Of a stretch of DNA of 64,000 nucleotides, positions 1 through 64,000 are shown in pieces (position 1 is the stretch's first letter; every line of letters begins with the position of its first letter). The stretch comes from Candidatus Cloacimonadota bacterium (GTDB lineage Bacteria > Cloacimonadota > Cloacimonadia > Cloacimonadales > Cloacimonadaceae). Made by a program: the position numbers and the translations under genes. Under the pieces are notes generated by a model. That model was not told where the DNA came from. It saw only the letters and a list, made by a program, of their open reading frames with translations, and made no database searches. The stretch spans positions 1 to 64,000 of the forward strand of contig JASKKR010000005.1 of the NCBI GenBank assembly GCA_030154085.1, read 5' to 3'.

Positions 1-338
1 TTAGGATTAGAAAAGCTCTTAGCGATAATATCGTTAGCTCCCAACATCAAAAGTGCACAAGCAAGACCTAATATCGATACTACGTTAATAGTCCTGCTGA
101 TCAGGCGTTTCACCTCATCAGCACTTTTTGCCTTAGGGATGAAATATAACATGCTTTGTGGGAAACCAAGCATGAAGATTCCTGAGAGAGTGCTATAAAT
201 TAAAAAAAGTTGTCGATAGCTCCCTAAATCAGTCGGACTCAAAAGTCTTGCCAAAGCAATCCCGATCAGGGTTTTGAGAAGGAATCGCAGTAAATCTGCC
301 AAAGACAAAAGTCCAGCTTGCTGACTTAGCTTGCTCAA
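1..338 (-). CDS. polysaccharide flippase-like membrane protein (N-terminal part)
   Basis: About 112 codons are visible; the gene runs off the left edge of the window. The reading begins with a TTG codon at 338-336 that overlaps the TGA stop of the upstream gene (TTGA junction), so translation is probably coupled. The N-terminus contains the pattern typical of Wzx/MATE-type oligosaccharide flippases: an amphipathic start, a first hydrophobic helix with FLLKTLIGIALARLL followed by SPTDLGSYRQ, and a second helix near IYSTLSGIFMLGFPQ. Such proteins move lipid-linked glycans across the inner membrane. The gene follows a predicted secreted glycosidase. A second, complete flippase lies at 28992-30311 and has the same N-terminal layout. 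The family call rests only on the N-terminal fifth, so the exact subfamily and substrate are unknown. Confidence 0.65.
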   Translation of the reverse strand, partial: MSKLSQQAGLLSLADLLRFLLKTLIGIALARLLSPTDLGSYRQLFLIYSTLSGIFMLGFPQSMLYFIPKAKSADEVKRLISRTINVVSILGLACALLMLGANDIIAKSFSNP

Positions 339-1828
339 TCAATTTCTCCCGGTATAAAGATCTTAGTTTGATAAACTTGATTTTCTAGTCTATATTCCAA
401 GATATAATTTCCAGCAGTAATTTGAATCCCATTATTTAAGATTCCGTTCCAATACTCTTGGGCAGTTCCTGCCAAAAAATAGCCCTTACGATCATAGATC
501 TCATAACCATTATTATTCAAAATTCGCCAATGCCAGCGGCCTTCCCTTGGCAAATAGAAGTGGATTACATAATATGTATCTTTGATCTCAATTTCAGGCT
601 CGAGGATGTGATTATCCTTAATTAAGGTGGATGCATCACATATTTTTGAAACATATTGTGAGCAACAGCGGATTGCATGATCCTCAAACTTATTTGATAG
701 GAGTGGCATTACTTCTAGCTCATCTATAAATGGATATGCCAAAAGTGCTAGATGTGACAAAGCATTCCCAGGTTTTAATCCACTATAACTGAAGAGGGCT
801 ATACCGCGAAAATCGTTTTTGCGAGCTAGCTCGATGCGACGATATATGTCTGTGATATTGTAGCTATTATTTTCCCATGGCAAAAGTGATTTTCCGCTCT
901 GATCCCAAGCTCTCAGACCCAAAACCACTCGATCTTCAAGTGAATACAGTTTCATGTTTATCAGTTGATTGCGATATATTCCAAAATCAAGATCGTATGC
1001 CATCGGGTAGGCGAGATCGATGATGCCTTCTTCCAGCCAAGCATACCAATCCTGGGCATAGGATTCGCGTGCTGAATTGATGTCGGCAATTACAGCTGCA
1101 GTAAGCAAGATCTCAGGATTGATTTCTTTGATACGCTGATTTAGATTGCGCACAAAATCGGTTACTTGTTTTGTCCTCCACTGATTCCAACTTATGTCCT
1201 TACCCTCTTCTTGAAAACGTTTTAAAGATTCCGGATGATATCCCAACCAACTCTCTGGATAACGCACATAATCCAGATGTAGTCCATCCAAATCTGGATA
1301 CCCATCTACTATGTCACAAAATACATTAGTCAAATACTCTTGTACAGCTTGTATACCAGGGTCGATGAAGTAACCATATTGGTCTGTTAAGCGCATTTTT
1401 TTGCCATCAACGTCGTAAGTAATCCATTCTGGGTGATAACGGAAGATATAATTTTCCTGGATCATCTGGGTAGCTATGGGGGTAGCATTAAATGCCACGA
1501 CCCAGGCTTGTATCCTGAGATTGAAGGGTTTTGCTTTCTCTATGGCATATTCCAGAGGGTCAAAGTCATTATTAGCTAGGATATAGCTGCGTGGCTCAGG
1601 ATTGGAATATTTTGAGCTTCTCCGATTTGGGGTGTAGAGTGCATCAGAGCGATAGCGCACTTCTAGAATGAGCTCATTTTGATTGTTTTGTATTGCATTT
1701 TGAATTACTTCATCGATTATTTTCGGGCTTTGCATGTCCCAAGGGAGGACCCAGATCGAACGGATCTCAGCTTCTAGCTCAATCACTGCTAGTAAGATTA
1801 AGAAAAATGCTACTAGCTGCTTTTTCAT
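335..1828 (-). CDS. secreted GHL10-like glycosidase (YngK/UPF0748 family)
   Basis: The 497-residue product starts with a signal peptide (MKKQLVAFFLILLAVIELEA) and then AEIRSIWVLPWDM, the usual opening of the GHL10/UPF0748 (YngK-like) family of TIM-barrel glycosidase-like proteins. The family's substrate-pocket pattern DGLHLDYVRYP is present near residue 180, and AYPMAYD and ALFSYSGL mark later barrel strands. The last roughly 90 residues look like an added beta-sandwich (GRWHWRILNNNGYEIYDRKG), comparable to FlgD-like or Ig-like modules. The protein is probably periplasmic or surface-exposed and acts on cell wall or capsular glycan, but its substrate is not known. It overlaps xseA by 4 bases at its start and the flippase at its end. 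The catalytic role is inferred from family membership. Confidence 0.8.
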   Translation of the reverse strand: MKKQLVAFFLILLAVIELEAEIRSIWVLPWDMQSPKIIDEVIQNAIQNNQNELILEVRYRSDALYTPNRRSSKYSNPEPRSYILANNDFDPLEYAIEKAKPFNLRIQAWVVAFNATPIATQMIQENYIFRYHPEWITYDVDGKKMRLTDQYGYFIDPGIQAVQEYLTNVFCDIVDGYPDLDGLHLDYVRYPESWLGYHPESLKRFQEEGKDISWNQWRTKQVTDFVRNLNQRIKEINPEILLTAAVIADINSARESYAQDWYAWLEEGIIDLAYPMAYDLDFGIYRNQLINMKLYSLEDRVVLGLRAWDQSGKSLLPWENNSYNITDIYRRIELARKNDFRGIALFSYSGLKPGNALSHLALLAYPFIDELEVMPLLSNKFEDHAIRCCSQYVSKICDASTLIKDNHILEPEIEIKDTYYVIHFYLPREGRWHWRILNNNGYEIYDRKGYFLAGTAQEYWNGILNNGIQITAGNYILEYRLENQVYQTKIFIPGEID

Positions 1829-3156
1829 TTTGTTTCTTTAACCTCTACTTTTGCTTGTCCATCTACAAAGATAAGCGCCAATCTATCACCATTATCGATC
1901 TCGGATATGCTTCGAATAATTTTGTCGCCTTTGCGTGCCATTATCCAGCCTCTCTTTTGCAAATTTTGAGGCGAAGATTGTTCAAGTTGATATTGCAATA
2001 TCTCAAGATGATGGCGAATTTCGTCAATGATCCGCGTAGCTCGTTGATCTAGAAGATCTTTCTGCCGATTTAGAACTTCTTCTCGACGTCTTATGTTAAT
2101 TTGTAACTTCAATGTGGCGTTCTCGATAAATCTCTGTTCTGCCATAGCAAGTGCTTGCGATTGTTTCTTCAGTAGGTAATGGATGTTTCCCAAAGCCATT
2201 GCTGCTAAATCTACCCGTTGCAGATATTCGCCTATGATACGTCTAGGATGAAACTGTAAAAGCTTCATCTCAGAGTCGTTGAGTCTATGTTTGTGTGTGC
2301 TTAACTTGTTATTTATCAATAGACCAAGCTTTTGCTCTAGAGAGCTTATATAAGACAGTAGATCATCTCGATTGGGAACAGCTAATTCTGCTGCTGCAGA
2401 AGGTGTAGGTGCCCGGAAATCAGCAACAAAATCGCTAATCGTAAAATCTATTTCATGCCCAACTGCTGATATAACCGGAATTTTTGAAGCTGCTATTTCT
2501 CGAGCCAAAGCCTCATCATTAAAACAAAAAAGATCCTCTTGACTTCCTCCCCCACGAGTAAGAATCAAGAGATCTACTGGAAAACTTGAATTAAAATATC
2601 TTAATGCCCGAATCATACTTGCTGGAGCATTTTGTCCTTGCACTAATACTGGGTAAACCCAAGCTTTTATAGGAAATCGTCTGGATAGGACATTTTTGAT
2701 ATCCTGAAGAGCAGCCCCAGTAGGAGAGGTTATAATGCCTATAGTTTGCGGATATTTTGGTAGAGGCTTTTTTCTCTCGTTGGCAAAGAGTCCTTCTTCG
2801 TCTAGTTTCTTTTTAAGAGCTTCAAATTTGATTTGCATTTCGCCCATACCGGATGGGAGCATTTGGCTGACATTGAGATTGTAACTGCCACTCTTCTCAT
2901 ATACCGTCAATTGCCCAAAGCAAATTACACTTTGACCATTGCTAGGTTGAAAATCAAGGTCATAGTTACGATTTTTAAAAAAAGTGCAACGTAGACTTGA
3001 ATATTCGTCCTTGAGATTAAAATACATATGCCCTGAAGAATGGTGAGTAAATCCAGCTATCTCGCCCTTCACATACAAAGGTGCGATACTGCTTTCTATC
3101 ACTTGCTTTAAATGGCGAGTGACCTCAAATACGCTGAAAACGGTTATATTATCCAT
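1825..3156 (-). CDS. xseA: exodeoxyribonuclease VII large subunit
   Basis: The 443-residue protein carries the N-terminal OB fold of XseA (VFEVTRHLKQVIE, then VKGEIAGFTHHSSGHMYFNLKD) and the catalytic-domain signatures IGIITSPTGAALQDI, LILTRGGGSQEDL and SAVGHEIDFTISDFVADFRAPTPSAAAEL. The long helical region after residue 270 is the coiled-coil arm. The length is normal for the family. Exonuclease VII degrades single-stranded DNA from both ends and needs the small subunit XseB, which is not encoded in this window. The gene overlaps the secreted glycosidase by 4 bases, so xseA is the upstream cistron of that pair. The start ATG at 3156 gives the expected N-terminus. Confidence 0.95.
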   Translation of the reverse strand: MDNITVFSVFEVTRHLKQVIESSIAPLYVKGEIAGFTHHSSGHMYFNLKDEYSSLRCTFFKNRNYDLDFQPSNGQSVICFGQLTVYEKSGSYNLNVSQMLPSGMGEMQIKFEALKKKLDEEGLFANERKKPLPKYPQTIGIITSPTGAALQDIKNVLSRRFPIKAWVYPVLVQGQNAPASMIRALRYFNSSFPVDLLILTRGGGSQEDLFCFNDEALAREIAASKIPVISAVGHEIDFTISDFVADFRAPTPSAAAELAVPNRDDLLSYISSLEQKLGLLINNKLSTHKHRLNDSEMKLLQFHPRRIIGEYLQRVDLAAMALGNIHYLLKKQSQALAMAEQRFIENATLKLQINIRRREEVLNRQKDLLDQRATRIIDEIRHHLEILQYQLEQSSPQNLQKRGWIMARKGDKIIRSISEIDNGDRLALIFVDGQAKVEVKETK

Positions 3157-3207
3157 ATCAGCGCAGAAAATGCATGATTAGCTATTTTGTCAATAAATTG
3201 CTTTGTA

Positions 3208-3771
3208 CTAATTTAGTATCAAAATATCCAAATCTCTTTTGGGAACGTGATGACGCCCCTTTTCATCTCTATAATATTCTATATTCCCTCCCTCACCAAT
3301 ATTGTCTATCACTACTTCTTCTGCTGGAACTCCAAGTGCAATCACAAGCATGATCTCCCAATCAGAAGGTATTCCTTCTAATTTTTGAAGTTTTTCTTTG
3401 TCAACTGAAGCAAGTATGCATCCGCCCAGTCCGATTTCTGTGGCTCCTAGCAGTATACTTTGACATGCAATTCCAGCATCAAAGCTGGTAAACTTTGTAA
3501 AATTTTGAGGACCCAAAACAATGATATATGCAGCTGGACGTTCTCCTTCCATGGGACCATCCCAGTTTTTTAGATAGTTTGCCCATCTTAGACAACTAAA
3601 CACATCGTTATCGGGATGATCCACAAGCCAAAAACGCAAATTCTGCAAATTAGCCGCACTGGCAGATAAACGTGCCAGATCAACTAAATCTCTCAAAGTC
3701 TGTTTGCTTATACTTTTGGACTGGTCAAAGCGACGATAACTGCGATTCCTATGCACAAGTTGGCGAATCAT
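3208..3771 (-). CDS. nitroreductase family protein
   Basis: The 187-residue product is a single-domain nitroreductase (FMN-dependent, usually a dimer). The N-terminal RNRSYRRFDQSK supplies the family's FMN phosphate-binding arginines, LARLSASAANLQNLRFW is the second FMN contact region, and DAGIACQSILLGATEIGLGGCIL is the typical central helix pair. The C-terminus is short. The enzyme likely uses NAD(P)H to reduce an unknown electrophile; no substrate can be assigned. It is the first gene of the minus-strand cluster and lies 51 bases upstream of xseA. The opposite side is a 500-base divergent gap, so its promoter should lie there. A possible ribosome binding site (aggagg, seen as cctcct on the plus strand at 3776-3781) supports the ATG at 3771. 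Confidence 0.88.
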   Translation of the reverse strand: MIRQLVHRNRSYRRFDQSKSISKQTLRDLVDLARLSASAANLQNLRFWLVDHPDNDVFSCLRWANYLKNWDGPMEGERPAAYIIVLGPQNFTKFTSFDAGIACQSILLGATEIGLGGCILASVDKEKLQKLEGIPSDWEIMLVIALGVPAEEVVIDNIGEGGNIEYYRDEKGRHHVPKRDLDILILN

Positions 3772-3936
3772 AATTCCTCCTATATCTTTTTATATGATAA
3801 CTTATTTTTGGGTTTTGCAAGTAATATTGAGAGCTTTTGCTCAAATGTATTGATGATTGTTTTCTACCATTCATTAAAATATTCATCATAAGATCACTAA
3901 AAACATTTGCTAATAGACTGTTTTGCAGCGCTCTAG

Positions 3937-4022
3937 ATGCCGCCCCCGTTTCTCTCCCATTTGAGAAGTGAGCAAGAAACGAGAAAATAAGGAGTTACAG
4001 CTTTGTGAAGTGCGTTTATGAA
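3937..4022 (+). repeat. intergenic stem-loop repeat, copy A
   Basis: This copy is closely similar to 56728-56811 and, in inverted orientation, to 17499-17584. Shared blocks in order are ATGCC-CCC-CGTTTCT, CCCATT, GCAAGAAACG, GA-AATAA, TTACAG and the GTGAAGTGC-like end. CGTTTCT near 3946 and AGAAACG near 3975 form inverted arms around a TTTGAGAAG loop. The similarity with copy B also extends about 35 bases to the left (AAAAAC followed by TTGCTAA). Confidence 0.75.
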
Positions 4023-4177
4023 GTTGATATTAGCAACACCAATTTTGTATTTAGAAAAGAATAAAAGTATCTGATGGTAATAGGGGGAGTGGTTTCCGAT
4101 ATAGCTCTAATCTATTCTCTTATATATAATGTAAATTTCTAGATTTGAGAGATGCAAAGAGTAACCAACTCTTTTCC

Positions 4178-4208
4178 TTGACATCATATGGCATTTTCAA
4201 AGTTTATA
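4178..4208 (+). promoter_or_regulatory. candidate promoter for the dehydrogenase pair
   Basis: A perfect TTGACA hexamer lies at 4178-4183, followed by an AT-rich stretch (gtttata) at 4202-4208, about 65 bases before the start codon at 4272. The -10 match at normal spacing is poor, so only the -35 is convincing. Confidence 0.25.
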
Positions 4209-4271
4209 ACCAGAATCAGCATTTTGTGGATTCACGCGCTCTATTATTTTCATAAACAAGGAGTTTGATAC

Positions 4272-6347
4272 ATGAAGCAAAACCGCATTGAGGAACATCC
4301 TATCCTGGATGTTCCTAAGCTTGACCTAATCAGCTTTTATTTTAACGGTGAAAGACTTCAAGCCCAGAGGGCTGAAATGATCTCTTCCGCGTTAATTGCA
4401 AATGGCATCAATGTATTTGGTCATCATCATAAGGATGGAAGTGCACAAGGTATCTTTTGTGCAAATGGTCAATGTGCAAAGTGTACTGTGATCGCTAATG
4501 GAGTAGCAGTCAAATCATGTATGACTGCTGTCCAGGAGAATATGATTGTGGAAAGTGCGGAAGGCTTGCCAAAAGTTCCAGAACTATCAGAAAAACAGGA
4601 ATTTGAGCCGATTGAAGAGATCTCTTGCGAAGTCTTGATTATAGGGGGTGGTCCTGCCGGACTATCTGCTGCTGCTGAACTTGGTGAGCATAGGGTTGAT
4701 GTTCTCTTGATAGACGATAAAAACAAGCTTGGCGGTAAGCTCGTTCTTCAAACTCATAAGTTTTTTGGCTCGGAAGAGGATAGTCGTGCTGGAACTCGCG
4801 GACATCACATTGGTCAGATCCTAGCTGATAATTTAGCTAAATATGATACCGTACATACTTGGCTGAACAGTACCGCTCTCTTTGTTTTTAGCGATCAGAA
4901 GGTAGGTATCCTGAAGGATGGAATCTATAAATTAGTCTCACCAAAGCGGATCCTTAATGCTGCTGGGGCGAGAGAGAAATTTTTACGATTTCCGGGCAAT
5001 CATTTGGCTCGAATCTATGGAGCAGGAGCATTCCAGACATTGGTAAATAGAGATCTTGTACGTCCCACGAAACGCCTTTTTGTCATTGGCGGTGGAAACG
5101 TTGGTTTAATAGCCGCCTATCATGCGCTACAGGCTGGAATAGATGTAGTTGGCTTGGCGGAAGCAATGCCCAGCTGCGGAGGATATAAGGTTCACGCGGA
5201 CAAGCTTCGCCGTCTAGGAGTCCCGATCTATACCTCCCATTCAATCCTTTGTGCTAATGGCGAGGAAATGGTTGAGAGTGTTACTATAACAGAGATTGAC
5301 CATAAATTTAAAGCAATTCCAGGGACAGAGAAGAGTTTTGAATGTGACACAATTCTGATTGCTGTGGGTTTAGACTCGTTAAACGAATTTACTATGGAAG
5401 CTGAACAAGCAGGTCTACCAGTTGATTCTGCTGGAGATGCTCTCGAGATCGCTGAAGCCAGCTCTGCCATGTTTAATGGTAAAATCGCAGGTTTGAAACT
5501 CGCAAAAGCCCTGAGAGGAGATCAAGTCCCCGATATCCCCTCTTGGTGGTTTCAGAAGGCAGAAGTCCTAAAAGCACATCCGGGGGCTATCAAGGAATAT
5601 CAGAATTTTTCGCAGAATGGCGGTGTGATGCCCATCATCCATTGCCTTCAAGAAATACCATGCAATCCTTGCACTACAGTTTGCCCTACAAATTCGATCC
5701 AAACAGAGGATGGCAGCTTATTCGCTGTCCCTTTATATAAAGGGAAGTGTATAGGATGCGGGAAATGCCTCTTAATCTGCCCTGGTCTTGCAATCACCTT
5801 GGTCGACTATCGCAAGGATCCAGATAATCCAACTGTGTCAATTGCATATGAAATCATGAATAAGAAGATCAGGGTTGGTGACACAAGGACATTGATGGAT
5901 ATCGAGGCTAATCCCTTGGGTGAATTTACAGTCCAGAGCGTGACTGACTATAAAAATAAAAAAATGCAGATAGTGAAATTCTTGGTTCCCAAAAATATAG
6001 CGAATAAAGTAGCGGGATTTGTAGTACAAGATAGCAGCATTAGTCAAGCTCTTGTGGAGCCTATTATACCTAAACGAACACCCGATGAATCAATGGTATG
6101 CCTATGTGAACGTGTGACTGTGGGTGAGGTGAGATCTCTTATCCGCATGGGAATCAGTGATATGAATCAGATAAAGGCTATTACTAGAGCTGGTATGGGA
6201 CCTTGCGGAGCCAAGACTTGCGAAGTTCTAATTCGAGAAATCTTACGTGAAGAAGGAATTGCCCCTACAGATGTGGTGCCAAATACCAAACGCCCCCTAT
6301 TTATTGAAGTACCTCTTGGCACATTTCCAAACGGAGGAATAAAATGA
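4272..6347 (+). CDS. iron-sulfur/FAD amine or imino-acid dehydrogenase, alpha subunit
   Basis: The 691-residue protein resembles the alpha subunits of multi-subunit sarcosine oxidase, HcnA/B-type and archaeal proline dehydrogenases. Domains in order: a [2Fe-2S] ferredoxin-like domain with Cys63, Cys68, Cys71 and Cys83; a Rossmann FAD-binding motif GGGPAG at 125-130; a second nucleotide motif GGGNVG at 273-278; an insertion with two ferredoxin-type cysteine sets (C464, C467, C471 and C493, C496, C499, C503); and a C-terminal BFD-like [2Fe-2S] site (C610, C612, C645, C650). It probably shuttles electrons from the FAD-dependent beta subunit, which follows with a 4-base overlap, to NAD or ferredoxin. 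The oxidised substrate is unknown; proline, sarcosine or glycine are candidates. The start is supported by aaggag about 10 bases upstream. Confidence 0.85.
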   Translation: MKQNRIEEHPILDVPKLDLISFYFNGERLQAQRAEMISSALIANGINVFGHHHKDGSAQGIFCANGQCAKCTVIANGVAVKSCMTAVQENMIVESAEGLPKVPELSEKQEFEPIEEISCEVLIIGGGPAGLSAAAELGEHRVDVLLIDDKNKLGGKLVLQTHKFFGSEEDSRAGTRGHHIGQILADNLAKYDTVHTWLNSTALFVFSDQKVGILKDGIYKLVSPKRILNAAGAREKFLRFPGNHLARIYGAGAFQTLVNRDLVRPTKRLFVIGGGNVGLIAAYHALQAGIDVVGLAEAMPSCGGYKVHADKLRRLGVPIYTSHSILCANGEEMVESVTITEIDHKFKAIPGTEKSFECDTILIAVGLDSLNEFTMEAEQAGLPVDSAGDALEIAEASSAMFNGKIAGLKLAKALRGDQVPDIPSWWFQKAEVLKAHPGAIKEYQNFSQNGGVMPIIHCLQEIPCNPCTTVCPTNSIQTEDGSLFAVPLYKGKCIGCGKCLLICPGLAITLVDYRKDPDNPTVSIAYEIMNKKIRVGDTRTLMDIEANPLGEFTVQSVTDYKNKKMQIVKFLVPKNIANKVAGFVVQDSSISQALVEPIIPKRTPDESMVCLCERVTVGEVRSLIRMGISDMNQIKAITRAGMGPCGAKTCEVLIREILREEGIAPTDVVPNTKRPLFIEVPLGTFPNGGIK

Positions 6348-7492
6348 GCTACGATGTCGTGATAATCGGAGCAGGCTCAATCGGCTTACCTGCATCACTA
6401 ATGCTTGCAGAAGCCAAACAAAAGGTCTTGGTGATCGATCCCGAGCATGCCCCTGGTCAGCAAAACAACAAGAAAGCTATTGGTGGAGTTCGAGCTACGC
6501 ACTCAGATTTTGGGAAAATATCAATTTGCCTTCGCTCGATTGAGATTCTACGGAATTGGCAAGAGGAAAGGGGAGAGGATATTGGTTGGATGAGCAATGG
6601 ATATTCATATCCTGCTTATCGTGAGGAAGATGCACAGACTCTGAAATCACTAATGAAAGTCCAGCTCGATTTTGGGCTCAATATCCGGTGGCTTTCACCT
6701 GATGAATATCAAGTTCTCGTACCTGGCATCCTCAAAGAAGGACTTCTGGGAAGTACGTATTCTCCAGAAGATGGCAGTTGTTCGCCCTTGCTTACGTCAA
6801 ACGCTTACTATTTTCATTCTCTCAAAGCAGGAGTTGATTTTCACTTTCAGGAGAGAGTGACTGCCCTAGAATCTACAGGTGATACGATTCATACTGTTGT
6901 CACTGATAAAGGGCGTTATCATGCTGGAATGGTGATAAATAGTGCAGGAAATCACGGACGTGATATTGGACTCTTGGCTGGGGACGATCTACCCGTTTTC
7001 CCGGATAATCATGAAGCAGGTATCACAGAGCCAGTAGCGCGATTCTTTGGACCAATGGTTGTGGATATGCGCAAAGCACCAGGCAGCGCAAACTTCTATT
7101 TTTATCAGAACATCGAAGGTCAGGTAGTCTTTTGTATCACTCCAGATCCTCCCATTGTGGGGATTGACAATCGATCTACCAGCGAATTCTTGCCGCTCTG
7201 TAGTAAACGCATGATTGAGATCTATCCCAGACTGAGATATCTTAAAGTCCGTCGTACTTGGCGTGGGCAATATCCCATGACACCTGATGGTTTCCCAATA
7301 CTTGGTTTTGGCAGTCAGAAGAAAAACCTCATCAATGCAGTTGGAATGTGTGGACAAGGTTTTATGCTGGGTCCAGGAATGGGAGAGCTTATTTGCAGAA
7401 TGGCCACAGATGATCTCAGCGATGATGATTACAGAGTGCTGAAAAGCTTTGATCCCGATCGCGATTTTAGCGCGGAAGAGACTTTTAAATAA
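6344..7492 (+). CDS. FAD-dependent amine/imino-acid dehydrogenase, beta subunit (DAO family)
   Basis: The 382-residue protein belongs to the DAO superfamily (glycine oxidase, sarcosine oxidase beta, HcnC and archaeal proline dehydrogenase beta). VVIIGAGSIGLPASLMLAE near residue 5 is the FAD-binding fold and VLVIDPE closes that unit. IGGVRATHSDFGKI matches the G-R-x-x-H segment near the isoalloxazine ring, and TPDGFPILGF plus GMCGQGFMLGPGMGELI form the C-terminal FAD and substrate region. It starts inside the stop codon of the alpha-subunit gene (ATGA overlap), so the two are made as a pair. It probably holds the active site where a small amino or imino acid is oxidised. The exact substrate cannot be read from sequence. 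Confidence 0.85.
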   Translation: MSYDVVIIGAGSIGLPASLMLAEAKQKVLVIDPEHAPGQQNNKKAIGGVRATHSDFGKISICLRSIEILRNWQEERGEDIGWMSNGYSYPAYREEDAQTLKSLMKVQLDFGLNIRWLSPDEYQVLVPGILKEGLLGSTYSPEDGSCSPLLTSNAYYFHSLKAGVDFHFQERVTALESTGDTIHTVVTDKGRYHAGMVINSAGNHGRDIGLLAGDDLPVFPDNHEAGITEPVARFFGPMVVDMRKAPGSANFYFYQNIEGQVVFCITPDPPIVGIDNRSTSEFLPLCSKRMIEIYPRLRYLKVRRTWRGQYPMTPDGFPILGFGSQKKNLINAVGMCGQGFMLGPGMGELICRMATDDLSDDDYRVLKSFDPDRDFSAEETFK

Positions 7493-7555
7493 AAGCAATT
7501 GACATAAACAGCGCAAAGAGCTTTTCTGTACGAAATAAGAAAAATTGGAGAATAT

Positions 7556-10500
7556 ATGCCAGACACAATAAAGAAGCTGATGCTCATTATCCTGGGAATC
7601 ATGATAGTATGTCCTATATTTGCCCAGACTGCTGTGGCAAATAATCTCCAACGATACAACTATCAATACATCATACAGCTTTATGACAGAGGGGAGAGTA
7701 AGGTCGTACGTTCTGAAATTCAGAAGTTTTTAGCTGAGTTTCCAGATAGCGATTATACTTCAAATCTTAGATTGATCTATGCAAATCTGCTGCTGGAAGA
7801 TAAAGATTATGAATCTGCTCTCGCAATCTATAATCAGATCCTGGATGAAGATTTGGACATGAGCTTGCGACATCAGGCATATCTCTATAGAGGTATTAGT
7901 CTCATTGGCTTGAAGAATTACAAAGAGGCTATTCTTCAGCTTCAGATTTTGGAGAGCGAGACGATGGATGACTTTTTACTCGCACAATCAAATCTGCATC
8001 GAGCCAGGATTTATAAGATATTGGGGCAATATTATAGTGCTATGCATTCCTATCAAGTAGCCCTAAACTATGTGCCAGATCCCGACGTAGAATATGAATA
8101 TCTGGAAGTTCTGATAAATCTTCAAAAGGATGATGAGGCTCTCCAAATTCTTAACAAAATATCACCAGAGAGCCAAATATATGCCAAGAGTCATGTCCTC
8201 TGGGCACAATATCTCTTGGAAGACAATCGTTTTGCAGAATTTGATGAATTGATCCATGAAAACCCTGCCTTAGTGTCTCATCCGCATATAGAGCTGCTAT
8301 CCTTGCGCAAAGCTATCGCTTTGGGTGAATATAGTATTGCTGAAGAAATCTTAGCAACTACTGAGAATTATGGTGATCATTTTGAATACTATAATGGCTT
8401 GCTCTTGGTTGAACAAGGGGATTTGAAAGAAGCAGACTTTATCTTTTCACGATTAGTCAGAGAAGCTGAGCCAGAAATCCGAGTGCTCAGCTATCTGGAA
8501 CGGCTCAAAATTATTTTTAGAGAGCAGCCAGAAGTTGCCATTGCACTGTTGGATGATTTTATAGCCCAGGATACTTCAATTGCCAAAGCCGAACAACTTA
8601 TGACTATGGGATATTTTGCTTTTGAAATGCAAGATTATCCACAAGCTCTGAAATATCTTTCTGCTGCAAGAGTTGAGAGTCAAAATCGGCTTCAAATGGC
8701 TGAGATTGATATCTTCATTGCTAGGTCTTGGTTATTGGCCAAGAATGAACAACATGCAATTGAAAGTTTTAATAGATATCTTAACCTTTATCAGCATGGC
8801 AAAGATAGAGATACCGCCCATTTTTATCTTGGATATCTATATTTTGAAGCCAAAGATTATAAACTCTCAGCAGCAAACTTCGAACAAATTGTGACGTCAT
8901 ATCCTCAGTCTAGATTTGTAGCCTCATCAAAGTTATATCTAGCTGAGATTGATTTTTATCTAGCAAATTATAATCTTGCTTTGGAGGCTTATCAGCAAAT
9001 TATTGAGGCTGAGCCTGAAAATAGCTATGCCCTGCTTAGAATCGCGCAGATATATTATTACATTGGAGAATATGACCAAGCAGAAGCTACAATCCAACTA
9101 CTTGAACCATCCTACGACTCTGTGATATTACAAGGGCATATTGCCTTTTATAAGAAATCATATGATTCCGCATTAGAGCATTTTGAATATGCTGAGGAAC
9201 TTGCAGGATCAGAACTGAAAATCACGGAAGCCAAAAGCTATCAGGCTCTATGCTTATATCAGATGAAGCGGTACACTGAAGCTACAGCCATATATTTGCA
9301 GCTTTTCCAAGGTAAAGAAAGCCCGGATACATACCTATATCTGGGTGCTAAATCTGCCTATGCTTCTGGAGATTATCATTTGGCTTTGAGCCTATTTGAC
9401 GACTTCATCGACAGCTACCCCGAATCCCAATATTTCCTTCTAGCTCTTGCCGATATTGCAAATTGCTATTACAATATGGGAAACTATGCCCAAGCCCTGG
9501 AAGACTATCGCAATATCCTGCTCCGCTTTCGCAACACAAAAGAATTCTCTTCTACCGATCAGTCCCTCCTTAGTGAAGTATTTACCGGGATCGAGCTTAC
9601 ATTGAATAGATTAGATGATCCTGTACTTGCTTTAGAAATTGCTGAGTTGGCAGATACTTTCCAGAGTCAATTCATCCGTTTTGAGCTTTCCTATTTGGTA
9701 CTCAAGATATATGCGGAAGGAGAGCAATGGAATGACGTCCTTTCAGCAGCCGAGGAATTGAGAAAGGATTTTCCACATGAAAATCGTACAGAGGTTGAAT
9801 TGATCATGGCAGAGAGTCTTCTTCATCTCAGCGAATATGAGGAAGCTGAACATGTACTTGCTGATCTCTATGAAGATACTAAAGATCAGAGAGCTCTACT
9901 GCAATGGGCAGAAGTAGATCTCCAACTCGGTGATTATGAAGCTGCGTTGACCAAATATAAAGAAGCTTTAACCACAGAACCATCTGCAACGCTCTGGGAA
10001 GATGCTCTAGCCGCTTCCGTAGCTGCAAATTATCTATATTTTGATGAGATCTGGGCAATGGGACAAGAATTTGAGAAATCAGCATCCAATGCCAGAATTA
10101 TGCGGTTGGCTCAGCTCAGCAACGAAAAGCGGTTCAAAGAAGCTAATGCTATGGCAGATACTATTATCAACGAGAGTCTCAACAGCTACGACCATGCTAA
10201 TGCATTCTATTATAAAGCATTAATTTTATTCCTCTCTGCCAAATATGAAGAAGCAATCGGAGAGTTTGACAAAGTTTTGGTTCTCTTTCCTGATTATGAG
10301 GATGTGATAGATCTTGCTGCTTATCACAAGATTCTCTGTTATTTAAATATGAATGCTAAAACCGAAGCAGAGATGCAATTATTGGAGCTAGGGGATCTTC
10401 TTTCAAATGAACACAAAGAGATCCTGAATGAGATTATGCAAGACACTCCTGACCAAGACATTGCCCCCATGGATATAGATAGTAGCGAGAGGCTAGAAAA

Positions 10501-10591
10501 CGATATAGTGCCTAAAGATATGGGGGAGACCAGTGAGAATCCTGACAAGACTAAGGAATCACAGCAGCCAATCGATAAGGACGAAGAATGA
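7556..10591 (+). CDS. periplasmic TPR-repeat protein
   Basis: The 1011-residue product has a signal peptide (hydrophobic LMLIILGIMIVCPIFAQ) and is then almost entirely built from tetratricopeptide-like helix pairs with A-x-x-x-Y and Y-x-x-A spacings, for example ALEAYQQIIEAEPENSYALL and YEEAIGEFDKVLVLFPDY. The last 55 residues or so are acidic, polar and repeat-free, suggesting a disordered tail. TPR solenoids bind proteins, so it probably serves as a scaffold in the periplasm or at an envelope complex. It is the first gene of a seven-gene run and overlaps the next gene, a predicted outer-membrane barrel, by 4 bases; the two are likely partners. GGAG about 8 bases before the ATG supports the start. 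Confidence 0.8.
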   Translation: MPDTIKKLMLIILGIMIVCPIFAQTAVANNLQRYNYQYIIQLYDRGESKVVRSEIQKFLAEFPDSDYTSNLRLIYANLLLEDKDYESALAIYNQILDEDLDMSLRHQAYLYRGISLIGLKNYKEAILQLQILESETMDDFLLAQSNLHRARIYKILGQYYSAMHSYQVALNYVPDPDVEYEYLEVLINLQKDDEALQILNKISPESQIYAKSHVLWAQYLLEDNRFAEFDELIHENPALVSHPHIELLSLRKAIALGEYSIAEEILATTENYGDHFEYYNGLLLVEQGDLKEADFIFSRLVREAEPEIRVLSYLERLKIIFREQPEVAIALLDDFIAQDTSIAKAEQLMTMGYFAFEMQDYPQALKYLSAARVESQNRLQMAEIDIFIARSWLLAKNEQHAIESFNRYLNLYQHGKDRDTAHFYLGYLYFEAKDYKLSAANFEQIVTSYPQSRFVASSKLYLAEIDFYLANYNLALEAYQQIIEAEPENSYALLRIAQIYYYIGEYDQAEATIQLLEPSYDSVILQGHIAFYKKSYDSALEHFEYAEELAGSELKITEAKSYQALCLYQMKRYTEATAIYLQLFQGKESPDTYLYLGAKSAYASGDYHLALSLFDDFIDSYPESQYFLLALADIANCYYNMGNYAQALEDYRNILLRFRNTKEFSSTDQSLLSEVFTGIELTLNRLDDPVLALEIAELADTFQSQFIRFELSYLVLKIYAEGEQWNDVLSAAEELRKDFPHENRTEVELIMAESLLHLSEYEEAEHVLADLYEDTKDQRALLQWAEVDLQLGDYEAALTKYKEALTTEPSATLWEDALAASVAANYLYFDEIWAMGQEFEKSASNARIMRLAQLSNEKRFKEANAMADTIINESLNSYDHANAFYYKALILFLSAKYEEAIGEFDKVLVLFPDYEDVIDLAAYHKILCYLNMNAKTEAEMQLLELGDLLSNEHKEILNEIMQDTPDQDIAPMDIDSSERLENDIVPKDMGETSENPDKTKESQQPIDKDEE

Positions 10592-12057
10592 AACAGATAT
10601 TCCTGATCGTCTTCATGTTTGCTACAGCACTTACGGCACAGATTCAGATTCTACCTGACATTAATGTCACGGACGAAAGCCAAATCAAGATTTATCTCTA
10701 CAAAAAAGCGCTTCCATATAGTGGAGAGAGTTTGGCTGCAGACAGTTTGAGTGCGTTCTTTCCCAGATATTTGCCTACTTTGCCTGATCCCGAAGTCGAG
10801 CTACCTCACTTTAAATCTCACTATTTAAATATCGAGGGTGACACTCGCTGGGCTCTAGAAGGGACATATAAATTCTATTTCCCCCAAAATCTTCTGTCCT
10901 CTTTTGGAGCAAGAGTATCTTGGCTGGCTCCCAAAGGAAATATTATATCACGGCATTATCAGCTTAATACTGATCTCACTCCTGAAAATGATGAACATCT
11001 GGGAGCCAATATATTATATTTTGACTCTGAAAAGGATGGTTTAGACAGCAAATTCATAGCTGCTTCAATAGCAAGTTACCATGAAAAGCTTTCTCTATTT
11101 GACGTAAACTTGAGCGAACTTTCAAGCAGCGTAGGCGTTTCAAGCATCAACCAAGACAATCTCGCATTTGAGTCCACGACTAGTCAATTAATGATCAATC
11201 ATTCACATTTGATAGATCTCAAACGCTTTGAACTTCGGAATGCTATAAACATCTATTCTGAAAAGGTCGCTATTCATAGCTCTTTCCTAACTAAAAGCCA
11301 AACTTTTGAAAAAGTAGGGGTAGATCTGCTTTTCAATGGCAAGTCTTTTGTAGCGGCACCTTCTTTTATCTGGCGGCATGTGCCAGATTTTGATGCGGAA
11401 CTTTCGCTATCAAACCTGCCAATGAGCAAAACCAATGACTATGCTGAACTTTTGGAAAAATATAGATGGCTTTATTTTAGTCAGTCTCTACGCAATACTC
11501 TTATTCCTTTGAACTTAAGATTACGATACGAGAATGGCTTTGACAATCGAGCTAAAGATGATCATTTTGGCTTTCGTTTGCAATTTACCTCCCAATATCG
11601 AATCAGCGATGCTCATCTCACGGATAGTGTCAATCCAGATATCCCCGAATTATACTTTACAGATGTTTTTGCAAATCAGAGCTCGGCAATTGCCAGATTT
11701 GGTAATAGCCCTTTATATTTTGAACAGAGCGTAAAGCTTGATCTTGCCTATATGACGGAAAAGAGTTGGATCCGAGTGCCTTATCAGCCTTTACTGACCA
11801 TTGGTTCTGAGATCAAGCTTGATCGTTATCCTTATCACTGTAGCTTAGCGCTTGATCAGAAATATTTCAGTCGTGATCATTTCCAGAATTCCTTGCCAGA
11901 AGTCTTTGATCTTCAGTTTGCTGCTGCATACGATATTGATCTTTTCTCCCAACTGTATATTAAAGCATCGAACCTCTTGGGTGCAGACATATGGGATTTT
12001 TACAGCTTACCTAAGCAGGGAACTGAGCTATACGCTGGTTTCATTAGGAGGTTTTAG
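10588..12057 (+). CDS. predicted outer-membrane beta-barrel protein
   Basis: The 489-residue protein has a cleavable signal peptide (MKQIFLIVFMFATALTAQ), no obvious internal transmembrane helix, many alternating polar and aromatic strands, and ends in phenylalanine (AGFIRRF), the usual last residue of outer-membrane barrels. The N-terminal 25 residues after cleavage (PDINVTDESQIKIYLYKK) resemble the start of barrels that carry a short periplasmic segment. No family can be named by eye. It begins in the stop codon of the TPR protein gene and ends 3 bases before the next gene, so it most likely acts with the TPR protein at the outer membrane. Function is unknown. Confidence 0.7.
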   Translation: MKQIFLIVFMFATALTAQIQILPDINVTDESQIKIYLYKKALPYSGESLAADSLSAFFPRYLPTLPDPEVELPHFKSHYLNIEGDTRWALEGTYKFYFPQNLLSSFGARVSWLAPKGNIISRHYQLNTDLTPENDEHLGANILYFDSEKDGLDSKFIAASIASYHEKLSLFDVNLSELSSSVGVSSINQDNLAFESTTSQLMINHSHLIDLKRFELRNAINIYSEKVAIHSSFLTKSQTFEKVGVDLLFNGKSFVAAPSFIWRHVPDFDAELSLSNLPMSKTNDYAELLEKYRWLYFSQSLRNTLIPLNLRLRYENGFDNRAKDDHFGFRLQFTSQYRISDAHLTDSVNPDIPELYFTDVFANQSSAIARFGNSPLYFEQSVKLDLAYMTEKSWIRVPYQPLLTIGSEIKLDRYPYHCSLALDQKYFSRDHFQNSLPEVFDLQFAAAYDIDLFSQLYIKASNLLGADIWDFYSLPKQGTELYAGFIRRF

Positions 12058-12060
12058 CTT

Positions 12061-12915
12061 TTGAGACTGATCTCCAAATTTCTCAGATTTATGCTTAAAG
12101 CCATGGTGGCGGAATTTAATGGCATACAAGTTTTCATAGATCCCATAACCATATTTTATTGGCTTTCGAGCACTGGCATACTGTGGGCATTCACTTCTCT
12201 GGTTAGTTTCCGGACTCACCTCCTGCCCCTGAGTTTTTTAGGGATAATTTTGATCTATGTGTGTTTCATGGTGCTGAAGATTTATACTTACCTTTTCCCG
12301 GGTCCTCATAACGAATATCCCAAACATATGTCTGAATTTTATGATTCTATAATTCATCTTCACCTTGTGCTTTTTGTTACTATTATCATACTTATGATTT
12401 TCTATGTGCTGACCAAGTTCTTGGAATATTTCTATGCCATAGAGTTACCTTTCAAGCAGGGTGTGATGTTTCTTTTTAGGGCATATACCATCTTGTTGAT
12501 CGTATATTACTATCTACGCGGACAGTGGCTTAGACCATTGCGTTTACGGATGTATTCCAAAAAGAGGTCAGAATTGATCTGCCACATATGGATCTACGCC
12601 CATCCTTGGCAAGCATTTAAATTTAGCGCTTTGAATATTATCTTGATTTTTATTGCCGTAAGAGCATATGTCTTTATAATCACATATATTTTGAGTCCTT
12701 TATTGTCATATTTATCCTTGATATCTGGACTCAAACTCAACATCGAATTACTTCCAGTGAACGGGATAGGATCTATAGGTTACAATATTTTCATGCTATC
12801 GGCTGCGTTTATGTTGTCAAATTTATTTTTCTATCCATTTGTTTATATCGTTCAACGAATTGTAAATCCACTTCATCCAATGAAGATTAAGCAGGTGAAA
12901 AGTGCCCAGATCTAA
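12061..12915 (+). CDS. multi-pass membrane protein of unknown function
   Basis: The 284-residue protein starts with TTG. A perfect AGGAGG at 12046-12051, nine bases before that codon and overlapping the end of the previous gene, supports this start. It contains about five or six hydrophobic segments (around residues 35-50, 57-78, 100-125, 135-150, 185-215 and 235-265) separated by basic loops, and the C-terminus is basic and likely cytoplasmic. No family was recognised. It overlaps the polysaccharide deacetylase gene by 14 bases. Neighbouring envelope genes suggest a cell-surface role, but that is inference only. Confidence 0.7.
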   Translation: MRLISKFLRFMLKAMVAEFNGIQVFIDPITIFYWLSSTGILWAFTSLVSFRTHLLPLSFLGIILIYVCFMVLKIYTYLFPGPHNEYPKHMSEFYDSIIHLHLVLFVTIIILMIFYVLTKFLEYFYAIELPFKQGVMFLFRAYTILLIVYYYLRGQWLRPLRLRMYSKKRSELICHIWIYAHPWQAFKFSALNIILIFIAVRAYVFIITYILSPLLSYLSLISGLKLNIELLPVNGIGSIGYNIFMLSAAFMLSNLFFYPFVYIVQRIVNPLHPMKIKQVKSAQI

Positions 12916-14185
12916 AGCAAAACCAAAAAAAAAGATAAAACGACGCCAATCGCGCCCCCATCTTGGGCTCTACATCTTAGCTGCGATTGTAGTGATCATT
13001 ATCATGTGGCTCTTGTTACGCAATCCTTATGAAGTTCCTGAAGCAGTACAGGAGAAGGTTACAACGACCTTACAATACCGGGAACAACGTCGTGCCAACA
13101 GAAAAACCACTCCGCAAGAAGAAGACACTCATGGAGTAGAAGAATATTCCCCAGAAGCTCCTATAGTAGCCCCCAAACCACGTGAGGGTGAAACTCAGAT
13201 TGATCTGACTATTCGTCTAGTTGCCGATAAACTAGGAGTACCTAAACAATCAGTGCGCCGTCGTAAACAGGACGGTGTCATCAGATTCCACATTCCCATT
13301 GATCGCTCACAAATGGATCTTACTTTTGCCAATATGATATTCAAGGGAGAACTTGAGGCTATTGGTGCAGATTTCATCTCAGGGGAAGAACAGCGAAATA
13401 GGCAATTGCTTAAATTCCAATTTGCTAAGATGGAAGAGCATTATGAGATTGATCTGTATTATGATACGTCTATTTACAAAGACATGGTAGTAAATAAAGC
13501 TGTCACTATTGTAGTAGACGATTTCGGAGGAATTTCCGGTTCGTTGTTGGATGGCTTTTTTGAACTTGATCCAGCCATCACATTTGCCATATTTCCAGAT
13601 GAGCCTCATAGTGTGGCTACCATGCAACGGGCTTCGAAACAAGGCAGAGAGACTATCATCCATGTTCCCATGGAGCCTATAGGTTATCCCAGAATAAATC
13701 CTGGTAAAAACGCCATCCTGCTCCAGCATAATCCTGCTCAAATCTCGAAGATGTTGGGCAATTTCATCAATCAACTTCCTGATGCAATCGGAATAAACAA
13801 CCATATGGGCAGCTTAGCAACAACTGATCCCTATGTAATGCAAGCTGTGATGAATACTTTAAGTGAGCATGGGTTAGCATTCTTGGACAGTCGTACTAGC
13901 AATGTCTCTGTCGCATATCAGATTGCTCAAAAATCCCATGTTAAAGCATATCGCAATGATCTATTTTTGGATAGTCCAGATATTAGTAATAAAACCATGG
14001 AAGCAAAACTCAAACAGATCATAACTCTATCTCACGCGCAGGATAATATCATTGCGATCACTCATTGTCACAATCAAGAAAAGCTCGAATATCTCAAGAC
14101 TTTTATTACTCGACTCAAGGAGGCTGGTTTCACTATCATCCCACTTTCCAGAGTAGGAGAATATCGAGTACCGGAGATACTATGA
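12902..14185 (+). CDS. membrane-anchored divergent polysaccharide deacetylase (YibQ/DUF610)
   Basis: The 427-residue protein begins with GTG. It has a very basic cytoplasmic N-terminus, one membrane anchor near residues 23-40, a low-complexity linker, a small alpha/beta domain at about 100-190, and a C-terminal divergent polysaccharide deacetylase domain from about residue 200. Family landmarks are TIVVDDFGG (metal-site Asp), FAIFPDEPHS, IIHVPMEP, GINNHMGSLAT and FLDSRTS. The domain should face the periplasm and may act on peptidoglycan or another glycan, though many YibQ members lack proven activity. It overlaps the genes on both sides, by 14 and 4 bases. Confidence 0.85.
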   Translation: MPRSKAKPKKKIKRRQSRPHLGLYILAAIVVIIIMWLLLRNPYEVPEAVQEKVTTTLQYREQRRANRKTTPQEEDTHGVEEYSPEAPIVAPKPREGETQIDLTIRLVADKLGVPKQSVRRRKQDGVIRFHIPIDRSQMDLTFANMIFKGELEAIGADFISGEEQRNRQLLKFQFAKMEEHYEIDLYYDTSIYKDMVVNKAVTIVVDDFGGISGSLLDGFFELDPAITFAIFPDEPHSVATMQRASKQGRETIIHVPMEPIGYPRINPGKNAILLQHNPAQISKMLGNFINQLPDAIGINNHMGSLATTDPYVMQAVMNTLSEHGLAFLDSRTSNVSVAYQIAQKSHVKAYRNDLFLDSPDISNKTMEAKLKQIITLSHAQDNIIAITHCHNQEKLEYLKTFITRLKEAGFTIIPLSRVGEYRVPEIL

Positions 14186-14994
14186 CTTTTTTTCAATCGA
14201 TTTTTTTGGGCATTATACAGGGATTAACGGAATTTATTCCTGTAAGTTCTTCTGGACATTTGGTACTTGCTCAATATTTTTTTGGGATCGGAGGCACTGA
14301 AGATATAACCTTTGAGGTCTTTGTTCATCTTGGAACACTCGTGGCAGTTTTTATCTATTTCTACCGCCAGATCTTAGATTTGGTTGTATCTCTTTTTTCG
14401 TGGAAACCGAATCTTGACGCTGAGCGTCATCGCAACAACCGCAGTATGATTCTATATCTTGCAGTGGCAACTTTAGCTACAGGTGTTATCTATATGATTT
14501 TCAAGAGTTTTTTTGAAGATGCATATGGCAGGCCTCTTTTAGTCTCGATCATGCTCCTCATTACGGGTGTAATGATCTTTTTATCAGACTTCGTCAAAGA
14601 TACACATATCCCGGCTTCCAACATTGGCATTGTCAAATCATTCTTTATAGGTATAGCTCAAGCTTGCGCTATAATTCCAGGCATCAGTCGTTCAGGTGCC
14701 ACGATTACTGCTTCCCTATTTTGCAAAGTGAGACGTAAGGATGCAGCACATTTTTCCTTTTTGCTTTCGATTCCAGCCATCTTAGCTGCAAACGTTTCTG
14801 AATTACCAGCTCTATTGTCTCTTGATGTCTCGCAGCTTTATATCTATCTAGCTGGCTTTTTGGCATCATTTATAGCTGGTTATCTAGTAATATCCATTCT
14901 CATCCGACTTATACAAAGTTCTTCCCTTAAATATTTTGCCTATTATGTTTGGGCAGTAGCAGGAATCTCAATTTTAGTTATCCTGATCAGATAA
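14182..14994 (+). CDS. uppP: undecaprenyl-diphosphatase
   Basis: The 270-residue integral membrane protein carries both UppP/BacA signatures: GLTEFIPVSSSGHLVL near residue 15 and PGISRSGATITASLF near residue 170, which together form the active site. It recycles undecaprenyl diphosphate to the monophosphate carrier used for peptidoglycan and other glycans, and its absence usually raises bacitracin sensitivity. The ATG at 14182 overlaps the stop of the preceding deacetylase gene (ATGA); a longer in-frame reading from 14065 lies inside that gene and is not needed for the fold. Its neighbours include the envelope deacetylase, and uppS, the synthase of the same lipid, is at 24832. Confidence 0.95.
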   Translation: MTFFQSIFLGIIQGLTEFIPVSSSGHLVLAQYFFGIGGTEDITFEVFVHLGTLVAVFIYFYRQILDLVVSLFSWKPNLDAERHRNNRSMILYLAVATLATGVIYMIFKSFFEDAYGRPLLVSIMLLITGVMIFLSDFVKDTHIPASNIGIVKSFFIGIAQACAIIPGISRSGATITASLFCKVRRKDAAHFSFLLSIPAILAANVSELPALLSLDVSQLYIYLAGFLASFIAGYLVISILIRLIQSSSLKYFAYYVWAVAGISILVILIR

Positions 14995-15989
14995 TGGCAG
15001 ATATTTTAAACGCTTTAGATTTTCAAAAGATGAACCTTAAATGGGGGCAAAACTTCTTGCTGCTAGGAACCGACAGCTATCTAGCAGATATTGCTATAGC
15101 CCATATCAAAGCAAGTTATCGGGATTATGATTTTGATAGTTCCATAGTGTATGCGGATGAAGTTAAAGCTGGAGAATTGGCTGAATATCTTGATACTTTT
15201 ACTATATTTTCTAGCACTAAACTGATTATCATCCGTTCTGCGGAACTCCTTAACAAGCAAGAACTTGAAGTATTGGGTGACTATTTTGATAATCCTTCCG
15301 ATTTGCAAAGCGTAGTCATCATCTCGCAAAAGGCAAACAGCAAATTCAAAGCCTGGAAAAAGATTATCTCAGGTTGTCTTACAATAAGTTGTGATCCACC
15401 AAAATTTGCAGGAGAGATTAGAGCTTGGTTGACGTCTGAACTAAGGAGAATTGGCAAGGTCATGACTCCCAAAGCAATCAATGAATTTACTCAAAGAATC
15501 GAGTTGGACTACAATACTGCAGCCAATGAACTTAATAAGATTGCCCTCTTGGTTGGAGAGAGAAAGCAGATTACTAATGAAGATTTAGCTGCGTTGGCAG
15601 GTACAAGGGCAGGTACTCTCATAGATTTCTATAGGGCTTTGGGAAGGAAGCAAGAAAAAGCAACTCTAGAGGCAGTAGACCTCATGTTGGAAGCGGATTG
15701 GGAGCCTTTACAGATCCAATTTGCGCTTTTGCGTTTTTTTACGAATCTGTGGAAGATTCAATTGCTGAGGCAACGTCACATCTCCGATACCGAAATCAGT
15801 TCACGCCATCTATCCTACATCTTTTTCTCTCAACGCAAAGAATATTTAGATTTTGCCAAATCCTACCCTATTAAATCATTGGAAATAATTATGGAGATCT
15901 TGCTTAAAACAGATTACTATCTCAAAAGTAGCACGGTAGATAAAAGACTACAACTTGAATTGTGTGTAATCTCGATAATAGCAGCATGA
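14994..15989 (+). CDS. holA: DNA polymerase III delta subunit
   Basis: The 331-residue product has the HolA layout: an N-terminal region with NFLLLGTDSYLADIAI (the family's FLLxGxExYL segment), DTFTIFSSTKLIIIRSAELL, a middle AAA-like lid (NEFTQRIELDYNTAANELNKIAL), and a C-terminal helical domain that starts at FYRALGRKQEKAT. It is the clamp-loader wrench that opens the sliding clamp during replication. The chosen ATG overlaps the uppP stop by one base (TAATG); a longer reading from 14949 is inside uppP. The next gene, malQ, begins in its stop codon. Confidence 0.9.
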   Translation: MADILNALDFQKMNLKWGQNFLLLGTDSYLADIAIAHIKASYRDYDFDSSIVYADEVKAGELAEYLDTFTIFSSTKLIIIRSAELLNKQELEVLGDYFDNPSDLQSVVIISQKANSKFKAWKKIISGCLTISCDPPKFAGEIRAWLTSELRRIGKVMTPKAINEFTQRIELDYNTAANELNKIALLVGERKQITNEDLAALAGTRAGTLIDFYRALGRKQEKATLEAVDLMLEADWEPLQIQFALLRFFTNLWKIQLLRQRHISDTEISSRHLSYIFFSQRKEYLDFAKSYPIKSLEIIMEILLKTDYYLKSSTVDKRLQLELCVISIIAA

Positions 15990-17407
15990 AAGAAAGCGGT
16001 ATCCTCCTCCATATCAGCAGCTTGCCCACAACTTTTGGGATAGGTGATCTTGGTCCTGCTGCCTATGATTTTGCTGATTATTTGGCTAAATCTGGTCATA
16101 CCATTTGGCAGATCCTACCACTGAACATCTGTGGATATGGGAATTCACCATATAATCCTATTTCTGCTTTTGCCCATAATCCCCTGCTGATCAGCCCTCA
16201 ATTATTGTTGGAAGATGGCTTAATATCAGAGAATTTACTCTATGAAATTCCACTATCAAACCAAGTTGACTTTCCTCTGGTTAAAAAATTAAAACTCCCC
16301 CTACTCAAACAAGCTGCTAAAAACTATTTAAAATTATATGATATACATAGTTATATAAATACCAATCTCAAGTGGATTATGCCATATCTAAGCTATCTTA
16401 AATATAGTCAGATACATGGTGATGATAGATGGTATCAATGGCCTGAAGCTCATCGTAGACCAGATTACACCCTAATCCACGGGATCGAACTTAGTGATGA
16501 TCTTTTGGAATCCGCTGCTATCCAAGCAATCTTTGAGGATCAACTTCATAGATTACGGGACTATCTGAAGAAGAAAGGGATTCGTCTTTTTGGGGACATA
16601 CCATTGTATCTGAGTTATGAAAGCGCTGAGGTTTGGGCATATCAAGAACTCTTTGATCTCGATGAGGATGGCAGAAGGCGCAGTCTAGCGGGAGTTCCAC
16701 CAGATGCTTTCACGGAAGGGGGACAGCTTTGGGGTAATCCCATTTACAATTGGCAACGCATGAAAGAAGAAGGGTTTGACCTTTTTTTTAGACGTTTTGA
16801 GCATGCTCTTTGCTCCTTTGATCTATTACGTCTTGATCATTTTATTGGATATGTAAACTTTTGGAAAATCCCTACTCCAGATGGTGTGTTGCCTGAAGAT
16901 GCCAAAGCTGGAAGCTGGGAAAAAGCTCTACCAGAAAGTTTTTTTGAGGAGATGCGAGCCAGATTTCCTCTGCAACGCTTTGTAGCCGAAGATCTGGGAG
17001 TGCTTTCAGAGGAGGTCATCAAAATACGTGATGAGCTTGGACTTCCAGGTATGATTGTCCTCCAATTTTGTTTTGATGATGGCATACCGGAGCCGTGGAA
17101 TTATCCTTACAATAGGATTATATATACTGGCACTCATGACAATAATAGTACTATTGGCTGGTGGGATGCCCTGGACGACGATTCCGTAACTAAAAAGAAT
17201 CTTGAGGCATATTGCTCTACGCATCTAAGGGAATTTGGCAGTCCTTCATCTAAAAACATACACAAGATTATGATCCATATAGCTACCAACTCCAGTTGCA
17301 AGATCCATATCATCCCTATGCAAGATATCCTTGGCGTGCCAGATCGAATGAATACACCAGGCACGGCTTTGGGTAATTGGGAATGGCGCATAGATTTTAA
17401 TTATTAA
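15986..17407 (+). CDS. malQ: 4-alpha-glucanotransferase (amylomaltase)
   Basis: The 473-residue enzyme belongs to GH77. The opening ESGILLHISSLPTTFGIGDLG is the family start. LLRLDHFIGYVNFW contains the nucleophile Asp, FVAEDLGVLSEEV the acid/base Glu, and YTGTHDNNSTIGWW the third catalytic Asp. The ending TPGTALGNWEWRI is also typical. It moves alpha-1,4-glucan segments and serves glycogen or maltodextrin metabolism. It is of the short bacterial/plant form, close to 500 residues. Its ATG overlaps the holA stop (ATGA) and it ends the seven-gene run; a 652-base gap follows. Confidence 0.95.
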   Translation: MKESGILLHISSLPTTFGIGDLGPAAYDFADYLAKSGHTIWQILPLNICGYGNSPYNPISAFAHNPLLISPQLLLEDGLISENLLYEIPLSNQVDFPLVKKLKLPLLKQAAKNYLKLYDIHSYINTNLKWIMPYLSYLKYSQIHGDDRWYQWPEAHRRPDYTLIHGIELSDDLLESAAIQAIFEDQLHRLRDYLKKKGIRLFGDIPLYLSYESAEVWAYQELFDLDEDGRRRSLAGVPPDAFTEGGQLWGNPIYNWQRMKEEGFDLFFRRFEHALCSFDLLRLDHFIGYVNFWKIPTPDGVLPEDAKAGSWEKALPESFFEEMRARFPLQRFVAEDLGVLSEEVIKIRDELGLPGMIVLQFCFDDGIPEPWNYPYNRIIYTGTHDNNSTIGWWDALDDDSVTKKNLEAYCSTHLREFGSPSSKNIHKIMIHIATNSSCKIHIIPMQDILGVPDRMNTPGTALGNWEWRIDFNY

Positions 17408-17498
17408 GATGTTAACCTTTGGCTTAAAATAATAAATTGCCTATATTAAGGTTTAATGTCCATTGATCTTTGTTTTGCAGAATCGCACGCCAAGCAAG

Positions 17499-17584
17499 TT
17501 CATAATGCCGTTTTACATCGCTGTAATTCATTATCTTCCCGTTTCTTACACGTTTGCTGAATGGGCAAGAAACGAGGGAGGCAT
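17499..17584 (-). repeat. intergenic stem-loop repeat, copy C (inverted)
   Basis: Read on the minus strand this copy aligns along its length with copies A and B: ATGCCTCCCTCGTTTCTTGC, CCCATT, GTAAGAAACG, GATAATGAATTACAG and a CATTATGAA end. CGTTTCTT and AAGAAACG form 8-base inverted arms. It is more diverged in the loop than A and B are from each other. Confidence 0.7.
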
Positions 17585-17838
17585 TAATTGCCCTACTTAT
17601 TCAGACACTTACGTTCCCATATTGAGGCGAGATGCAGACAAATCTTGATCAATATTTTACTTTAAGTTAAAGAGTTTGACCGTTACGAGCACATTCAATG
17701 CTAAAAATATTATTGCAAATACGAAACAACATATTATCCTTTTAATAAGGCTACTATTTGCTGATCTCTAATTGGATATACTTGTGATCGTTTGTTACAT
17801 TTAATCAATTACAGCTCAGTCTAAAACCATGAACATGC

Positions 17839-17957
17839 AAAAGTCATCTTGGCTTAACGTTTGGTAATATTGCCGTAGAGCTGCACTTGTGTCTTTTTGA
17901 TTATTTTATTTATATTATGCTATATATCTATTTTTATGCCGAATCAAGATGACTTTT
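17839..17957. repeat. 13-base inverted repeat pair flanking an AT-rich spacer
   Basis: AAAAGTCATCTTG at 17839-17851 is the exact reverse complement of CAAGATGACTTTT at 17945-17957. The 93 bases between are very AT-rich. The arms are too far apart for a simple terminator and could be operator half-sites, the ends of a decayed element, or a long-range RNA fold in the fusA leader. Confidence 0.55.
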
Positions 17958-18059
17958 ACGCATAATAGCGCAGTTTTTGGTGGACAATAATGCTGATCTC
18001 AAAACAATGACACATACGGGAAGTTGAACAAATAAATGGAGTAAACAAAGGATTTTACT

Positions 18060-20171
18060 ATGAATACCGATGCGGATAATCCGCTTTCTAAGATACGAAA
18101 TATTGGCATCATGGCACATATTGATGCCGGAAAAACTACTACTACAGAACGTATTCTATTTTATACTGGTTTTTTACACAAGATGGGAGAGGTTCACGAT
18201 GGAAATGCTTTCACTGATTGGATGGAACAGGAGCGCGAACGCGGAATTACGATTACATCTGCCACAGTGAGCTGCATGTGGCGTGATCATCAAATCAATA
18301 TAATCGATACTCCAGGGCACGTTGATTTTACTGCTGAAGTAGAGCGAGCTATCCGAGTTTTGGATGGGGCAGTGGGGGTATTTTGTGCAGTTGCTGGTGT
18401 TGAGCCTCAGTCTGAGACTGTGTGGCACCAAGCGGATCGATATAATGTCCCACGAATTGCATATGTGAACAAGATGGATCGCATTGGAGCTGATTATTAT
18501 CGAGTGATACAGATGATCCATGACCGCCTTACTCCGAGGGCATGCGCAATTAATATCCCGATTGGCAAGGAAGATAATTTTGATGGAGTGATAGACCTTA
18601 TCACAATGCAGGCTTGGTATTTTGATCCTCTTACCCAAGGCAGTAACGTACATCACATGGATATTCCAGAGAACTATCGTGATGAAGCTCATCAGGCTCG
18701 GCACGAGCTTTTGGAATTTATTGCTGATTATGATGATGAGCTGATGATGCTCGTTTTGGAAGGTGAGGAAGTGCCCAGTGAGCTGATTTATCGAACTATT
18801 CGCAAAGCGACTGTTGAACACGGTTTTGTGCCCGTTTTATGTGGTTCTTCACTGAAGAATAAAGGGTTGCAATTGCTCTTAGATGCAATAATAGATTTTT
18901 TGCCCTCACCTCTGGATGTAGGGGATACCCATGCCTATCGACCTGAGGATCATGAGGCAATTTATCTTCCACCTGATCCTGATGCTCCCTTAGTCGCAAT
19001 GGCATTTAAAGTGCAAGTTGATAAATATGTAGGAAGATTGATTTATATAAGGGTATATTCTGGGACTCTAAAAAAGGGGGATAGCTTTTTTAATGTCAAT
19101 AACGGTAAGCGTGAGAGAGTTGCACGAATTCTGCAGATGATGTCAAATAAAAAACATGACAAAGATGTCCTGCATGCTGGTGATATAGGCGCAGTGGTTG
19201 GGCCCAAGTTTTTGGTTACGGGGGATACCATCACAGATGGTAGTATAAATGTCTTGCTTAATAAGATGCACTTCCCTGATGCAGTGATATCTATAGCAAT
19301 TGAACCCAAAACTAAAGCAGATCAAGAGAATCTTAACACAGCTCTCAGCCGACTCGAAGAAGAAGATCCCACCTTTAGAGTGCATGTCGATAAAGATTCT
19401 GGTCAAACTCTGATCTCCGGTATGGGAGAGTTGCATCTTGAGATCATAGTCGATAGGATAAAGCGTGAATTTGGTGTCCATGCAAATGTTGGAAATCCTC
19501 AAGTGTCTTACAAAGAGAGTATCACTAAAACTACGACAGTCGATGAGGTATTTCAGCGAGATATGAATGGCAAAGGAAACTACGCGCACGTGAAAATTCG
19601 TGTAAGTCCAATTGCACAGAAGGATTTACCCGAAGAGGCAAAGAATGTGTTTATAAACTTAACAAGCCCAGAGAAGATACCAACAGAATATATTAGACCA
19701 ATTGAAGAAGCAGTATTTAATGCGCTTTCAGATGGACCTTTGATCAGTTCAAATGTAGAAAGGGTTAAGATCGAGCTCATTGATGGAGACTACAATCCGG
19801 TGGATTCCAATGAGCTTGCTTTCCGCATTGCTACATCTATGGCAGTGGGTAGAGCTCTCAGAGAAGCAAAGCCTGTGATCATGGAACCTATAATGCTTTT
19901 AACAGTTCTTGCACCTGATGATTTTGTTGGAGATATTATATCAGATATCAATGCCAAACGCGGAAGAATTGAAGTGATGCGCAAACATAATGAATATCAA
20001 CAAGAAGTCATTGCAGAAGTACCTTTATCTGAACTCTTTGGATATTCAACCCGCATTCGTTCACTATCACAAGGGAGAGCTATTTATACTTTGGAATTCA
20101 AAAAATATGAAATAGCTCCTGCACATGTGCAATCCGAAGTTTTGCGTAGGATCCGTGGATATGCAGAATAA
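18060..20171 (+). CDS. fusA: translation elongation factor G
   Basis: The 703-residue GTPase has the G-domain motifs AHIDAGKT (19-26), the ITITSAT switch I end, DTPGH (83-87) and NKMD (137-140), followed by domain II, the domain III segment [11 protein letters not shown], and the domain IV and V pattern ending in RSLSQGRA. Length is normal. It drives ribosome translocation. Unlike the usual str operon there is no rpsL, rpsG or tuf beside it; it stands behind a 652-base gap and is followed 62 bases later by a STAS-domain gene. It could therefore be the only EF-G moved from its usual place or a second, specialised copy such as one for ribosome recycling. Sequence alone does not decide this. Confidence 0.93.
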
Positions 20172-20233
20172 TCTTGACAAGTTAAATGATTAAGATCAAT
20201 ATGAACCCTAAAGAAAATGAAGAGGAGAAACAA

Positions 20234-20542
20234 ATGACTATCGATCTTAGTTTTAGTGGGAATGTAGCCTCAATGAAGATTGACGGCATTTTAAACAGCG
20301 AAAATGCTCATCTCTTGCAAGAAAAACTTGATGAAGTAATGAAGAGTGACGCAACATTGCTGGAACTTGATCTTTTTGATTGCCGCAATATATCTTCTAC
20401 GGGTATTGGCAAAATTCTTTTATTTTACAAGGACTTTATTTCTAAAGGTGGGGATATTGAAGTAGTGCGCAGCTCAAACAGTGTATATGAGCTTTTTTCT
20501 ATGCTGAAACTGAACCAACTTTTTACGGTAAACCTTGGCTAA
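20234..20542 (+). CDS. STAS-domain anti-sigma factor antagonist-like protein
   Basis: The 102-residue protein is a stand-alone STAS domain. LELDLFDCRNISSTGIGKIL aligns with the SpoIIAA/RsbV loop, with Ser55 at the position that is phosphorylated in those proteins. The chosen ATG at 20234 follows gaggag at about 8 bases; an upstream in-frame ATG at 20186 has no ribosome binding site and adds a lysine/glutamate-rich tail of 16 residues. The next gene, 9 bases downstream, encodes a receiver domain joined to an HATPase of anti-sigma-kinase type. Together they look like a partner-switching module in which the kinase phosphorylates this protein. No sigma factor or phosphatase is nearby, so the output is unknown. 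Confidence 0.8.
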   Translation: MTIDLSFSGNVASMKIDGILNSENAHLLQEKLDEVMKSDATLLELDLFDCRNISSTGIGKILLFYKDFISKGGDIEVVRSSNSVYELFSMLKLNQLFTVNLG

Positions 20543-20551
20543 CATGACATT

Positions 20552-21481
20552 ATGGCGGAGAAGCACCATATTCTGGTCGTAGATGATAGTATCGCCATTG
20601 TTAATTCGCTGCAGTCCATATTAAGTATTAGTGGTTTTAATGTAGATAAAGCATACAATGCATGCGAGGCTATGCGCAAGCTGCATAATGGGCATTATGA
20701 TCTAGTTATTAGCGACATCGAAATGCCGGGAACATCAGGGTTAGAATTCCTGAGCATGATTCGAGAAGAATTTGGTCGTCAGATAGATGTAATCTTGATG
20801 ACAGGATATTTGGAACAAGACTATTTTATTGAAGCTATTCGTCTTGGAGCTAGCGATTTCATCCGTAAACCAATAGACACGAAGCAGATTGTAAATTCGA
20901 TCCGTGAGCTTTTTTATCGCAGACGTAATATGGATGATATTACGGAATTTTATTCCCAATTGGACAAAATAACATTATGCTTTGACCTTAATGCAGCAAA
21001 GTTTTCAAAATATGCCATTTCCAAGATTTTTAGCTCTTATCTCCAACGATATTTCAAAATCGATCCCAAGACACTGAATGAGCTCTTGGTCTGTCTAGAT
21101 GAAATGATTTACAATGCATATATCCATGGGACATTAGGACTAAGTCCTCAAGAAAGATCTCTTCCGCATGAGGAGCTCATCCAGGTGATAGAAAAACGAT
21201 TTGCAGATCCCAAGATTAAGAACAGGAAAGTAGAGCTGACTTTAACGATCGATAATCTTAATAAAGAAATAGAAATCTCCGTTAAAGACGATGGGGGTGG
21301 ATTTGATCATGAAAATTGGCTGAAGATGGTTAGGAATGAGCAGATTCTTGATATCAAGGAATATGGACGCGGACTCGTTATGCTCTATCACTTAAGTGAT
21401 GAATTGTCTTTTGAAAATGACGGTAGACTCATTCGGATACGGAAAAAAGTAGCTAATCCCATACCCGATGAACATTCGTGA
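20552..21481 (+). CDS. response regulator with C-terminal HATPase (anti-sigma kinase-like)
   Basis: The 309-residue product begins with a receiver domain: acidic pocket Asp11/Asp12, phosphorylatable Asp55 in DLVISDIEMPG, Thr84 and Lys106. After a linker of about 40 residues, a HATPase_c domain resembling RsbW/SpoIIAB follows, with the N-box in LDEMIYNAYIHG, the G1 box DDGGGFD and a G2 box EYGRGLVML. The likely role is a stress or signal-controlled serine kinase for the adjacent STAS protein, with phosphorylation of the receiver gating the activity. It overlaps prmC by 14 bases. The cognate sensor kinase is not in this window. Confidence 0.85.
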   Translation: MAEKHHILVVDDSIAIVNSLQSILSISGFNVDKAYNACEAMRKLHNGHYDLVISDIEMPGTSGLEFLSMIREEFGRQIDVILMTGYLEQDYFIEAIRLGASDFIRKPIDTKQIVNSIRELFYRRRNMDDITEFYSQLDKITLCFDLNAAKFSKYAISKIFSSYLQRYFKIDPKTLNELLVCLDEMIYNAYIHGTLGLSPQERSLPHEELIQVIEKRFADPKIKNRKVELTLTIDNLNKEIEISVKDDGGGFDHENWLKMVRNEQILDIKEYGRGLVMLYHLSDELSFENDGRLIRIRKKVANPIPDEHS

Positions 21482-22268
21482 TCTCTTTATTACCTATGCA
21501 GACCTATCAAGAGAGGATATAGTATTTATACTCTGCGAAGTTCTTTCATGTCAACCAAGTGAGATATTACCGCAGATAAATTTAACTCCAAATCAACTAA
21601 AACAATTCAGGTCTTGGGCAGAGAGACTTCGCGATCATGAACCACCCCAATATATCATCCACAAAGCATGGTTTTACGGGCTTGAGTTTTATGTGGACCA
21701 GAGAGTCTTGATCCCCCGATTTGACACTGAATGTTTGCTGGAAGCCTTGATAAAGTACCTTAAGGGGAAGGAAAAAATTCTTGAGATAGGAATTGGTTCT
21801 GGCGCTATTAGCATCACTTTAAAACATTTATTTCCCGAGTTGAATATCATCTGCACGGATATAAATCCCGCTGCGATTGAGGTTGCCAACATCAACGCCT
21901 CCAAACATAAAGTGCAAATTCAGATCGTTCAGGCAGATTTATTTCCTGATACTGACGCACTCTATGACGTGATAGTTTCAAATCCGCCGTATATATCTCC
22001 AGATGAATATGATAAGCTGGAACCCAAAGTTCGTGATCATGAGCCGCGCATTGCGTTATACGCTGAAAGTGACGGGCTTGAATTTTATAAACGCATCCTT
22101 GCTAAAGCTGACATGTTTCTAAAAAAGAATTCTATTTTGGCTTTTGAGCATGGGGCGTTTCAGCAAAAGGCTTTGATAGGCTTGACAGAAAACAGAGGAT
22201 ACGAGATTCTGCAAAAAGGAAGGGATCTGGCAAATCGAGATCGCTTCCTGATCCTAAAGAAAATTTAA
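21468..22268 (+). CDS. prmC: peptide chain release factor N5-glutamine methyltransferase
   Basis: The 266-residue protein has an N-terminal helical domain (RSWAERLRDHEPPQYIIHKAWF, YGLEFYVDQRVLIPRFDTE) and a Rossmann methyltransferase domain with the S-adenosylmethionine site ILEIGIGSGAISI and the substrate-binding NPPYISPDEY. It methylates the glutamine of the GGQ motif in release factors. prfA, the usual neighbour, is absent, but prfB lies 1.5 kb downstream, after murA. The start lies within the end of the receiver/HATPase gene (14-base overlap). ATG at 21468 gives the normal family N-terminus. Confidence 0.92.
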   Translation: MNIRDLFITYADLSREDIVFILCEVLSCQPSEILPQINLTPNQLKQFRSWAERLRDHEPPQYIIHKAWFYGLEFYVDQRVLIPRFDTECLLEALIKYLKGKEKILEIGIGSGAISITLKHLFPELNIICTDINPAAIEVANINASKHKVQIQIVQADLFPDTDALYDVIVSNPPYISPDEYDKLEPKVRDHEPRIALYAESDGLEFYKRILAKADMFLKKNSILAFEHGAFQQKALIGLTENRGYEILQKGRDLANRDRFLILKKI

Positions 22269-22281
22269 ACTGAGGTCTATA

Positions 22282-23535
22282 ATGGATAGATTTATCATCG
22301 AGCATAGTCGTGATCTGAGCGGTACGATCACAGTAAGCGGTGCGAAAAATGCGATTCTCCCGATCATGGCTGCTAGCCTTTTGGCTCCTGGCAAATCAGT
22401 TTTAAACAACGTCCCCAATCTCATTGACTTAAGGACGATGGCACACCTGTTGAGAGTAATCGGCGCAAGAGTCGAATATGATGATGGCTATATGAGTATT
22501 GATAGTAAGGATGTCTGTTATCCTGAAGCTCCTTATGAATTAGTCAGCAAGATGCGTGCATCTATTTATGTATTGGGTCCTCTTTTGGCCAGGCTTGGCA
22601 AAGCTAGAGTATCTTTCCCGGGAGGTTGTGCAATCGGTACCAGACCAGTTGATATGCACTTGCAAGCCTTAGAAGCGTTGGGAGCTAATATAGAAATCGA
22701 AAATGGATATATTGCCGCAACAGCAAAACAACTACATGGAGCAGATATTTATTTTAAAAAGTCTTCTGTAGGAGCTACCATTAATACCTTGATGGCTGCC
22801 GTCTTTGCCAAAGGTACAACTCACCTTCATAATGCAGCCATGGAACCAGAAGTTGATACTACGATTGATTTCCTTTGCAAGATGGGAGCGAAAATCTCAG
22901 GGAAATCAACCACCAGTATAACCATAGAAGGGATTAAAGATTTATTCCCGGTACAGATGGATATGATTCCAGACCGAATAGAAGCTGGCACATTCATGAT
23001 TGCCGGAGCGTTATCACATAATCCGATCACGGTATGTAACTGTCGACCTGATCATCTCCTGCCATTGATAGATAAACTTCGTGAAAGTGGCTGTGAAGTG
23101 GACGTTCAAGAAACAAGTATTACCGTTATACCCGCCAAGAAGATCAAACCTACAAATATAATCACACTCCCTCATCCAGGTTTCCCGACTGATTTGCAAG
23201 CCCAGTTTACAGTCTTGATGTGCCTTGCTGATGGAGTGAGCTTTGTGGAAGATACGATTTTCCCAGATCGCTTTATGCATGTGGCAGAGCTCAATCGGCT
23301 GCAAGCAGATATACAGGTGAATCGTAATGTTGCCCGTATTAATGGCGTACCTAATCTGGGAGGGGCAGAGGTTATGGCGACGGATCTCAGAGCTAGCGCT
23401 GCGTTAGTTTTAGCAGGGATGGTTGCTGAAGGTACGACAACTGTCTCACGTATTTATCATATCGATAGAGGCTATGACAGAATTGAGGAAAAGCTAAACA
23501 AGATTGGGGCTAAGATTCGCCGTGAAAAGGTATAA
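22282..23535 (+). CDS. murA: UDP-N-acetylglucosamine 1-carboxyvinyltransferase
   Basis: The 417-residue enzyme shows the EPSP-synthase-like two-domain fold. SGAKNAILPIMAASLLA near residue 20 carries the PEP-binding lysine, and PGGCAIGTRPVDMHL holds the catalytic Cys116, the target of fosfomycin. DLRASAALVLAGM near the end is also typical. It adds enolpyruvate to UDP-GlcNAc, the first committed step of peptidoglycan synthesis. Length and architecture are normal. It begins 13 bases after prmC and is the last gene of the fusA-to-murA group; a 188-base gap follows before prfB. Confidence 0.96.
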   Translation: MDRFIIEHSRDLSGTITVSGAKNAILPIMAASLLAPGKSVLNNVPNLIDLRTMAHLLRVIGARVEYDDGYMSIDSKDVCYPEAPYELVSKMRASIYVLGPLLARLGKARVSFPGGCAIGTRPVDMHLQALEALGANIEIENGYIAATAKQLHGADIYFKKSSVGATINTLMAAVFAKGTTHLHNAAMEPEVDTTIDFLCKMGAKISGKSTTSITIEGIKDLFPVQMDMIPDRIEAGTFMIAGALSHNPITVCNCRPDHLLPLIDKLRESGCEVDVQETSITVIPAKKIKPTNIITLPHPGFPTDLQAQFTVLMCLADGVSFVEDTIFPDRFMHVAELNRLQADIQVNRNVARINGVPNLGGAEVMATDLRASAALVLAGMVAEGTTTVSRIYHIDRGYDRIEEKLNKIGAKIRREKV

Positions 23536-23665
23536 TTCATTTAGCAGTTAGAAACACAATCATAACAATGCACAATGAGTATATGTCATCCTGAGATACA
23601 TTATGATAATAAATAGGCAAACTCTATGCAAAACAATCAATTGTAAACCAGCAGAGGATTTTAGC

Positions 23666-23692
23666 TTGACATATAGTCAGCTTTACTATGCG
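23666..23692 (+). promoter_or_regulatory. candidate promoter upstream of prfB
   Basis: TTGACA at 23666-23671 is followed by TATGCG at 23687-23692 with a 15-base spacer, 31 bases before the prfB start. The -35 is perfect, but the short spacer and weak -10 make this tentative. It lies in the only sizeable gap between murA and the prfB operon. Confidence 0.35.
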
Positions 23693-23723
23693 TTGGTTAA
23701 AATACATAATTTAAGGGACGCTC

Positions 23724-24839
23724 ATGGAATATGCAGATTTTAAAAAAGAAGCGACAGATTTGATCTCAAAGATAAGCGAAATCCGCAAACTCATGGACCT
23801 CGAACAGAAATCCATACTTCTAAGAGACTTGGAATCGCAGATGAACGCTCCCGGCTTTTGGAATGATCAGATTCTAGCTACGAAGATTAGCAAAGAAATG
23901 TCTCAAATCAGAGATGAGATCGAACATATAAATCACTTGGAATCCACACGTGATGAGCTGCAAACCTATCTTGATTTATTGGATGAGGAGTTTAGCAATG
24001 AACTCTTTGAGGAAGCATTGCAAGCTCTACCCAGAATACGGCATTTTACAGAAAAGGCAGAAATTGAAGCGCTTTTAAACGAGAAATATGATCAAAATGA
24101 TGCTATTTTCTCAATTCATGCTGGAGCCGGAGGAACTGAAGCTCAAGATTGGGCACAAATGCTGCAGAGAATGTATATGAGATGGGCAGAATCAAATGGT
24201 TACAAATTTAATGTTATAGACTCACTTCCAGGCGAAGAAGCAGGCATCAAAAGTGTGACAATAGAGATTATTGGGAAGTATGCCTATGGGATGCTTAAAA
24301 GTGAGATAGGAATACATCGTTTGGTTAGAATTAGTCCATTCAACTCCCAAGGAAAACGGCAGACATCTTTTGCTTCTGTTTATGTATATCCGGAGTTTGA
24401 TGATGATATAGAAGTTGAGATTGATCCCAAAGATCTAAAAATAGACACATATAGATCCAGCGGCGCCGGTGGGCAACATGTGAACACAACAGACTCAGCA
24501 GTGAGAATCACGCATCTGCCCACAAATATAGTAGTTAGTTGCCAAAATGAAAGATCTCAGATTCAAAACCGAGAGAAAGCTATGGCTATCCTCAAGAGTC
24601 GACTCTATCAGCACTATGAAGAGCTGAGAGAAAAAGAGAAGAAAAACCAAGAGGAAACTAAGTCCAATATCGGATGGGGAAACCAGATTCGCTCCTATGT
24701 CTTCCAACCATATCAGATGGTCAAGGATCATCGTACAAACTATGAATCAGGTCAGGTAGAGAAAGTCATGGACGGAGATCTGGACCCCTTTATATATTCA
24801 TGGCTAAAGATGACAGCAAAAATGAGGATGAATGGCTAA
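23724..24839 (+). CDS. prfB: peptide chain release factor 2
   Basis: The 371-residue protein is RF2: SPF at 204-206 is the stop-codon-reading tripeptide of RF2, and GGQ at 249-251 (SSGAGGQHVNTTDSAVRI) is the peptidyl-release motif. It recognises UAA and UGA. Many bacteria carry an in-frame UGA near codon 25 that requires a +1 frameshift for autoregulation; here the reading frame is continuous through that point (KLMDLEQ), so that control is absent. It overlaps uppS by 8 bases. PrmC, which methylates the GGQ glutamine, is encoded at 21468. Confidence 0.96.
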   Translation: MEYADFKKEATDLISKISEIRKLMDLEQKSILLRDLESQMNAPGFWNDQILATKISKEMSQIRDEIEHINHLESTRDELQTYLDLLDEEFSNELFEEALQALPRIRHFTEKAEIEALLNEKYDQNDAIFSIHAGAGGTEAQDWAQMLQRMYMRWAESNGYKFNVIDSLPGEEAGIKSVTIEIIGKYAYGMLKSEIGIHRLVRISPFNSQGKRQTSFASVYVYPEFDDDIEVEIDPKDLKIDTYRSSGAGGQHVNTTDSAVRITHLPTNIVVSCQNERSQIQNREKAMAILKSRLYQHYEELREKEKKNQEETKSNIGWGNQIRSYVFQPYQMVKDHRTNYESGQVEKVMDGDLDPFIYSWLKMTAKMRMNG

Positions 24840-25557
24840 AGACTATCAAGAGCTTTTGGATCTGCTTGATTTACAGAAACTCCCTAAGCATGTTGGGATC
24901 ATAATGGATGGCAATGGCAGATGGGCAAAACAGCGCAGACGTCCACGTCTTTATGGTCATAGGCAAGGAGCAAAATCTGTCCGCAGTAATGTGGAACTGG
25001 GAGTAGAACTGGGTCTCAAATATATTACTTACTATGCTTTTTCTACAGAAAACTGGAATAGGCCAGAAGATGAGGTAAAAGGTCTACTTAAACTATTGAA
25101 AGAGCATCTTATAAAAGAAATTCCTAATCTTAATAAACAGAATATTGTCCTAAAGCTTTTAGGCTCAGAGCAAGGCCTTGACAAAGGCTATCTAAATGAG
25201 ATTAATGATATGGCACGTCAGACCCATCGTAATAACGGAATGCAAGTGAACATAGCCTTTAATTATGGGGGAAGACTCGAAATTGTCGAAGCAATCAAAA
25301 AGCTTAGCCCTAAAGAGATTGCTGAACTTAGTCCTGAAAGTTTTGGAGATCATTTGTGGACAGCCGGCATTCCTGATCCTGATCTCATTATTCGCACCAG
25401 TGGAGAGATGCGGCTTTCAAACTTCTTGCTATGGCAATCAGCATATTCTGAGTTTTATGTCACCAATACCTTGTGGCCTGATTTTGATAAAAAAGAAATG
25501 CTAAAAGCACTGTTGAACTATCAAAGTCGAACAAGAAAATTTGGGGGCATTGCTTGA
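24832..25557 (+). CDS. uppS: isoprenyl transferase (undecaprenyl diphosphate synthase)
   Basis: The 241-residue cis-prenyltransferase carries the P-loop HVGIIMDGNGRWAK (catalytic Asp at about residue 26), HRQGAKSVR, YYAFSTENWNRP and the C-terminal DLIIRTSGEMRLSNFLLWQSAYSEFY, all family signatures. It extends farnesyl diphosphate to the C55 carrier lipid used for peptidoglycan and polysaccharide export. It overlaps prfB by 8 bases and its TGA stop overlaps the cdsA start (TGATG). uppP at 14182 recycles the same lipid. Confidence 0.96.
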   Translation: MAKDYQELLDLLDLQKLPKHVGIIMDGNGRWAKQRRRPRLYGHRQGAKSVRSNVELGVELGLKYITYYAFSTENWNRPEDEVKGLLKLLKEHLIKEIPNLNKQNIVLKLLGSEQGLDKGYLNEINDMARQTHRNNGMQVNIAFNYGGRLEIVEAIKKLSPKEIAELSPESFGDHLWTAGIPDPDLIIRTSGEMRLSNFLLWQSAYSEFYVTNTLWPDFDKKEMLKALLNYQSRTRKFGGIA

Positions 25558-26348
25558 TGAAAGAGCTTGCAAAGCGGATTGTGGTATCGCTGATCTTTAT
25601 TCCCATTCTTATCATAGCACTTTGGTTTGAATCCTGGCCGCTTTTTATTATCTTTTTGATATTTAGCATAATCGGAGCATATGAATATTGTAATATGATG
25701 TCTCGCAAGAAAATCATGATTCCGAAGATATTTATCCTGATTATGCCCATAATATATAGTTTCTGGATATTACTTCCGCACTACCAGATAGCAACGATCT
25801 GGGTTGCCGCACTATGTTTCATGATTCAAGCGCTTATAGATTGGGACGAGTCTCAAAGTATTTTACGCTTATTTTCAGAAATATTTGGTATCTTTTATAT
25901 AGCAGTTTTGCCGGCAATGTTGGTGAGCATCTCTTGGCATCTAAATGTTAATAAAATTTTACTTGCCTTAATTATGATGATATGGATTGTGGATACCGTG
26001 GCTTATATTGTTGGTATACGTTTTGGAAAGAGGCGTGGAATCACTCCAGTAAGTCCTAGGAAGAGTTTAGAAGGTTTTATTGCTGGATTGATATCTCCAG
26101 TGCTGATAGCAGTCATTGCGTATATTTTCGGATTTAGATATTTCAGTTTGCTTCAGCTCTGTATATTGGTTCTTGCTGCCGGAATATTTGGTCAGCTGGG
26201 AGATTTGCTTGAATCCATGCTCAAACGGTTTTGCAGTGTGAAAGATAGTTCGAAATTAATACCCGGACATGGCGGAATTCTTGACCGTGCAGATAGCATC
26301 CTCTTGGCAGGAAGCTTTTTGTATGTTGCTTTGTTGGTTTTTTCATAG
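25557..26348 (+). CDS. cdsA: phosphatidate cytidylyltransferase
   Basis: The 263-residue integral membrane enzyme has about seven hydrophobic segments and the CdsA signature near its C-terminus (KDSSKLIPGHGGILDRADS), together with SPRKSLEGFIAG upstream. It makes CDP-diacylglycerol, the precursor of phosphatidylglycerol and phosphatidylethanolamine. The uppS-cdsA order is a common bacterial arrangement. I chose the ATG at 25557, which shares one base with the uppS stop; a TTG one codon earlier is the only alternative. It is followed by a 73-base gap. Confidence 0.95.
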   Translation: MKELAKRIVVSLIFIPILIIALWFESWPLFIIFLIFSIIGAYEYCNMMSRKKIMIPKIFILIMPIIYSFWILLPHYQIATIWVAALCFMIQALIDWDESQSILRLFSEIFGIFYIAVLPAMLVSISWHLNVNKILLALIMMIWIVDTVAYIVGIRFGKRRGITPVSPRKSLEGFIAGLISPVLIAVIAYIFGFRYFSLLQLCILVLAAGIFGQLGDLLESMLKRFCSVKDSSKLIPGHGGILDRADSILLAGSFLYVALLVFS

Positions 26349-26421
26349 TCACGCAGATCGTGATGATGAAAGCATTGATATAAACAAATAAGAAAAACTG
26401 CGTAATTTCATGGAGGAAATT

Positions 26422-28107
26422 ATGAAAAAAATGATTACTCTGACAATTTGTCTAATAGCAGCTGTGGCCGTATGGGCTCAAGGTCTCGAGACCTTTGATA
26501 ATTTCGATTACACAGGTACGAGCTACGTCGATGGAGACTTCGTAGGTGAAAATGGAATTGTTTGGAATTATTATCACGTGACAGGTGCTGTTGCTGGAAG
26601 CAATGACAATTCCATTGATGGGAATGGCATGATCTTGCGGCGAAGTGAAGTTCCCAGCCGGATCGTTTCTGGTCCCATTCCTGGTGGTATTGGAAACTTT
26701 TCTGTGCAAATGCGCAAAGCTTACACAAGTGCTGGAGATCGTCAATTAGCACTATACATCAATGATATATGGATTGCTGATTCTCAGATCTTTGGTGGCA
26801 CTCAAGGCGGAGATGAGACTGTATATGAATTTGTAGTTAATGGTGTGAACGTACCTGGAGAATTCACCATGGAAATTCGTAATATCCAAGGTGGCAGCAG
26901 CAACCGCCAGGTGACCATCGACAATATCAGCTGGACTGCATATGGTAGTGGTATGCAGTTTGTATCCAATCCTACTTTTGATCCTCCAGCTGGTTATTAT
27001 GCAGACCCAATTAATGTGACAATTAGTTGTACAACAGAGAATGCAAGCATTTATTATACTACCGATGGTAGTGATCCGGATGAAAGTTCAACATTGTTCA
27101 CTGCTCCAATTTTAGTAAATAGCCCGACTACAATCAAGGCGAGGGGCTATGCTGATGGTTATGAACCGAGCGCTATCGTAGTAGCTAACTATGGCTTTGT
27201 AGTACCCGTAAATGACCTTGCGCAATTGAGACAGCAAGAAGCCGATAATGAGACAGTATATCAAGTGACATCACCTGTGATCCTCACCTTCCAACAGAGC
27301 AACAGGAATCAGAAATACTTCCAAGATAGTTCCGCGGCTATTTTGGTTGATGATCAACCCGGAACCATTACGAGCACATATGAGATCGGAGACGCTGTCG
27401 TTGGTCTCACAGGTAAGCTGAATTACTATTTCGAAACATTGCAATTTATCCCTACTCAAGATCCAGGACAAGCTGTATCCAGTGGAAATGATGTTGATGT
27501 TCCCACTCTTACTATAGCAGATATCAATGGAGATATAGGATTCAACAATTATCAATCTCGTTTGGTTTTGATAAACGAGGTCAGCTTTGTCAATCCTAGT
27601 GGCGTCTATGAAACTAATCCTGCAGTAAACTATGAAATCACTGATGCGACCGGTCAGATGACATTCCGCACTAGTTTCTATGATGTTGATTATATCGGTA
27701 CTCCGATGCATACTGGAACTTTCAATATCATGGGAATTATAGCTCATTATCAGAGCACAGCCCAGATTACCCCCCGTATGTTAGCTGATTTTAATCCTGT
27801 CTCAATTGATGATCCATCATTAGTCCCTGGTCAGGTGAAGCTATTAGGGAACTATCCCAATCCATTTAACCCAACCACTACTATTCAATTCCAGATGGAG
27901 CGATCAGTTCCTGCTGAAATCGTGATCTATAATCAAAAGGGTCAAATTGTAAAGAGATTTGATAACATTCGAACTCAACCAGGAATGAATAGCCTGGTGT
28001 GGGATGGACTTGATAACAACGGCTCCATAGTCACCAGTGGAGTTTATTTCTTCCGCCTTAAATCCGGAAGCTACAGTTCCACACGAAAAATGGTCTTAAT
28101 GAAATAA
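26422..28107 (+). CDS. secreted multidomain protein with FlgD-like C-terminal sorting tail
   Basis: The 561-residue product has a signal peptide ending in AVWAQ. Next come a jelly-roll-like region (to about residue 180, GSSNRQVTIDNISW) and a chitobiase C-terminal-like repeat near 185-255 (FDPPAGYYADPINVTISC, YYTTDGSDPD). An OB-fold-like region follows at about 260-455, similar to Bacteroidetes DNA/sugar-binding OB domains (YFQDSSAAILVDD, LTGKLNYYFETLQF). The tail from about residue 470 starts LLGNYPNPFNPTTTIQF and ends KMVLMK, the FlgD-like/Por-type tail used for cargo sorting in several phyla. It is probably exported to the surface. GGAGGAAATT right before 26422 fixes the start; an ATG four codons earlier overlaps that site. 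Confidence 0.82.
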   Translation: MKKMITLTICLIAAVAVWAQGLETFDNFDYTGTSYVDGDFVGENGIVWNYYHVTGAVAGSNDNSIDGNGMILRRSEVPSRIVSGPIPGGIGNFSVQMRKAYTSAGDRQLALYINDIWIADSQIFGGTQGGDETVYEFVVNGVNVPGEFTMEIRNIQGGSSNRQVTIDNISWTAYGSGMQFVSNPTFDPPAGYYADPINVTISCTTENASIYYTTDGSDPDESSTLFTAPILVNSPTTIKARGYADGYEPSAIVVANYGFVVPVNDLAQLRQQEADNETVYQVTSPVILTFQQSNRNQKYFQDSSAAILVDDQPGTITSTYEIGDAVVGLTGKLNYYFETLQFIPTQDPGQAVSSGNDVDVPTLTIADINGDIGFNNYQSRLVLINEVSFVNPSGVYETNPAVNYEITDATGQMTFRTSFYDVDYIGTPMHTGTFNIMGIIAHYQSTAQITPRMLADFNPVSIDDPSLVPGQVKLLGNYPNPFNPTTTIQFQMERSVPAEIVIYNQKGQIVKRFDNIRTQPGMNSLVWDGLDNNGSIVTSGVYFFRLKSGSYSSTRKMVLMK

Positions 28108-28108
28108 A

Positions 28109-29017
28109 TTGAAACTGAAGAGTCACCTATTCTGCATAATTACGATTGCATTATGGTCTTCTCTGGAACTTGTTGGCAAACTTTTGGGAGAGGGGATTTC
28201 CCCTTTTACTCTCACTGCCTGGCGATTTCTGATCGGAGGAGCATGCATTCTGCCTTTTGCGATCAGAGGGATGACTCTCGGCAAACATAAATTAGATATA
28301 AGCAGCATACTGAAGCTAGGTGTTTTGGGCATCCTTAACGTCGTTATCAGTATGCTGCTTTTACAATTGGCAATCTATTATGGGAAAGCTTCGCTCACTG
28401 CTATGATTGTAAGCATGAATCCTCTTTTCGTCAGCCTCTTTGCCATTCTTATCCTAAAAGAGCACCTGACCAGGATTCAGCTATATAGTCTGCTTATTGG
28501 ATTGGTTGGTTTACTTTTCATTATCTTTGGAGAAAACGAATTATTACAGCATAATTACCTCAATCTGCCTTTAGGCATTGTTTTAGCCGTATTATCCGGA
28601 ATTACTTTTGCGCTTTATACAGTTCTAACCAAATGGGCTGTTGCCAAATTTGGTAATATGGTTACAAATTCCTTTGCTTTTCTGATAGGTGGGATCATCC
28701 TCAGCATAATAAATCTAATAAGCGGCGAAAGCATGGCTTTTGTTCCATCATTAAAGAATATAATGCTAATCCTGTATTTGGGCGTGATGGTCTCTGGGCT
28801 TGCCTATGTACTTTATTTTGAAGCGATGAAGCAACTCACCGCTTCCCGTGCTTCCTTCTATTTCTTTTTGAAACCAGCACTTGCTTCAATTCTGGCATAT
28901 ATCTTTTTGGGAGAGCAACTAGGAAGCTGGCAGATCGGAGGGATGATCTTGATCATGCTGGCACTCAGCAGAAACTTCTGGGTCACACTCTATGAGCGAA
29001 ATCAATCTCAAGCGTAA
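28109..29017 (+). CDS. DMT/EamA-family transporter
   Basis: The 302-residue product has ten hydrophobic segments in two similar halves, as in the drug/metabolite transporter superfamily. The first helix (IITIALWSSLELVGKLL) and FTLTAWRFLIGGACILP are standard EamA features, and the second half repeats them (GIVLAVLSGITFALYTVLTKWAV, SRASFYFFLKPALASILAYIFLGE). Export of an amino acid or other metabolite is likely; the substrate is unknown. The start is TTG two bases after the stop of the FlgD-tail protein. No ATG exists early enough to preserve the first helix. It overlaps the flippase gene by 26 bases. Confidence 0.85.
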   Translation: MKLKSHLFCIITIALWSSLELVGKLLGEGISPFTLTAWRFLIGGACILPFAIRGMTLGKHKLDISSILKLGVLGILNVVISMLLLQLAIYYGKASLTAMIVSMNPLFVSLFAILILKEHLTRIQLYSLLIGLVGLLFIIFGENELLQHNYLNLPLGIVLAVLSGITFALYTVLTKWAVAKFGNMVTNSFAFLIGGIILSIINLISGESMAFVPSLKNIMLILYLGVMVSGLAYVLYFEAMKQLTASRASFYFFLKPALASILAYIFLGEQLGSWQIGGMILIMLALSRNFWVTLYERNQSQA

Positions 29018-30311
29018 TATAGCCTTTACCACAAGCTCTCAAGCCATCACTATGCTGGCTTCCTTTGTGGTAAATTGGTATTTAGCGCGGTTTTTAGGAC
29101 CTGAACTCAGAGGACAATACGTATATCTGTTCACCGTGAATTCTGTAGTGTGGCTATTGCTTGATCTCGGAGTCTCCAAATCGCTGATGTATTCTTTGCA
29201 AAGGGATAAAGCAGATCCATCCGCATTGTATAGTATGTCTTTGGTGTTTTTTGGGATCAGCTTGCTATTATCGATAGTGATATTTCGCTTTTTTTCTACC
29301 CAGATTTTGGGGGGCAATCAGTATTCTGCTTTGATAGTACTTGCTTTGAGCATCTATATAGCTTTCTTCCAATTGTACAATAGGCAAAAGGTGATTTCTA
29401 TAGGATTGAATAATATCAAGGATTATTCTTTACTGCTCACTATGCCTACTGTAGTTTTCATGCTCTTGATCCTGCCACTGTTTTGGTTGTTTCCTACTCA
29501 CTATCGAATGCAGGGCAGTTATTTATTGTATGTAACCGTGATGATATCGATCTGTGTCTTTTTTCACAAAAGGATCACAAAAAAGATACACTTCCACTTT
29601 AGTTGGGATTACCCCTTAGTCAAGCGTTCCTATTCCTTAGGGTTCAAAGCATTTTTGAGCGAATATATGGCCATCATGATGACCAAGGCAGATATACTTA
29701 TCCTCAAACGCCTGGGGAGTTTTGCGGAACTTGGTGTATATACTTTGGCTATCAATTTTATCGATATCATAAACGTTACAAGCAATATGATCGGGGTAGT
29801 ATTGCTAAATAAGTTTGCTGCCTTAAATAACGACTCAGCTTCTTTGGTTATTCTCCGCAAGATCTTCGTTCTCATGATATGCTTTAATCTGATCTGCATC
29901 ATCGGTATGTTGGCCTTTGGGCATTTCATTATCGGCTTTTTGTATACTACAGATTACATTGGAGCTTACAAAGCTTTTATCTATCTGATTCCTGCCATAT
30001 TTGGCCTTACGCTGGGCTCCTTATTCAATACCTTTCTCTGGAGTAAAGGCTTCCCAATATTTACAATTATTGCCCCAGCGACAGCGACTTTGCTGAAGGT
30101 AGTCCTTAGCAGTATACTCATCCCCAGAATGGGATATCTGGGAGCAGCCCTTGCTTCGTCGATCGTATATCCGGTATGGTTTATGCTGCTACTGATCTGG
30201 TATTTTAGTACTCACAAAGAGCAAAAGCTTTCTTCTTTGCTCTTCCGCAAGAGCGATATCAAGGATATGGGGCTAATGCTAAATGCACTTTATGCAAAGA
30301 TTAGAGGTTAA
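28992..30311 (+). CDS. polysaccharide flippase (MATE/Wzx-like)
   Basis: The 439-residue protein has about 12-14 predicted membrane helices and the opening RNIAFTTSSQAITMLASFVVNWYLARFLGPELRGQYVYL, typical of the oligosaccharide flippase (polysaccharide biosynthesis) family. KADILILKRLGSFAELGVYTLA in the middle is another family landmark. It likely flips a lipid-linked oligosaccharide across the inner membrane. It lies between a DMT exporter and a tandem glycosyltransferase, consistent with a surface-glycan gene cluster. It overlaps the DMT gene by 26 bases and ends 1 base before the next gene. The partial gene at the left window edge has a similar N-terminus. Confidence 0.88.
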   Translation: MSEINLKRNIAFTTSSQAITMLASFVVNWYLARFLGPELRGQYVYLFTVNSVVWLLLDLGVSKSLMYSLQRDKADPSALYSMSLVFFGISLLLSIVIFRFFSTQILGGNQYSALIVLALSIYIAFFQLYNRQKVISIGLNNIKDYSLLLTMPTVVFMLLILPLFWLFPTHYRMQGSYLLYVTVMISICVFFHKRITKKIHFHFSWDYPLVKRSYSLGFKAFLSEYMAIMMTKADILILKRLGSFAELGVYTLAINFIDIINVTSNMIGVVLLNKFAALNNDSASLVILRKIFVLMICFNLICIIGMLAFGHFIIGFLYTTDYIGAYKAFIYLIPAIFGLTLGSLFNTFLWSKGFPIFTIIAPATATLLKVVLSSILIPRMGYLGAALASSIVYPVWFMLLLIWYFSTHKEQKLSSLLFRKSDIKDMGLMLNALYAKIRG

Positions 30312-30312
30312 A

Positions 30313-32553
30313 ATGAGAGTAGTCTTTATCAACACAATATTTCCCAATCCAGTTGAACCCACCAAAGGGATATTTGTGCTCAAAAACCTGATGCACTATC
30401 CTCCCGAGATAGAACTTGAAGTAATTGCGCCAGTTCCCTTTTTTCTCGCTTTACGCAGAAAGAAAAGAGTGAAGGTCCCCTTGTGGCGCAATATTGAACT
30501 TAATGGACGCCAGCTGCGTGTTTGGCATCCCCGTTTTCTCCTCTTCCCAGGCAACTTTCTGCAACCCTGGATACCATATTTTGAATACCTCAGTGTTTTA
30601 CCGCTTTTTCACTATTTACACCGGAAAAAAGCAATAGACTGCTTGCATGCTAATTTCTGTCTACCTGATGGGATTGCGACCGCAAGACTGGCACAGAGAT
30701 TTGGCATTCCTTATATTATTACCGAGCATCAGGCAGCTTTGGCTGATCTTTTGAGCAAATCCACCCTCGCGCGGTTGATGCTGGCGGCATATTCTCGAGC
30801 TCACAAAGTTATTGCAGTTTCTCGGCATACCGGACAAATCCTTTTGGATGCAGGTTTATCCCCCGAAAAGCTAAAGGTAATCCCCAATGGAATAGATACT
30901 TCTCTCTTTGTCCCTGCAGCACATTCAGGAAAGATCAAAAAACTGATCTACGTGGGTTATCTGGTCGAACGCAAGGGTGTGCAATACTTGCTCAAGGCAT
31001 TATCTATCTTGCAAGATACCAGCTTGAGACTTAGCATAGTAGGGGATGGAGATTATCGGGCTGATCTACAAAAACTTTGTCAGCAGTATGGCATCAGTGG
31101 ACAAGTGAGATTTTTGGGTGAAAAGAATGCCACTGAGGTGGCGCAGTTGTTAGCGGAACATGATGCTTTAGTCCATCCCAGCTTAATTGAGAGTTTTGGC
31201 ATCTCGGTAGTGGAAGCCATGGCTTCAGGATTACCGGTATTGGCCACTCAGAATGGTGGCAGCGAGGATATCGTTACTCCTCAGACCGGAATCATCGTTA
31301 AGCCACGCGATCCTGAAGCGCTGGCTGAAGGTCTACGAGAACTGATTGGGACCAGCTGGGATAGTGAGTTGATCAGTAATTATGCTCATAGTAATTACGA
31401 TATCCGACAAATAGTTAGCAGGACTATCCAAGAATATCCCAACATAAATCCTTCACACACTGTCTGTCACCTTAGTTCAGTACATATTCGGACTGATGTC
31501 AGGGTATTTTACAAACAGTGCCTTACTTTGATAAATGCAGGTTACAAAGTGCATCTAGTCGTAGCAGATGGTCAGGGCAATCAGCGTAAAGGTGGCGTAA
31601 TTATCCATGATGTTGGGACATACAAAAGTCGCAGACAGCGTTTCTTTTTTGCTCCGATAAAAATACTTAGGCAAGCACTGCAAATTAAAGCAGATGTCTA
31701 TCAGATTCACGATCCAGAGCTATTACCGATAGCTGTGATCTTGAAGTATCTGAGCCGCAAACCGGTGGTTTATGACATCCATGAATGTTATGCTGAGCTT
31801 TTTTTACACAAGGGTTATCTTTCTTCTGCCCGAGGGAAAGCTCTCTCATATCTAATCAAATACATAGAGCGTGGCAGTCTCAAACTTCTTGACCAGGGCA
31901 TTGCTGCCACCGAGCATATAGCAGAACAATTTACAGATATTCCTACGATCCATAACTACCCGATCTTAGCTGAATGGGAGCAAGTGGATAATAACATCAA
32001 ACGCTATCAAAGCCGTAATATATGCTATATTGGCAATATCACCAAAGAACGGGGTATAGGGCGTGTCGTTAAAGCTCTGGCCGCTGTGGATTGCCGATTT
32101 CTTCTGGCCGGAAGATACGAACCGGCTGAGTATCGTGAAGAATTGCGAGCTTTACCTGGATTCGATAAAGTAATCGAATATGGGTATGTAGACCGGACTC
32201 AGGCTGCCGAGATCTTTTCCCAATCTGCTCTGGGGATCGTGCTTTTGGATAAAAGCCCCAATAATCTTTATTCACTTTCTACCAAGATCTTTGAATATAT
32301 GGCAGCTGGCTTGCCGGTCCTGATTTCTGATCTTCCTACTAGTGTGGAGCTTATTCACAAATCTGGAGCTGGGCTTTACCTTGATCCCGAAAATATCGAT
32401 AAGATTGCCGAGACCCTCAACCAGCTTTTGGATAATCCCGAAGCTCTTGCTCAAATGGGGAAAAAGGGCAAGCAGCTTGTCCATCAGGAACTTTCTTGGG
32501 AAAATGAACAAGAAAAATATCTGAATATCTATGCAGAACTTTTATCTAGATAA
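30313..32553 (+). CDS. tandem GT4 glycosyltransferase (two catalytic units)
   Basis: The 746-residue protein contains two complete GT-B glycosyltransferases. Unit 1 (about 1-365) has VIPNGIDTSLF, IYVGYLVERKGVQYLL and the donor-site E-x7-E motif in SLIESFGISVVEAMASGLPV. Unit 2 (about 372-746) restarts with CHLSSVHIRTDVRVFYKQCL and has VYDIHECY, GIGRVVKALA and STKIFEYMAAGLPVL. Unit 1 resembles RfaG/PimB-type enzymes, and unit 2 those of capsule clusters. Two consecutive sugar additions on the same acceptor are plausible. The ATG at 30313 follows gaggtt; an upstream in-frame ATG at 30283 is inside the flippase. The reading frame is continuous across the junction, so a true fusion is likely. Confidence 0.85.
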   Translation: MRVVFINTIFPNPVEPTKGIFVLKNLMHYPPEIELEVIAPVPFFLALRRKKRVKVPLWRNIELNGRQLRVWHPRFLLFPGNFLQPWIPYFEYLSVLPLFHYLHRKKAIDCLHANFCLPDGIATARLAQRFGIPYIITEHQAALADLLSKSTLARLMLAAYSRAHKVIAVSRHTGQILLDAGLSPEKLKVIPNGIDTSLFVPAAHSGKIKKLIYVGYLVERKGVQYLLKALSILQDTSLRLSIVGDGDYRADLQKLCQQYGISGQVRFLGEKNATEVAQLLAEHDALVHPSLIESFGISVVEAMASGLPVLATQNGGSEDIVTPQTGIIVKPRDPEALAEGLRELIGTSWDSELISNYAHSNYDIRQIVSRTIQEYPNINPSHTVCHLSSVHIRTDVRVFYKQCLTLINAGYKVHLVVADGQGNQRKGGVIIHDVGTYKSRRQRFFFAPIKILRQALQIKADVYQIHDPELLPIAVILKYLSRKPVVYDIHECYAELFLHKGYLSSARGKALSYLIKYIERGSLKLLDQGIAATEHIAEQFTDIPTIHNYPILAEWEQVDNNIKRYQSRNICYIGNITKERGIGRVVKALAAVDCRFLLAGRYEPAEYREELRALPGFDKVIEYGYVDRTQAAEIFSQSALGIVLLDKSPNNLYSLSTKIFEYMAAGLPVLISDLPTSVELIHKSGAGLYLDPENIDKIAETLNQLLDNPEALAQMGKKGKQLVHQELSWENEQEKYLNIYAELLSR

Positions 32554-32574
32554 CCTCATCCTGGAGTTGATACA

Positions 32575-33729
32575 ATGATTGTAGTAAAAATACTTTTTTG
32601 GGGCTCATGGTTAGCTCTTTTCTACCATTTGCTTGGCTATGGCGCCCTCTTATGGCTCATTAATCTGAGTAAAAAGAGGGAGAAAACGATAAAATACTTG
32701 AGTGACAATCAGCTCCCGTTTGTTACCGTCATCTGTGCTGCATATAACGAAGAGCAAGTGATAAAAGCCAAGATAGATTCTTTTTTGGCAATGGATTATC
32801 CTCAAGATAAAATGCAGTTGATTGTGATTTCAGACGATTCAAGCGATCAGACCAATCAGATTGTATCCTCTTTTGCAAATCTCAACGTGAAACTCCTTGT
32901 GCAAAAACCCAGAGCTGGCAAGCAGAGCGCTCAGAATCTTGCCCTGGAGCATATTCAAGGTGATTTGGTGCTTTCCACTGACGCCAATTCTATATTTGCT
33001 CCTGATGCGCTACGTATCTTGGTAAATAGATTATACAGCGATCCCAAATTAGGTATGGTATCCGGAGAGTTAAAACTGTTGAAGAAAGGAAGCAAGCAAT
33101 CTGGAGAAGGTCTGTATTGGCGCTACGAAGCCTGGCTGAAGCAGTTGGACAGCAAATTTCGCAGCATTATTTGTGCTAATGGTTCCCTTTTTTTAATCAA
33201 GCGGGAGTTCTTTGGCAAGGTCGATCCCGATTCAGCTGATGATTTTGAACGGACCCTCATTGTTTTGGAGCATGGCTACAATGTTGCTTATGAACCCCAA
33301 GCTTGCGTGTATGAGGAGGAAAGTGAAAAAGCCAGTGACGAATTGCGCCGCAAAGTACGTATCATTTCCGGCGAGTGGGCTGCTTTGTCCCGGCATCGTC
33401 GCCTGTTAAATCCTTTCCGCTATCCAGCGATAAGTTTTTTACTTATATCGCATAAATTGATTCGTTGGTTATTTTTTGCATTTGTAATTTGTGGATTTAT
33501 TTCCACCATCTTTTTGATCGCCCAACCCTTTTATCTCTTTGCCTTTATTGCCCAAATGCTGGTCTACACCCTGGGTTTGCTTGGTCTCGCAGCTCAAAAC
33601 AAGGGAATCCACATCCCCTTTACGGCAATTCCAGCCTATCTGATGGCGATGATCATAGCATCTCTACTCGCCTTCTTCAGATTCCTGTTTCATGCACAAC
33701 AAATGGCTTTCTGGGAACCCATACGCTAA
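32575..33729 (+). CDS. membrane-associated GT2 glycosyltransferase
   Basis: The 384-residue protein has an N-terminal hydrophobic helix, a GT2 (GT-A) domain from about residue 45, and two or three C-terminal membrane helices. FVTVICAAYNEEQVI is the nucleotide-sugar entry motif, VISDDSSDQTNQI and STDANSIFAPDAL carry the donor-binding aspartates, and ADDFERTLIVLEHGYNVAYEP is the acceptor-site DD(F) region. The family's QxxRW is replaced by a basic stretch ending RIISGEWAAL. It probably adds sugars at the membrane face. It begins 21 bases after the tandem GT4 gene, with ggagtt before the ATG, and closes the operon. Confidence 0.85.
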   Translation: MIVVKILFWGSWLALFYHLLGYGALLWLINLSKKREKTIKYLSDNQLPFVTVICAAYNEEQVIKAKIDSFLAMDYPQDKMQLIVISDDSSDQTNQIVSSFANLNVKLLVQKPRAGKQSAQNLALEHIQGDLVLSTDANSIFAPDALRILVNRLYSDPKLGMVSGELKLLKKGSKQSGEGLYWRYEAWLKQLDSKFRSIICANGSLFLIKREFFGKVDPDSADDFERTLIVLEHGYNVAYEPQACVYEEESEKASDELRRKVRIISGEWAALSRHRRLLNPFRYPAISFLLISHKLIRWLFFAFVICGFISTIFLIAQPFYLFAFIAQMLVYTLGLLGLAAQNKGIHIPFTAIPAYLMAMIIASLLAFFRFLFHAQQMAFWEPIR

Positions 33730-33996
33730 GCTTAGCTTTATAATTTTGATCTTAACCTGTCTTTAAGTTATGATTCTCTCCTGGGATAGAACTCGATCAA
33801 GACTTAATACCAACTTCAGCTCAAGATTGATAGACGGGCAGAGGGTGAGAAAGCACTTGACGCCACATGCCTCTCGTCATATTTGGAAAAGAAGTAAGGA
33901 TCTGTGCAATGCTATGAGATTATCAAGCGAGTAACCAGGTTTGATCAGTTCATCTCGGTGCAGAACTTATACCATGTTGGCAAAGGAGCAGTTACT
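33730..33996. other. 267-base gap between the GT2 gene and the sugar dehydrogenase
   Basis: A 12-base palindrome GCTAAGCTTAGC spans the end of the GT2 gene (33725-33736). Bases 33866-33919 resemble the 85-bp repeat at two points: CATGCCTC at the left and TAAGGATCTGTGCAATGC at the right, with the middle shortened. I regard this as a possible decayed copy only. A promoter for the dehydrogenase should be here but was not resolved. Confidence 0.35.
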
Positions 33997-35025
33997 ATGG
34001 AAAAAATAAGAATCGGCCTCATTGGATGTGGCCGGATTTCAAAAAATCATTTTGATGCAGTATCTCAGATCCCGGAAGCGGAATTTGTAGCCATCTGCGA
34101 TACTGACAAGGCAAGGGCTGATGCTGTAGGAAAAGAACGAAATATCAGCAAGGTTTATTATGATCATCATAAGATGCTGGCTACTGAAAATCTTGACTTG
34201 GTTTCTATCTGTACTCCCAGTGGCACCCATCCTGATATCGGAATTGATGTCGCCAAAGCCAAGATCAATGTCCTAACCGAAAAACCGATGGCAATCAATA
34301 TCGAAAGTGCCGACAAACTGATCAAAGCTTGTGACGATAATCATGTAAAACTCTTTGTGGTAAAGCAAAATCGCCTCAATAGTACGATGCAATTGCTAAA
34401 AAAGGCTGTGGATAAGAATCGCTTTGGCAGAATATATATGGCACAATCAAATGTATTTTGGCAGCGCCCGCAAAGCTATTATGATGCTGCCAAATGGCGT
34501 GGAACCTGGGAATTTGACGGTGGCGCTTATATGAATCAAGCTAGCCATTATGTCGATGCCATGTATTGGCTATTAGGTAATGTCGAAAGTGTCTCTGCCT
34601 ATACTGCCACTATGGCAAGAAAGATTGAAGCCGAAGATACTGGCTGCGCAATTCTTCACTTCCGTAATGGCATTATCGCCTCGATAAACGTAACTATGCT
34701 CACTTATCCTAAAAACTTTGAAGGATCCATCACTATCATTGGTGAAAAAGGTATCGTAAAAGTCGGGGGTGTGGCTGTGAATAAGATTGAAAAATGGGAA
34801 TTTGAAGAATATGATGATGATGATCGCATTGTTCTCGACAGCAATTATATGCCGCCAAATGTTTATGGATTTGGTCATAACCCTTACTACAGGAATGTGA
34901 TTGACACACTTCTGAATCGGGCTGTACCATGTACTGATGGCAGAGATGGACGTAAATCTGTAGAGATCATACAAGCAATCTATGAATCAGCCAAGACCGG
35001 TAAGAGGATATCTCTACCTCTATAA
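33997..35025 (+). CDS. Gfo/Idh/MocA-family sugar dehydrogenase (WlbA/WbpB-like)
   Basis: The 342-residue oxidoreductase has an N-terminal NAD-binding fold (RIGLIGCGRISKNHF), the family EKP motif (VLTEKPMAI) and an NR-containing segment (VKQNRLNSTMQLLKKAV). FWQRPQSYYDAAKWRGTWEFDGGAYMNQASHYVDAMYWLLG is close to what I recall for WbpB/WlbA, which oxidises the 3-position of UDP-N-acetylglucosaminuronate on the way to diacetamido sugars of O-antigens. The nearby glycosyltransferases fit. The partner aminotransferase and epimerase are not in the window. AAAGGAG seven bases before the ATG at 33997 fixes the start; an earlier GTG at 33904 lies in non-coding sequence. The specific substrate is an inference. 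Confidence 0.8.
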   Translation: MEKIRIGLIGCGRISKNHFDAVSQIPEAEFVAICDTDKARADAVGKERNISKVYYDHHKMLATENLDLVSICTPSGTHPDIGIDVAKAKINVLTEKPMAINIESADKLIKACDDNHVKLFVVKQNRLNSTMQLLKKAVDKNRFGRIYMAQSNVFWQRPQSYYDAAKWRGTWEFDGGAYMNQASHYVDAMYWLLGNVESVSAYTATMARKIEAEDTGCAILHFRNGIIASINVTMLTYPKNFEGSITIIGEKGIVKVGGVAVNKIEKWEFEEYDDDDRIVLDSNYMPPNVYGFGHNPYYRNVIDTLLNRAVPCTDGRDGRKSVEIIQAIYESAKTGKRISLPL

Positions 35026-35121
35026 GGATTGGGTTTGTGTTTTGTTTCTCTCTGATATATAGTGGGTTAGTTCACTTGTCATGGGTCTCCCATTTCATCC
35101 TCGTTCGAGAAATGAGCAAGG

Positions 35122-35154
35122 AATTGGAAACAAAGCAGATACAGGTTTCCAATT
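35122..35154 (+). terminator. candidate terminator hairpin after the sugar dehydrogenase gene
   Basis: AATTGGAAAC at 35122-35131 pairs exactly with GTTTCCAATT at 35145-35154 around a 13-base loop, and TT then A follows. The stem is AT-rich and the T-tract is short, so it may be a weak terminator or another RNA structure. Confidence 0.4.
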
Positions 35155-35276
35155 TTATCCCCATTTTGGTAAGTATCAGAAATACGGTTAATGATTATTT
35201 GTTTGCTAACTATAAATATGGCATGCTTATCCTGTTATCAATGCGGAAAAGACCGATAATTCTGCAAAAATATATC

Positions 35277-35305
35277 TTGACAAAAAAGTGGTCTTCAAAG
35301 ACAAT
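35277..35305 (+). promoter_or_regulatory. promoter for tRNA-Asp
   Basis: TTGACA at 35277-35282 and GACAAT at 35300-35305 are separated by 17 bases. The -35 is perfect and the -10 matches 4 of 6. Transcription would begin near 35312, about 23 bases before the tRNA 5' end. Confidence 0.6.
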
Positions 35306-35334
35306 GCAACAACTGATTCGTTATGAACAACGCT

Positions 35335-35412
35335 GGGGGCGTAGTTCAGTTTGGTTAGAACGTCTGCCTGTCACGCAGAAGGTCGCGAGTTCGAGTCTCG
35401 TCGCTCCCGCCA
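35335..35412 (+). tRNA. tRNA-Asp (anticodon GTC)
   Basis: The sequence GGGGGCGTAGTTCAG...TCGCTCCCGCCA folds as a full cloverleaf. The acceptor arm GGGGGCG pairs with CGCTCCC (one G-T pair). The anticodon stem TCTGC/GCAGA encloses CTGTCAC with GTC as anticodon, which reads aspartate codons. The T arm contains GTTCGAG. Discriminator G and CCA are encoded. It sits between its own promoter and a strong terminator. Confidence 0.96.
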
Positions 35413-35419
35413 TATTTTT

Positions 35420-35445
35420 GGGACGCCCAATAAGGCGTCCTTTTT
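35420..35445 (+). terminator. rho-independent terminator of tRNA-Asp
   Basis: GGACGCC at 35421-35427 pairs with GGCGTCC at 35434-35440 across a six-base loop and is followed by five T residues (35441-35445). It lies 8 bases after the tRNA CCA end and only 10 bases before the waaA start codon. Confidence 0.9.
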
Positions 35446-35455
35446 CTTACCAATA

Positions 35456-36694
35456 ATGAAAACCATTTATATACTTCTATTTTTGTCAATGAATGCTCTT
35501 TTAGAGCTTATTTTCTTAATCGGATATCCTATACTAAGGCTCATTTTACCGTTCTATCAATATACAGAAAGCATCAAACGAATGCCTTTAAGAGATAATC
35601 ACCCCATCCTAATTCATGCAGCTTCAGTTGGCGAAATCAACGCTGTAGTGCCCCTTATCAAGGAATTAATCAAACATAAACAAAGCATTTTGATTAATAC
35701 GTTTACAGTCTCTGGTAAAGATCGTGCTAAAGAGCTATTCCCAAAATTGGAAGTCAGGCTTGCACCCTTGGATTTGTATAGCTTAAGAATATCTCAATTA
35801 AGAGCAATCAAACCCAAGCTAATCCTCATCGTGGAAACTGAAATTTGGCCCAACCTGCTTTATGCAGCTGGTAATTTTCATATTCCTGTAATCTTTATCA
35901 ATGCAAGGATATCAGCAAAAACTCTTAGTCGATATCTAAGGTTTGGCAACTTGTTGAGGCTTATTAGCCCGAGTGTTACAAAAGTTCTAGCGCAAAGCGA
36001 ACTTGATCAAGAGCGTCTTCAAAAACTTTTTCCCATTCATGTCGAAAATGCTGGTAACTTAAAATATTGTTTGAATCTTCCCGCCTACGATACTTCGCAA
36101 GTGCGTAGTAATTATATGTTTAATGAAGATGATTTTATCATAGTATGGGGAAGTTCACGACCTAGAGAAGAAGAACTAATTGTGTCTTATCTTCCATTAC
36201 TGCGGAAGAGTATCCCTAATCTGCGGTTGATATTAGCTCCTAGACACCCCAAACGTAGTTCGGATATTGCAAGATTGTTAAAGGATTACGACTATGTATC
36301 ATATTCTGAAATTAATCAAAAAAGATCTCGAGCTGAAATTGTTCTAATTGATACATTAGGTCATTTAACTGAAGCATATTCAATCTCTGATATAAGTATT
36401 GTAGGTGGTTCCTTCTATGATTTTGGTGGTCACAATCCTTTGGAACCAGCCTTTTATGGTAAATGTATAATAATGGGAGAGTACTATTCTTCCTGTAGAG
36501 ATTCTGTACAAGAACTGCTCAAAGCGGGTGCAATAATATTATCTAGTAGGGAAAATCTTCCTGAGATAATTATAGATCTATACAGGAGAAATGATCTACG
36601 AGACTCAATGGGGCAGAAGGCGCGATTAGTTTTGAAAAAAAATGCTACTGCACTTAGTAATCATATGAGAGGTATAATGCCATGTCTGAAATGA
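35456..36694 (+). CDS. waaA: 3-deoxy-D-manno-octulosonic acid (Kdo) transferase
   Basis: The 412-residue enzyme has an N-terminal membrane anchor (ILLFLSMNALLELIFLIGYP), then PILIHAASVGEINAVVPLIKEL, VETEIWPNLLYAA, FINARISAKTLSRY, LRLILAPRHPKRS and the C-terminal VGGSFYDFGGHNPLEPA, all of the WaaA/KdtA GT30 family. It adds Kdo to lipid A and shows that the cell makes a Kdo-type lipopolysaccharide. A longer in-frame reading from 35351 crosses the tRNA and terminator, so ATG 35456 is preferred; no clear ribosome binding site precedes it. It overlaps the radical SAM gene by 13 bases. The start lies just 10 bases past a terminator, so its own transcription start is unexplained. Confidence 0.93.
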   Translation: MKTIYILLFLSMNALLELIFLIGYPILRLILPFYQYTESIKRMPLRDNHPILIHAASVGEINAVVPLIKELIKHKQSILINTFTVSGKDRAKELFPKLEVRLAPLDLYSLRISQLRAIKPKLILIVETEIWPNLLYAAGNFHIPVIFINARISAKTLSRYLRFGNLLRLISPSVTKVLAQSELDQERLQKLFPIHVENAGNLKYCLNLPAYDTSQVRSNYMFNEDDFIIVWGSSRPREEELIVSYLPLLRKSIPNLRLILAPRHPKRSSDIARLLKDYDYVSYSEINQKRSRAEIVLIDTLGHLTEAYSISDISIVGGSFYDFGGHNPLEPAFYGKCIIMGEYYSSCRDSVQELLKAGAIILSSRENLPEIIIDLYRRNDLRDSMGQKARLVLKKNATALSNHMRGIMPCLK

Positions 36695-37683
36695 TCAGAG
36701 AAGCAATGTATTATAGAACATTGGATAAAAGTCACTTAAAGTGCGAATTATGTCCGCATTTCTGTGTGATCCCTATAGGGGAAAGAGGTCGATGCCGCTC
36801 TAGAGGGAATCTTGATAATCATCTTTGGGCAATAAACTATGGTAAAGCTTTAGGGATTTCTTTAGATCCTATAGAAAAAAAGCCCTTATATCATTTTTTC
36901 CCAGGAAGTAAGATACTTTCTTTAGGGCCGAATTCATGCAACTTAAATTGCAAATGGTGCCAGAATTATCAAATATCCCAATTTGAGGCGAATACTATAG
37001 ATATGCCATTGGATGAACTTTATGGACTTGTGCAACAATATAGTCCCAGCACGAAGCATATTGCTTTTACCTATACTGAGCCACTAACATGGTATGAATA
37101 CATTATGGATTTTGCTGTGCAATATCCGGATGTTAAGGTTGTATTAGTGACTAATGGATTCATCAATGAAGAGCCTCTGACTGAGCTCTTACCACATATC
37201 AGTGCTATGAACATTGATCTTAAAGGAATGTCTGAAGATCTATATCATAATTACTGCGGCGGCAAGCTATCTACTGTCAAAAATGCCATCATCCAAAGCT
37301 ACAAAGCTAACGTACATATAGAAATAACATTGTTATTGATTCCAGGGCTTAATGATTCAAAAGAAAAGCTTGTTAATTTGGTAGATTTTATTGCTTCCAT
37401 CGATATCAATATTCCGTTGCATATTTCAGCATATCATCCTGACTTTATGATGGATATCCCTGCGACTACTATTGATGATATCCAAAGAGCCTATGATATT
37501 GCCAAAGCAAAACTTCGGTATGTATATGGAGGGAATCTTCCAGTGGATGATATGCGCGATACTTTCTGTCCGGAATGTGGCACTCAGGTTATTTCAAGAA
37601 GAATATTCGGTCAAATATTGAATAAGGCTAAGTCAGGAAAATGTCCAAAATGTGGACAGAGGATCTATGGCTGCATTGTTTAA
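36682..37683 (+). CDS. amrS: AmmeMemoRadiSam-system radical SAM enzyme
   Basis: The 333-residue protein begins with a cysteine-rich patch (CELCPHFCVIPIGERGRCRSR) and has the radical SAM cluster CNLNCKWC near residue 92, followed by HIAFTYTEPLTWYEYI and MNIDLKG. The last 45 residues form a zinc-ribbon (FCPECG ... CPKCG). This domain order matches AmrS, the radical SAM member of the AmmeMemoRadiSam system, and pyruvate-formate-lyase activating enzyme-like proteins. The usual partners AMMECR1 and Memo are not in the window. The reaction is not established. It overlaps waaA by 13 and the next gene by 17 bases. Start could be 36682 or 36691. Confidence 0.88.
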   Translation: MSEMIREAMYYRTLDKSHLKCELCPHFCVIPIGERGRCRSRGNLDNHLWAINYGKALGISLDPIEKKPLYHFFPGSKILSLGPNSCNLNCKWCQNYQISQFEANTIDMPLDELYGLVQQYSPSTKHIAFTYTEPLTWYEYIMDFAVQYPDVKVVLVTNGFINEEPLTELLPHISAMNIDLKGMSEDLYHNYCGGKLSTVKNAIIQSYKANVHIEITLLLIPGLNDSKEKLVNLVDFIASIDINIPLHISAYHPDFMMDIPATTIDDIQRAYDIAKAKLRYVYGGNLPVDDMRDTFCPECGTQVISRRIFGQILNKAKSGKCPKCGQRIYGCIV

Positions 37684-38035
37684 AAGCTATCTAAAAAGCA
37701 TGAGTATTAGCGATCTAATCTTGATTTTATTGTGCTTATTTGCCTCCTCTTATTTGTGGACACGGCAAGAACAGAAGGATGCTTATTTGGTGGTTTATAA
37801 AGATGACCAGATATTTGGTGAATATCTACTATCTGAAGATATTCAACTTGTTATAGATGAACACAATAGCATAGAGATCAAGGATGGGAAAGCTCGAATC
37901 TCATATTCTGATTGTCCAGATAAACGATGCGTAAAGCAAGGCTTCAATAACAATATGCCAATTATTTGCCTACCAAACCGTCTGGTTTTAGAATTTCGTA
38001 GAAAAGACGGTGATCACCGCTTAATTTTGCAATAG
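37667..38035 (+). CDS. NusG domain II-containing membrane-anchored protein
   Basis: The 122-residue protein has one N-terminal membrane helix (ISDLILILLCLFASSYLW) and a small extracytoplasmic beta domain matching NusG-II proteins: AYLVVYKDDQIFGEYLL, IEIKDGKARISYSDCPDKRCVKQG and ICLPNRLVLEF. The DCPDK-C cysteine pair is a family hallmark. Such proteins often sit with Rnf or FMN-transfer genes, but function is unknown. The start ATG at 37667 follows agagga; it lies inside the end of amrS (17-base overlap). ApbE at 50466 is not adjacent. Confidence 0.82.
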   Translation: MAALFKSYLKSMSISDLILILLCLFASSYLWTRQEQKDAYLVVYKDDQIFGEYLLSEDIQLVIDEHNSIEIKDGKARISYSDCPDKRCVKQGFNNNMPIICLPNRLVLEFRRKDGDHRLILQ

Positions 38036-38041
38036 GATACT

Positions 38042-39970
38042 ATGAAAATAGCATTATATGTTTCCAATCATGGCTTTGGACATGCAAGCCGGATGGCAGC
38101 TTTGGCAAAAGCTTTTACAACATTTATGATCGAAATCGTAATTTGCACGGATCGTCCAAAGTATTTGTTTGATGATCTTCCTCAAGACTTGGTTAGCTAT
38201 CGAACAATCTCCATTGATAAAGGCGTGATTCACAAAGAGAATTTAGTGGTGGATATTGATGCAACAAAAGATGCTTTGTTTGAGTTGTTTTCCAGACGCG
38301 AATTGATTGTTGCTGAAGAAGCAGATTTTCTTAGGCGAGAGAAGATTGATTTGGTTATATCTGATATCCCATACTTTATTATAGAATCATGTGGTTATGC
38401 TGAAATTCCTATATTTGGTGTATCCAATTTTGATTGGTCTTATATCTATGATAGTTTATTCGGTATGGATCAAGATACCCAGCCACTTATCAATGTTATA
38501 CGAAGCTTGTATCGCAGAATGGATGGAAGCTATTTGTTGAATATGGGATATCTAGAAAGTGTGCCAGGTTTTCGAAATCCTAAAAAGGGAGGCATGCTTG
38601 CCAGAACACTTTCAGAACCTATTAATATTCGAGCCAAATATGATATTGAAAAGTCACAAAAAATCTTACTTATAAGTTTTGGAGGAGAAGGAATCCTAGA
38701 ACTTAATCTTGAGATGATTTGTGCGGCTTGGGATGGAGTAGTTCTCTGTAGCTATCCAAGCCCTGATATAAGCAATCTAATCAAGATATCTCCCGATGAG
38801 GATTACCTTAGTGTGATTTACGAGGCTGATCTAATATTGTGCAAACCCGGATACAGTACTTTCGCTGAAATTCTAAGTATGGGCAAACCTATGATTTACA
38901 TCCCGCGCAACAATTACCCTGAAGAAAAAGTCCTGATAGAGGGAATAAAAGACTATCCAGCTGCAATACAAATAGACAGGATACCTGATAATATTGATGA
39001 AATCAAAGCATTATTTAATAAAGTACATAATGCGGATAACAAACTGCCTGTTTCAAATGACAAACTAGCTGGATGCATCCTTTCGGATTATTTAAAGATC
39101 AGATATCCTGAAGATAAGCTAATCAGTATTTATGATCTTGGTTCTAATAACATGAACTATCTGCTTTATAACAAGACGCGTGATATTGTAATTCACAGAG
39201 CTTGGTGCACAACAGGGTTGGGACGAGATTTTGCGAATGATCGATTATCGGATCGCAGTATCCAAAGAGCATTCATGGTCATTTCCAAAATCATGAATTT
39301 TGATAACGAGATATCTTCACAAAAGGAACTTATAGCGACTGGAATCAATCGTAAAGCTCTTAATAAAGATCTATTACTTGATATGGTCAAGGATAGATGG
39401 CAAATAAATACGAAAATTATCTCTGCAACCCGTGAAATGAGGCTATCTTGGCTGGCAAGTGAAAGAATCGGTACTGATGTCAAACAAAAGCTAGTGATCG
39501 ACATTGGAGGGGCAAGCACAGAGGTTAGTTATCTCGATAATAATAAGCTGAGTGGGAAGTCGTTCGATTTTGGGTTACAAAGCCTAATTCGAGATTTCTC
39601 TTCAATCGACCAAGCATTGATATCTGTACAAAATGCTTTTAGTGAGCTTCCCGAAATACCAAATCCTAACTTGATTGCTGTTGGTCTTACAGCAACGATT
39701 CTAGCAAGAACCTTACTTGGAATTCCCTATAAAGATATACTTAGAAAAGATTTCCTCACAATCAACATAGATCAAATCGATAGCTTTTTAAGAGCAGTAG
39801 AGTTGAATCAATTTCATAACTATGAAGACTTGTTTGAAGATCGGTATGAGCAGGACTCAATTTATCTTGCTGCCTGCATAATAAAGCTATTACTGGACAG
39901 ATATCGCTGTTATAATTTTATGGTTTGTAATGATGGAATATCTATGGGATATGCAAAATGGAAAAAATGA
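38042..39970 (+). CDS. fusion of a GT-B glycosyltransferase-like domain and a Ppx/GppA domain
   Basis: The 642-residue protein joins two folds. Residues 1 to about 350 look like a MurG/L-arabinokinase-type GT-B unit: NHGFGHASR at 9-17 matches the G-x-G-H-x-x-R glycosyltransferase loop, and ILCKPGYSTFAEILSMGKPMIYIPR near 275-299 matches the sugar-nucleotide donor site. From about 360 the protein resembles exopolyphosphatase/GppA (ASKHA fold): YDLGSNN at 364-370, TTGLGRDF, IATGINRKAL, and VIDIGGASTEVSYL at 485-498, the second phosphate loop. The catalytic EEARL region reads REMRL (464-468). Neither half shows a frameshift. It overlaps the DAHP synthase gene by 13 bases. The combined function is unknown. 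Confidence 0.78.
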   Translation: MKIALYVSNHGFGHASRMAALAKAFTTFMIEIVICTDRPKYLFDDLPQDLVSYRTISIDKGVIHKENLVVDIDATKDALFELFSRRELIVAEEADFLRREKIDLVISDIPYFIIESCGYAEIPIFGVSNFDWSYIYDSLFGMDQDTQPLINVIRSLYRRMDGSYLLNMGYLESVPGFRNPKKGGMLARTLSEPINIRAKYDIEKSQKILLISFGGEGILELNLEMICAAWDGVVLCSYPSPDISNLIKISPDEDYLSVIYEADLILCKPGYSTFAEILSMGKPMIYIPRNNYPEEKVLIEGIKDYPAAIQIDRIPDNIDEIKALFNKVHNADNKLPVSNDKLAGCILSDYLKIRYPEDKLISIYDLGSNNMNYLLYNKTRDIVIHRAWCTTGLGRDFANDRLSDRSIQRAFMVISKIMNFDNEISSQKELIATGINRKALNKDLLLDMVKDRWQINTKIISATREMRLSWLASERIGTDVKQKLVIDIGGASTEVSYLDNNKLSGKSFDFGLQSLIRDFSSIDQALISVQNAFSELPEIPNPNLIAVGLTATILARTLLGIPYKDILRKDFLTINIDQIDSFLRAVELNQFHNYEDLFEDRYEQDSIYLAACIIKLLLDRYRCYNFMVCNDGISMGYAKWKK

Positions 39971-40731
39971 ATGATTTAAATTTTGGTCCAATGAATTTTA
40001 ATATAATTGCTGGACCTTGTTCTATCGAAGATTATGATTCATTGTATGAGGCAGCTTTAGAACTAAAAAATAGAGGTATTCGCATGATACGTGGCGGAGC
40101 CTACAAACTACGGACCTCCGTGCATAGTTTCCGTGGTCTAGGAGACGCTGGGATCATGCACCTAGCCAATGTCGGGAAAGAACTTGATCTTATCACAGTT
40201 TCTGAAGTTACTCAGACAGATAAAGTCGATTTTATGGCAAATTACATCGATATTCTGGTCGTCGGCACTAGAAACATGCACAACTATCCATTGTTGGAAC
40301 TTTTGGGCAAAATAGATAAACCAGTAATACTAAAACGTGGCATTGCTGCTACCTATGACGAATGGCTGGCTTCCGCTGAATATATTATTGAAAATGGAAA
40401 TAATAAGGTAATACTGTGTGAGCGCGGAATCCGCACTTTTGAACCTGAAACTCGCTATACCCTTGATATATCAGCTATATCCGTGATAAAAAATAAAAGT
40501 ACATTGCCAATTATCATAGATCCATCTCATGCAGCCGGAAACAGAGATCTGGTCCCATCACTCGCTCTTGCGGCTGTAGCAGCCGGTGCAGATGGATTAA
40601 TGATAGAATGTCAGCCAAATCCTTCAGAAAGCATTTGTGATGCAAATCAGACTATCTCTCCGGATACATTGAGCCAGATCATGGATGCCGTTCCGGAATT
40701 GAGATTACATCTTAGTAGGATGAAATTATGA
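39958..40731 (+). CDS. aroF: 3-deoxy-7-phosphoheptulonate synthase (type I-beta)
   Basis: The 257-residue barrel enzyme has IIAGPCSIED, GGAYKLRTSVHSFRGLG, DILVVGTRNMHNYPLLELLG, PVILKRGIAATYDEWLASAEYI, ILCERGIRTFE and IIIDPSHAAGNRDLV, all features of short AroA-I-beta DAHP synthases rather than KdsA. It condenses erythrose 4-phosphate and PEP, the first step of the shikimate pathway. The usual GGAFKPRTSPYSF segment reads GGAYKLRTSVHSF, a proline-to-leucine change in the K-P-R-T loop. The start at 39958 overlaps the fusion gene by 13 bases; an alternative ATG at 39967 would give the common ATGA overlap. No regulatory ACT or chorismate mutase domain is present. Confidence 0.9.
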   Translation: MEKMNDLNFGPMNFNIIAGPCSIEDYDSLYEAALELKNRGIRMIRGGAYKLRTSVHSFRGLGDAGIMHLANVGKELDLITVSEVTQTDKVDFMANYIDILVVGTRNMHNYPLLELLGKIDKPVILKRGIAATYDEWLASAEYIIENGNNKVILCERGIRTFEPETRYTLDISAISVIKNKSTLPIIIDPSHAAGNRDLVPSLALAAVAAGADGLMIECQPNPSESICDANQTISPDTLSQIMDAVPELRLHLSRMKL

Positions 40732-42011
40732 AAAAGTATTATATTGAAACTTATGGTTGTCAAATGAACGTATCAGATAGTGAACTTGTATCAGCAATAC
40801 TAACAAATGCAGGATATTCTCCCGCTGACACAATAGATGAAGCTGATATTCTACTTTTTAATACCTGTTCAGTTCGTGATCACGCGGAACAACGTGTATT
40901 AGGGAGAATATCCAATGAACTTCATCGTAAGCAAAAAAATAAAGATTTTAAAATAGTGCTCTTGGGTTGTATGGCTCAAAGAATAGGGAAGAGGCTTATC
41001 AATGAAAACCTGGGAATTGACTATGCAATTGGAGTAGATCAGTATCGTGATCTACCAAATATATTAGCTGATGATGGAGGCTTTTCTTTGGAGTTTAATC
41101 CATCAGAAGTCTATGATAATCTAATGCCACTTCATCAAGGTAACTACTGTGCTTACGTTACTATTATGCGTGGGTGCAATAACTTTTGCTCTTATTGCAT
41201 AGTGCCTTATGTCCGAGGTCGAGAACGTAGCAGACCATATGATGACATTCTAAAAGATATACGGGAAGCTGTCACTAATGGTATGCATGATATTACTTTA
41301 TTGGGTCAGAATGTCAATTCTTATAAATTTAAAGATCAAGACTTTCCTGCACTACTGAAAAACATCGAACATGATGTAGAAGGCATCTATCGATTACATT
41401 TTGTAACCTCCCATCCAAAAGACCTTTCAGAAGAGCTTATCTCGACTATGGCCAATAGCAAAATCATTTGCAGACATATTCATTTACCATTACAAAGTGG
41501 TGATGACGATATTCTAAAGCGTATGAATAGATCATATATCTATAGCCAATATCTATCACGAGTTCAAGCTTTACGAAACGCAATGCCAGGGATTGCCATC
41601 ACTACAGATCTCATCGCTGGTTTTCCTGGTGAAACTGAACAACAGTTTGAAGCAACACTGGCGGCAATGCGCGAAATAGAATTTGACTATGCATTTTGTT
41701 TTAAATATAGCCAACGTGATGGAACAACAGCTGCACGATACAATGATCAAATACCAGAAGAAATTCGTTTAAATAGATTACAAAAAATGATAGATCTGCA
41801 AAGAGAGATAACGTTGAAGAAGTATCGGTCATTTATAGGTAAAGAAGTCGAAATTTACGTTGAGGATTTTAGCAAAAAGTCAAAGAGTAAACTTTCAGGA
41901 AAGACTCGCGATTTCAAGATAGCAGTTTTAAGCGGATCAGAATCTCAATTAGGTAGTATAGTCAGATCAAAAGTAGTAGATGCAACCGCAGGCACCTTAA
42001 TCTGTGATTGA
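40728..42011 (+). CDS. miaB: tRNA-2-methylthio-N6-dimethylallyladenosine synthase
   Basis: The 427-residue protein has the N-terminal UPF0004 cluster cysteines Cys11, Cys47 and Cys81, the radical SAM motif Cys150, Cys154, Cys157 (RGCNNFCSYCIVPYVRGRERSRP), and a C-terminal TRAM-type segment (EVEIYVEDFSKKSKSKLSGK). MYLPLQS-type HLPLQSGDDDILKRMNR is present. It adds the methylthio group at position 37 of tRNAs that read U-starting codons. The family split between MiaB and MtaB/RimO was judged from length and the Cys pattern; MiaB is favoured. The start overlaps the stop of aroF by 4 bases (ATGA). Confidence 0.92.
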   Translation: MKKYYIETYGCQMNVSDSELVSAILTNAGYSPADTIDEADILLFNTCSVRDHAEQRVLGRISNELHRKQKNKDFKIVLLGCMAQRIGKRLINENLGIDYAIGVDQYRDLPNILADDGGFSLEFNPSEVYDNLMPLHQGNYCAYVTIMRGCNNFCSYCIVPYVRGRERSRPYDDILKDIREAVTNGMHDITLLGQNVNSYKFKDQDFPALLKNIEHDVEGIYRLHFVTSHPKDLSEELISTMANSKIICRHIHLPLQSGDDDILKRMNRSYIYSQYLSRVQALRNAMPGIAITTDLIAGFPGETEQQFEATLAAMREIEFDYAFCFKYSQRDGTTAARYNDQIPEEIRLNRLQKMIDLQREITLKKYRSFIGKEVEIYVEDFSKKSKSKLSGKTRDFKIAVLSGSESQLGSIVRSKVVDATAGTLICD

Positions 42012-42113
42012 AGCAAGGTTAAACTTAAGACATGTTATGTAAACTAGCTATTAGTTATTAACTTTATTCTGCTACATAGCTTTGCCCTATCATGTAAAAT
42101 ATAAGGAGATTAG

Positions 42114-42995
42114 ATGAAAAGTATGACTGGCTTTGGGAAAAGCCATATAACTCATGATAATATTGAATGTAATATAGAAATAAAAAGTGTTAATGGTAGA
42201 TATCTGGATCTTAAGATCTATTTGCCACGCGAACTTGGATTTTTTGAATTCACGATAAGAAAATTAACCCCTCAATTCATTAGTCGTGGATCTGTAGAAA
42301 TCAGAATAAACATTAATGATTACAGGGAGCCAAAGTTACGTTTAAATGTACACAAACTAAAGAAATACAGAGATATAATTACCCAATCACAGCAAGTTCT
42401 AGGTGTAGATGCTTTCCCATCACTTGAGTATTTGCTGGCTGAACCAGGAGTTATTCAATGCGAAAGTCAAGTGGAAGATGATCCTGAATTAGTCCAAATC
42501 TTAGAGGATGCTTTGGTGGAAGCCTTATCATCTTTACAAGCGACTTTAATAAAGGAAGCTGAGGGAATCAAAAGTGTTCTATTGGATGCTATGACACCCA
42601 TCAAACTTTCCTTAGAACGCATTGCCGGACAGGTACAGCCTTATAAAGAAAATTTATTTACGACTATGCACAAAAGGATTTCCGATATTGTAAGTAGTTA
42701 TCAACTTGACAATATTGAGCAAAGGATAGTTCAAGAACTTGCTATATATATAGATAAATATGATATACAAGAAGAGTTAACGCGTCTTAAATCCCATATT
42801 AAGTCTTTTATAGAAACCTTAAATAAGAAAAGTGATGAAGACATCGGGAAAACGCTCAACTTTATTTTGCAAGAAATGCACAGAGAAGCCAATACACTGG
42901 GATCTAAATTCTCAAATATGCAAACTTTCCATGACGTCTTGATAATCAAAGAAGAAATTGAAAAATGTAGGGAGATAGTTCAAAATGTCGCCTAA
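42114..42995 (+). CDS. yicC: YicC-family endoribonuclease
   Basis: The 293-residue protein starts MKSMTGFGKSHI and ends with the DUF1732 segment (LNFILQEMHREANTLGSKFSNMQTFHDVLIIKEEIEK), the two hallmarks of YicC/YloC. It is a recently shown endoribonuclease family in other bacteria. AAGGAGAT 6 bases before the ATG is a strong ribosome binding site, and the 102-base gap before it probably carries a promoter, so it likely opens a new transcript. Unlike many genomes, gmk and rpoZ do not follow; a PH-like membrane protein and RNase R do. Confidence 0.9.
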   Translation: MKSMTGFGKSHITHDNIECNIEIKSVNGRYLDLKIYLPRELGFFEFTIRKLTPQFISRGSVEIRININDYREPKLRLNVHKLKKYRDIITQSQQVLGVDAFPSLEYLLAEPGVIQCESQVEDDPELVQILEDALVEALSSLQATLIKEAEGIKSVLLDAMTPIKLSLERIAGQVQPYKENLFTTMHKRISDIVSSYQLDNIEQRIVQELAIYIDKYDIQEELTRLKSHIKSFIETLNKKSDEDIGKTLNFILQEMHREANTLGSKFSNMQTFHDVLIIKEEIEKCREIVQNVA

Positions 42996-43422
42996 GCCAC
43001 TACTTAGCTGGAAATCATGGCCTTTTGTAGAGCGTCCACGAGATTCTATACTCTTAGTACTTTTTTTGATCCTACTTTCTATACTGCTATATAGAATTAC
43101 AATACTAAATTGGAATATGCCTTTCTTTTATTTTGGTGGATTAATCCTTGTTTATGCTAATCTTCTCCCCTATTTTATTATTACTGAGTATTTTCTTTAC
43201 GAGAATGAGATACATATCAGATATATATTTATCAATATACGGCGACCATGGAGTGATTTTGGCTGCTATTACATGGACAAACGAGGCGTAATGCTCTCTA
43301 CATTTAGAAGACCTAGAAGACTAGATCCTTTTAGAGGTCAATCTCTACGTTTTTCAAAAACAAAGGCTGAGAAAGAAGAGTTACTTGCTATTCTCGATAG
43401 AAAGATCGGCCGTAGATATTAA
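42985..43422 (+). CDS. two-helix membrane protein with PH-like domain
   Basis: The 145-residue protein has two hydrophobic helices at about 22-40 and 46-64 (SILLVLFLILLSILLYRI and FFYFGGLILVYANLLPYF) followed by a small beta-rich soluble part (IHIRYIFINIRRPWSDFG, RDP-like RRLDPFRGQSLRF), the layout of bacterial PH-like (YcxB/YdbS-type) membrane proteins. Function is unknown. It overlaps yicC by 11 bases and lies 8 bases before rnr, so it is co-transcribed with both ribonucleases. A role in anchoring or in envelope lipid sensing is only a guess. Confidence 0.7.
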   Translation: MSPKPLLSWKSWPFVERPRDSILLVLFLILLSILLYRITILNWNMPFFYFGGLILVYANLLPYFIITEYFLYENEIHIRYIFINIRRPWSDFGCYYMDKRGVMLSTFRRPRRLDPFRGQSLRFSKTKAEKEELLAILDRKIGRRY

Positions 43423-43430
43423 GGATTATC

Positions 43431-45725
43431 ATGAAAGACAACAACATAGAAGAACATATATTAAGCATATTAAAAGATATGTACCCTAATGGGCTTACTT
43501 ATAGTGAGATAGTATTTCGCATAGGTAACACAAAAAAGATTAAATCTATTGTAAGCAATTACCTATCTGCCATGCTAACTGATGGTAAAATCATTAAAGA
43601 GCGTAAACGATATAAAGTGACCAAGGATGTCATCTCTACACCATCTTCCAGCAAAAATGAAAGTGATATTGAAAGCCATCGTCGGAATCAAGTAAGTCCA
43701 AATCTAATAGAGGGACAATTTGATGCTACGTCTTTATCTCGAGATCGTTCTTTTGCATTTGTAAGAGGAAAAGATAAGGACTATTATATTGACATTGAGG
43801 ATACACTGAATGCGTATCACAATGACACAGTTTTAATCGAAACTAAAACCCGGCGCGGACAAAGAGAATATGGAATTGTCCGGCGCATTGTCAAGCGAGC
43901 AAATCAGTTCATACCTGGAGATATATCACAAGTCAACAACAAATGGATTTTTGTAGCATCAAATCCGAAGATTCATCATTGGTTCGAGATCACCGATATT
44001 GGTGAAGCTCAACCTGGATTGAAAGTTATTTTGGAAGTAACTAATTGGGGAAATCCACAAAGTGGCAAATTACCAGCAGGTAAAATCATAGAAGTGCTGG
44101 GTAAATCAGGCGATCCACATGTGGAACTAATTGCTGTAATCCGCCAATATCAACTCCCCCTAGAATTTCCGGAAGAAGTTATCCAGGAAGTTGCGAATCT
44201 TCCTGAGGGCATAAGTCAAGAGTTAATCAGTCAGAGAACTGATCTCAGAAATTTATTTACTTTTACTATCGATCCAGCTTCAGCCAAAGATTTTGACGAT
44301 GCGATTTCAATTAAAAGAACACAAAAAGGGTGGAGAATGTGGGTGCATATAGCTGATGTTGCCCACTATCTTCCCATCGGCAGTGCCACTTTTACCGAAG
44401 CTGCCAAAAGAGGAAACAGCTTTTATTTCCCAAAGAAAGTTATACCCATGATTCCGGAACGGTTGTCAAATCTGATTTGCAGTCTTCGCCCTGATGAAGA
44501 CAAGCTTACTATGACAGTTGAAAGTGAATTTGACAATAGTGGCAAAGTAATTAGACAACAATTATATGAGAGCATTATACGTTCAGATGCTAGACTCGCC
44601 TATGAAGATGTTGATCAATACTTCGATGGCAAAGATCATCAGCTCTCCCCTACTCTTGCATCAGCTTTGGACGCAGCTCGCGAACTTTCTCAGAAGCTTA
44701 CAAAGATCCGTAAAGATGCAGGCTATATATTCTTTGATCTTCCTGAAATTGAATATGAGTATGACGAAGATGGTTTTGTTCATCATTTGGATGTAGCAGA
44801 AGAGACTGAGAGTCACAAGTTAATCGAAAACTGTATGCTAGTGGCAAATGAATACGTTGCAACTAGCCTTTCTCATAGAGCTAAGACAAGCATATATCGC
44901 ATTCATGAAGATCCAGATCAAAAGAAAATAGACAGGCTCAAAGAAATTTTAGACTTTTATGGCATCGCATATATCGAGAAGGAGAACTTGAACAAAAGCA
45001 TTCAGCATCTCCTTTATAGTCTTCCAGATAAAACATATCATAGAGTCTTTGATCGAATCATACTGCGCAGCATGAAAAAAGCAAAATATTCTACCGAACA
45101 CATCCGCCATTTTGGTTTAGCATTGGAAGATTATACTCATTTTACCAGTCCTATACGACGTCTTTGCGATCTAGTGATACACCATCTCTGTAAGATTTAT
45201 ATATGCAACACTAGCAACGAAAAGCTTAGCGAAGAGCAGATAAAACATTGGGCAAGTGTTGCTTCCGAACAAGAACTACAAGCAGATTCTGCAGAAAGAG
45301 ATATAGAGAGGGTTTATAGTGCTACATACATGAAAGATCATGTTGGTGAAGAATTTACCGGACTATTAGTATCAACCAATAGCTCTTCAGCTATTATTCG
45401 CCTCAACGAGATACCTGTTACCGCTCTGCTCAAAAAGGATCAGTTTGGCAATGGCAAATGGGAATACTATGATCGGGAAATGCGCTTTGTTAATACTCGC
45501 AATTCAGAATCGTTTGAACTTCTTGACAGCCTCAAAGTGCGCATCATGGAAGTAAGCGACGATATATACTTAGAGCTAGTAGATGGTGCTGATGCTCATA
45601 CTCACTATCACAATTTACAAAGACCAGTTTCACCCAAAAGTAGAAAGACTCAAAGAATTGGGGTTGACGCCAGAGCCGCGCACAAAAAAGCTGGCAACAG
45701 AAAAAAGACTTACAATAGGAATTAA
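43431..45725 (+). CDS. rnr: ribonuclease R
   Basis: The 764-residue exoribonuclease has an N-terminal winged-helix (MYPNGLTYSEIVFRIG), cold-shock domains, and the RNB catalytic domain: TIDPASAKDFDDAISI supplies the metal-binding aspartates, then WVHIADVAHYLP, GNSFYFPKKVIPMIPERLSN and HFTSPIRRLCDLVIHHLCKIY near the end, followed by an S1-type domain and a basic tail (KSRKTQRIGVDARAAHKKAGNRKKT). It degrades structured RNA from the 3' end. It sits between the PH-like protein (8-base gap) and murI (5-base gap). Confidence 0.94.
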   Translation: MKDNNIEEHILSILKDMYPNGLTYSEIVFRIGNTKKIKSIVSNYLSAMLTDGKIIKERKRYKVTKDVISTPSSSKNESDIESHRRNQVSPNLIEGQFDATSLSRDRSFAFVRGKDKDYYIDIEDTLNAYHNDTVLIETKTRRGQREYGIVRRIVKRANQFIPGDISQVNNKWIFVASNPKIHHWFEITDIGEAQPGLKVILEVTNWGNPQSGKLPAGKIIEVLGKSGDPHVELIAVIRQYQLPLEFPEEVIQEVANLPEGISQELISQRTDLRNLFTFTIDPASAKDFDDAISIKRTQKGWRMWVHIADVAHYLPIGSATFTEAAKRGNSFYFPKKVIPMIPERLSNLICSLRPDEDKLTMTVESEFDNSGKVIRQQLYESIIRSDARLAYEDVDQYFDGKDHQLSPTLASALDAARELSQKLTKIRKDAGYIFFDLPEIEYEYDEDGFVHHLDVAEETESHKLIENCMLVANEYVATSLSHRAKTSIYRIHEDPDQKKIDRLKEILDFYGIAYIEKENLNKSIQHLLYSLPDKTYHRVFDRIILRSMKKAKYSTEHIRHFGLALEDYTHFTSPIRRLCDLVIHHLCKIYICNTSNEKLSEEQIKHWASVASEQELQADSAERDIERVYSATYMKDHVGEEFTGLLVSTNSSSAIIRLNEIPVTALLKKDQFGNGKWEYYDREMRFVNTRNSESFELLDSLKVRIMEVSDDIYLELVDGADAHTHYHNLQRPVSPKSRKTQRIGVDARAAHKKAGNRKKTYNRN

Positions 45726-45730
45726 GCTCA

Positions 45731-46534
45731 ATGAAAAAACCTATCGGGATATTTGATTCTGGGGTTGGCGGATTAACTGTTTATAAAGCAATTCGCGACA
45801 CATTTCCAGACGAAGACTTGATCTATTTTGGCGATACTGCCAGAGTTCCATATGGACCAAAGTCCCCAAACACGATTATCCAATACTCAATACAGAATGC
45901 CAGATTTCTGTTACAACAAGGCGTCAAGATCATTATTGTAGCATGCAATACATCTTCGTCTGTAGCTCTTCCTCACCTTCAAGATATAACTAAGGTTCCG
46001 GTCATCGGTGTGATAGAACCAGGTAGTGAAGTAGCTCTCCAGTATTCCACTACCAAGCGTATCGGAGTGATAGGTACTGAAGGCACTATTCGCAGTGAAT
46101 CATATAGCAAAGCCATCAAAAGCAGAGAACCTCAAGCAGAGGTATTTTCGCAAGCGTGTCCTCTTTTTGTGCCTCTTGCAGAAGAAGGATGGCAAGATCA
46201 TCCAGTAGCTCACGCTATCGTTCAAGAATATTTGGCACCTCTTGTGGCTAAAGATATAGACACTCTTGTCTTAGGATGCACGCACTATCCAATTCTCATA
46301 AATGCAATTAAGAGCTTCATAGGAGATAATGTAATAATTGTCGATAGTGCAAACGCTATAGCCGAATACTTGCAAAGATTAATACCAGAGGCCCAGGATG
46401 GTGTCAAAGGAAAAGATATCTTTTATGTTAGCGATAATGAAGATAAGTTTGCCATGATTGCCAGTCGTATTCTCGGTGGTCGTCTTAATTCCCTCCAGAG
46501 AGTGCATTTGTTTGAGAGCTGGTTTGTTGACTGA
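45731..46534 (+). CDS. murI: glutamate racemase
   Basis: The 267-residue enzyme carries IGIFDSGVGGLTV, YFGDTARVPYG, the catalytic Cys72 in ACNTSSS, and the second catalytic Cys183 in LGCTHYP. Asp9 and the threonines beside the cysteines are also present. It makes D-glutamate for peptidoglycan and so complements murA at 22282. The start is 5 bases after rnr, and a 28-base gap precedes kce. No anomaly was seen. Confidence 0.95.
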   Translation: MKKPIGIFDSGVGGLTVYKAIRDTFPDEDLIYFGDTARVPYGPKSPNTIIQYSIQNARFLLQQGVKIIIVACNTSSSVALPHLQDITKVPVIGVIEPGSEVALQYSTTKRIGVIGTEGTIRSESYSKAIKSREPQAEVFSQACPLFVPLAEEGWQDHPVAHAIVQEYLAPLVAKDIDTLVLGCTHYPILINAIKSFIGDNVIIVDSANAIAEYLQRLIPEAQDGVKGKDIFYVSDNEDKFAMIASRILGGRLNSLQRVHLFESWFVD

Positions 46535-46559
46535 TAAAAATACAATTTTAAAGAGGTAA

Positions 46560-47396
<837 letters not shown>

Positions 47397-47405
47397 GGAG
47401 ATATT

Positions 47406-49664
47406 ATGCACTTAAGCGACAATGCACTGGTTGTTCTAAAAAAACGCTATTTCAAAAAAAACGCGCAAGGGCAATGTATCGAAGATTGGGATGCAATGAT
47501 CAAGCGTGTAGCAAGCAATATCTCCAATAACGATAGTAATCTATATGAACGCTTCCTTGCCCTTTTGGACAGCGGAGATTTTTTGCCAAATTCACCAACC
47601 TTAATGAATGCTGGGGGTGATCTTCAACAACTATCTGCTTGTTTTGTTTTGCCTATTGAAGACAGCATGGAAAGCATCTTCGAGACTGTTAAAAATGCAG
47701 CCCTCATTCATAAAAGCGGTGGTGGAACCGGATTCTCATTTAGCAGACTACGTGAAGCAAATGCCCGAGTACGATCCACAAATGGAGTTTCCAGTGGTCC
47801 AATCTCTTTCATGAAAGTTTTCAACGCTGCAACTGATGCTGTAAAGCAAGGTGGTACACGTCGAGGAGCTAATATGGCAATTCTAAATGTTGATCATCCA
47901 CAGATTATTGATTTTATCACTTGCAAAAAAGACCCAAATGAACTCAATAATTTCAACATCAGTGTTGGTATCACTGAAGATTTTATGAAAGCCGTTATTG
48001 ACAATGAGGACTATAATCTTATCTCGCCTCATACAGGCAAGATAGCTGGTCAGCTTAATGCCCCAAAAGTTTTTGACTTAATCGTAGAAATGGCTCACAA
48101 AAATGGTGAACCTGGAATAGTCTTTTTGGATCGCATTAATGAATTCAATCCCACGCCTGCTGTTGGCAAAATCGAATCCACAAATCCTTGCGGAGAACAG
48201 CCCTTATTACCCAACGAAGCCTGCAATTTGGGTTCTATCAACCTTTCTAATATGGTTTTAGATAATGATATTGATTGGGCGCGTCTTCGCTCTGTAGTTC
48301 GTGATAGTGTTGATTTTCTGGATGCCGTCATAGATCAATCCAAATTCCCTTTGGATCAGATTGCAGAAATGGTGAGGGCAAATCGCAAAATCGGATTGGG
48401 TGTCATGGGCTGGGCAGACACTCTCTTTCAGCTCAAGATCCCATACACAAGTCAAGAAGCTATTGATCTAGCTGAAAAAGTGATGGAGCTTATAGATTTT
48501 GAAGCAAAGACCAGAAGTATGGAACTAGCCCTTCAGAAAGGTAGTTTCCCAAATTTTGAGAAAAGTATCTATGCTACAGGTGAGCTAAAGCGCGAAGCAA
48601 AATATTACGATTGGGTCCCTCTTATTAATGCCATCCAAAAAAACGGAATTCGTAATGCTACTCATACAACGATTGCTCCAACTGGAACTATCAGTATGAT
48701 TGCCGATACTTCCAGTGGAATTGAGCCTCAATTCTCGCTGGTATATGTAAAAAGCGTCATGGACACGGAAAAACTATTATATGTCAATAAGTGGTTTGAG
48801 GCTAGCTTAGAAGAGTGGAACTTGATGACTCAAGAACTCTTGGAAGAAGTGAGTCAAACCGGTTCTTTGTCGAAGATAGCCGACATTCCAGAGGAATTAT
48901 TAGATATCTTTCAGACTGCTCATGATATTAGTCCAACTTGGCATATCCGAATGCAGGCTGCCTTCCAACGTTATACCGACAACGCAGTAAGCAAAACTAT
49001 CAATTTCCCAAACTATGCCACTATCGAAGACATCAGAGAAGCCTATCTGCTTGCTTATCAGCTTGGTTGCAAGGGAGTGACTGTATACAGAGATGGCAGT
49101 AGAGATAATCAGGTTCTTTCTGTTGGGTCATCTACTACCGAAAACTTATCTTCAGACCACAAAGTCGCTCCAAGACAACGTCCTGAGATCACCCATGGTA
49201 TTACTCAGCGCTTAGAAACTGGTTGTGGACATATGTATGTAACTATAAATACGGATTCACAAGGCGCCTGCGAAGTGTTTATCCAAATGGGTAAAGTGGG
49301 TGGATGTGCTTCAGCTCAGCTGGAAGCTATCGCACGCCTTTCATCTTTGGCACTTAGATCCAGTATTAGGATGGAAGCTATCATTCGACAGCTTAAAGGT
49401 ATCCGCTGCCAATCGCCTATGTGGTACAAAGGTAAGATGATTACATCCTGCGGTGATGCAGTTGGTCAAGCATTAGAGAATTTTTTAAGTATGCAAACAA
49501 ATAACAATATCAAATCGATCAAGATTCTGAATGATCCAGAGCCTCCAGCAGCAATCCTGTCTTCAGAAAAATCTATAGTGACGATGTGTCCTGATTGCGG
49601 TTCATCAATAGAGCATCTTGAAGGATGTCTCAAATGTCCATCTTGTGGATGGTCAAAATGCTAA
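47406..49664 (+). CDS. nrdJ: adenosylcobalamin-dependent ribonucleoside-diphosphate reductase (class II)
   Basis: The 752-residue protein has the class II RNR pattern: SPTLMNAGGDLQQLSACFVLPIEDS, GGGTGFSFSRLR, GTRRGANMAILNVDHPQI, the active-site NPCGEQPLLPNEACNLGSINLSN, and THTTIAPTGTISMIADTSSGIEP. The C-terminal tail ends in a zinc-ribbon-like pair of cysteines (CPDCG and CPSCG). It reduces ribonucleotides using vitamin B12 without oxygen, suited to anaerobic life. No NrdR site was searched. It starts 9 bases after kce with aaggag as ribosome binding site, and 10 bases separate it from the zinc-ribbon membrane protein. Confidence 0.94.
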   Translation: MHLSDNALVVLKKRYFKKNAQGQCIEDWDAMIKRVASNISNNDSNLYERFLALLDSGDFLPNSPTLMNAGGDLQQLSACFVLPIEDSMESIFETVKNAALIHKSGGGTGFSFSRLREANARVRSTNGVSSGPISFMKVFNAATDAVKQGGTRRGANMAILNVDHPQIIDFITCKKDPNELNNFNISVGITEDFMKAVIDNEDYNLISPHTGKIAGQLNAPKVFDLIVEMAHKNGEPGIVFLDRINEFNPTPAVGKIESTNPCGEQPLLPNEACNLGSINLSNMVLDNDIDWARLRSVVRDSVDFLDAVIDQSKFPLDQIAEMVRANRKIGLGVMGWADTLFQLKIPYTSQEAIDLAEKVMELIDFEAKTRSMELALQKGSFPNFEKSIYATGELKREAKYYDWVPLINAIQKNGIRNATHTTIAPTGTISMIADTSSGIEPQFSLVYVKSVMDTEKLLYVNKWFEASLEEWNLMTQELLEEVSQTGSLSKIADIPEELLDIFQTAHDISPTWHIRMQAAFQRYTDNAVSKTINFPNYATIEDIREAYLLAYQLGCKGVTVYRDGSRDNQVLSVGSSTTENLSSDHKVAPRQRPEITHGITQRLETGCGHMYVTINTDSQGACEVFIQMGKVGGCASAQLEAIARLSSLALRSSIRMEAIIRQLKGIRCQSPMWYKGKMITSCGDAVGQALENFLSMQTNNNIKSIKILNDPEPPAAILSSEKSIVTMCPDCGSSIEHLEGCLKCPSCGWSKC

Positions 49665-49674
49665 GGAGTAAGTA

Positions 49675-50463
49675 ATGCGTTGTAAAAAATGCAATTCCAA
49701 ATTGGCACCCCATGATATTTGGTGCACAAAATGTGGATACCAGAGTCCCGTGGTAAGGACTGAGCTTTCGGCAATGAGGAGCCTCAAACAAAGCCGAAAA
49801 AATCTCGCCGGTAAAATAACCGCCTTGGTCCCACCCATGGGATTCAGCATTATTTTGGGGGTAATCCCCATCGTTGCACTAGCTTTTATCTTTGCACAAT
49901 ATCTAGACAACGATGTAGATACCTCGTTGAGACTAATCCTAAACTTATCTATCAAGTCCATTCTGATATCACTGTTTGTGCCATTCATACTTATCCCTTT
50001 TGCATGTATAAACCGTAAACAGAATTATGAACTAAGCATGTCCGAGGTGATAAAAGCGCTCAAGCTATATCCCAAGTATTTTTATTTCAGCATCCTAAAT
50101 TCGATAATCATCTCGATCTTTTATCTAATTTGTTTTGGTTTCCCAGGTTTTGCTAGCGACCCTATTTTAAGATTGGTATATCTAGCCTTGATAAATTACT
50201 TGATTGCGATAGCCTTGCCTGCACCAGTTTTAATGGAACGACATCAGCTAAGCCCATTCAAAGCCCTCGTTAAATCGTATCGACATTTTGGCGATTTACG
50301 CTGGAATATCTACTTTCTCGCTTTGGTGCTAGGTCTACTCAATCTCTTAGCTTTTGTGCTTTTAATATTCCCCATGCTTTTCACTCTCCCACTAGCATTA
50401 TATGCTATTCGGGATTATGAAATCAAGCTGGAAGAATTTGAACTTTTAGATTACAGGATCTGA
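49675..50463 (+). CDS. zinc-ribbon membrane protein of unknown function
   Basis: The 262-residue protein begins with a zinc-ribbon (CKKCNSKLAPHDIWCTKCGY) and then has about six hydrophobic segments (around 52-75, 90-112, 135-160, 165-185, 205-230 and 235-250). The pattern resembles zinc-ribbon plus membrane proteins of the DUF975/YesL-like or glycerophosphoryl-type kinds, but I cannot name a family with confidence. It begins 10 bases after nrdJ, with aaggagtaagt before the ATG, and ends 2 bases before apbE. Function is unknown. Confidence 0.7.
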   Translation: MRCKKCNSKLAPHDIWCTKCGYQSPVVRTELSAMRSLKQSRKNLAGKITALVPPMGFSIILGVIPIVALAFIFAQYLDNDVDTSLRLILNLSIKSILISLFVPFILIPFACINRKQNYELSMSEVIKALKLYPKYFYFSILNSIIISIFYLICFGFPGFASDPILRLVYLALINYLIAIALPAPVLMERHQLSPFKALVKSYRHFGDLRWNIYFLALVLGLLNLLAFVLLIFPMLFTLPLALYAIRDYEIKLEEFELLDYRI

Positions 50464-50465
50464 TT

Positions 50466-51467
50466 ATGAGTCGTAATGAAATAATCTCATTGATCATTCT
50501 TATAGGCGTTATAGCATTTGGCGCATATAATTATATCAATAGAGAATACTCAGATATCCGCAGCAAATACATACTAGACACAATCGTAGAAATATCCGCT
50601 AGTTCAAAGAAAAAGACTGTTAGCTCTGAGATTGAGAGTGTCTTTGTATATATCTCTGAGCTACAAGAGAAACTGGATGAATATGATCCAAACAGCTTGA
50701 TTAGTCAGATAAACTTCAGTGATGAAGAGCATTTTGAGATGGATCCAGATATCTATGAATTGCTCAAACTATCTGAAGAGCTATATACTATGACAGATGG
50801 TGCATTTGATCCCACAATCAAACCAGTTTGGGACCTTTGGAATTTTACTTCTGAAAATCCAATTCCGCCTGATAGTACTCTTATTGCCCAATCTCTTCAC
50901 AAAGTTGGCTTTTCACGTCTAAAATATGACCAGAATACATTATTCAAGCCTTCTGATGTTCAGCTCACTTTTGGAGCCATTAGCAAGGGTTATATTCTTG
51001 ATAAAGCAAAAAAATTCATGCAAGAGAAGGGCTTCCATAAAGGCTATATAAATTGCCGCAGTTCAATGTGCTTCTTCGGCTATAAAATCTCTCCGTTGAT
51101 TTATATTCAACACCCCAGAAATTCCGATGATTATATAGCCAGTCTGAAGATCCTAAATCAAAGTGTAGGAACGAGCGGAGACTATCAACAATATTTTGAA
51201 TATAATGGAATTCGCTATCATCACATTCTTGATGCTCATACAGGATATCCTGTACAGAATGTTTATTCTGTAACTGTAATCAATGATTCGGCTGCCATGG
51301 CAGATGGATTGTCGACCGCTCTTTTTACTCTAGGACCAGATCGTGCAATGCAGATAATCAGCTCGTTGGATAATACAAATGCAATAATCTACTATTTGCA
51401 AGATGATTCCATAGTTTCCCTTAAAAGCGAGGGAGTTAAGAACCTACAATTCACTGAAAACTTATGA
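50466..51467 (+). CDS. apbE: ApbE-like FAD:protein FMN transferase (altered active-site motif)
   Basis: The 333-residue protein has an N-terminal membrane helix (residues 5-20, no lipobox) and ApbE landmarks: DEYDPNSLISQIN, TDGAFDPTIKPVWDLW, LTFGAISKGYILDKA and the end segment HHILDAHTGYPVQNVYSVTVI with MADGLSTALFTLG. The family's N-L-G-G-N/D-I segment reads GYINCRSSMCFFG (residues 193-205), so the paired glycines are lost. That region contacts the nucleotide in known structures, so catalytic ability is uncertain. ApbE attaches FMN to threonine in electron-transport proteins such as RnfG. The overlap with folE2 is 4 bases (ATGA). Confidence 0.78.
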   Translation: MSRNEIISLIILIGVIAFGAYNYINREYSDIRSKYILDTIVEISASSKKKTVSSEIESVFVYISELQEKLDEYDPNSLISQINFSDEEHFEMDPDIYELLKLSEELYTMTDGAFDPTIKPVWDLWNFTSENPIPPDSTLIAQSLHKVGFSRLKYDQNTLFKPSDVQLTFGAISKGYILDKAKKFMQEKGFHKGYINCRSSMCFFGYKISPLIYIQHPRNSDDYIASLKILNQSVGTSGDYQQYFEYNGIRYHHILDAHTGYPVQNVYSVTVINDSAAMADGLSTALFTLGPDRAMQIISSLDNTNAIIYYLQDDSIVSLKSEGVKNLQFTENL

Positions 51468-52240
51468 AAATACCTGATATCCAAAATCAAAGCGATTCAC
51501 GCAATATCGTAATAGACAAAGTAGGCGTCAAAGGATTGCGCTATCCCATTGTCGTTGAAGATAGAATAAACAAGACTCAACATACAGTTGCTGAATTGGA
51601 CATCTACGTTGAGCTACCACATTATCTTCGCGGAACCCATATGAGTAGATTCGTTGAAATACTACATCATTATCATCAAGAAGCTCTTATTGGTAATCTT
51701 GAAAATTTTTTAAACGAATTGAAGGATTCCTTGCAAGCGGAAGCGGCATATATTAATATTAATTTCCCATATTTTATCTCCAAAAAAGCCCCTATATCTC
51801 ATATCTCATCGATATTGAGCTATGACTGTGAATTTAGCGCTTCTCTGAAAGAAGAATATGATCTTTTGATCGGAGTGCGGGTACCGGTGACGTCTTTGTG
51901 CCCCTGCTCAAAGGAGATATCCGCTGAAGGTGCTCATAATCAGCGCAGTATCATCTCTATTAAGGCTCGCTATCAAGAATTTGTTTGGTTGGAAGAACTC
52001 ATAGAAATAGCTGAAAGCTCTGCATCTTGCGAGATTTATTCTTTGCTAAAACGAGTTGACGAAAAGTATGTCACTGAAAAGGCATACAATAACCCCAAGT
52101 TTGTCGAAGACATCGTACGAGAGGTCACTCTCAAACTTGAGCAAGATGATCGTATTACCGGTTTCTTGGTCGAATCTGAAAATGCTGAGTCTATCCACTC
52201 GCATAACGCCTATGCATTAATATCACGCCTGCATAAATGA
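51464..52240 (+). CDS. folE2: GTP cyclohydrolase FolE2
   Basis: The 258-residue protein belongs to the FolE2/MptA (GTP cyclohydrolase IB) family: VGVKGLRYPIVV, VELPHYLRGTHMSRFVEIL, SLCPCSKEISAEGAHNQRS with the metal-binding Cys, and DRITGFLVESENAESIHSHNAYA at the end. It makes 7,8-dihydroneopterin triphosphate for folate without the zinc-dependent FolE fold. Dihydrofolate reductase, the end of that route, is at 56977. It overlaps apbE and the M16 peptidase genes by 4 bases each. Confidence 0.93.
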   Translation: MKIPDIQNQSDSRNIVIDKVGVKGLRYPIVVEDRINKTQHTVAELDIYVELPHYLRGTHMSRFVEILHHYHQEALIGNLENFLNELKDSLQAEAAYININFPYFISKKAPISHISSILSYDCEFSASLKEEYDLLIGVRVPVTSLCPCSKEISAEGAHNQRSIISIKARYQEFVWLEELIEIAESSASCEIYSLLKRVDEKYVTEKAYNNPKFVEDIVREVTLKLEQDDRITGFLVESENAESIHSHNAYALISRLHK

Positions 52241-54846
52241 GTATTCTCGGAAAAAATCCGCTGAAACTTAGCGTATTTCACGCTGAAAACGGTTTACGAC
52301 TTCTCTATGCTCGAGATAATTCCAACCCGATTGTGTGTCTCCAACTCTATATTCGTGTTGGTTCTGTTAAAGAAAATACAGATGAGCTTGGTTACGCACA
52401 TTTCTTGGAGCATATTCTTTTCAAATCCACCGAAAGTTATCCTGATAATGAACTTAGTCGCAAAGCTTCGGAAATGGGCGCGCTTCTTAATGCCTATACA
52501 GATTTTGATGTAACCTGTTTCTATCTGATCCTTCCTTCTGAAGAGCTTGATAATGGCATGAAACTTCTTAGTGAGATGGCTTTTCGAGCGCAGTTTACCC
52601 AGCAAGACGTTGAGCTTGAGAAGGGCATTATCATCGAAGAAATGCATCAATATGAGGCTGAACCTGAGATGGACTTTTTAGAATATATCCAAAATATGTA
52701 TTTTGAAGACCACCCTCTCAGCCGACCGGTCTTGGGAAATCGCGAATCGATCACGAAAGCCACACACGCCAGTTTAATGTCCTTTTATAGACGGCATTAT
52801 GTTCCCGGAAATGCTTTTGTGGTAGCAGTAGGAGACTTTGACCCGGTTCAACTAGAGTTGTCCTTACTAAATAATTTTAGCGCTTGGGCTATGAGAGACA
52901 TTCCCCAGACTAATCTACTCCCATATATCAGCCCTGGATGGAGAAACTTTCAACGCACAAAAAAGGGTCATGATTACCTTGCCATAGCCTTGCCTGAGCT
53001 TCCTGAAAGTCATCCCGATAGCGAAGCTCTACATATAGCGATCCGGTACCTTGCTATAGGCAAATCTAGCATCTTACATAAAAGATTGGTAGAGAGTGAA
53101 AAGATTTGTTCTTCTGTCAAAGTTAGTTCATTATGTGGCAATCTCCCGGGTGTAAGCGTCATTCTTTTCTCAGTTTCACAAAAAAATGCAGAAGCTAAGA
53201 TCCTTAGTATCTTTTTTGATGCGTGGCAAAATATATGCAATACCTTAATTCCTGATTCTGAAATCGATCTTATAAAGAAAGATATCATCTACAGTTGGTT
53301 ATATAGCTTTGACAGCGTGGAACAAATGGCAGATCTTATCGCTGCCGAAGAATCTCAGGGGAGTTTATCTCGCATTGAAAACTATGGTCATTATATAGAA
53401 TCTATCCTTGCCTCTGATGTCCGCGATGCCATCCTAAGATTCTGGATACCTTCTAATATGGCAATCTTCTATCAATCACAGAAAGCGATTTCTGCCAATA
53501 TGCAGCTTGCTATAGATGTAGGTCGAGACTTCCAAGTTCCGCCACCGAGAAAGGATGCTCCCTATAATTCAGTATCTACTTTTAGGTTTGATAATCACAG
53601 CACAAGCTTCTCTTCTTTAGAATATCCTAGTTACCATAGTTATACACTTACAAATGGAGTAAGATTAATCTATAATTATATCCCGGGCAAAAATACATGC
53701 GGCTTTGCACTTTCTGCGCCATTGTCACAGCTTAACGAACAAATGCCTGGACTTAATTACTTTAGCACAGCATTGATGCTATATAGAACGCGTCAGAAAG
53801 ATCATGACACGATTATGCACATTTGCAGACTTTATGGTTTCAATATCAGAGCTGTGCATCATCTGGATAGTACTATTTTCAAGGGTAAATGTAACGTCAC
53901 CGATTTGGCAATTGTACTTGAGCTTCTCAGCGAGATCATCCAGGAACCTATTTTTGACAAAAACTATCTGAGCATATTAAAAAACGCAGCGTCGGATGAT
54001 ATTCGCAGAGAAAGAGATTACCCAATCAGTATCGCTTACAAAACTTGGTTCAACCAGGTATTTGGTAAAAAGAACAATCTTTATAGTGCCACAGGAAATC
54101 TGAGTGATATTGCGTCTATAAAGATTGCAGATTGTTTAGAATGGTTTGAGAGCTGGTCATTAGGAAAAGACTTTGCGCTCTGCATCGTAGGCTCAATCGA
54201 ACCGACCAAACTCTATGATCTGTGTGAATTATATCTGGGCAAATCCGCGATTTACAAACCAATAGCAAAGCCTAACCTTCGCTATGAACTTGGCTCTCCT
54301 CACTACAGAAAGGTAAATCGCAATCTGAATCAGGCAATCATTCACATCGGTGCTCCAGCTTGTCCGGCTGAAAATATCGATGAAAACTCCGCATTTCACG
54401 TCCTATCTCATATCCTTGGTGGAGATCTCAGTTCGAGATTCTACCAAATTCTCCGTGAAAAATATGGCTATGCATATCAGACTGGATTTGATTTCTCATC
54501 TATCCGAGAGTTAGGCTTTTGGTATGCATATGCTTTTTGCGATCGTAAACATCAAAGCGCTTGTTTGAAAACTATGCAAAATATTTTGGGTGAACTACTT
54601 ATGGAAGGTGTTAGTGAACAAGAATTACAACTTGCCAAACGCTATTTAATCTCAATGTCACGCTTGGATAATGAGAATGTTTCTTTCAAAGCAGCTAGCA
54701 TAGCCAACCCGATTTCTTTGGGTTATGATCTTGATTTTTTTATCTCAAGGGAAGACCGCATTAATGCTGTTGAACTTGATGTTGTAAATCGACTCATTCA
54801 AGACTATCTTGCGCCTGAATTGCAGAATATATTCGTGATGGTATAA
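52237..54846 (+). CDS. M16 zinc metallopeptidase (two-half insulinase type)
   Basis: The 869-residue protein carries the inverted zinc motif His55-Phe-Leu-Glu58-His59, with the distal glutamate about 75 residues later (E134/E135 in IIIEEM). The second M16 half begins near residue 465 (LTNGVRLIYNY) and ends with HVLSHILGGDLSSRFYQILREKYGYAYQ, an inactive partner domain with the R/Y site. No signal peptide is visible, so a cytoplasmic role in peptide turnover is likely. It overlaps folE2 by 4 bases and ends 2 bases before the activase gene. Homologues include mitochondrial-processing-like peptidases and PqqF/YhjJ. Confidence 0.9.
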   Translation: MSILGKNPLKLSVFHAENGLRLLYARDNSNPIVCLQLYIRVGSVKENTDELGYAHFLEHILFKSTESYPDNELSRKASEMGALLNAYTDFDVTCFYLILPSEELDNGMKLLSEMAFRAQFTQQDVELEKGIIIEEMHQYEAEPEMDFLEYIQNMYFEDHPLSRPVLGNRESITKATHASLMSFYRRHYVPGNAFVVAVGDFDPVQLELSLLNNFSAWAMRDIPQTNLLPYISPGWRNFQRTKKGHDYLAIALPELPESHPDSEALHIAIRYLAIGKSSILHKRLVESEKICSSVKVSSLCGNLPGVSVILFSVSQKNAEAKILSIFFDAWQNICNTLIPDSEIDLIKKDIIYSWLYSFDSVEQMADLIAAEESQGSLSRIENYGHYIESILASDVRDAILRFWIPSNMAIFYQSQKAISANMQLAIDVGRDFQVPPPRKDAPYNSVSTFRFDNHSTSFSSLEYPSYHSYTLTNGVRLIYNYIPGKNTCGFALSAPLSQLNEQMPGLNYFSTALMLYRTRQKDHDTIMHICRLYGFNIRAVHHLDSTIFKGKCNVTDLAIVLELLSEIIQEPIFDKNYLSILKNAASDDIRRERDYPISIAYKTWFNQVFGKKNNLYSATGNLSDIASIKIADCLEWFESWSLGKDFALCIVGSIEPTKLYDLCELYLGKSAIYKPIAKPNLRYELGSPHYRKVNRNLNQAIIHIGAPACPAENIDENSAFHVLSHILGGDLSSRFYQILREKYGYAYQTGFDFSSIRELGFWYAYAFCDRKHQSACLKTMQNILGELLMEGVSEQELQLAKRYLISMSRLDNENVSFKAASIANPISLGYDLDFFISREDRINAVELDVVNRLIQDYLAPELQNIFVMV

Positions 54847-54848
54847 TA

Positions 54849-55610
54849 ATGAAAACACTTGGCATCGACATTGGTTCTCGGAATACAAAGATAGTGATCT
54901 TTGATCATGACGCAAATCAAATTGCTTTCAGAGATTGGATATCGACAGAGGTATCGGCTGAGGATAGTGTCAATAAACTCTTGTCTCACGCCGAAAAACA
55001 AATATCTTTGGACGAAATCTCTTCTACATGCGTAACAGGATACGGACGAAAACTTTATAAAAAAGCAGATAAAATCAGAAGTGAGATTAGCTGTCATGCC
55101 AAAGCTTGTCACTTCCTTTACCCTAATACCCGCACTGTGATAGATATCGGTGGTCAAGATTCTAAAATCATTGCTCTAAACGAAGATGGCTCAGTGAATG
55201 ACTTTGTGATGAACGATAAATGTGCGGCAGGTACAGGTAGATTCCTAGAAATGACTGCAATTAAGCTAGAGTGCGAATTATCAGAATTATCGCGTCTGGC
55301 ATCTATGGCAGAAAATCATATTCATTTAAATTCTACCTGTGTTGTATTTGCAGAGTCAGAAATCATCGGACTTTTGGCTAGTGGACATAAAGTTCCAGAC
55401 ATCGCTCGTGCAATCAATATGAGTATCGCACGCAGAATTTATACTCAAATGTCATCCATTGAGCTGAAAGAAGCTGTGATCTTTACGGGAGGTGTGGCTC
55501 AAGGTACAGATTTAGTAAATTGCTTAGCTAATCTACTCAAAACTCAAATTCTGGTACCTTTTGACCCTGAGATCACTGGTGCACTAGGCGCAGCCCTTTA
55601 TGCTCTATGA
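54849..55610 (+). CDS. 2-hydroxyacyl-CoA dehydratase activase-like ATPase
   Basis: The 253-residue ASKHA ATPase matches the HgdC/BcrA-D activator family: MKTLGIDIGSRNTKIVIFD, VIDIGGQDSKII, NDKCAAGTGRFLE with Cys125, and NSTCVVFAESE with Cys164, the two cysteines that bridge the [4Fe-4S] cluster between two subunits, then FTGGVAQ. Such activators inject an electron into 2-hydroxyacyl-CoA dehydratases or benzoyl-CoA reductase in amino acid fermentation. No dehydratase subunits are adjacent. It overlaps the PHP phosphatase by 4 bases. Confidence 0.9.
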   Translation: MKTLGIDIGSRNTKIVIFDHDANQIAFRDWISTEVSAEDSVNKLLSHAEKQISLDEISSTCVTGYGRKLYKKADKIRSEISCHAKACHFLYPNTRTVIDIGGQDSKIIALNEDGSVNDFVMNDKCAAGTGRFLEMTAIKLECELSELSRLASMAENHIHLNSTCVVFAESEIIGLLASGHKVPDIARAINMSIARRIYTQMSSIELKEAVIFTGGVAQGTDLVNCLANLLKTQILVPFDPEITGALGAALYAL

Positions 55611-56365
55611 TATACGACTATCATATTCACACACAATATAGTTACGATAGTCTTATTAAAGCTGATGAGCTTATTGAGAAGGCTATCAAATTGGGGTATG
55701 AAGCTATAGCCATTACCGAACATCTTGATCTCCTCCCCCAAGAAGTAAGCATATTTGGAGTTATCTCACTAAAACAATATGTAGAATATTGCCAATATCT
55801 CAGAGAGAAATATCCTCAGATTACTCTGCATACTGGCATTGAAATTGGAGATTATCAGCTTATGCCAACGTATATCTCAGCTATAATATCTCACTATGAC
55901 TTTTTCCCTATCCTCGGCTCAGTTCATTTTCTTTCAGATCACACAAATGTAGCCATCTCAATGCCACATGCCCTCAATAAAGACCAAATTACAGATTACT
56001 ACCTATCAAATCTCAAGCTTGTTCAAGAATGCGACATCGATGTTCTCGCCCACTTAGGTGTTTACAAGAGATATTATAACATTCCACCTGAGGAAGATCA
56101 TGTTAAAAATCTAATTAAAGAGATTTTTACGGTTATTATAGAACGAGGGATTGCTCTCGAGATTAATCTTAGTGGACTACACAAACCGTACCATGAAATT
56201 ATCCCTGAGCCAAAATACATCGAGCTCTATAAAGACCTCGGGGGAAAGCTTTTTTCACTCGGTTCAGATTCGCATCTTTTGGAAAACTTTGGTACCGCAC
56301 ATCTCATAGCCAAAGAATACGGAATTCCTATTGATCCGCCACAGAAAAGTCAATTTACGAGATAA
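55607..56365 (+). CDS. PHP-family histidinol phosphatase
   Basis: The 252-residue protein starts YDYHIHTQYSYDS and has ITEHLDLL, LHTGIEIGDYQL, ILGSVHFL, DVLAHLGVYKRY and LGSDSHLLENFGTA, the metal-binding pattern of the PHP domain in HisK-type histidinol phosphatases. It removes phosphate from histidinol phosphate in histidine synthesis; no other his gene is here, so another phosphoester substrate cannot be excluded. It is the last gene of the long plus-strand run and precedes a 611-base convergent gap. Confidence 0.85.
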   Translation: MIYDYHIHTQYSYDSLIKADELIEKAIKLGYEAIAITEHLDLLPQEVSIFGVISLKQYVEYCQYLREKYPQITLHTGIEIGDYQLMPTYISAIISHYDFFPILGSVHFLSDHTNVAISMPHALNKDQITDYYLSNLKLVQECDIDVLAHLGVYKRYYNIPPEEDHVKNLIKEIFTVIIERGIALEINLSGLHKPYHEIIPEPKYIELYKDLGGKLFSLGSDSHLLENFGTAHLIAKEYGIPIDPPQKSQFTR

Positions 56366-56442
56366 CTGGATTTTCAATTCAAAATTAGGCTGTTGTAAAG
56401 ATAAGGCGATGTACTTTATACACTATATACTAAAGCGATAAC

Positions 56443-56468
56443 AACCAGAAAAGGGATGATTTCCGGTT
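56443..56468. terminator. weak hairpin, possible bidirectional terminator
   Basis: AACCAGAAA at 56443-56451 and TTTCCGGTT at 56460-56468 pair with one mismatch across an eight-base loop, and GATTTTAG follows. It is placed between convergent genes, but the stem is short and no run of T is attached. Confidence 0.35.
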
Positions 56469-56727
56469 GATTTTAGTCACCGCCTGAAGCGATTCGATCA
56501 AAAGATGCGGTAAACTTTGGTTATCTACTTCTATTGCTGGTAGTTAAAACAAAACCGAATTCATATTGGCTTTCAAACTTGAATCCGTAGCTTAAGGATA
56601 GCTATCTACTTTAGAGGTTACTCGATTTTAGGTTACTTGCAATTACATGATGCGCAAAATTCCTCATTCTTTCTTCAGATATAAAGCAAAAACCAATTGC
56701 TAAATGCTTAAAAAACAAGCATACTTC

Positions 56728-56811
56728 ATGCCTCCCCCGTTTCTCGCCCATTTGAGAAGTGGGCAAGAAACGAGAAAATAAGGACTTACAGCATTGTGAA
56801 GTGCATTATTA
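56728..56811 (+). repeat. intergenic stem-loop repeat, copy B
   Basis: This is the best preserved copy. CGTTTCTCGCCCA at 56738-56750 and TGGGCAAGAAACG at 56760-56772 form a 13-base stem with one mismatch around a nine-base loop, followed by AGAAAATAAGGACTTACAGC and a GTGAAGTGCATTA end. Similarity with copy A is high over the whole length; copy C is more diverged. Confidence 0.8.
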
Positions 56812-56976
56812 CCTCAAAACAATAGCGAGTGCTTGAAGGTTCAGAATATGAAGTACAAATGTTGGCAAACATGAATGTGCACACCACTTTGTTAGATTCC
56901 CATTCACAATTTGCAAGGAAATATCCACAGAGACCGAAAAGTAATGTTAAGTTTGAAAAAATATGATAAGAAGTAA

Positions 56977-57441
56977 TTACAACCGTTTATAAACACAGAA
57001 TGAGAGTTTATATCCAGCAGAACTCATCTGGTCTTTACAGCTTACTAATGTCCACAAATCCCAATTTATCTCAGGAAACTTTATGTCTCCATCAAATTCT
57101 GCATCGATGTGTGTGATATAGAGAGTGTCCGCCATATCAAGAGCTTGCTCAAAAATGGAAGCACCTCCAATAACAAAAGCCTCGGGTTCAGCAAGTCCAA
57201 AAAGATTGTGAACTACAATAGCATCATTCAGAGAAAGACTTTTATCTCGGCTGAGAACTACGTTCTTCCTCCCAGGCAGAGCTTTACCGATGGAGAAGTA
57301 GGTCTTTCTCCCCATAATCACAGTTTGTCCCATAGTAATTTTTTTGAAGTATGCCAAGTCTTCAGATATATGCCATGGAATTTGATTTCCTTTTCCAATG
57401 ACTCGGTTTTTATCCATAGCAACGATAATCTTGAAATTCAA
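56977..57441 (-). CDS. folA: dihydrofolate reductase
   Basis: The 154-residue enzyme has IIVAMDKNRVIGKGNQIPWHISEDLAYFK, VIMGRKTYFSIGKALPGRKNVVLSR, FVIGGASIFEQAL and LYITHIDAEFDGD, all DHFR signatures, including the catalytic acid in HISEDL. It keeps folate reduced for thymidylate and purine synthesis. The start is TTG at 57441, which overlaps the TGA stop of the ABC ATPase gene (TTGA). It is the last gene of the minus-strand lipid transport operon, an unusual partner but consistent with simple co-transcription. FolE2 is at 51464. Confidence 0.93.
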   Translation of the reverse strand: MNFKIIVAMDKNRVIGKGNQIPWHISEDLAYFKKITMGQTVIMGRKTYFSIGKALPGRKNVVLSRDKSLSLNDAIVVHNLFGLAEPEAFVIGGASIFEQALDMADTLYITHIDAEFDGDIKFPEINWDLWTLVSCKDQMSSAGYKLSFCVYKRL

Positions 57442-58184
57442 TATTTACCCACCTTAAAGAAGCGATCTATCTCAGGGATTCCTGCATGCTTGACATCATC
57501 AAGTTTGCCGGAATAAAGCATTCTTCCTGAATCTAAGAAAATGATCTTATCAGCAATTCTATGTATGGAAGCAAGCTCATGAGTTACAATGACGATGGTC
57601 ATTTTGAGTTGATTCTTCAGATTCATAATCAGCTCATCCAAAGATGCTGAGGTCACAGGATCAAGCCCTGCAGAAGGCTCATCACAAAAAAGAAGATGTG
57701 GATCAAGAGCCAAAGCACGAGCCAGAGCTGCGCGTTTTTTCATGCCTCCTGAAAGCTCTGAAGGCAGCTTATAAATCGCTTCCGATAGTCCAACCAAAGC
57801 GAGTTTTACGCGGATCATCTTATCTATCACGCTTGGTGGTAGATTGGTATGCATCTCCAAAGGGATAGATATATTCTCATAGACAGAGATAGAGTTTAGT
57901 AGTGCTCCATTTTGAAAGAGCATACCTGTGCGTTTAAGCACTTCTCTAAATTCTGCTTCATCTTTGCTTAGGATATCTTCCCCCCAAAATTTGACACTGC
58001 CTGCATATGGTTCATAGAGTCGAAGAATGTTTTTTAAGAGAGTAGTCTTGCCACATCCGCTTCCTCCAAGTATCACAGTGATTTCTTCGGGGTAAATATC
58101 GACATTAATATCTTTCAAAGCGATCATATCGCCATATCTAGCTTCCAGTTCCCGGATTTCTATGATTGGTTTGATCTGTTTCAT
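57438..58184 (-). CDS. mlaF: MCE/Mla-type ABC transporter ATP-binding protein
   Basis: The 248-residue ATPase has Walker A GGSGCGKTT (40-48), the Q-loop Gln91, ABC signature LSGGM (144-148), Walker B LLFCDEP (164-170) with DEPSAGLDPV, and the H-loop THEL. The surrounding residues (for example GALLNSISVYENISIPL) follow the MlaF/Ttg2A family. It powers lipid movement between inner and outer membrane with MlaE and the MCE protein. It overlaps mlaE by 4 bases and folA by 4 bases. Confidence 0.92.
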   Translation of the reverse strand: MKQIKPIIEIRELEARYGDMIALKDINVDIYPEEITVILGGSGCGKTTLLKNILRLYEPYAGSVKFWGEDILSKDEAEFREVLKRTGMLFQNGALLNSISVYENISIPLEMHTNLPPSVIDKMIRVKLALVGLSEAIYKLPSELSGGMKKRAALARALALDPHLLFCDEPSAGLDPVTSASLDELIMNLKNQLKMTIVIVTHELASIHRIADKIIFLDSGRMLYSGKLDDVKHAGIPEIDRFFKVGKY

Positions 58185-59260
58185 AGGTATAGCAGGCTAA
58201 AGACAGCGTCAAAGAAGATTACTGCAAAGATGGATGTGACCACAGCCGAAGTGGTAGCTTTGCCTACTCCCTCTGCCCCACCTTTGACTTTAAAACCATA
58301 GTATGATCCTATGATCACTATCGTCCACGCAAACCAGATGCTCTTGCCAAAACTGATGATGATATCCTTAATCGAGAGAATCTCAATGGATCGACTAATA
58401 AAGGTCTCAGGTGCGATCTCCAAAAGTCCGATAGCTATAAACCATCCTCCTAACTCACTGACTAATATACTAAAGGCAACCAGTATTGGCATCACAATCG
58501 TGATAGCATGGAATTTTGGAACAACTACATAGCGGATTGGATTGAGTGCCATCATTTTAAGTGCATCGATTTCCTCGGTGACTTGCATAGTGGCTATTTC
58601 AGAAGCAATAGCACTACCACTGCGTCCTGCAACTATTATAGATGTAATGAGAGGTCCCATCTCCCGAACCATTGTTACCGAAAGCAAATCCGCTAAGAAT
58701 ACGCCGGCACCAAAATCTCTGAGTAAAACACCTGATTGTAGGGATAAAATCAAACCAATGATAAAGGATAGTAGCGCCACGATTGGAAGTGCTTGTGATC
58801 CTAAAAGTGTTGCTTGCTGAGTCAGAGATCCCTTACGTTGCTCTTTGTGATTAATCAGTCCCACAAGGCTAAAATAAAATACATCCGAAGCAAGGAGAAT
58901 CGCATCAAAGATTCCCTTGCCAAAGTTTAACACGAGGTCTCCCAAGCCTTCAAAATATCCCGTGGATTTTTGGGGTGCAAAGCTTTTCAGTTTATTTGAA
59001 CTAAAAGTATTGATTACTGCTTGCACTTCCGGCTTTGCCCCTTTGAAAAGCATGATTTCAGTTCTATCAGCCATTAGCTCTTGAAGTTCGTCCAAAAAAG
59101 CTACTCCAGCACTGTCGATCATAGATACTTTGCCTAAGTCTATCATCGTTATTACTTCGTCTTTGAGAGTCTTTTTTAGCTCTTTATAAGCAATGGGAAC
59201 TGTGAGTTTATTTAGCTCCCCCTCTAGTGTCAAAACTTGGTTTATTAGTTGAACATACAT
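58181..59260 (-). CDS. mlaE: MlaE-type permease with N-terminal STAS domain
   Basis: The 359-residue protein has an N-terminal STAS domain (about 1-95, MIDLGKVSMIDSAGVAFLDEL) that takes the place of a separate MlaB, and a C-terminal MlaE permease with about five helices (GSQALPIVALLSFIIGLILSLQSG, VREMGPLITSIIVAGRSGSAIASEIATMQVTEEIDAL and YVVVPKF). It is the membrane channel of the MCE lipid transporter. It overlaps mlaF by 4 bases and shares one base with the lipoprotein-barrel gene (TAATG). Confidence 0.92.
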   Translation of the reverse strand: MYVQLINQVLTLEGELNKLTVPIAYKELKKTLKDEVITMIDLGKVSMIDSAGVAFLDELQELMADRTEIMLFKGAKPEVQAVINTFSSNKLKSFAPQKSTGYFEGLGDLVLNFGKGIFDAILLASDVFYFSLVGLINHKEQRKGSLTQQATLLGSQALPIVALLSFIIGLILSLQSGVLLRDFGAGVFLADLLSVTMVREMGPLITSIIVAGRSGSAIASEIATMQVTEEIDALKMMALNPIRYVVVPKFHAITIVMPILVAFSILVSELGGWFIAIGLLEIAPETFISRSIEILSIKDIIISFGKSIWFAWTIVIIGSYYGFKVKGGAEGVGKATTSAVVTSIFAVIFFDAVFSLLYL

Positions 59261-61425
59261 TAGTAGAAAAGACTCATTCTTAAATATGTACTATAATCAT
59301 AGACGAGCCAATCCTTGACTGCTTCGTCGTAGGTAAGATTTACTCTAAAATCCATCGAGATATTGCGATATATGCGGAAGTTGATACGGTTTTCATTCTC
59401 TATCCGAGGCATGACATTGCTTTCTCTGATTGGGAAAAGAGCATCTACAGTAGAATTTACTGAGAAAAAGTTAAGCAGATTCACAGCAGAAAAAACCAAG
59501 GTCGTCTCAATTCCACGATCATATAGATCTTCAGATTCAGAATATACGTCATAAAGCACTCCTCCATCTTCATAATCAGAACGGTTGAGGTTTAGGGAAC
59601 TGTTATTGAGTCTTTGTTGCCAGCCATAACCTCCTCGGAGACTTACCCAGCTATTTGGATTTAATGCAATACGATATGTGAGTCCTACACCTTCTTTCAT
59701 ACGTAGTGGATAGAGAGCTATCTTGGTGCGTATTTTCTCTTGATCCAAAGCCCGCTGAATTTCATTGCCATCTGCATCCCAGATTATATAGTTCTTATCT
59801 TCACTAAAATAAGTATACTCATCCCAAAAGTGGGTATTCAGATCAGCTCTTCCATAGAAAGCAAAGTTACTGAGCAGTTTTCGTTGTTTGTTCCAAGGAT
59901 AAATCATAAAGACATTTTTGAGAGAATAACTATCCAGATTTATCTTAAAATCAGATCCTGTAGCTATATTACCGCCTACGTCGTAGATGCTTCTCATGCT
60001 AAGATGGAAAGGACGAAAGTCGTGTTCGATTGTGTTGTCAAACTGTCCTGCAAGATTAAAACTAAAGGTAGGGTCTTTTTCGTTTATATCATTATTTGAT
60101 GAGAGATTGATATTGCCATGGATAGCGCCTTTATGGAATTTCACGCCGCCTATTTCCAATTCATCGGCAAGTACACCAGCTCCGACCAAAATTGTACCTG
60201 CGCTAGCGGCTGGATCTACGATTACAGTGAGCAAATGACTGTCCCCTTTATCCAGCTTAATGGTTGTAAAGTCTCTTAGATCACTCCACGAATAGCCACC
60301 CAGGGTTAGCATATAGTTTCCCGGAGGAAGAATCCAAAGCCTTTCATCCATACCATGTTCATCATCGCTTAAGCTAAAATCAGAGCCTACTTTTATATAG
60401 CCATAGTCATCCTCATTCTGGCGCCAAATATCATAGATCTGGCGAACTCGTGTCTGTGAGAGATCAAGGATTCTTACTCTAAGTTCACTCCAATTTCTGC
60501 TTACAACAGTTCTCTGTCGTGCAAAGATCTCAACATTAATAATAATATCCTCATTGTACCCAGTAATCACACGATATCTACCAGGCTCCAGCAGCAATGG
60601 CGTATTAAAAATGCCTATATGCTCGGAGATCTTGGTGTTGAGATCATCCAGTCTTTCTACTATGTAGGGTATTTCGGCTGAGATAGGAGCCTTGGTATTG
60701 AGCAGCAATTCACCGTATACTTGATGTGCTTCTTGGTCTTCAAGTTGTTGAAACAAGAATTGCTCGGGTGCGCTTAGCACATTTAGATAATCTTGCCTAT
60801 TACGATGAATGGGTCGTCCGGCAAAGTGCATGATACACATTGCTGCAAAAGTATTAGTCTCTTCCATGATCATATTGTTAAAGACTTGCACTAGATAGAC
60901 TATAGAGTCGTCTTCCAGTTCGTGGTATCGCTCATTTCTATGGGTAAAGATAACATTGTCACTTGTGCTATCGCGTAGAACAAATTCCATCTTGAGAAAT
61001 GCCCGAGGATTATCTCCTTCGATCTTTTCGATGTTCATCACATTGGTCTCAAGATAGTAATCGGGGTCCATCAGACCAGTATCCCTGCTCACATTGGAAA
61101 AGATATTGTAAGCTCGGAGTCGTTGGGAAATTATATTGGGGATTGCATCTGAGAGACGATTTGCCCACAGATCATTTTGCAAAAATCGAACTCGATAGAA
61201 GTTTTCCTTCACTACAATCTGATTACGATTATAGGTGCGATTAATGCGGCTGTTCATCACATACAAACTCTTTCCACTGGATACATTCATCTTTAGTTCT
61301 GGTCTCTCTGTGCTGGGTTGATAGTCCAATACGTAGTAATTAGTCTGCACTCGATCCACTTTCCCAAAGCAACCCCCAAGAATCAAAGTTACTATTCCCA
61401 AAGCCAATATATATATTCGTTTCAT
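59260..61425 (-). CDS. ABC-auxiliary (PqiC-like) lipoprotein fused to a predicted outer-membrane barrel
   Basis: The 721-residue protein has a lipoprotein signal with lipobox LGGC (Cys19). Residues 25-205 resemble the ABC-type transport auxiliary domain (PqiC/DUF330: YYVLDYQPS, then ANRLSDAIPNIISQRL). The middle part (about 255-435) holds PEGA-like beta repeats (LLLEPGRYRVITGY, LWILPPGNYMLTLGGY). The last 250 residues or so contain alternating strands typical of outer-membrane barrels and end in RMSLFY with a final aromatic residue. It sits between the MCE protein and MlaE genes, so it probably forms the outer-membrane end of this transporter. The fusion is unusual; barrel prediction by eye is not certain. 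Confidence 0.7.
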   Translation of the reverse strand: MKRIYILALGIVTLILGGCFGKVDRVQTNYYVLDYQPSTERPELKMNVSSGKSLYVMNSRINRTYNRNQIVVKENFYRVRFLQNDLWANRLSDAIPNIISQRLRAYNIFSNVSRDTGLMDPDYYLETNVMNIEKIEGDNPRAFLKMEFVLRDSTSDNVIFTHRNERYHELEDDSIVYLVQVFNNMIMEETNTFAAMCIMHFAGRPIHRNRQDYLNVLSAPEQFLFQQLEDQEAHQVYGELLLNTKAPISAEIPYIVERLDDLNTKISEHIGIFNTPLLLEPGRYRVITGYNEDIIINVEIFARQRTVVSRNWSELRVRILDLSQTRVRQIYDIWRQNEDDYGYIKVGSDFSLSDDEHGMDERLWILPPGNYMLTLGGYSWSDLRDFTTIKLDKGDSHLLTVIVDPAASAGTILVGAGVLADELEIGGVKFHKGAIHGNINLSSNNDINEKDPTFSFNLAGQFDNTIEHDFRPFHLSMRSIYDVGGNIATGSDFKINLDSYSLKNVFMIYPWNKQRKLLSNFAFYGRADLNTHFWDEYTYFSEDKNYIIWDADGNEIQRALDQEKIRTKIALYPLRMKEGVGLTYRIALNPNSWVSLRGGYGWQQRLNNSSLNLNRSDYEDGGVLYDVYSESEDLYDRGIETTLVFSAVNLLNFFSVNSTVDALFPIRESNVMPRIENENRINFRIYRNISMDFRVNLTYDEAVKDWLVYDYSTYLRMSLFY

Positions 61426-61440
61426 TTCATGTCCCCTATA

Positions 61441-62640
61441 TCAGTTTCCCCTGATCAGGATAGCCGGATTATCGGATATTTGTCGACTAAACTCATTTAG
61501 ATTCCCGCTGGTATCTCGTAAGTTTTCCAGAGTTTCTACAAGATCATCTTGTGAACGAAGCACAGCACGATTGAGCGTATTGACCAGAACACCTGTGCGT
61601 TGAATAGTTACGCTGAGATTAGACACCATCTGTTTGATGTCCGCCTCAGCAAGCTGACCTGAAAGTTCGCCAATGTTTAGCATGAGAGATTCAAATCCTG
61701 CCGAAGCTAATATCTTATCAATTCTCTCCAATGAAGAGTTTATGTTTGCACTAATCTGAGCAATATCTTTACTTGTGTCTAACACAAGGTTATTTGTATT
61801 TTCACCAATATTGTTAACGTAGAATCTGCCATCTTGAAGCAAATATACTACTTGCTCTGCGATCTCATCCAGGGAAGAGTTGATATTTTCAGAGATGAGC
61901 AAAAGTTCTTGATTTATATTTTTCGTCACTTCATCGATAGAAGTGGTGCTTACTGTAGACAGGCTGTCGACTGCCCGTACTGCTGCAACTGTAATATCAT
62001 CCAAATTATTTGCCACATCATCTGTAAGATCTGCCAAATTGTTAGAGATTCTACTCACAGCATCCAATGTCCCTGCTAGATTGCTGTGTGTCTCTTCAAG
62101 GATCAGTTCGGTTTGTTCCAAGATCTTAGCGATGTTTTCACGATTCTCTTCATTGGTAAGATCATGAATATTTGCTGCTATCAGGTCTATCTTATCGACG
62201 ATAGATATAGCGCGTTCAGAGATATCATCGATCATGGTGGATCCTGCTTTGATGAATGAGCCAGGCTTAATTGTGCGAGCCTCGTTTGTTCCTCCTCTGA
62301 TTTCAACTGCCTTGAGTCCAGTAATACCAACCAGAGAAAGCACCGCTTCACTATCTTCTTTGATAGGCGTTCCTGGTTCGATATTAATTGTCACCACAAC
62401 CTTATTCACATTCTTGGGATCAATCTTTATGCCTTCTACTCGACCCACCTTGATGCCTTGATAATTTACGTTCCCGCCTACTTGCAAGCCACTCACGGGG
62501 TAGTCTTCAAAGCTGATATAATAAGTATCCCACTTTCTCCTAAGGCTATTCCCAGCTACAGCTGCAACGAAGATGATAATTAATACCATCCCAAAAAACA
62601 AAAAAATACCCAGACGAATTTTTGTGGCTTTGGATATCAC
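61441..62640 (-). CDS. MCE-family (MlaD-like) lipid transport protein
   Basis: The 399-residue protein has an N-terminal signal anchor (IRLGIFLFFGMVLIIIFVAAVAG), one MCE domain at about 35-115 (FEDYPVSGLQVGGNVNYQGIKVGRVEGI, VLSLVGITGLKAVEI) and a long helical C-terminus rich in asparagine, serine and leucine heptads (for example LAGTLDAVSRISNNLADLTDD). MCE rings form a tunnel for phospholipid; the helices may extend it across the periplasm as in YebT/PqiB-type proteins. It is the first transporter gene after the pyrophosphorylase (16-base gap) and lies 15 bases before the lipoprotein-barrel gene. Confidence 0.9.
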   Translation of the reverse strand: MISKATKIRLGIFLFFGMVLIIIFVAAVAGNSLRRKWDTYYISFEDYPVSGLQVGGNVNYQGIKVGRVEGIKIDPKNVNKVVVTINIEPGTPIKEDSEAVLSLVGITGLKAVEIRGGTNEARTIKPGSFIKAGSTMIDDISERAISIVDKIDLIAANIHDLTNEENRENIAKILEQTELILEETHSNLAGTLDAVSRISNNLADLTDDVANNLDDITVAAVRAVDSLSTVSTTSIDEVTKNINQELLLISENINSSLDEIAEQVVYLLQDGRFYVNNIGENTNNLVLDTSKDIAQISANINSSLERIDKILASAGFESLMLNIGELSGQLAEADIKQMVSNLSVTIQRTGVLVNTLNRAVLRSQDDLVETLENLRDTSGNLNEFSRQISDNPAILIRGN

Positions 62641-62656
62641 TCAGCTCTCCTTTTAA

Positions 62657-63994
62657 TTAATCATAGAGCAACTCACCTGTCAAGAGGCGATTACTAATTT
62701 TTGTAGGCTTGAGGGCTTTGATCTTTACTCTGCCATCAAAGATCACGTCCTTGCCAAAAGTGATGTCCCCTTCAATTTTCAGCTCTTTGCAACCGCAAAG
62801 AGAAGGAGCTTCTTCAAATCTCTGAAGCAATTGATCTATTTGTCCATAGTATTGCGGATCCAGCTCAATCAATGGAGCCTTATCTAAAGAAGATTTCATG
62901 CGGATCCGATATTGATCTGTGAGCTCATAGACATCTGACCACACACATAAGAGATCGTTAGTCTTTTTAACAGGTACAAATCTGTGTCTTGGAACCACAA
63001 CCGCTTTTGCGCCGGCAAAAGAGCTGATAGCAGAACCCATGGCTGTCTCCAATTGATAAACCTTTTGTCCGTCCACAACTTTAGGATTGACGATCAAGGG
63101 TAAGAGCATGAGTCCATCATGTGTGATCAAATGCCAATCCAAAGCTTTGAGATCAATCCAGATGTTATTTGTGTTAAAATATTTATACTTTTGAATATCC
63201 TGAAATGAATCCATATCTTCTTTAGGGCATTGAGCTATCTCGCGCAGTAACAATTGTCCTTGGGAATCTTCAGCCAGATGTCCACCTTTGCTATCCATCT
63301 CAGTTCGTTCGCAGACTTCCATCACAAAAGGAATATCATGCTTTTCCATATAATTAGGAATCGTTGTATCGACCGTGGCTCCAAGGTTATCAGCATTTGA
63401 AACAAAGGCATAACAATATCCATTAGCAAGAAGTTCTTCCAGAATACCCTGTTGTGCAATGCTTAAATATAAATCTCCGTGACCTGGGGGATTCCATCTT
63501 TTGTTCTTGTCTTTGTGGTCGAAGATAGCAAGATCTTCTTGCTTGATGCGAGGAAATTTGTTTTGCAGAAAGCTGATGGGAAGCTTTTGCTTCATCAGAT
63601 CAGGATATTTGCTAAGATACTTTAGAGTGTCATCATGGGTCGCAAAGCTATTCATAAAAAGGAGTTGTACATCATAACCACTGCTTGCTCTCAGCGCTAA
63701 TATATGCCTTGATATAATATCTAAAAAGGTCATATTTCCCTTCACGGGTAAAAGTGATTTAGCGCTGGAAAGTCCCATGCTTGTTCCTAATCCTCCATTC
63801 AGTTTGATCACAGCGATTTTTTTGAGCATACTGCTATCCTGATCTGTACTCAACTCCGAAAAGTCGAGTACAGATTTATCTGTAGGTGGATGAATGGCAG
63901 ATTCAGGGATCTGTCCTAGATTGCCACTTTCCAGTGTTTCATAATAAGCAGAAAAGGTACGGATCACTAGATCCGAGAGGCCCTCAGATTTCAT
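62657..63994 (-). CDS. UTP-glucose-1-phosphate uridylyltransferase (UDPGP, eukaryotic type)
   Basis: The 445-residue reading has the UDPGP-family motifs VIKLNGGLGTSMGLSSAKSLLPV (nucleotide site), LLFMNSFATHDDTL, WNPPGHGDLYLS and VSNADNLGAT, plus a C-terminal beta-helix-like tail. It makes UDP-glucose or another UDP-sugar for surface polysaccharide; it is unrelated to the usual bacterial GalU. The ATG at 63994 lies 6 bases from the window edge and the frame stays open to the edge, so the true start may lie further upstream. It is the first visible gene of the minus-strand Mla operon. Confidence 0.88.
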   Translation of the reverse strand: MKSEGLSDLVIRTFSAYYETLESGNLGQIPESAIHPPTDKSVLDFSELSTDQDSSMLKKIAVIKLNGGLGTSMGLSSAKSLLPVKGNMTFLDIISRHILALRASSGYDVQLLFMNSFATHDDTLKYLSKYPDLMKQKLPISFLQNKFPRIKQEDLAIFDHKDKNKRWNPPGHGDLYLSIAQQGILEELLANGYCYAFVSNADNLGATVDTTIPNYMEKHDIPFVMEVCERTEMDSKGGHLAEDSQGQLLLREIAQCPKEDMDSFQDIQKYKYFNTNNIWIDLKALDWHLITHDGLMLLPLIVNPKVVDGQKVYQLETAMGSAISSFAGAKAVVVPRHRFVPVKKTNDLLCVWSDVYELTDQYRIRMKSSLDKAPLIELDPQYYGQIDQLLQRFEEAPSLCGCKELKIEGDITFGKDVIFDGRVKIKALKPTKISNRLLTGELLYD

Positions 63995-64000
63995 CGCTTT

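Follow-up and report, generated by a model that had tools for sequence, protein, structure and literature searches.

We have identified a protein in which a GT-B fold and a short-form Ppx/GppA (ASKHA) fold are carried by one reading frame, with the key residues conserved. The gene lies in the window, the 64,000-nucleotide stretch of Candidatus Cloacimonadota DNA analysed here, and although each part is known, their combination is a new domain architecture. The sequence-only reading had found the pairing unfamiliar, and we likewise did not find a GT-Ppx/GppA pairing in print in the open-access literature, most subscription journals lying outside the scope of that search. By analogy with known enzymes, we tentatively favour, at a probability of about 0.3, a nucleotide-sugar glycosyltransferase joined to a nucleotide-directed phosphohydrolase, which would most simply be a nucleoside diphosphatase (NDPase) for the product of the transferase. 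The features of the fusion gene are as follows.

38042..39970, + strand: fusion gene, 642 aa, GT-B half plus Ppx/GppA half (open frame; spanning matches)
38042..39067, + strand: GT-B glycosyltransferase-like half, about residues 1-342 (PF04101 over cut-off; model of residues 1-350)
38066..38092, + strand: NHGFGHASR loop, residues 9-17 (conservation among 34 fused proteins)
38843..38869, + strand: KPGYSTFAE motif, residues 268-276 (inside the TIGR01133 match; conservation)
38906..38926, + strand: RNNYPEE, residues 289-295 (R289 in 33/34 and E294 in 34/34 fused proteins)
39068..39109, + strand: junction, residues 343-356, mostly within model helix 339-354 (DSSP of the AlphaFold model)
39110..39967, + strand: Ppx/GppA half, residues 357-642, two-domain short form (PF02541; 3mdq fold match)
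39134..39151, + strand: phosphate-1 loop DLGSNN, residues 365-370 (D365, G367 and N369 in 34/34 fused proteins)
39350..39352, + strand: R437, aligned with E. coli PPX R93 (34/34 fused, 26/26 stand-alone)
39434..39436, + strand: E465, aligned with E. coli PPX E121 (34/34 fused, 26/26 stand-alone, 6/6 canonical paralogues)
39500..39523, + strand: phosphate-2 loop DIGGASTE, residues 487-494, third Gly replaced by Ala491 (alignment)
39683..39691, + strand: GLT, residues 548-550, GGT in most other Ppx rows (alignment)

The frame runs from an ATG at 38042 to a stop ending at 39970 and comprises 642 codons with zero internal stops, as first described. A frameshift near 39100 had been named as the event that would undo the pairing; both other forward frames are closed over the junction region (39000-39150), and GC3 is even between the halves (0.30 and 0.33). 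Furthermore, a whole-protein profile matched 44 of 124 Cloacimonadota genomes with a single hit that extends over the two halves, and therefore there is no frameshift peculiar to the window assembly; a frameshift or assembly artefact can be ruled out. The window genome itself is 1.95 Mb in size and 99.75% complete, with the window on contig C16. The junction is 14-16 residues long in all 34 aligned fusions. The full-length AlphaFold model, built from a 41-row alignment, has a mean pLDDT of 92.6 and a pTM of 0.91, and the placement of the two halves relative to each other is predicted with confidence.

How widespread the fusion is had been posed as a check. Two of the 44 genomes with spanning matches, G031 and G046, lack the first residues, and the families carrying the fusion are f1 (that of the window), f2, f3, f4, f5, f7, f8, and f11. 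The profile of the GT half alone matches in 50 of the 124 genomes; of the six without a spanning match, five (G016, G033, G059, G060, and G072) have pieces that, by position, are broken between contigs, and G012 encodes the GT half alone (L041, 362 aa) at the same locus, between the gene for a NusG domain II (NusG_II) protein and miaB. Among the matches listed for 262 genomes of other phyla there was no spanning match, GT-only and Ppx-only proteins being separate. The best 80 of 412 relatives in a scan of GTDB r220 comprised 39 Cloacimonadota loci and 41 GT-only proteins, the latter cyanobacterial by their record names. The 39 loci overlap largely with the 124-genome assemblies and so do not enlarge the count of 44; both halves are present in 34 of them, 4 are cut off by contig edges, and 1 is GT-only. 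Viral contigs yielded no relative of the fusion.

Whether the two halves occur elsewhere as adjacent separate genes had been posed as another check; we found no such case in the 19 other-phyla loci that we read, some of which are short (L167 is 3.6 kb). A Ppx-GppA protein is present in 10 of the 17 genomes scanned among those 19. In two of these it shares a contig with the GT gene, at a distance of about 7 kb and on the opposite strand in G168 and of about 1.27 Mb in G186. Pfam analysis of the neighbours of GT-half relatives at six other-phyla loci gave phosphoryl-transfer proteins at two, a nucleotidyltransferase at one, and none of these at three. At the first of the phosphoryl-transfer loci, L161, a GHMP kinase gene runs with its end into that of the GT-half relative, and at the second, L164, the relative adjoins a gene for a BadF-type ATPase; single-sequence searches revealed no second case of either partner near the other GT loci examined. 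The neighbours at five cyanobacterial GT loci inspected by eye gave no clear lead.

The assignment of the first half to the GT-B fold, proposed from its motifs, holds. PF04101 (Glyco_tran_28_C) is matched at 26.4 bits against a cut-off of 22, with a best stretch of residues 253-291 only, and at E 0.01 or better in 9 of 23 aligned fusions; two cyanobacterial GT-half relatives and the GT-only L041 matched no Pfam family at E 0.001. When modelled alone (residues 1-350; pLDDT 94.0), the half adopts a GT-B fold that aligns with YojK (Z 24.9, rmsd 3.6, 331 aligned), GtfD (Z 24.5, rmsd 3.3, 320 aligned), and MurG 3s2u (Z 22.9, rmsd 3.1, 284 aligned), and residues 1-381 of the full model align with the UDP-glycosyltransferase YojK 7vm0 (Z 25.2, rmsd 4.1, 342 aligned). 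Among the matches listed, glycosyltransferases that use UDP- or TDP-sugars, together with MurG, come closest to the GT half in structure. The fusion does not reach the cut-off of the MurG family TIGR01133 (18.4 bits vs 250.25, with the match at residues 242-289) or that of the MJ1255/VC2487 family TIGR00661 (34.2 bits vs 195.9, covering residues 3-295).

The NHGFGHASR loop is present at residues 9-17 as read, and among the 34 fused proteins H10 is found in 32, G11 in 33, G13 in 32, H14 in 33, and R17 in 33. The exceptions are L052, a row truncated at its start, and the f11 protein L038, which lacks H10 and G13. KPGYSTFAE, which may form the donor-site region by analogy with MurG, is conserved to a similar degree (K268 in 34, G270 in 33, and E276 in 33 of 34). 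Apart from the truncated row, the GT motifs have decayed only in f11, in which the Ppx half stays.

The assignment of the second half to Ppx/GppA holds too. PF02541 (Ppx-GppA) is matched at 53.7 bits against a cut-off of 27, and at E 0.01 or better by all 23 aligned fusions. Residues 359-642 of the model superpose on the exopolyphosphatase 3mdq (Z 31.5, rmsd 2.7, 283 aligned), and the C-terminal half aligns with H. pylori PPX/GppA with ppGpp (6pc1; Z 29.6, rmsd 3.0, 277 aligned). The fusion stays below the cut-off of the exopolyphosphatase family TIGR03706 (78.5 bits vs 307). TIGR03706 is a strict test, and the canonical paralogue of the window genome also falls below it, at 185.6 bits.

YDLGSNN and DIGGAST, the other two motifs read from the sequence, are at residues 364-370 and 487-493. 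D365, R437, E465, and D487 are kept in all 34 fused proteins and E494 in 32 of them; in 26 stand-alone Ppx proteins R437, E465, D487, and E494 are invariant and D365 is found in 25. Alignment with E. coli PPX places an equivalent at each of R93, E121, D143, and E150, residues that we take to act in hydrolysis, E465 being presumably catalytic by the same alignment. The M. tuberculosis equivalents are among residues assigned to hydrolysis or metal binding (PMC3411833).

The phosphate loops are altered, in that the window protein has DIGGASTE and GLT in place of intact DIGGGSTE and GGT. Of the 26 f1 fused rows, 25 have another residue in place of the third DIGGGSTE glycine and all 26 have Leu at position 549 (as GLT or GLS); of the 26 stand-alone rows, all 26 retain the former glycine and 25 have Gly549. 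The f2 fusions also have changed loops; the fused f3, f4, f5, f7, f8, and f11 proteins retain both glycines. The third-Gly change is also found in one of six unfused canonical paralogues (L056). In f1, divergence is faster in the Ppx half than in the GT half, with mean pairwise identities of 33.1% vs 47.1% (325 pairs); the remaining fused families show no such difference, with 33.4% for the Ppx and 33.9% for the GT half (28 pairs).

These changes bear on a regulatory reading, in which the f1 Ppx half would mainly bind a nucleotide or phosphate ligand and thereby switch the GT, with hydrolysis residual or acting as a timer. The loss of the two glycines and the faster divergence of the f1 half are both consistent with such a role, as are the confidently predicted arrangement of the halves and the finding of a mycobacterial study that pppGpp inhibits M. 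tuberculosis Ppx-GppA proteins that do not hydrolyse it (PMC3411833). However, a pure sensor would not need D365, R437, E465, and D487, which are retained in 34 of 34 fused proteins even in fast-evolving rows, and the third-Gly change in L056 means that it is not peculiar to the fusion. The changed f1 glycines could equally mean weakened catalysis. We regard the regulatory reading as a somewhat doubtful possibility.

The wider history of the Ppx lineage bears on a further reading. The Ppx-half profile matches 118 of the 124 genomes at E 0.001 or better, and in many of them it matches at least twice, with one canonical protein among the matches; that of the window genome is on C3 (155.1 bits). 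The lineage of the fused half also occurs as a stand-alone protein of about 300 aa in f9, f10, and f13. In f9 and f10, aroF directly follows the stand-alone Ppx gene in 18 of 18 loci read, and the common f9 order is ispG, Omp85-like, NYN, Ppx, and aroF, confirmed with Pfam at L144. At six of the seven f13 loci read, Ppx has upstream of it a gene for 351-353 aa that size and start point to as ispG, whereas aroF is downstream at none of the seven, nor is it downstream of Ppx in f6. In the Ppx tree the fused rows do not form one clade and f1 is on a long branch. The stand-alone proteins of f6 group with the f7 fusions (100/96), and those of f10 with the f11 fusion (90/49). Since stand-alone f6 and f10 nest among fused rows, the GT half has likely been lost in places. 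The 140 residues that precede the Ppx half in the f6 protein L046 resemble a GT remnant, with a weak score of 7.1 bits, and GT function appears to have been lost in f11 and perhaps in f6.

The fusion might also be one of co-expression, in which neighbouring genes of different pathways were joined, the Ppx half doing the job of its stand-alone orthologues and the GT a separate one. The stand-alone occurrence of the lineage in f9, f10, and f13 speaks for this, as does the position of aroF, which follows the Ppx gene in the 18 f9/f10 loci and the fusion in 19 of 34; so too does the fact that either half can be lost or decay alone, G012 having no Ppx half and f11, perhaps also f6, no GT function. 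Yet co-expression by itself requires no fusion, and the single frame, with its junction of 14-16 residues in 34 of 34, persists across families in which the gene order has otherwise changed. We consider this reading possible; it and the regulatory one are about as good as the NDPase reading.

The fusion gene had been described as co-transcribed with waaA and amrS, and an operon-like packing with both is seen in the window genome. The neighbouring genes are as follows.

35456..36694, + strand: waaA (Kdo transferase), likely start ATG 35456 (PF04413, 150.7 bits)
36682..37683, + strand: amrS, radical SAM gene (TIGR04337, 285.1 bits, cut-off 220)
37652..38035, + strand: NusG domain II protein, directly upstream of the fusion (PF07009, 79.3 bits)
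39958..40731, + strand: aroF (DAHP synthase), overlapping the end of the fusion gene (TIGR01361, 328.5 bits, cut-off 267.75)
from 40728: miaB, after aroF

A longer waaA ORF is present that begins inside a tRNA. In the tight series waaA-amrS-NusG_II-fusion-aroF-miaB, each gene overlaps the next, save that six bases separate NusG_II from the fusion. The surroundings change between families: among the loci read, the NusG_II gene is upstream in 26 of 26 f1 fused loci and in none of the eight from other families, although for two of the eight the available upstream sequence is too short to tell, and the gene downstream of the fusion in 34 loci is aroF in 19, miaB in 12, and neither in 2, with 1 at a contig edge. 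WaaA is matched in 97 of the 124 genomes. It is unmatched in 8 of the 44 fusion genomes, some of them near-complete (G034 99%, G028 98%, and G038 97%), and therefore the fusion is not tied to Kdo transfer; moreover, many f9, f10, and f13 genomes have WaaA and no GT half. A role in Kdo-LPS inferred from waaA is ruled out as a general explanation by the neighbour changes and the WaaA-less fusion genomes, and the envelope role that the sequence-only reading had thought plausible from this neighbourhood is not supported.

The proposed link to polyphosphate or (p)ppGpp is disfavoured. The window genome has no match to PPK1 (PF02503, PF13090), PPK2 (PF03976), VTC (PF09359), or RelA_SpoT (PF04607), all profiles that detect E. 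coli or other control genomes. Across the 124 genomes, PPK1 is over cut-off in none by PF02503 and in two, both f9, by PF13090; PPK2 is over cut-off in 1, the VTC polyphosphate polymerase is found in 16, and RelA_SpoT in 22. Of the 44 fusion genomes, five have RelA_SpoT and one has VTC, whereas neither PPK1 nor PPK2 is over cut-off in any. Since the known synthases are unmatched, polyphosphate or pppGpp is unlikely to be the main substrate of the fusion, and since the organism is seemingly unable to make the known Ppx/GppA substrates, the Ppx half probably has another job than splitting them. A search of the open-access literature for Ppx without polyphosphate kinase found nothing.

We consider the idea first put forward, of an envelope operon with waaA whose fusion protein couples the transfer of a sugar to the hydrolysis of polyphosphate or (p)ppGpp, to be improbable. 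Membership of the Ppx/GppA family by Pfam and fold favours such a link, as do the overlap or few-base spacing of waaA, amrS, NusG_II, fusion, and aroF and the few fusion genomes with RelA_SpoT or VTC; against this stand the unmatched synthases of the window genome, the absence of PF02503 over cut-off from all 124 genomes, and the eight fusion genomes with no WaaA match.

According to the NDPase reading, the fusion would be a bifunctional cytosolic enzyme. The GT half would use a nucleotide sugar, probably a UDP-sugar, as donor and pass the sugar to an acceptor, releasing an NDP. The Ppx half, with phosphate loops changed in the window's family, would cleave a nucleotide phosphoanhydride, most simply that NDP, into NMP and phosphate, and removal of the NDP would lift product inhibition and back-reaction of the transferase. 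In this scheme we infer the donor class, the NDP substrate, and the coupling; the folds, residues, fusion, and unmatched synthases are computed. We propose it because there is a precedent in mycobacterial Ppx homologues that hydrolyse ATP and ADP. In that study, two M. tuberculosis Ppx-GppA homologues hydrolyse both nucleotides and one of the two hydrolyses neither polyphosphate nor pppGpp; their nucleotide activity is modest, with a millimolar Km for ATP and hardly any GTPase, and for E. coli PPX no ATPase or GTPase activity was seen (PMC3411833).

Several observations are in keeping with the NDPase reading. The fusion is conserved in 44 of 124 genomes with D365, R437, E465, and D487 in 34 of 34 proteins; the GT half keeps K268 (34/34) and E276 (33/34), and its closest listed folds are UDP-/TDP-glycosyltransferases and MurG; GT relatives have phosphoryl-transfer neighbours at two of six loci scanned (L161 and L164); the ASKHA nucleoside phosphatase 4brm is in the Foldseek list; and no known synthase of polyphosphate or (p)ppGpp is matched in the window genome. 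Others count against it, namely the modest nucleotide activity in the precedent, the changed f1 loop glycines, the L161 and L164 partners found near no other GT locus examined, and the decayed GT motifs of f11 beside a retained Ppx half. In addition, the Ppx half has a role that needs no transferase, because stand-alone orthologues exist in f9, f10, and f13 without the GT half, and the transferase does not need the phosphatase, because in G012 it is encoded without a Ppx half.

It is routine to annotate proteins of the Ppx/GppA family as enzymes of polyphosphate or alarmone metabolism. The setting here is a phylum mostly without known polyphosphate synthases and with many lineages that lack RelA/SpoT: the Ppx-half profile has a match in 118 of 124 genomes, compared with 0 for PPK1 (PF02503) and 22 for RelA/SpoT, and one Ppx lineage is welded to a GT in 44. 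This raises the question of what Ppx/GppA enzymes hydrolyse when neither classic substrate is made. A self-clearing glycosyltransferase, that is, a nucleotide-sugar transferase carrying its own nucleoside diphosphatase built from a Ppx/GppA enzyme, is a doubtful answer for now; if it were true, a Ppx/GppA protein would not always be a polyphosphate or alarmone enzyme, and the two Cloacimonadota Ppx lineages would mark an unrecognised nucleotide-phosphate function.

With known systems the fusion shares its parts. MJ1255/VC2487-type proteins (TIGR00661, PF13528) and GT28/MurG proteins (PF04101) have the same GT-B fold, HGFGHxxR loop, and GxST..E motif, and we presume that loop and motif play the roles that they have in glycosyltransferases. 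In contrast to those proteins, the GT half is far below the family cut-offs, is fused to a phosphohydrolase, and has a conserved K268 and YPEE. Legionella NTPDase1 (4brm) appears at rank 50 (E 1.3e-11) in the Foldseek list of the whole model; we take NTPDases and apyrases to be phosphohydrolases of the ASKHA superfamily. Unlike them, the fusion half is Ppx/GppA in sequence, and the likeness seen is one of fold.

A parallel as a fusion is the plant L-arabinokinase ARA1, whose N-terminal half we assume the GT-half motifs to resemble. ARA1 consists of an N-terminal putative glycosyltransferase and a C-terminal sugar kinase, and so it too joins a GT-like N-terminal half to a phosphoryl-transfer C-terminal half (PMC12281597). 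The GT-half relative at L161 that overlaps the end of a GHMP kinase gene can be likened to it. The window protein is not itself an L-arabinokinase, as its C-terminal half is PF02541 and a Pfam search of the fusion matched no GHMP family; its partner is a Ppx-type (ASKHA) phosphohydrolase and not a GHMP kinase.

Finally, the Ppx half has the same fold as the short two-domain Ppx/GppA proteins (1t6d/2j4r of A. aeolicus, 3mdq of C. hutchinsonii, and Rv0496 and Rv1026 of M. tuberculosis), and like them it is about 290 aa long without C-terminal domains and has the R/E/D/E set at nearly the same spacing. Unlike them, it belongs to a genome with no matched polyphosphate or (p)ppGpp synthase, has other residues in place of the last glycine of DIGGG and of one of the two in GGT, and sits behind a GT-B domain.

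Across the phylum, the profile of the Ppx half was matched in 118 of the 124 Cloacimonadota genomes, whereas PPK1 (PF02503) did not exceed the cut-off in any of the 124 and RelA/SpoT was present in only 22 of them.

Within Cloacimonadota, the fusion of family f11 (L038:7885-9801) has intact Ppx residues and a decayed GT half. The stand-alone Ppx, a form of the Ppx-half lineage without a GT half, commonly lies in family f9 in the order ispG, an Omp85-like gene, a NYN-domain gene, stand-alone Ppx and aroF, as seen at L144, L043 and other f9 loci.

Upstream of the fusion in the window, waaA is directly preceded by a tRNA gene:

35335-35412, tRNA-Asp gene

The longest waaA ORF begins at TTG 35351, inside this tRNA gene, and automatic start calling at waaA may therefore err. 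The window also encodes:

20552-21478, fusion of a HATPase_c_2 kinase domain with a response-regulator receiver domain, preceded by a small ORF (20186-20539)
26410-28104, protein carrying a C-terminal sorting domain of type IX secretion (PF18962, PF13585)
30283-32550, single ORF of 756 aa with a pair of glycosyltransferase modules of group 1/family 4, matched by PF00534 in two stretches

In other phyla, two relatives of the GT half lie beside phosphoryl-transfer genes. At L164 (6432-8282) a BadF/BcrA-type ATPase gene adjoins such a relative, and the window, at 54849-55607, encodes another member of this ATPase's Pfam family. In the unrelated genome of L161 (1294-5400), a single run comprises genes for a hexapeptide protein, a GHMP kinase, a GT-half relative and a PIG-L deacetylase, and the gene of the GT-half relative overlaps that of the GHMP kinase. 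This last pair resembles the plant arabinokinase but differs from it in being unfused.
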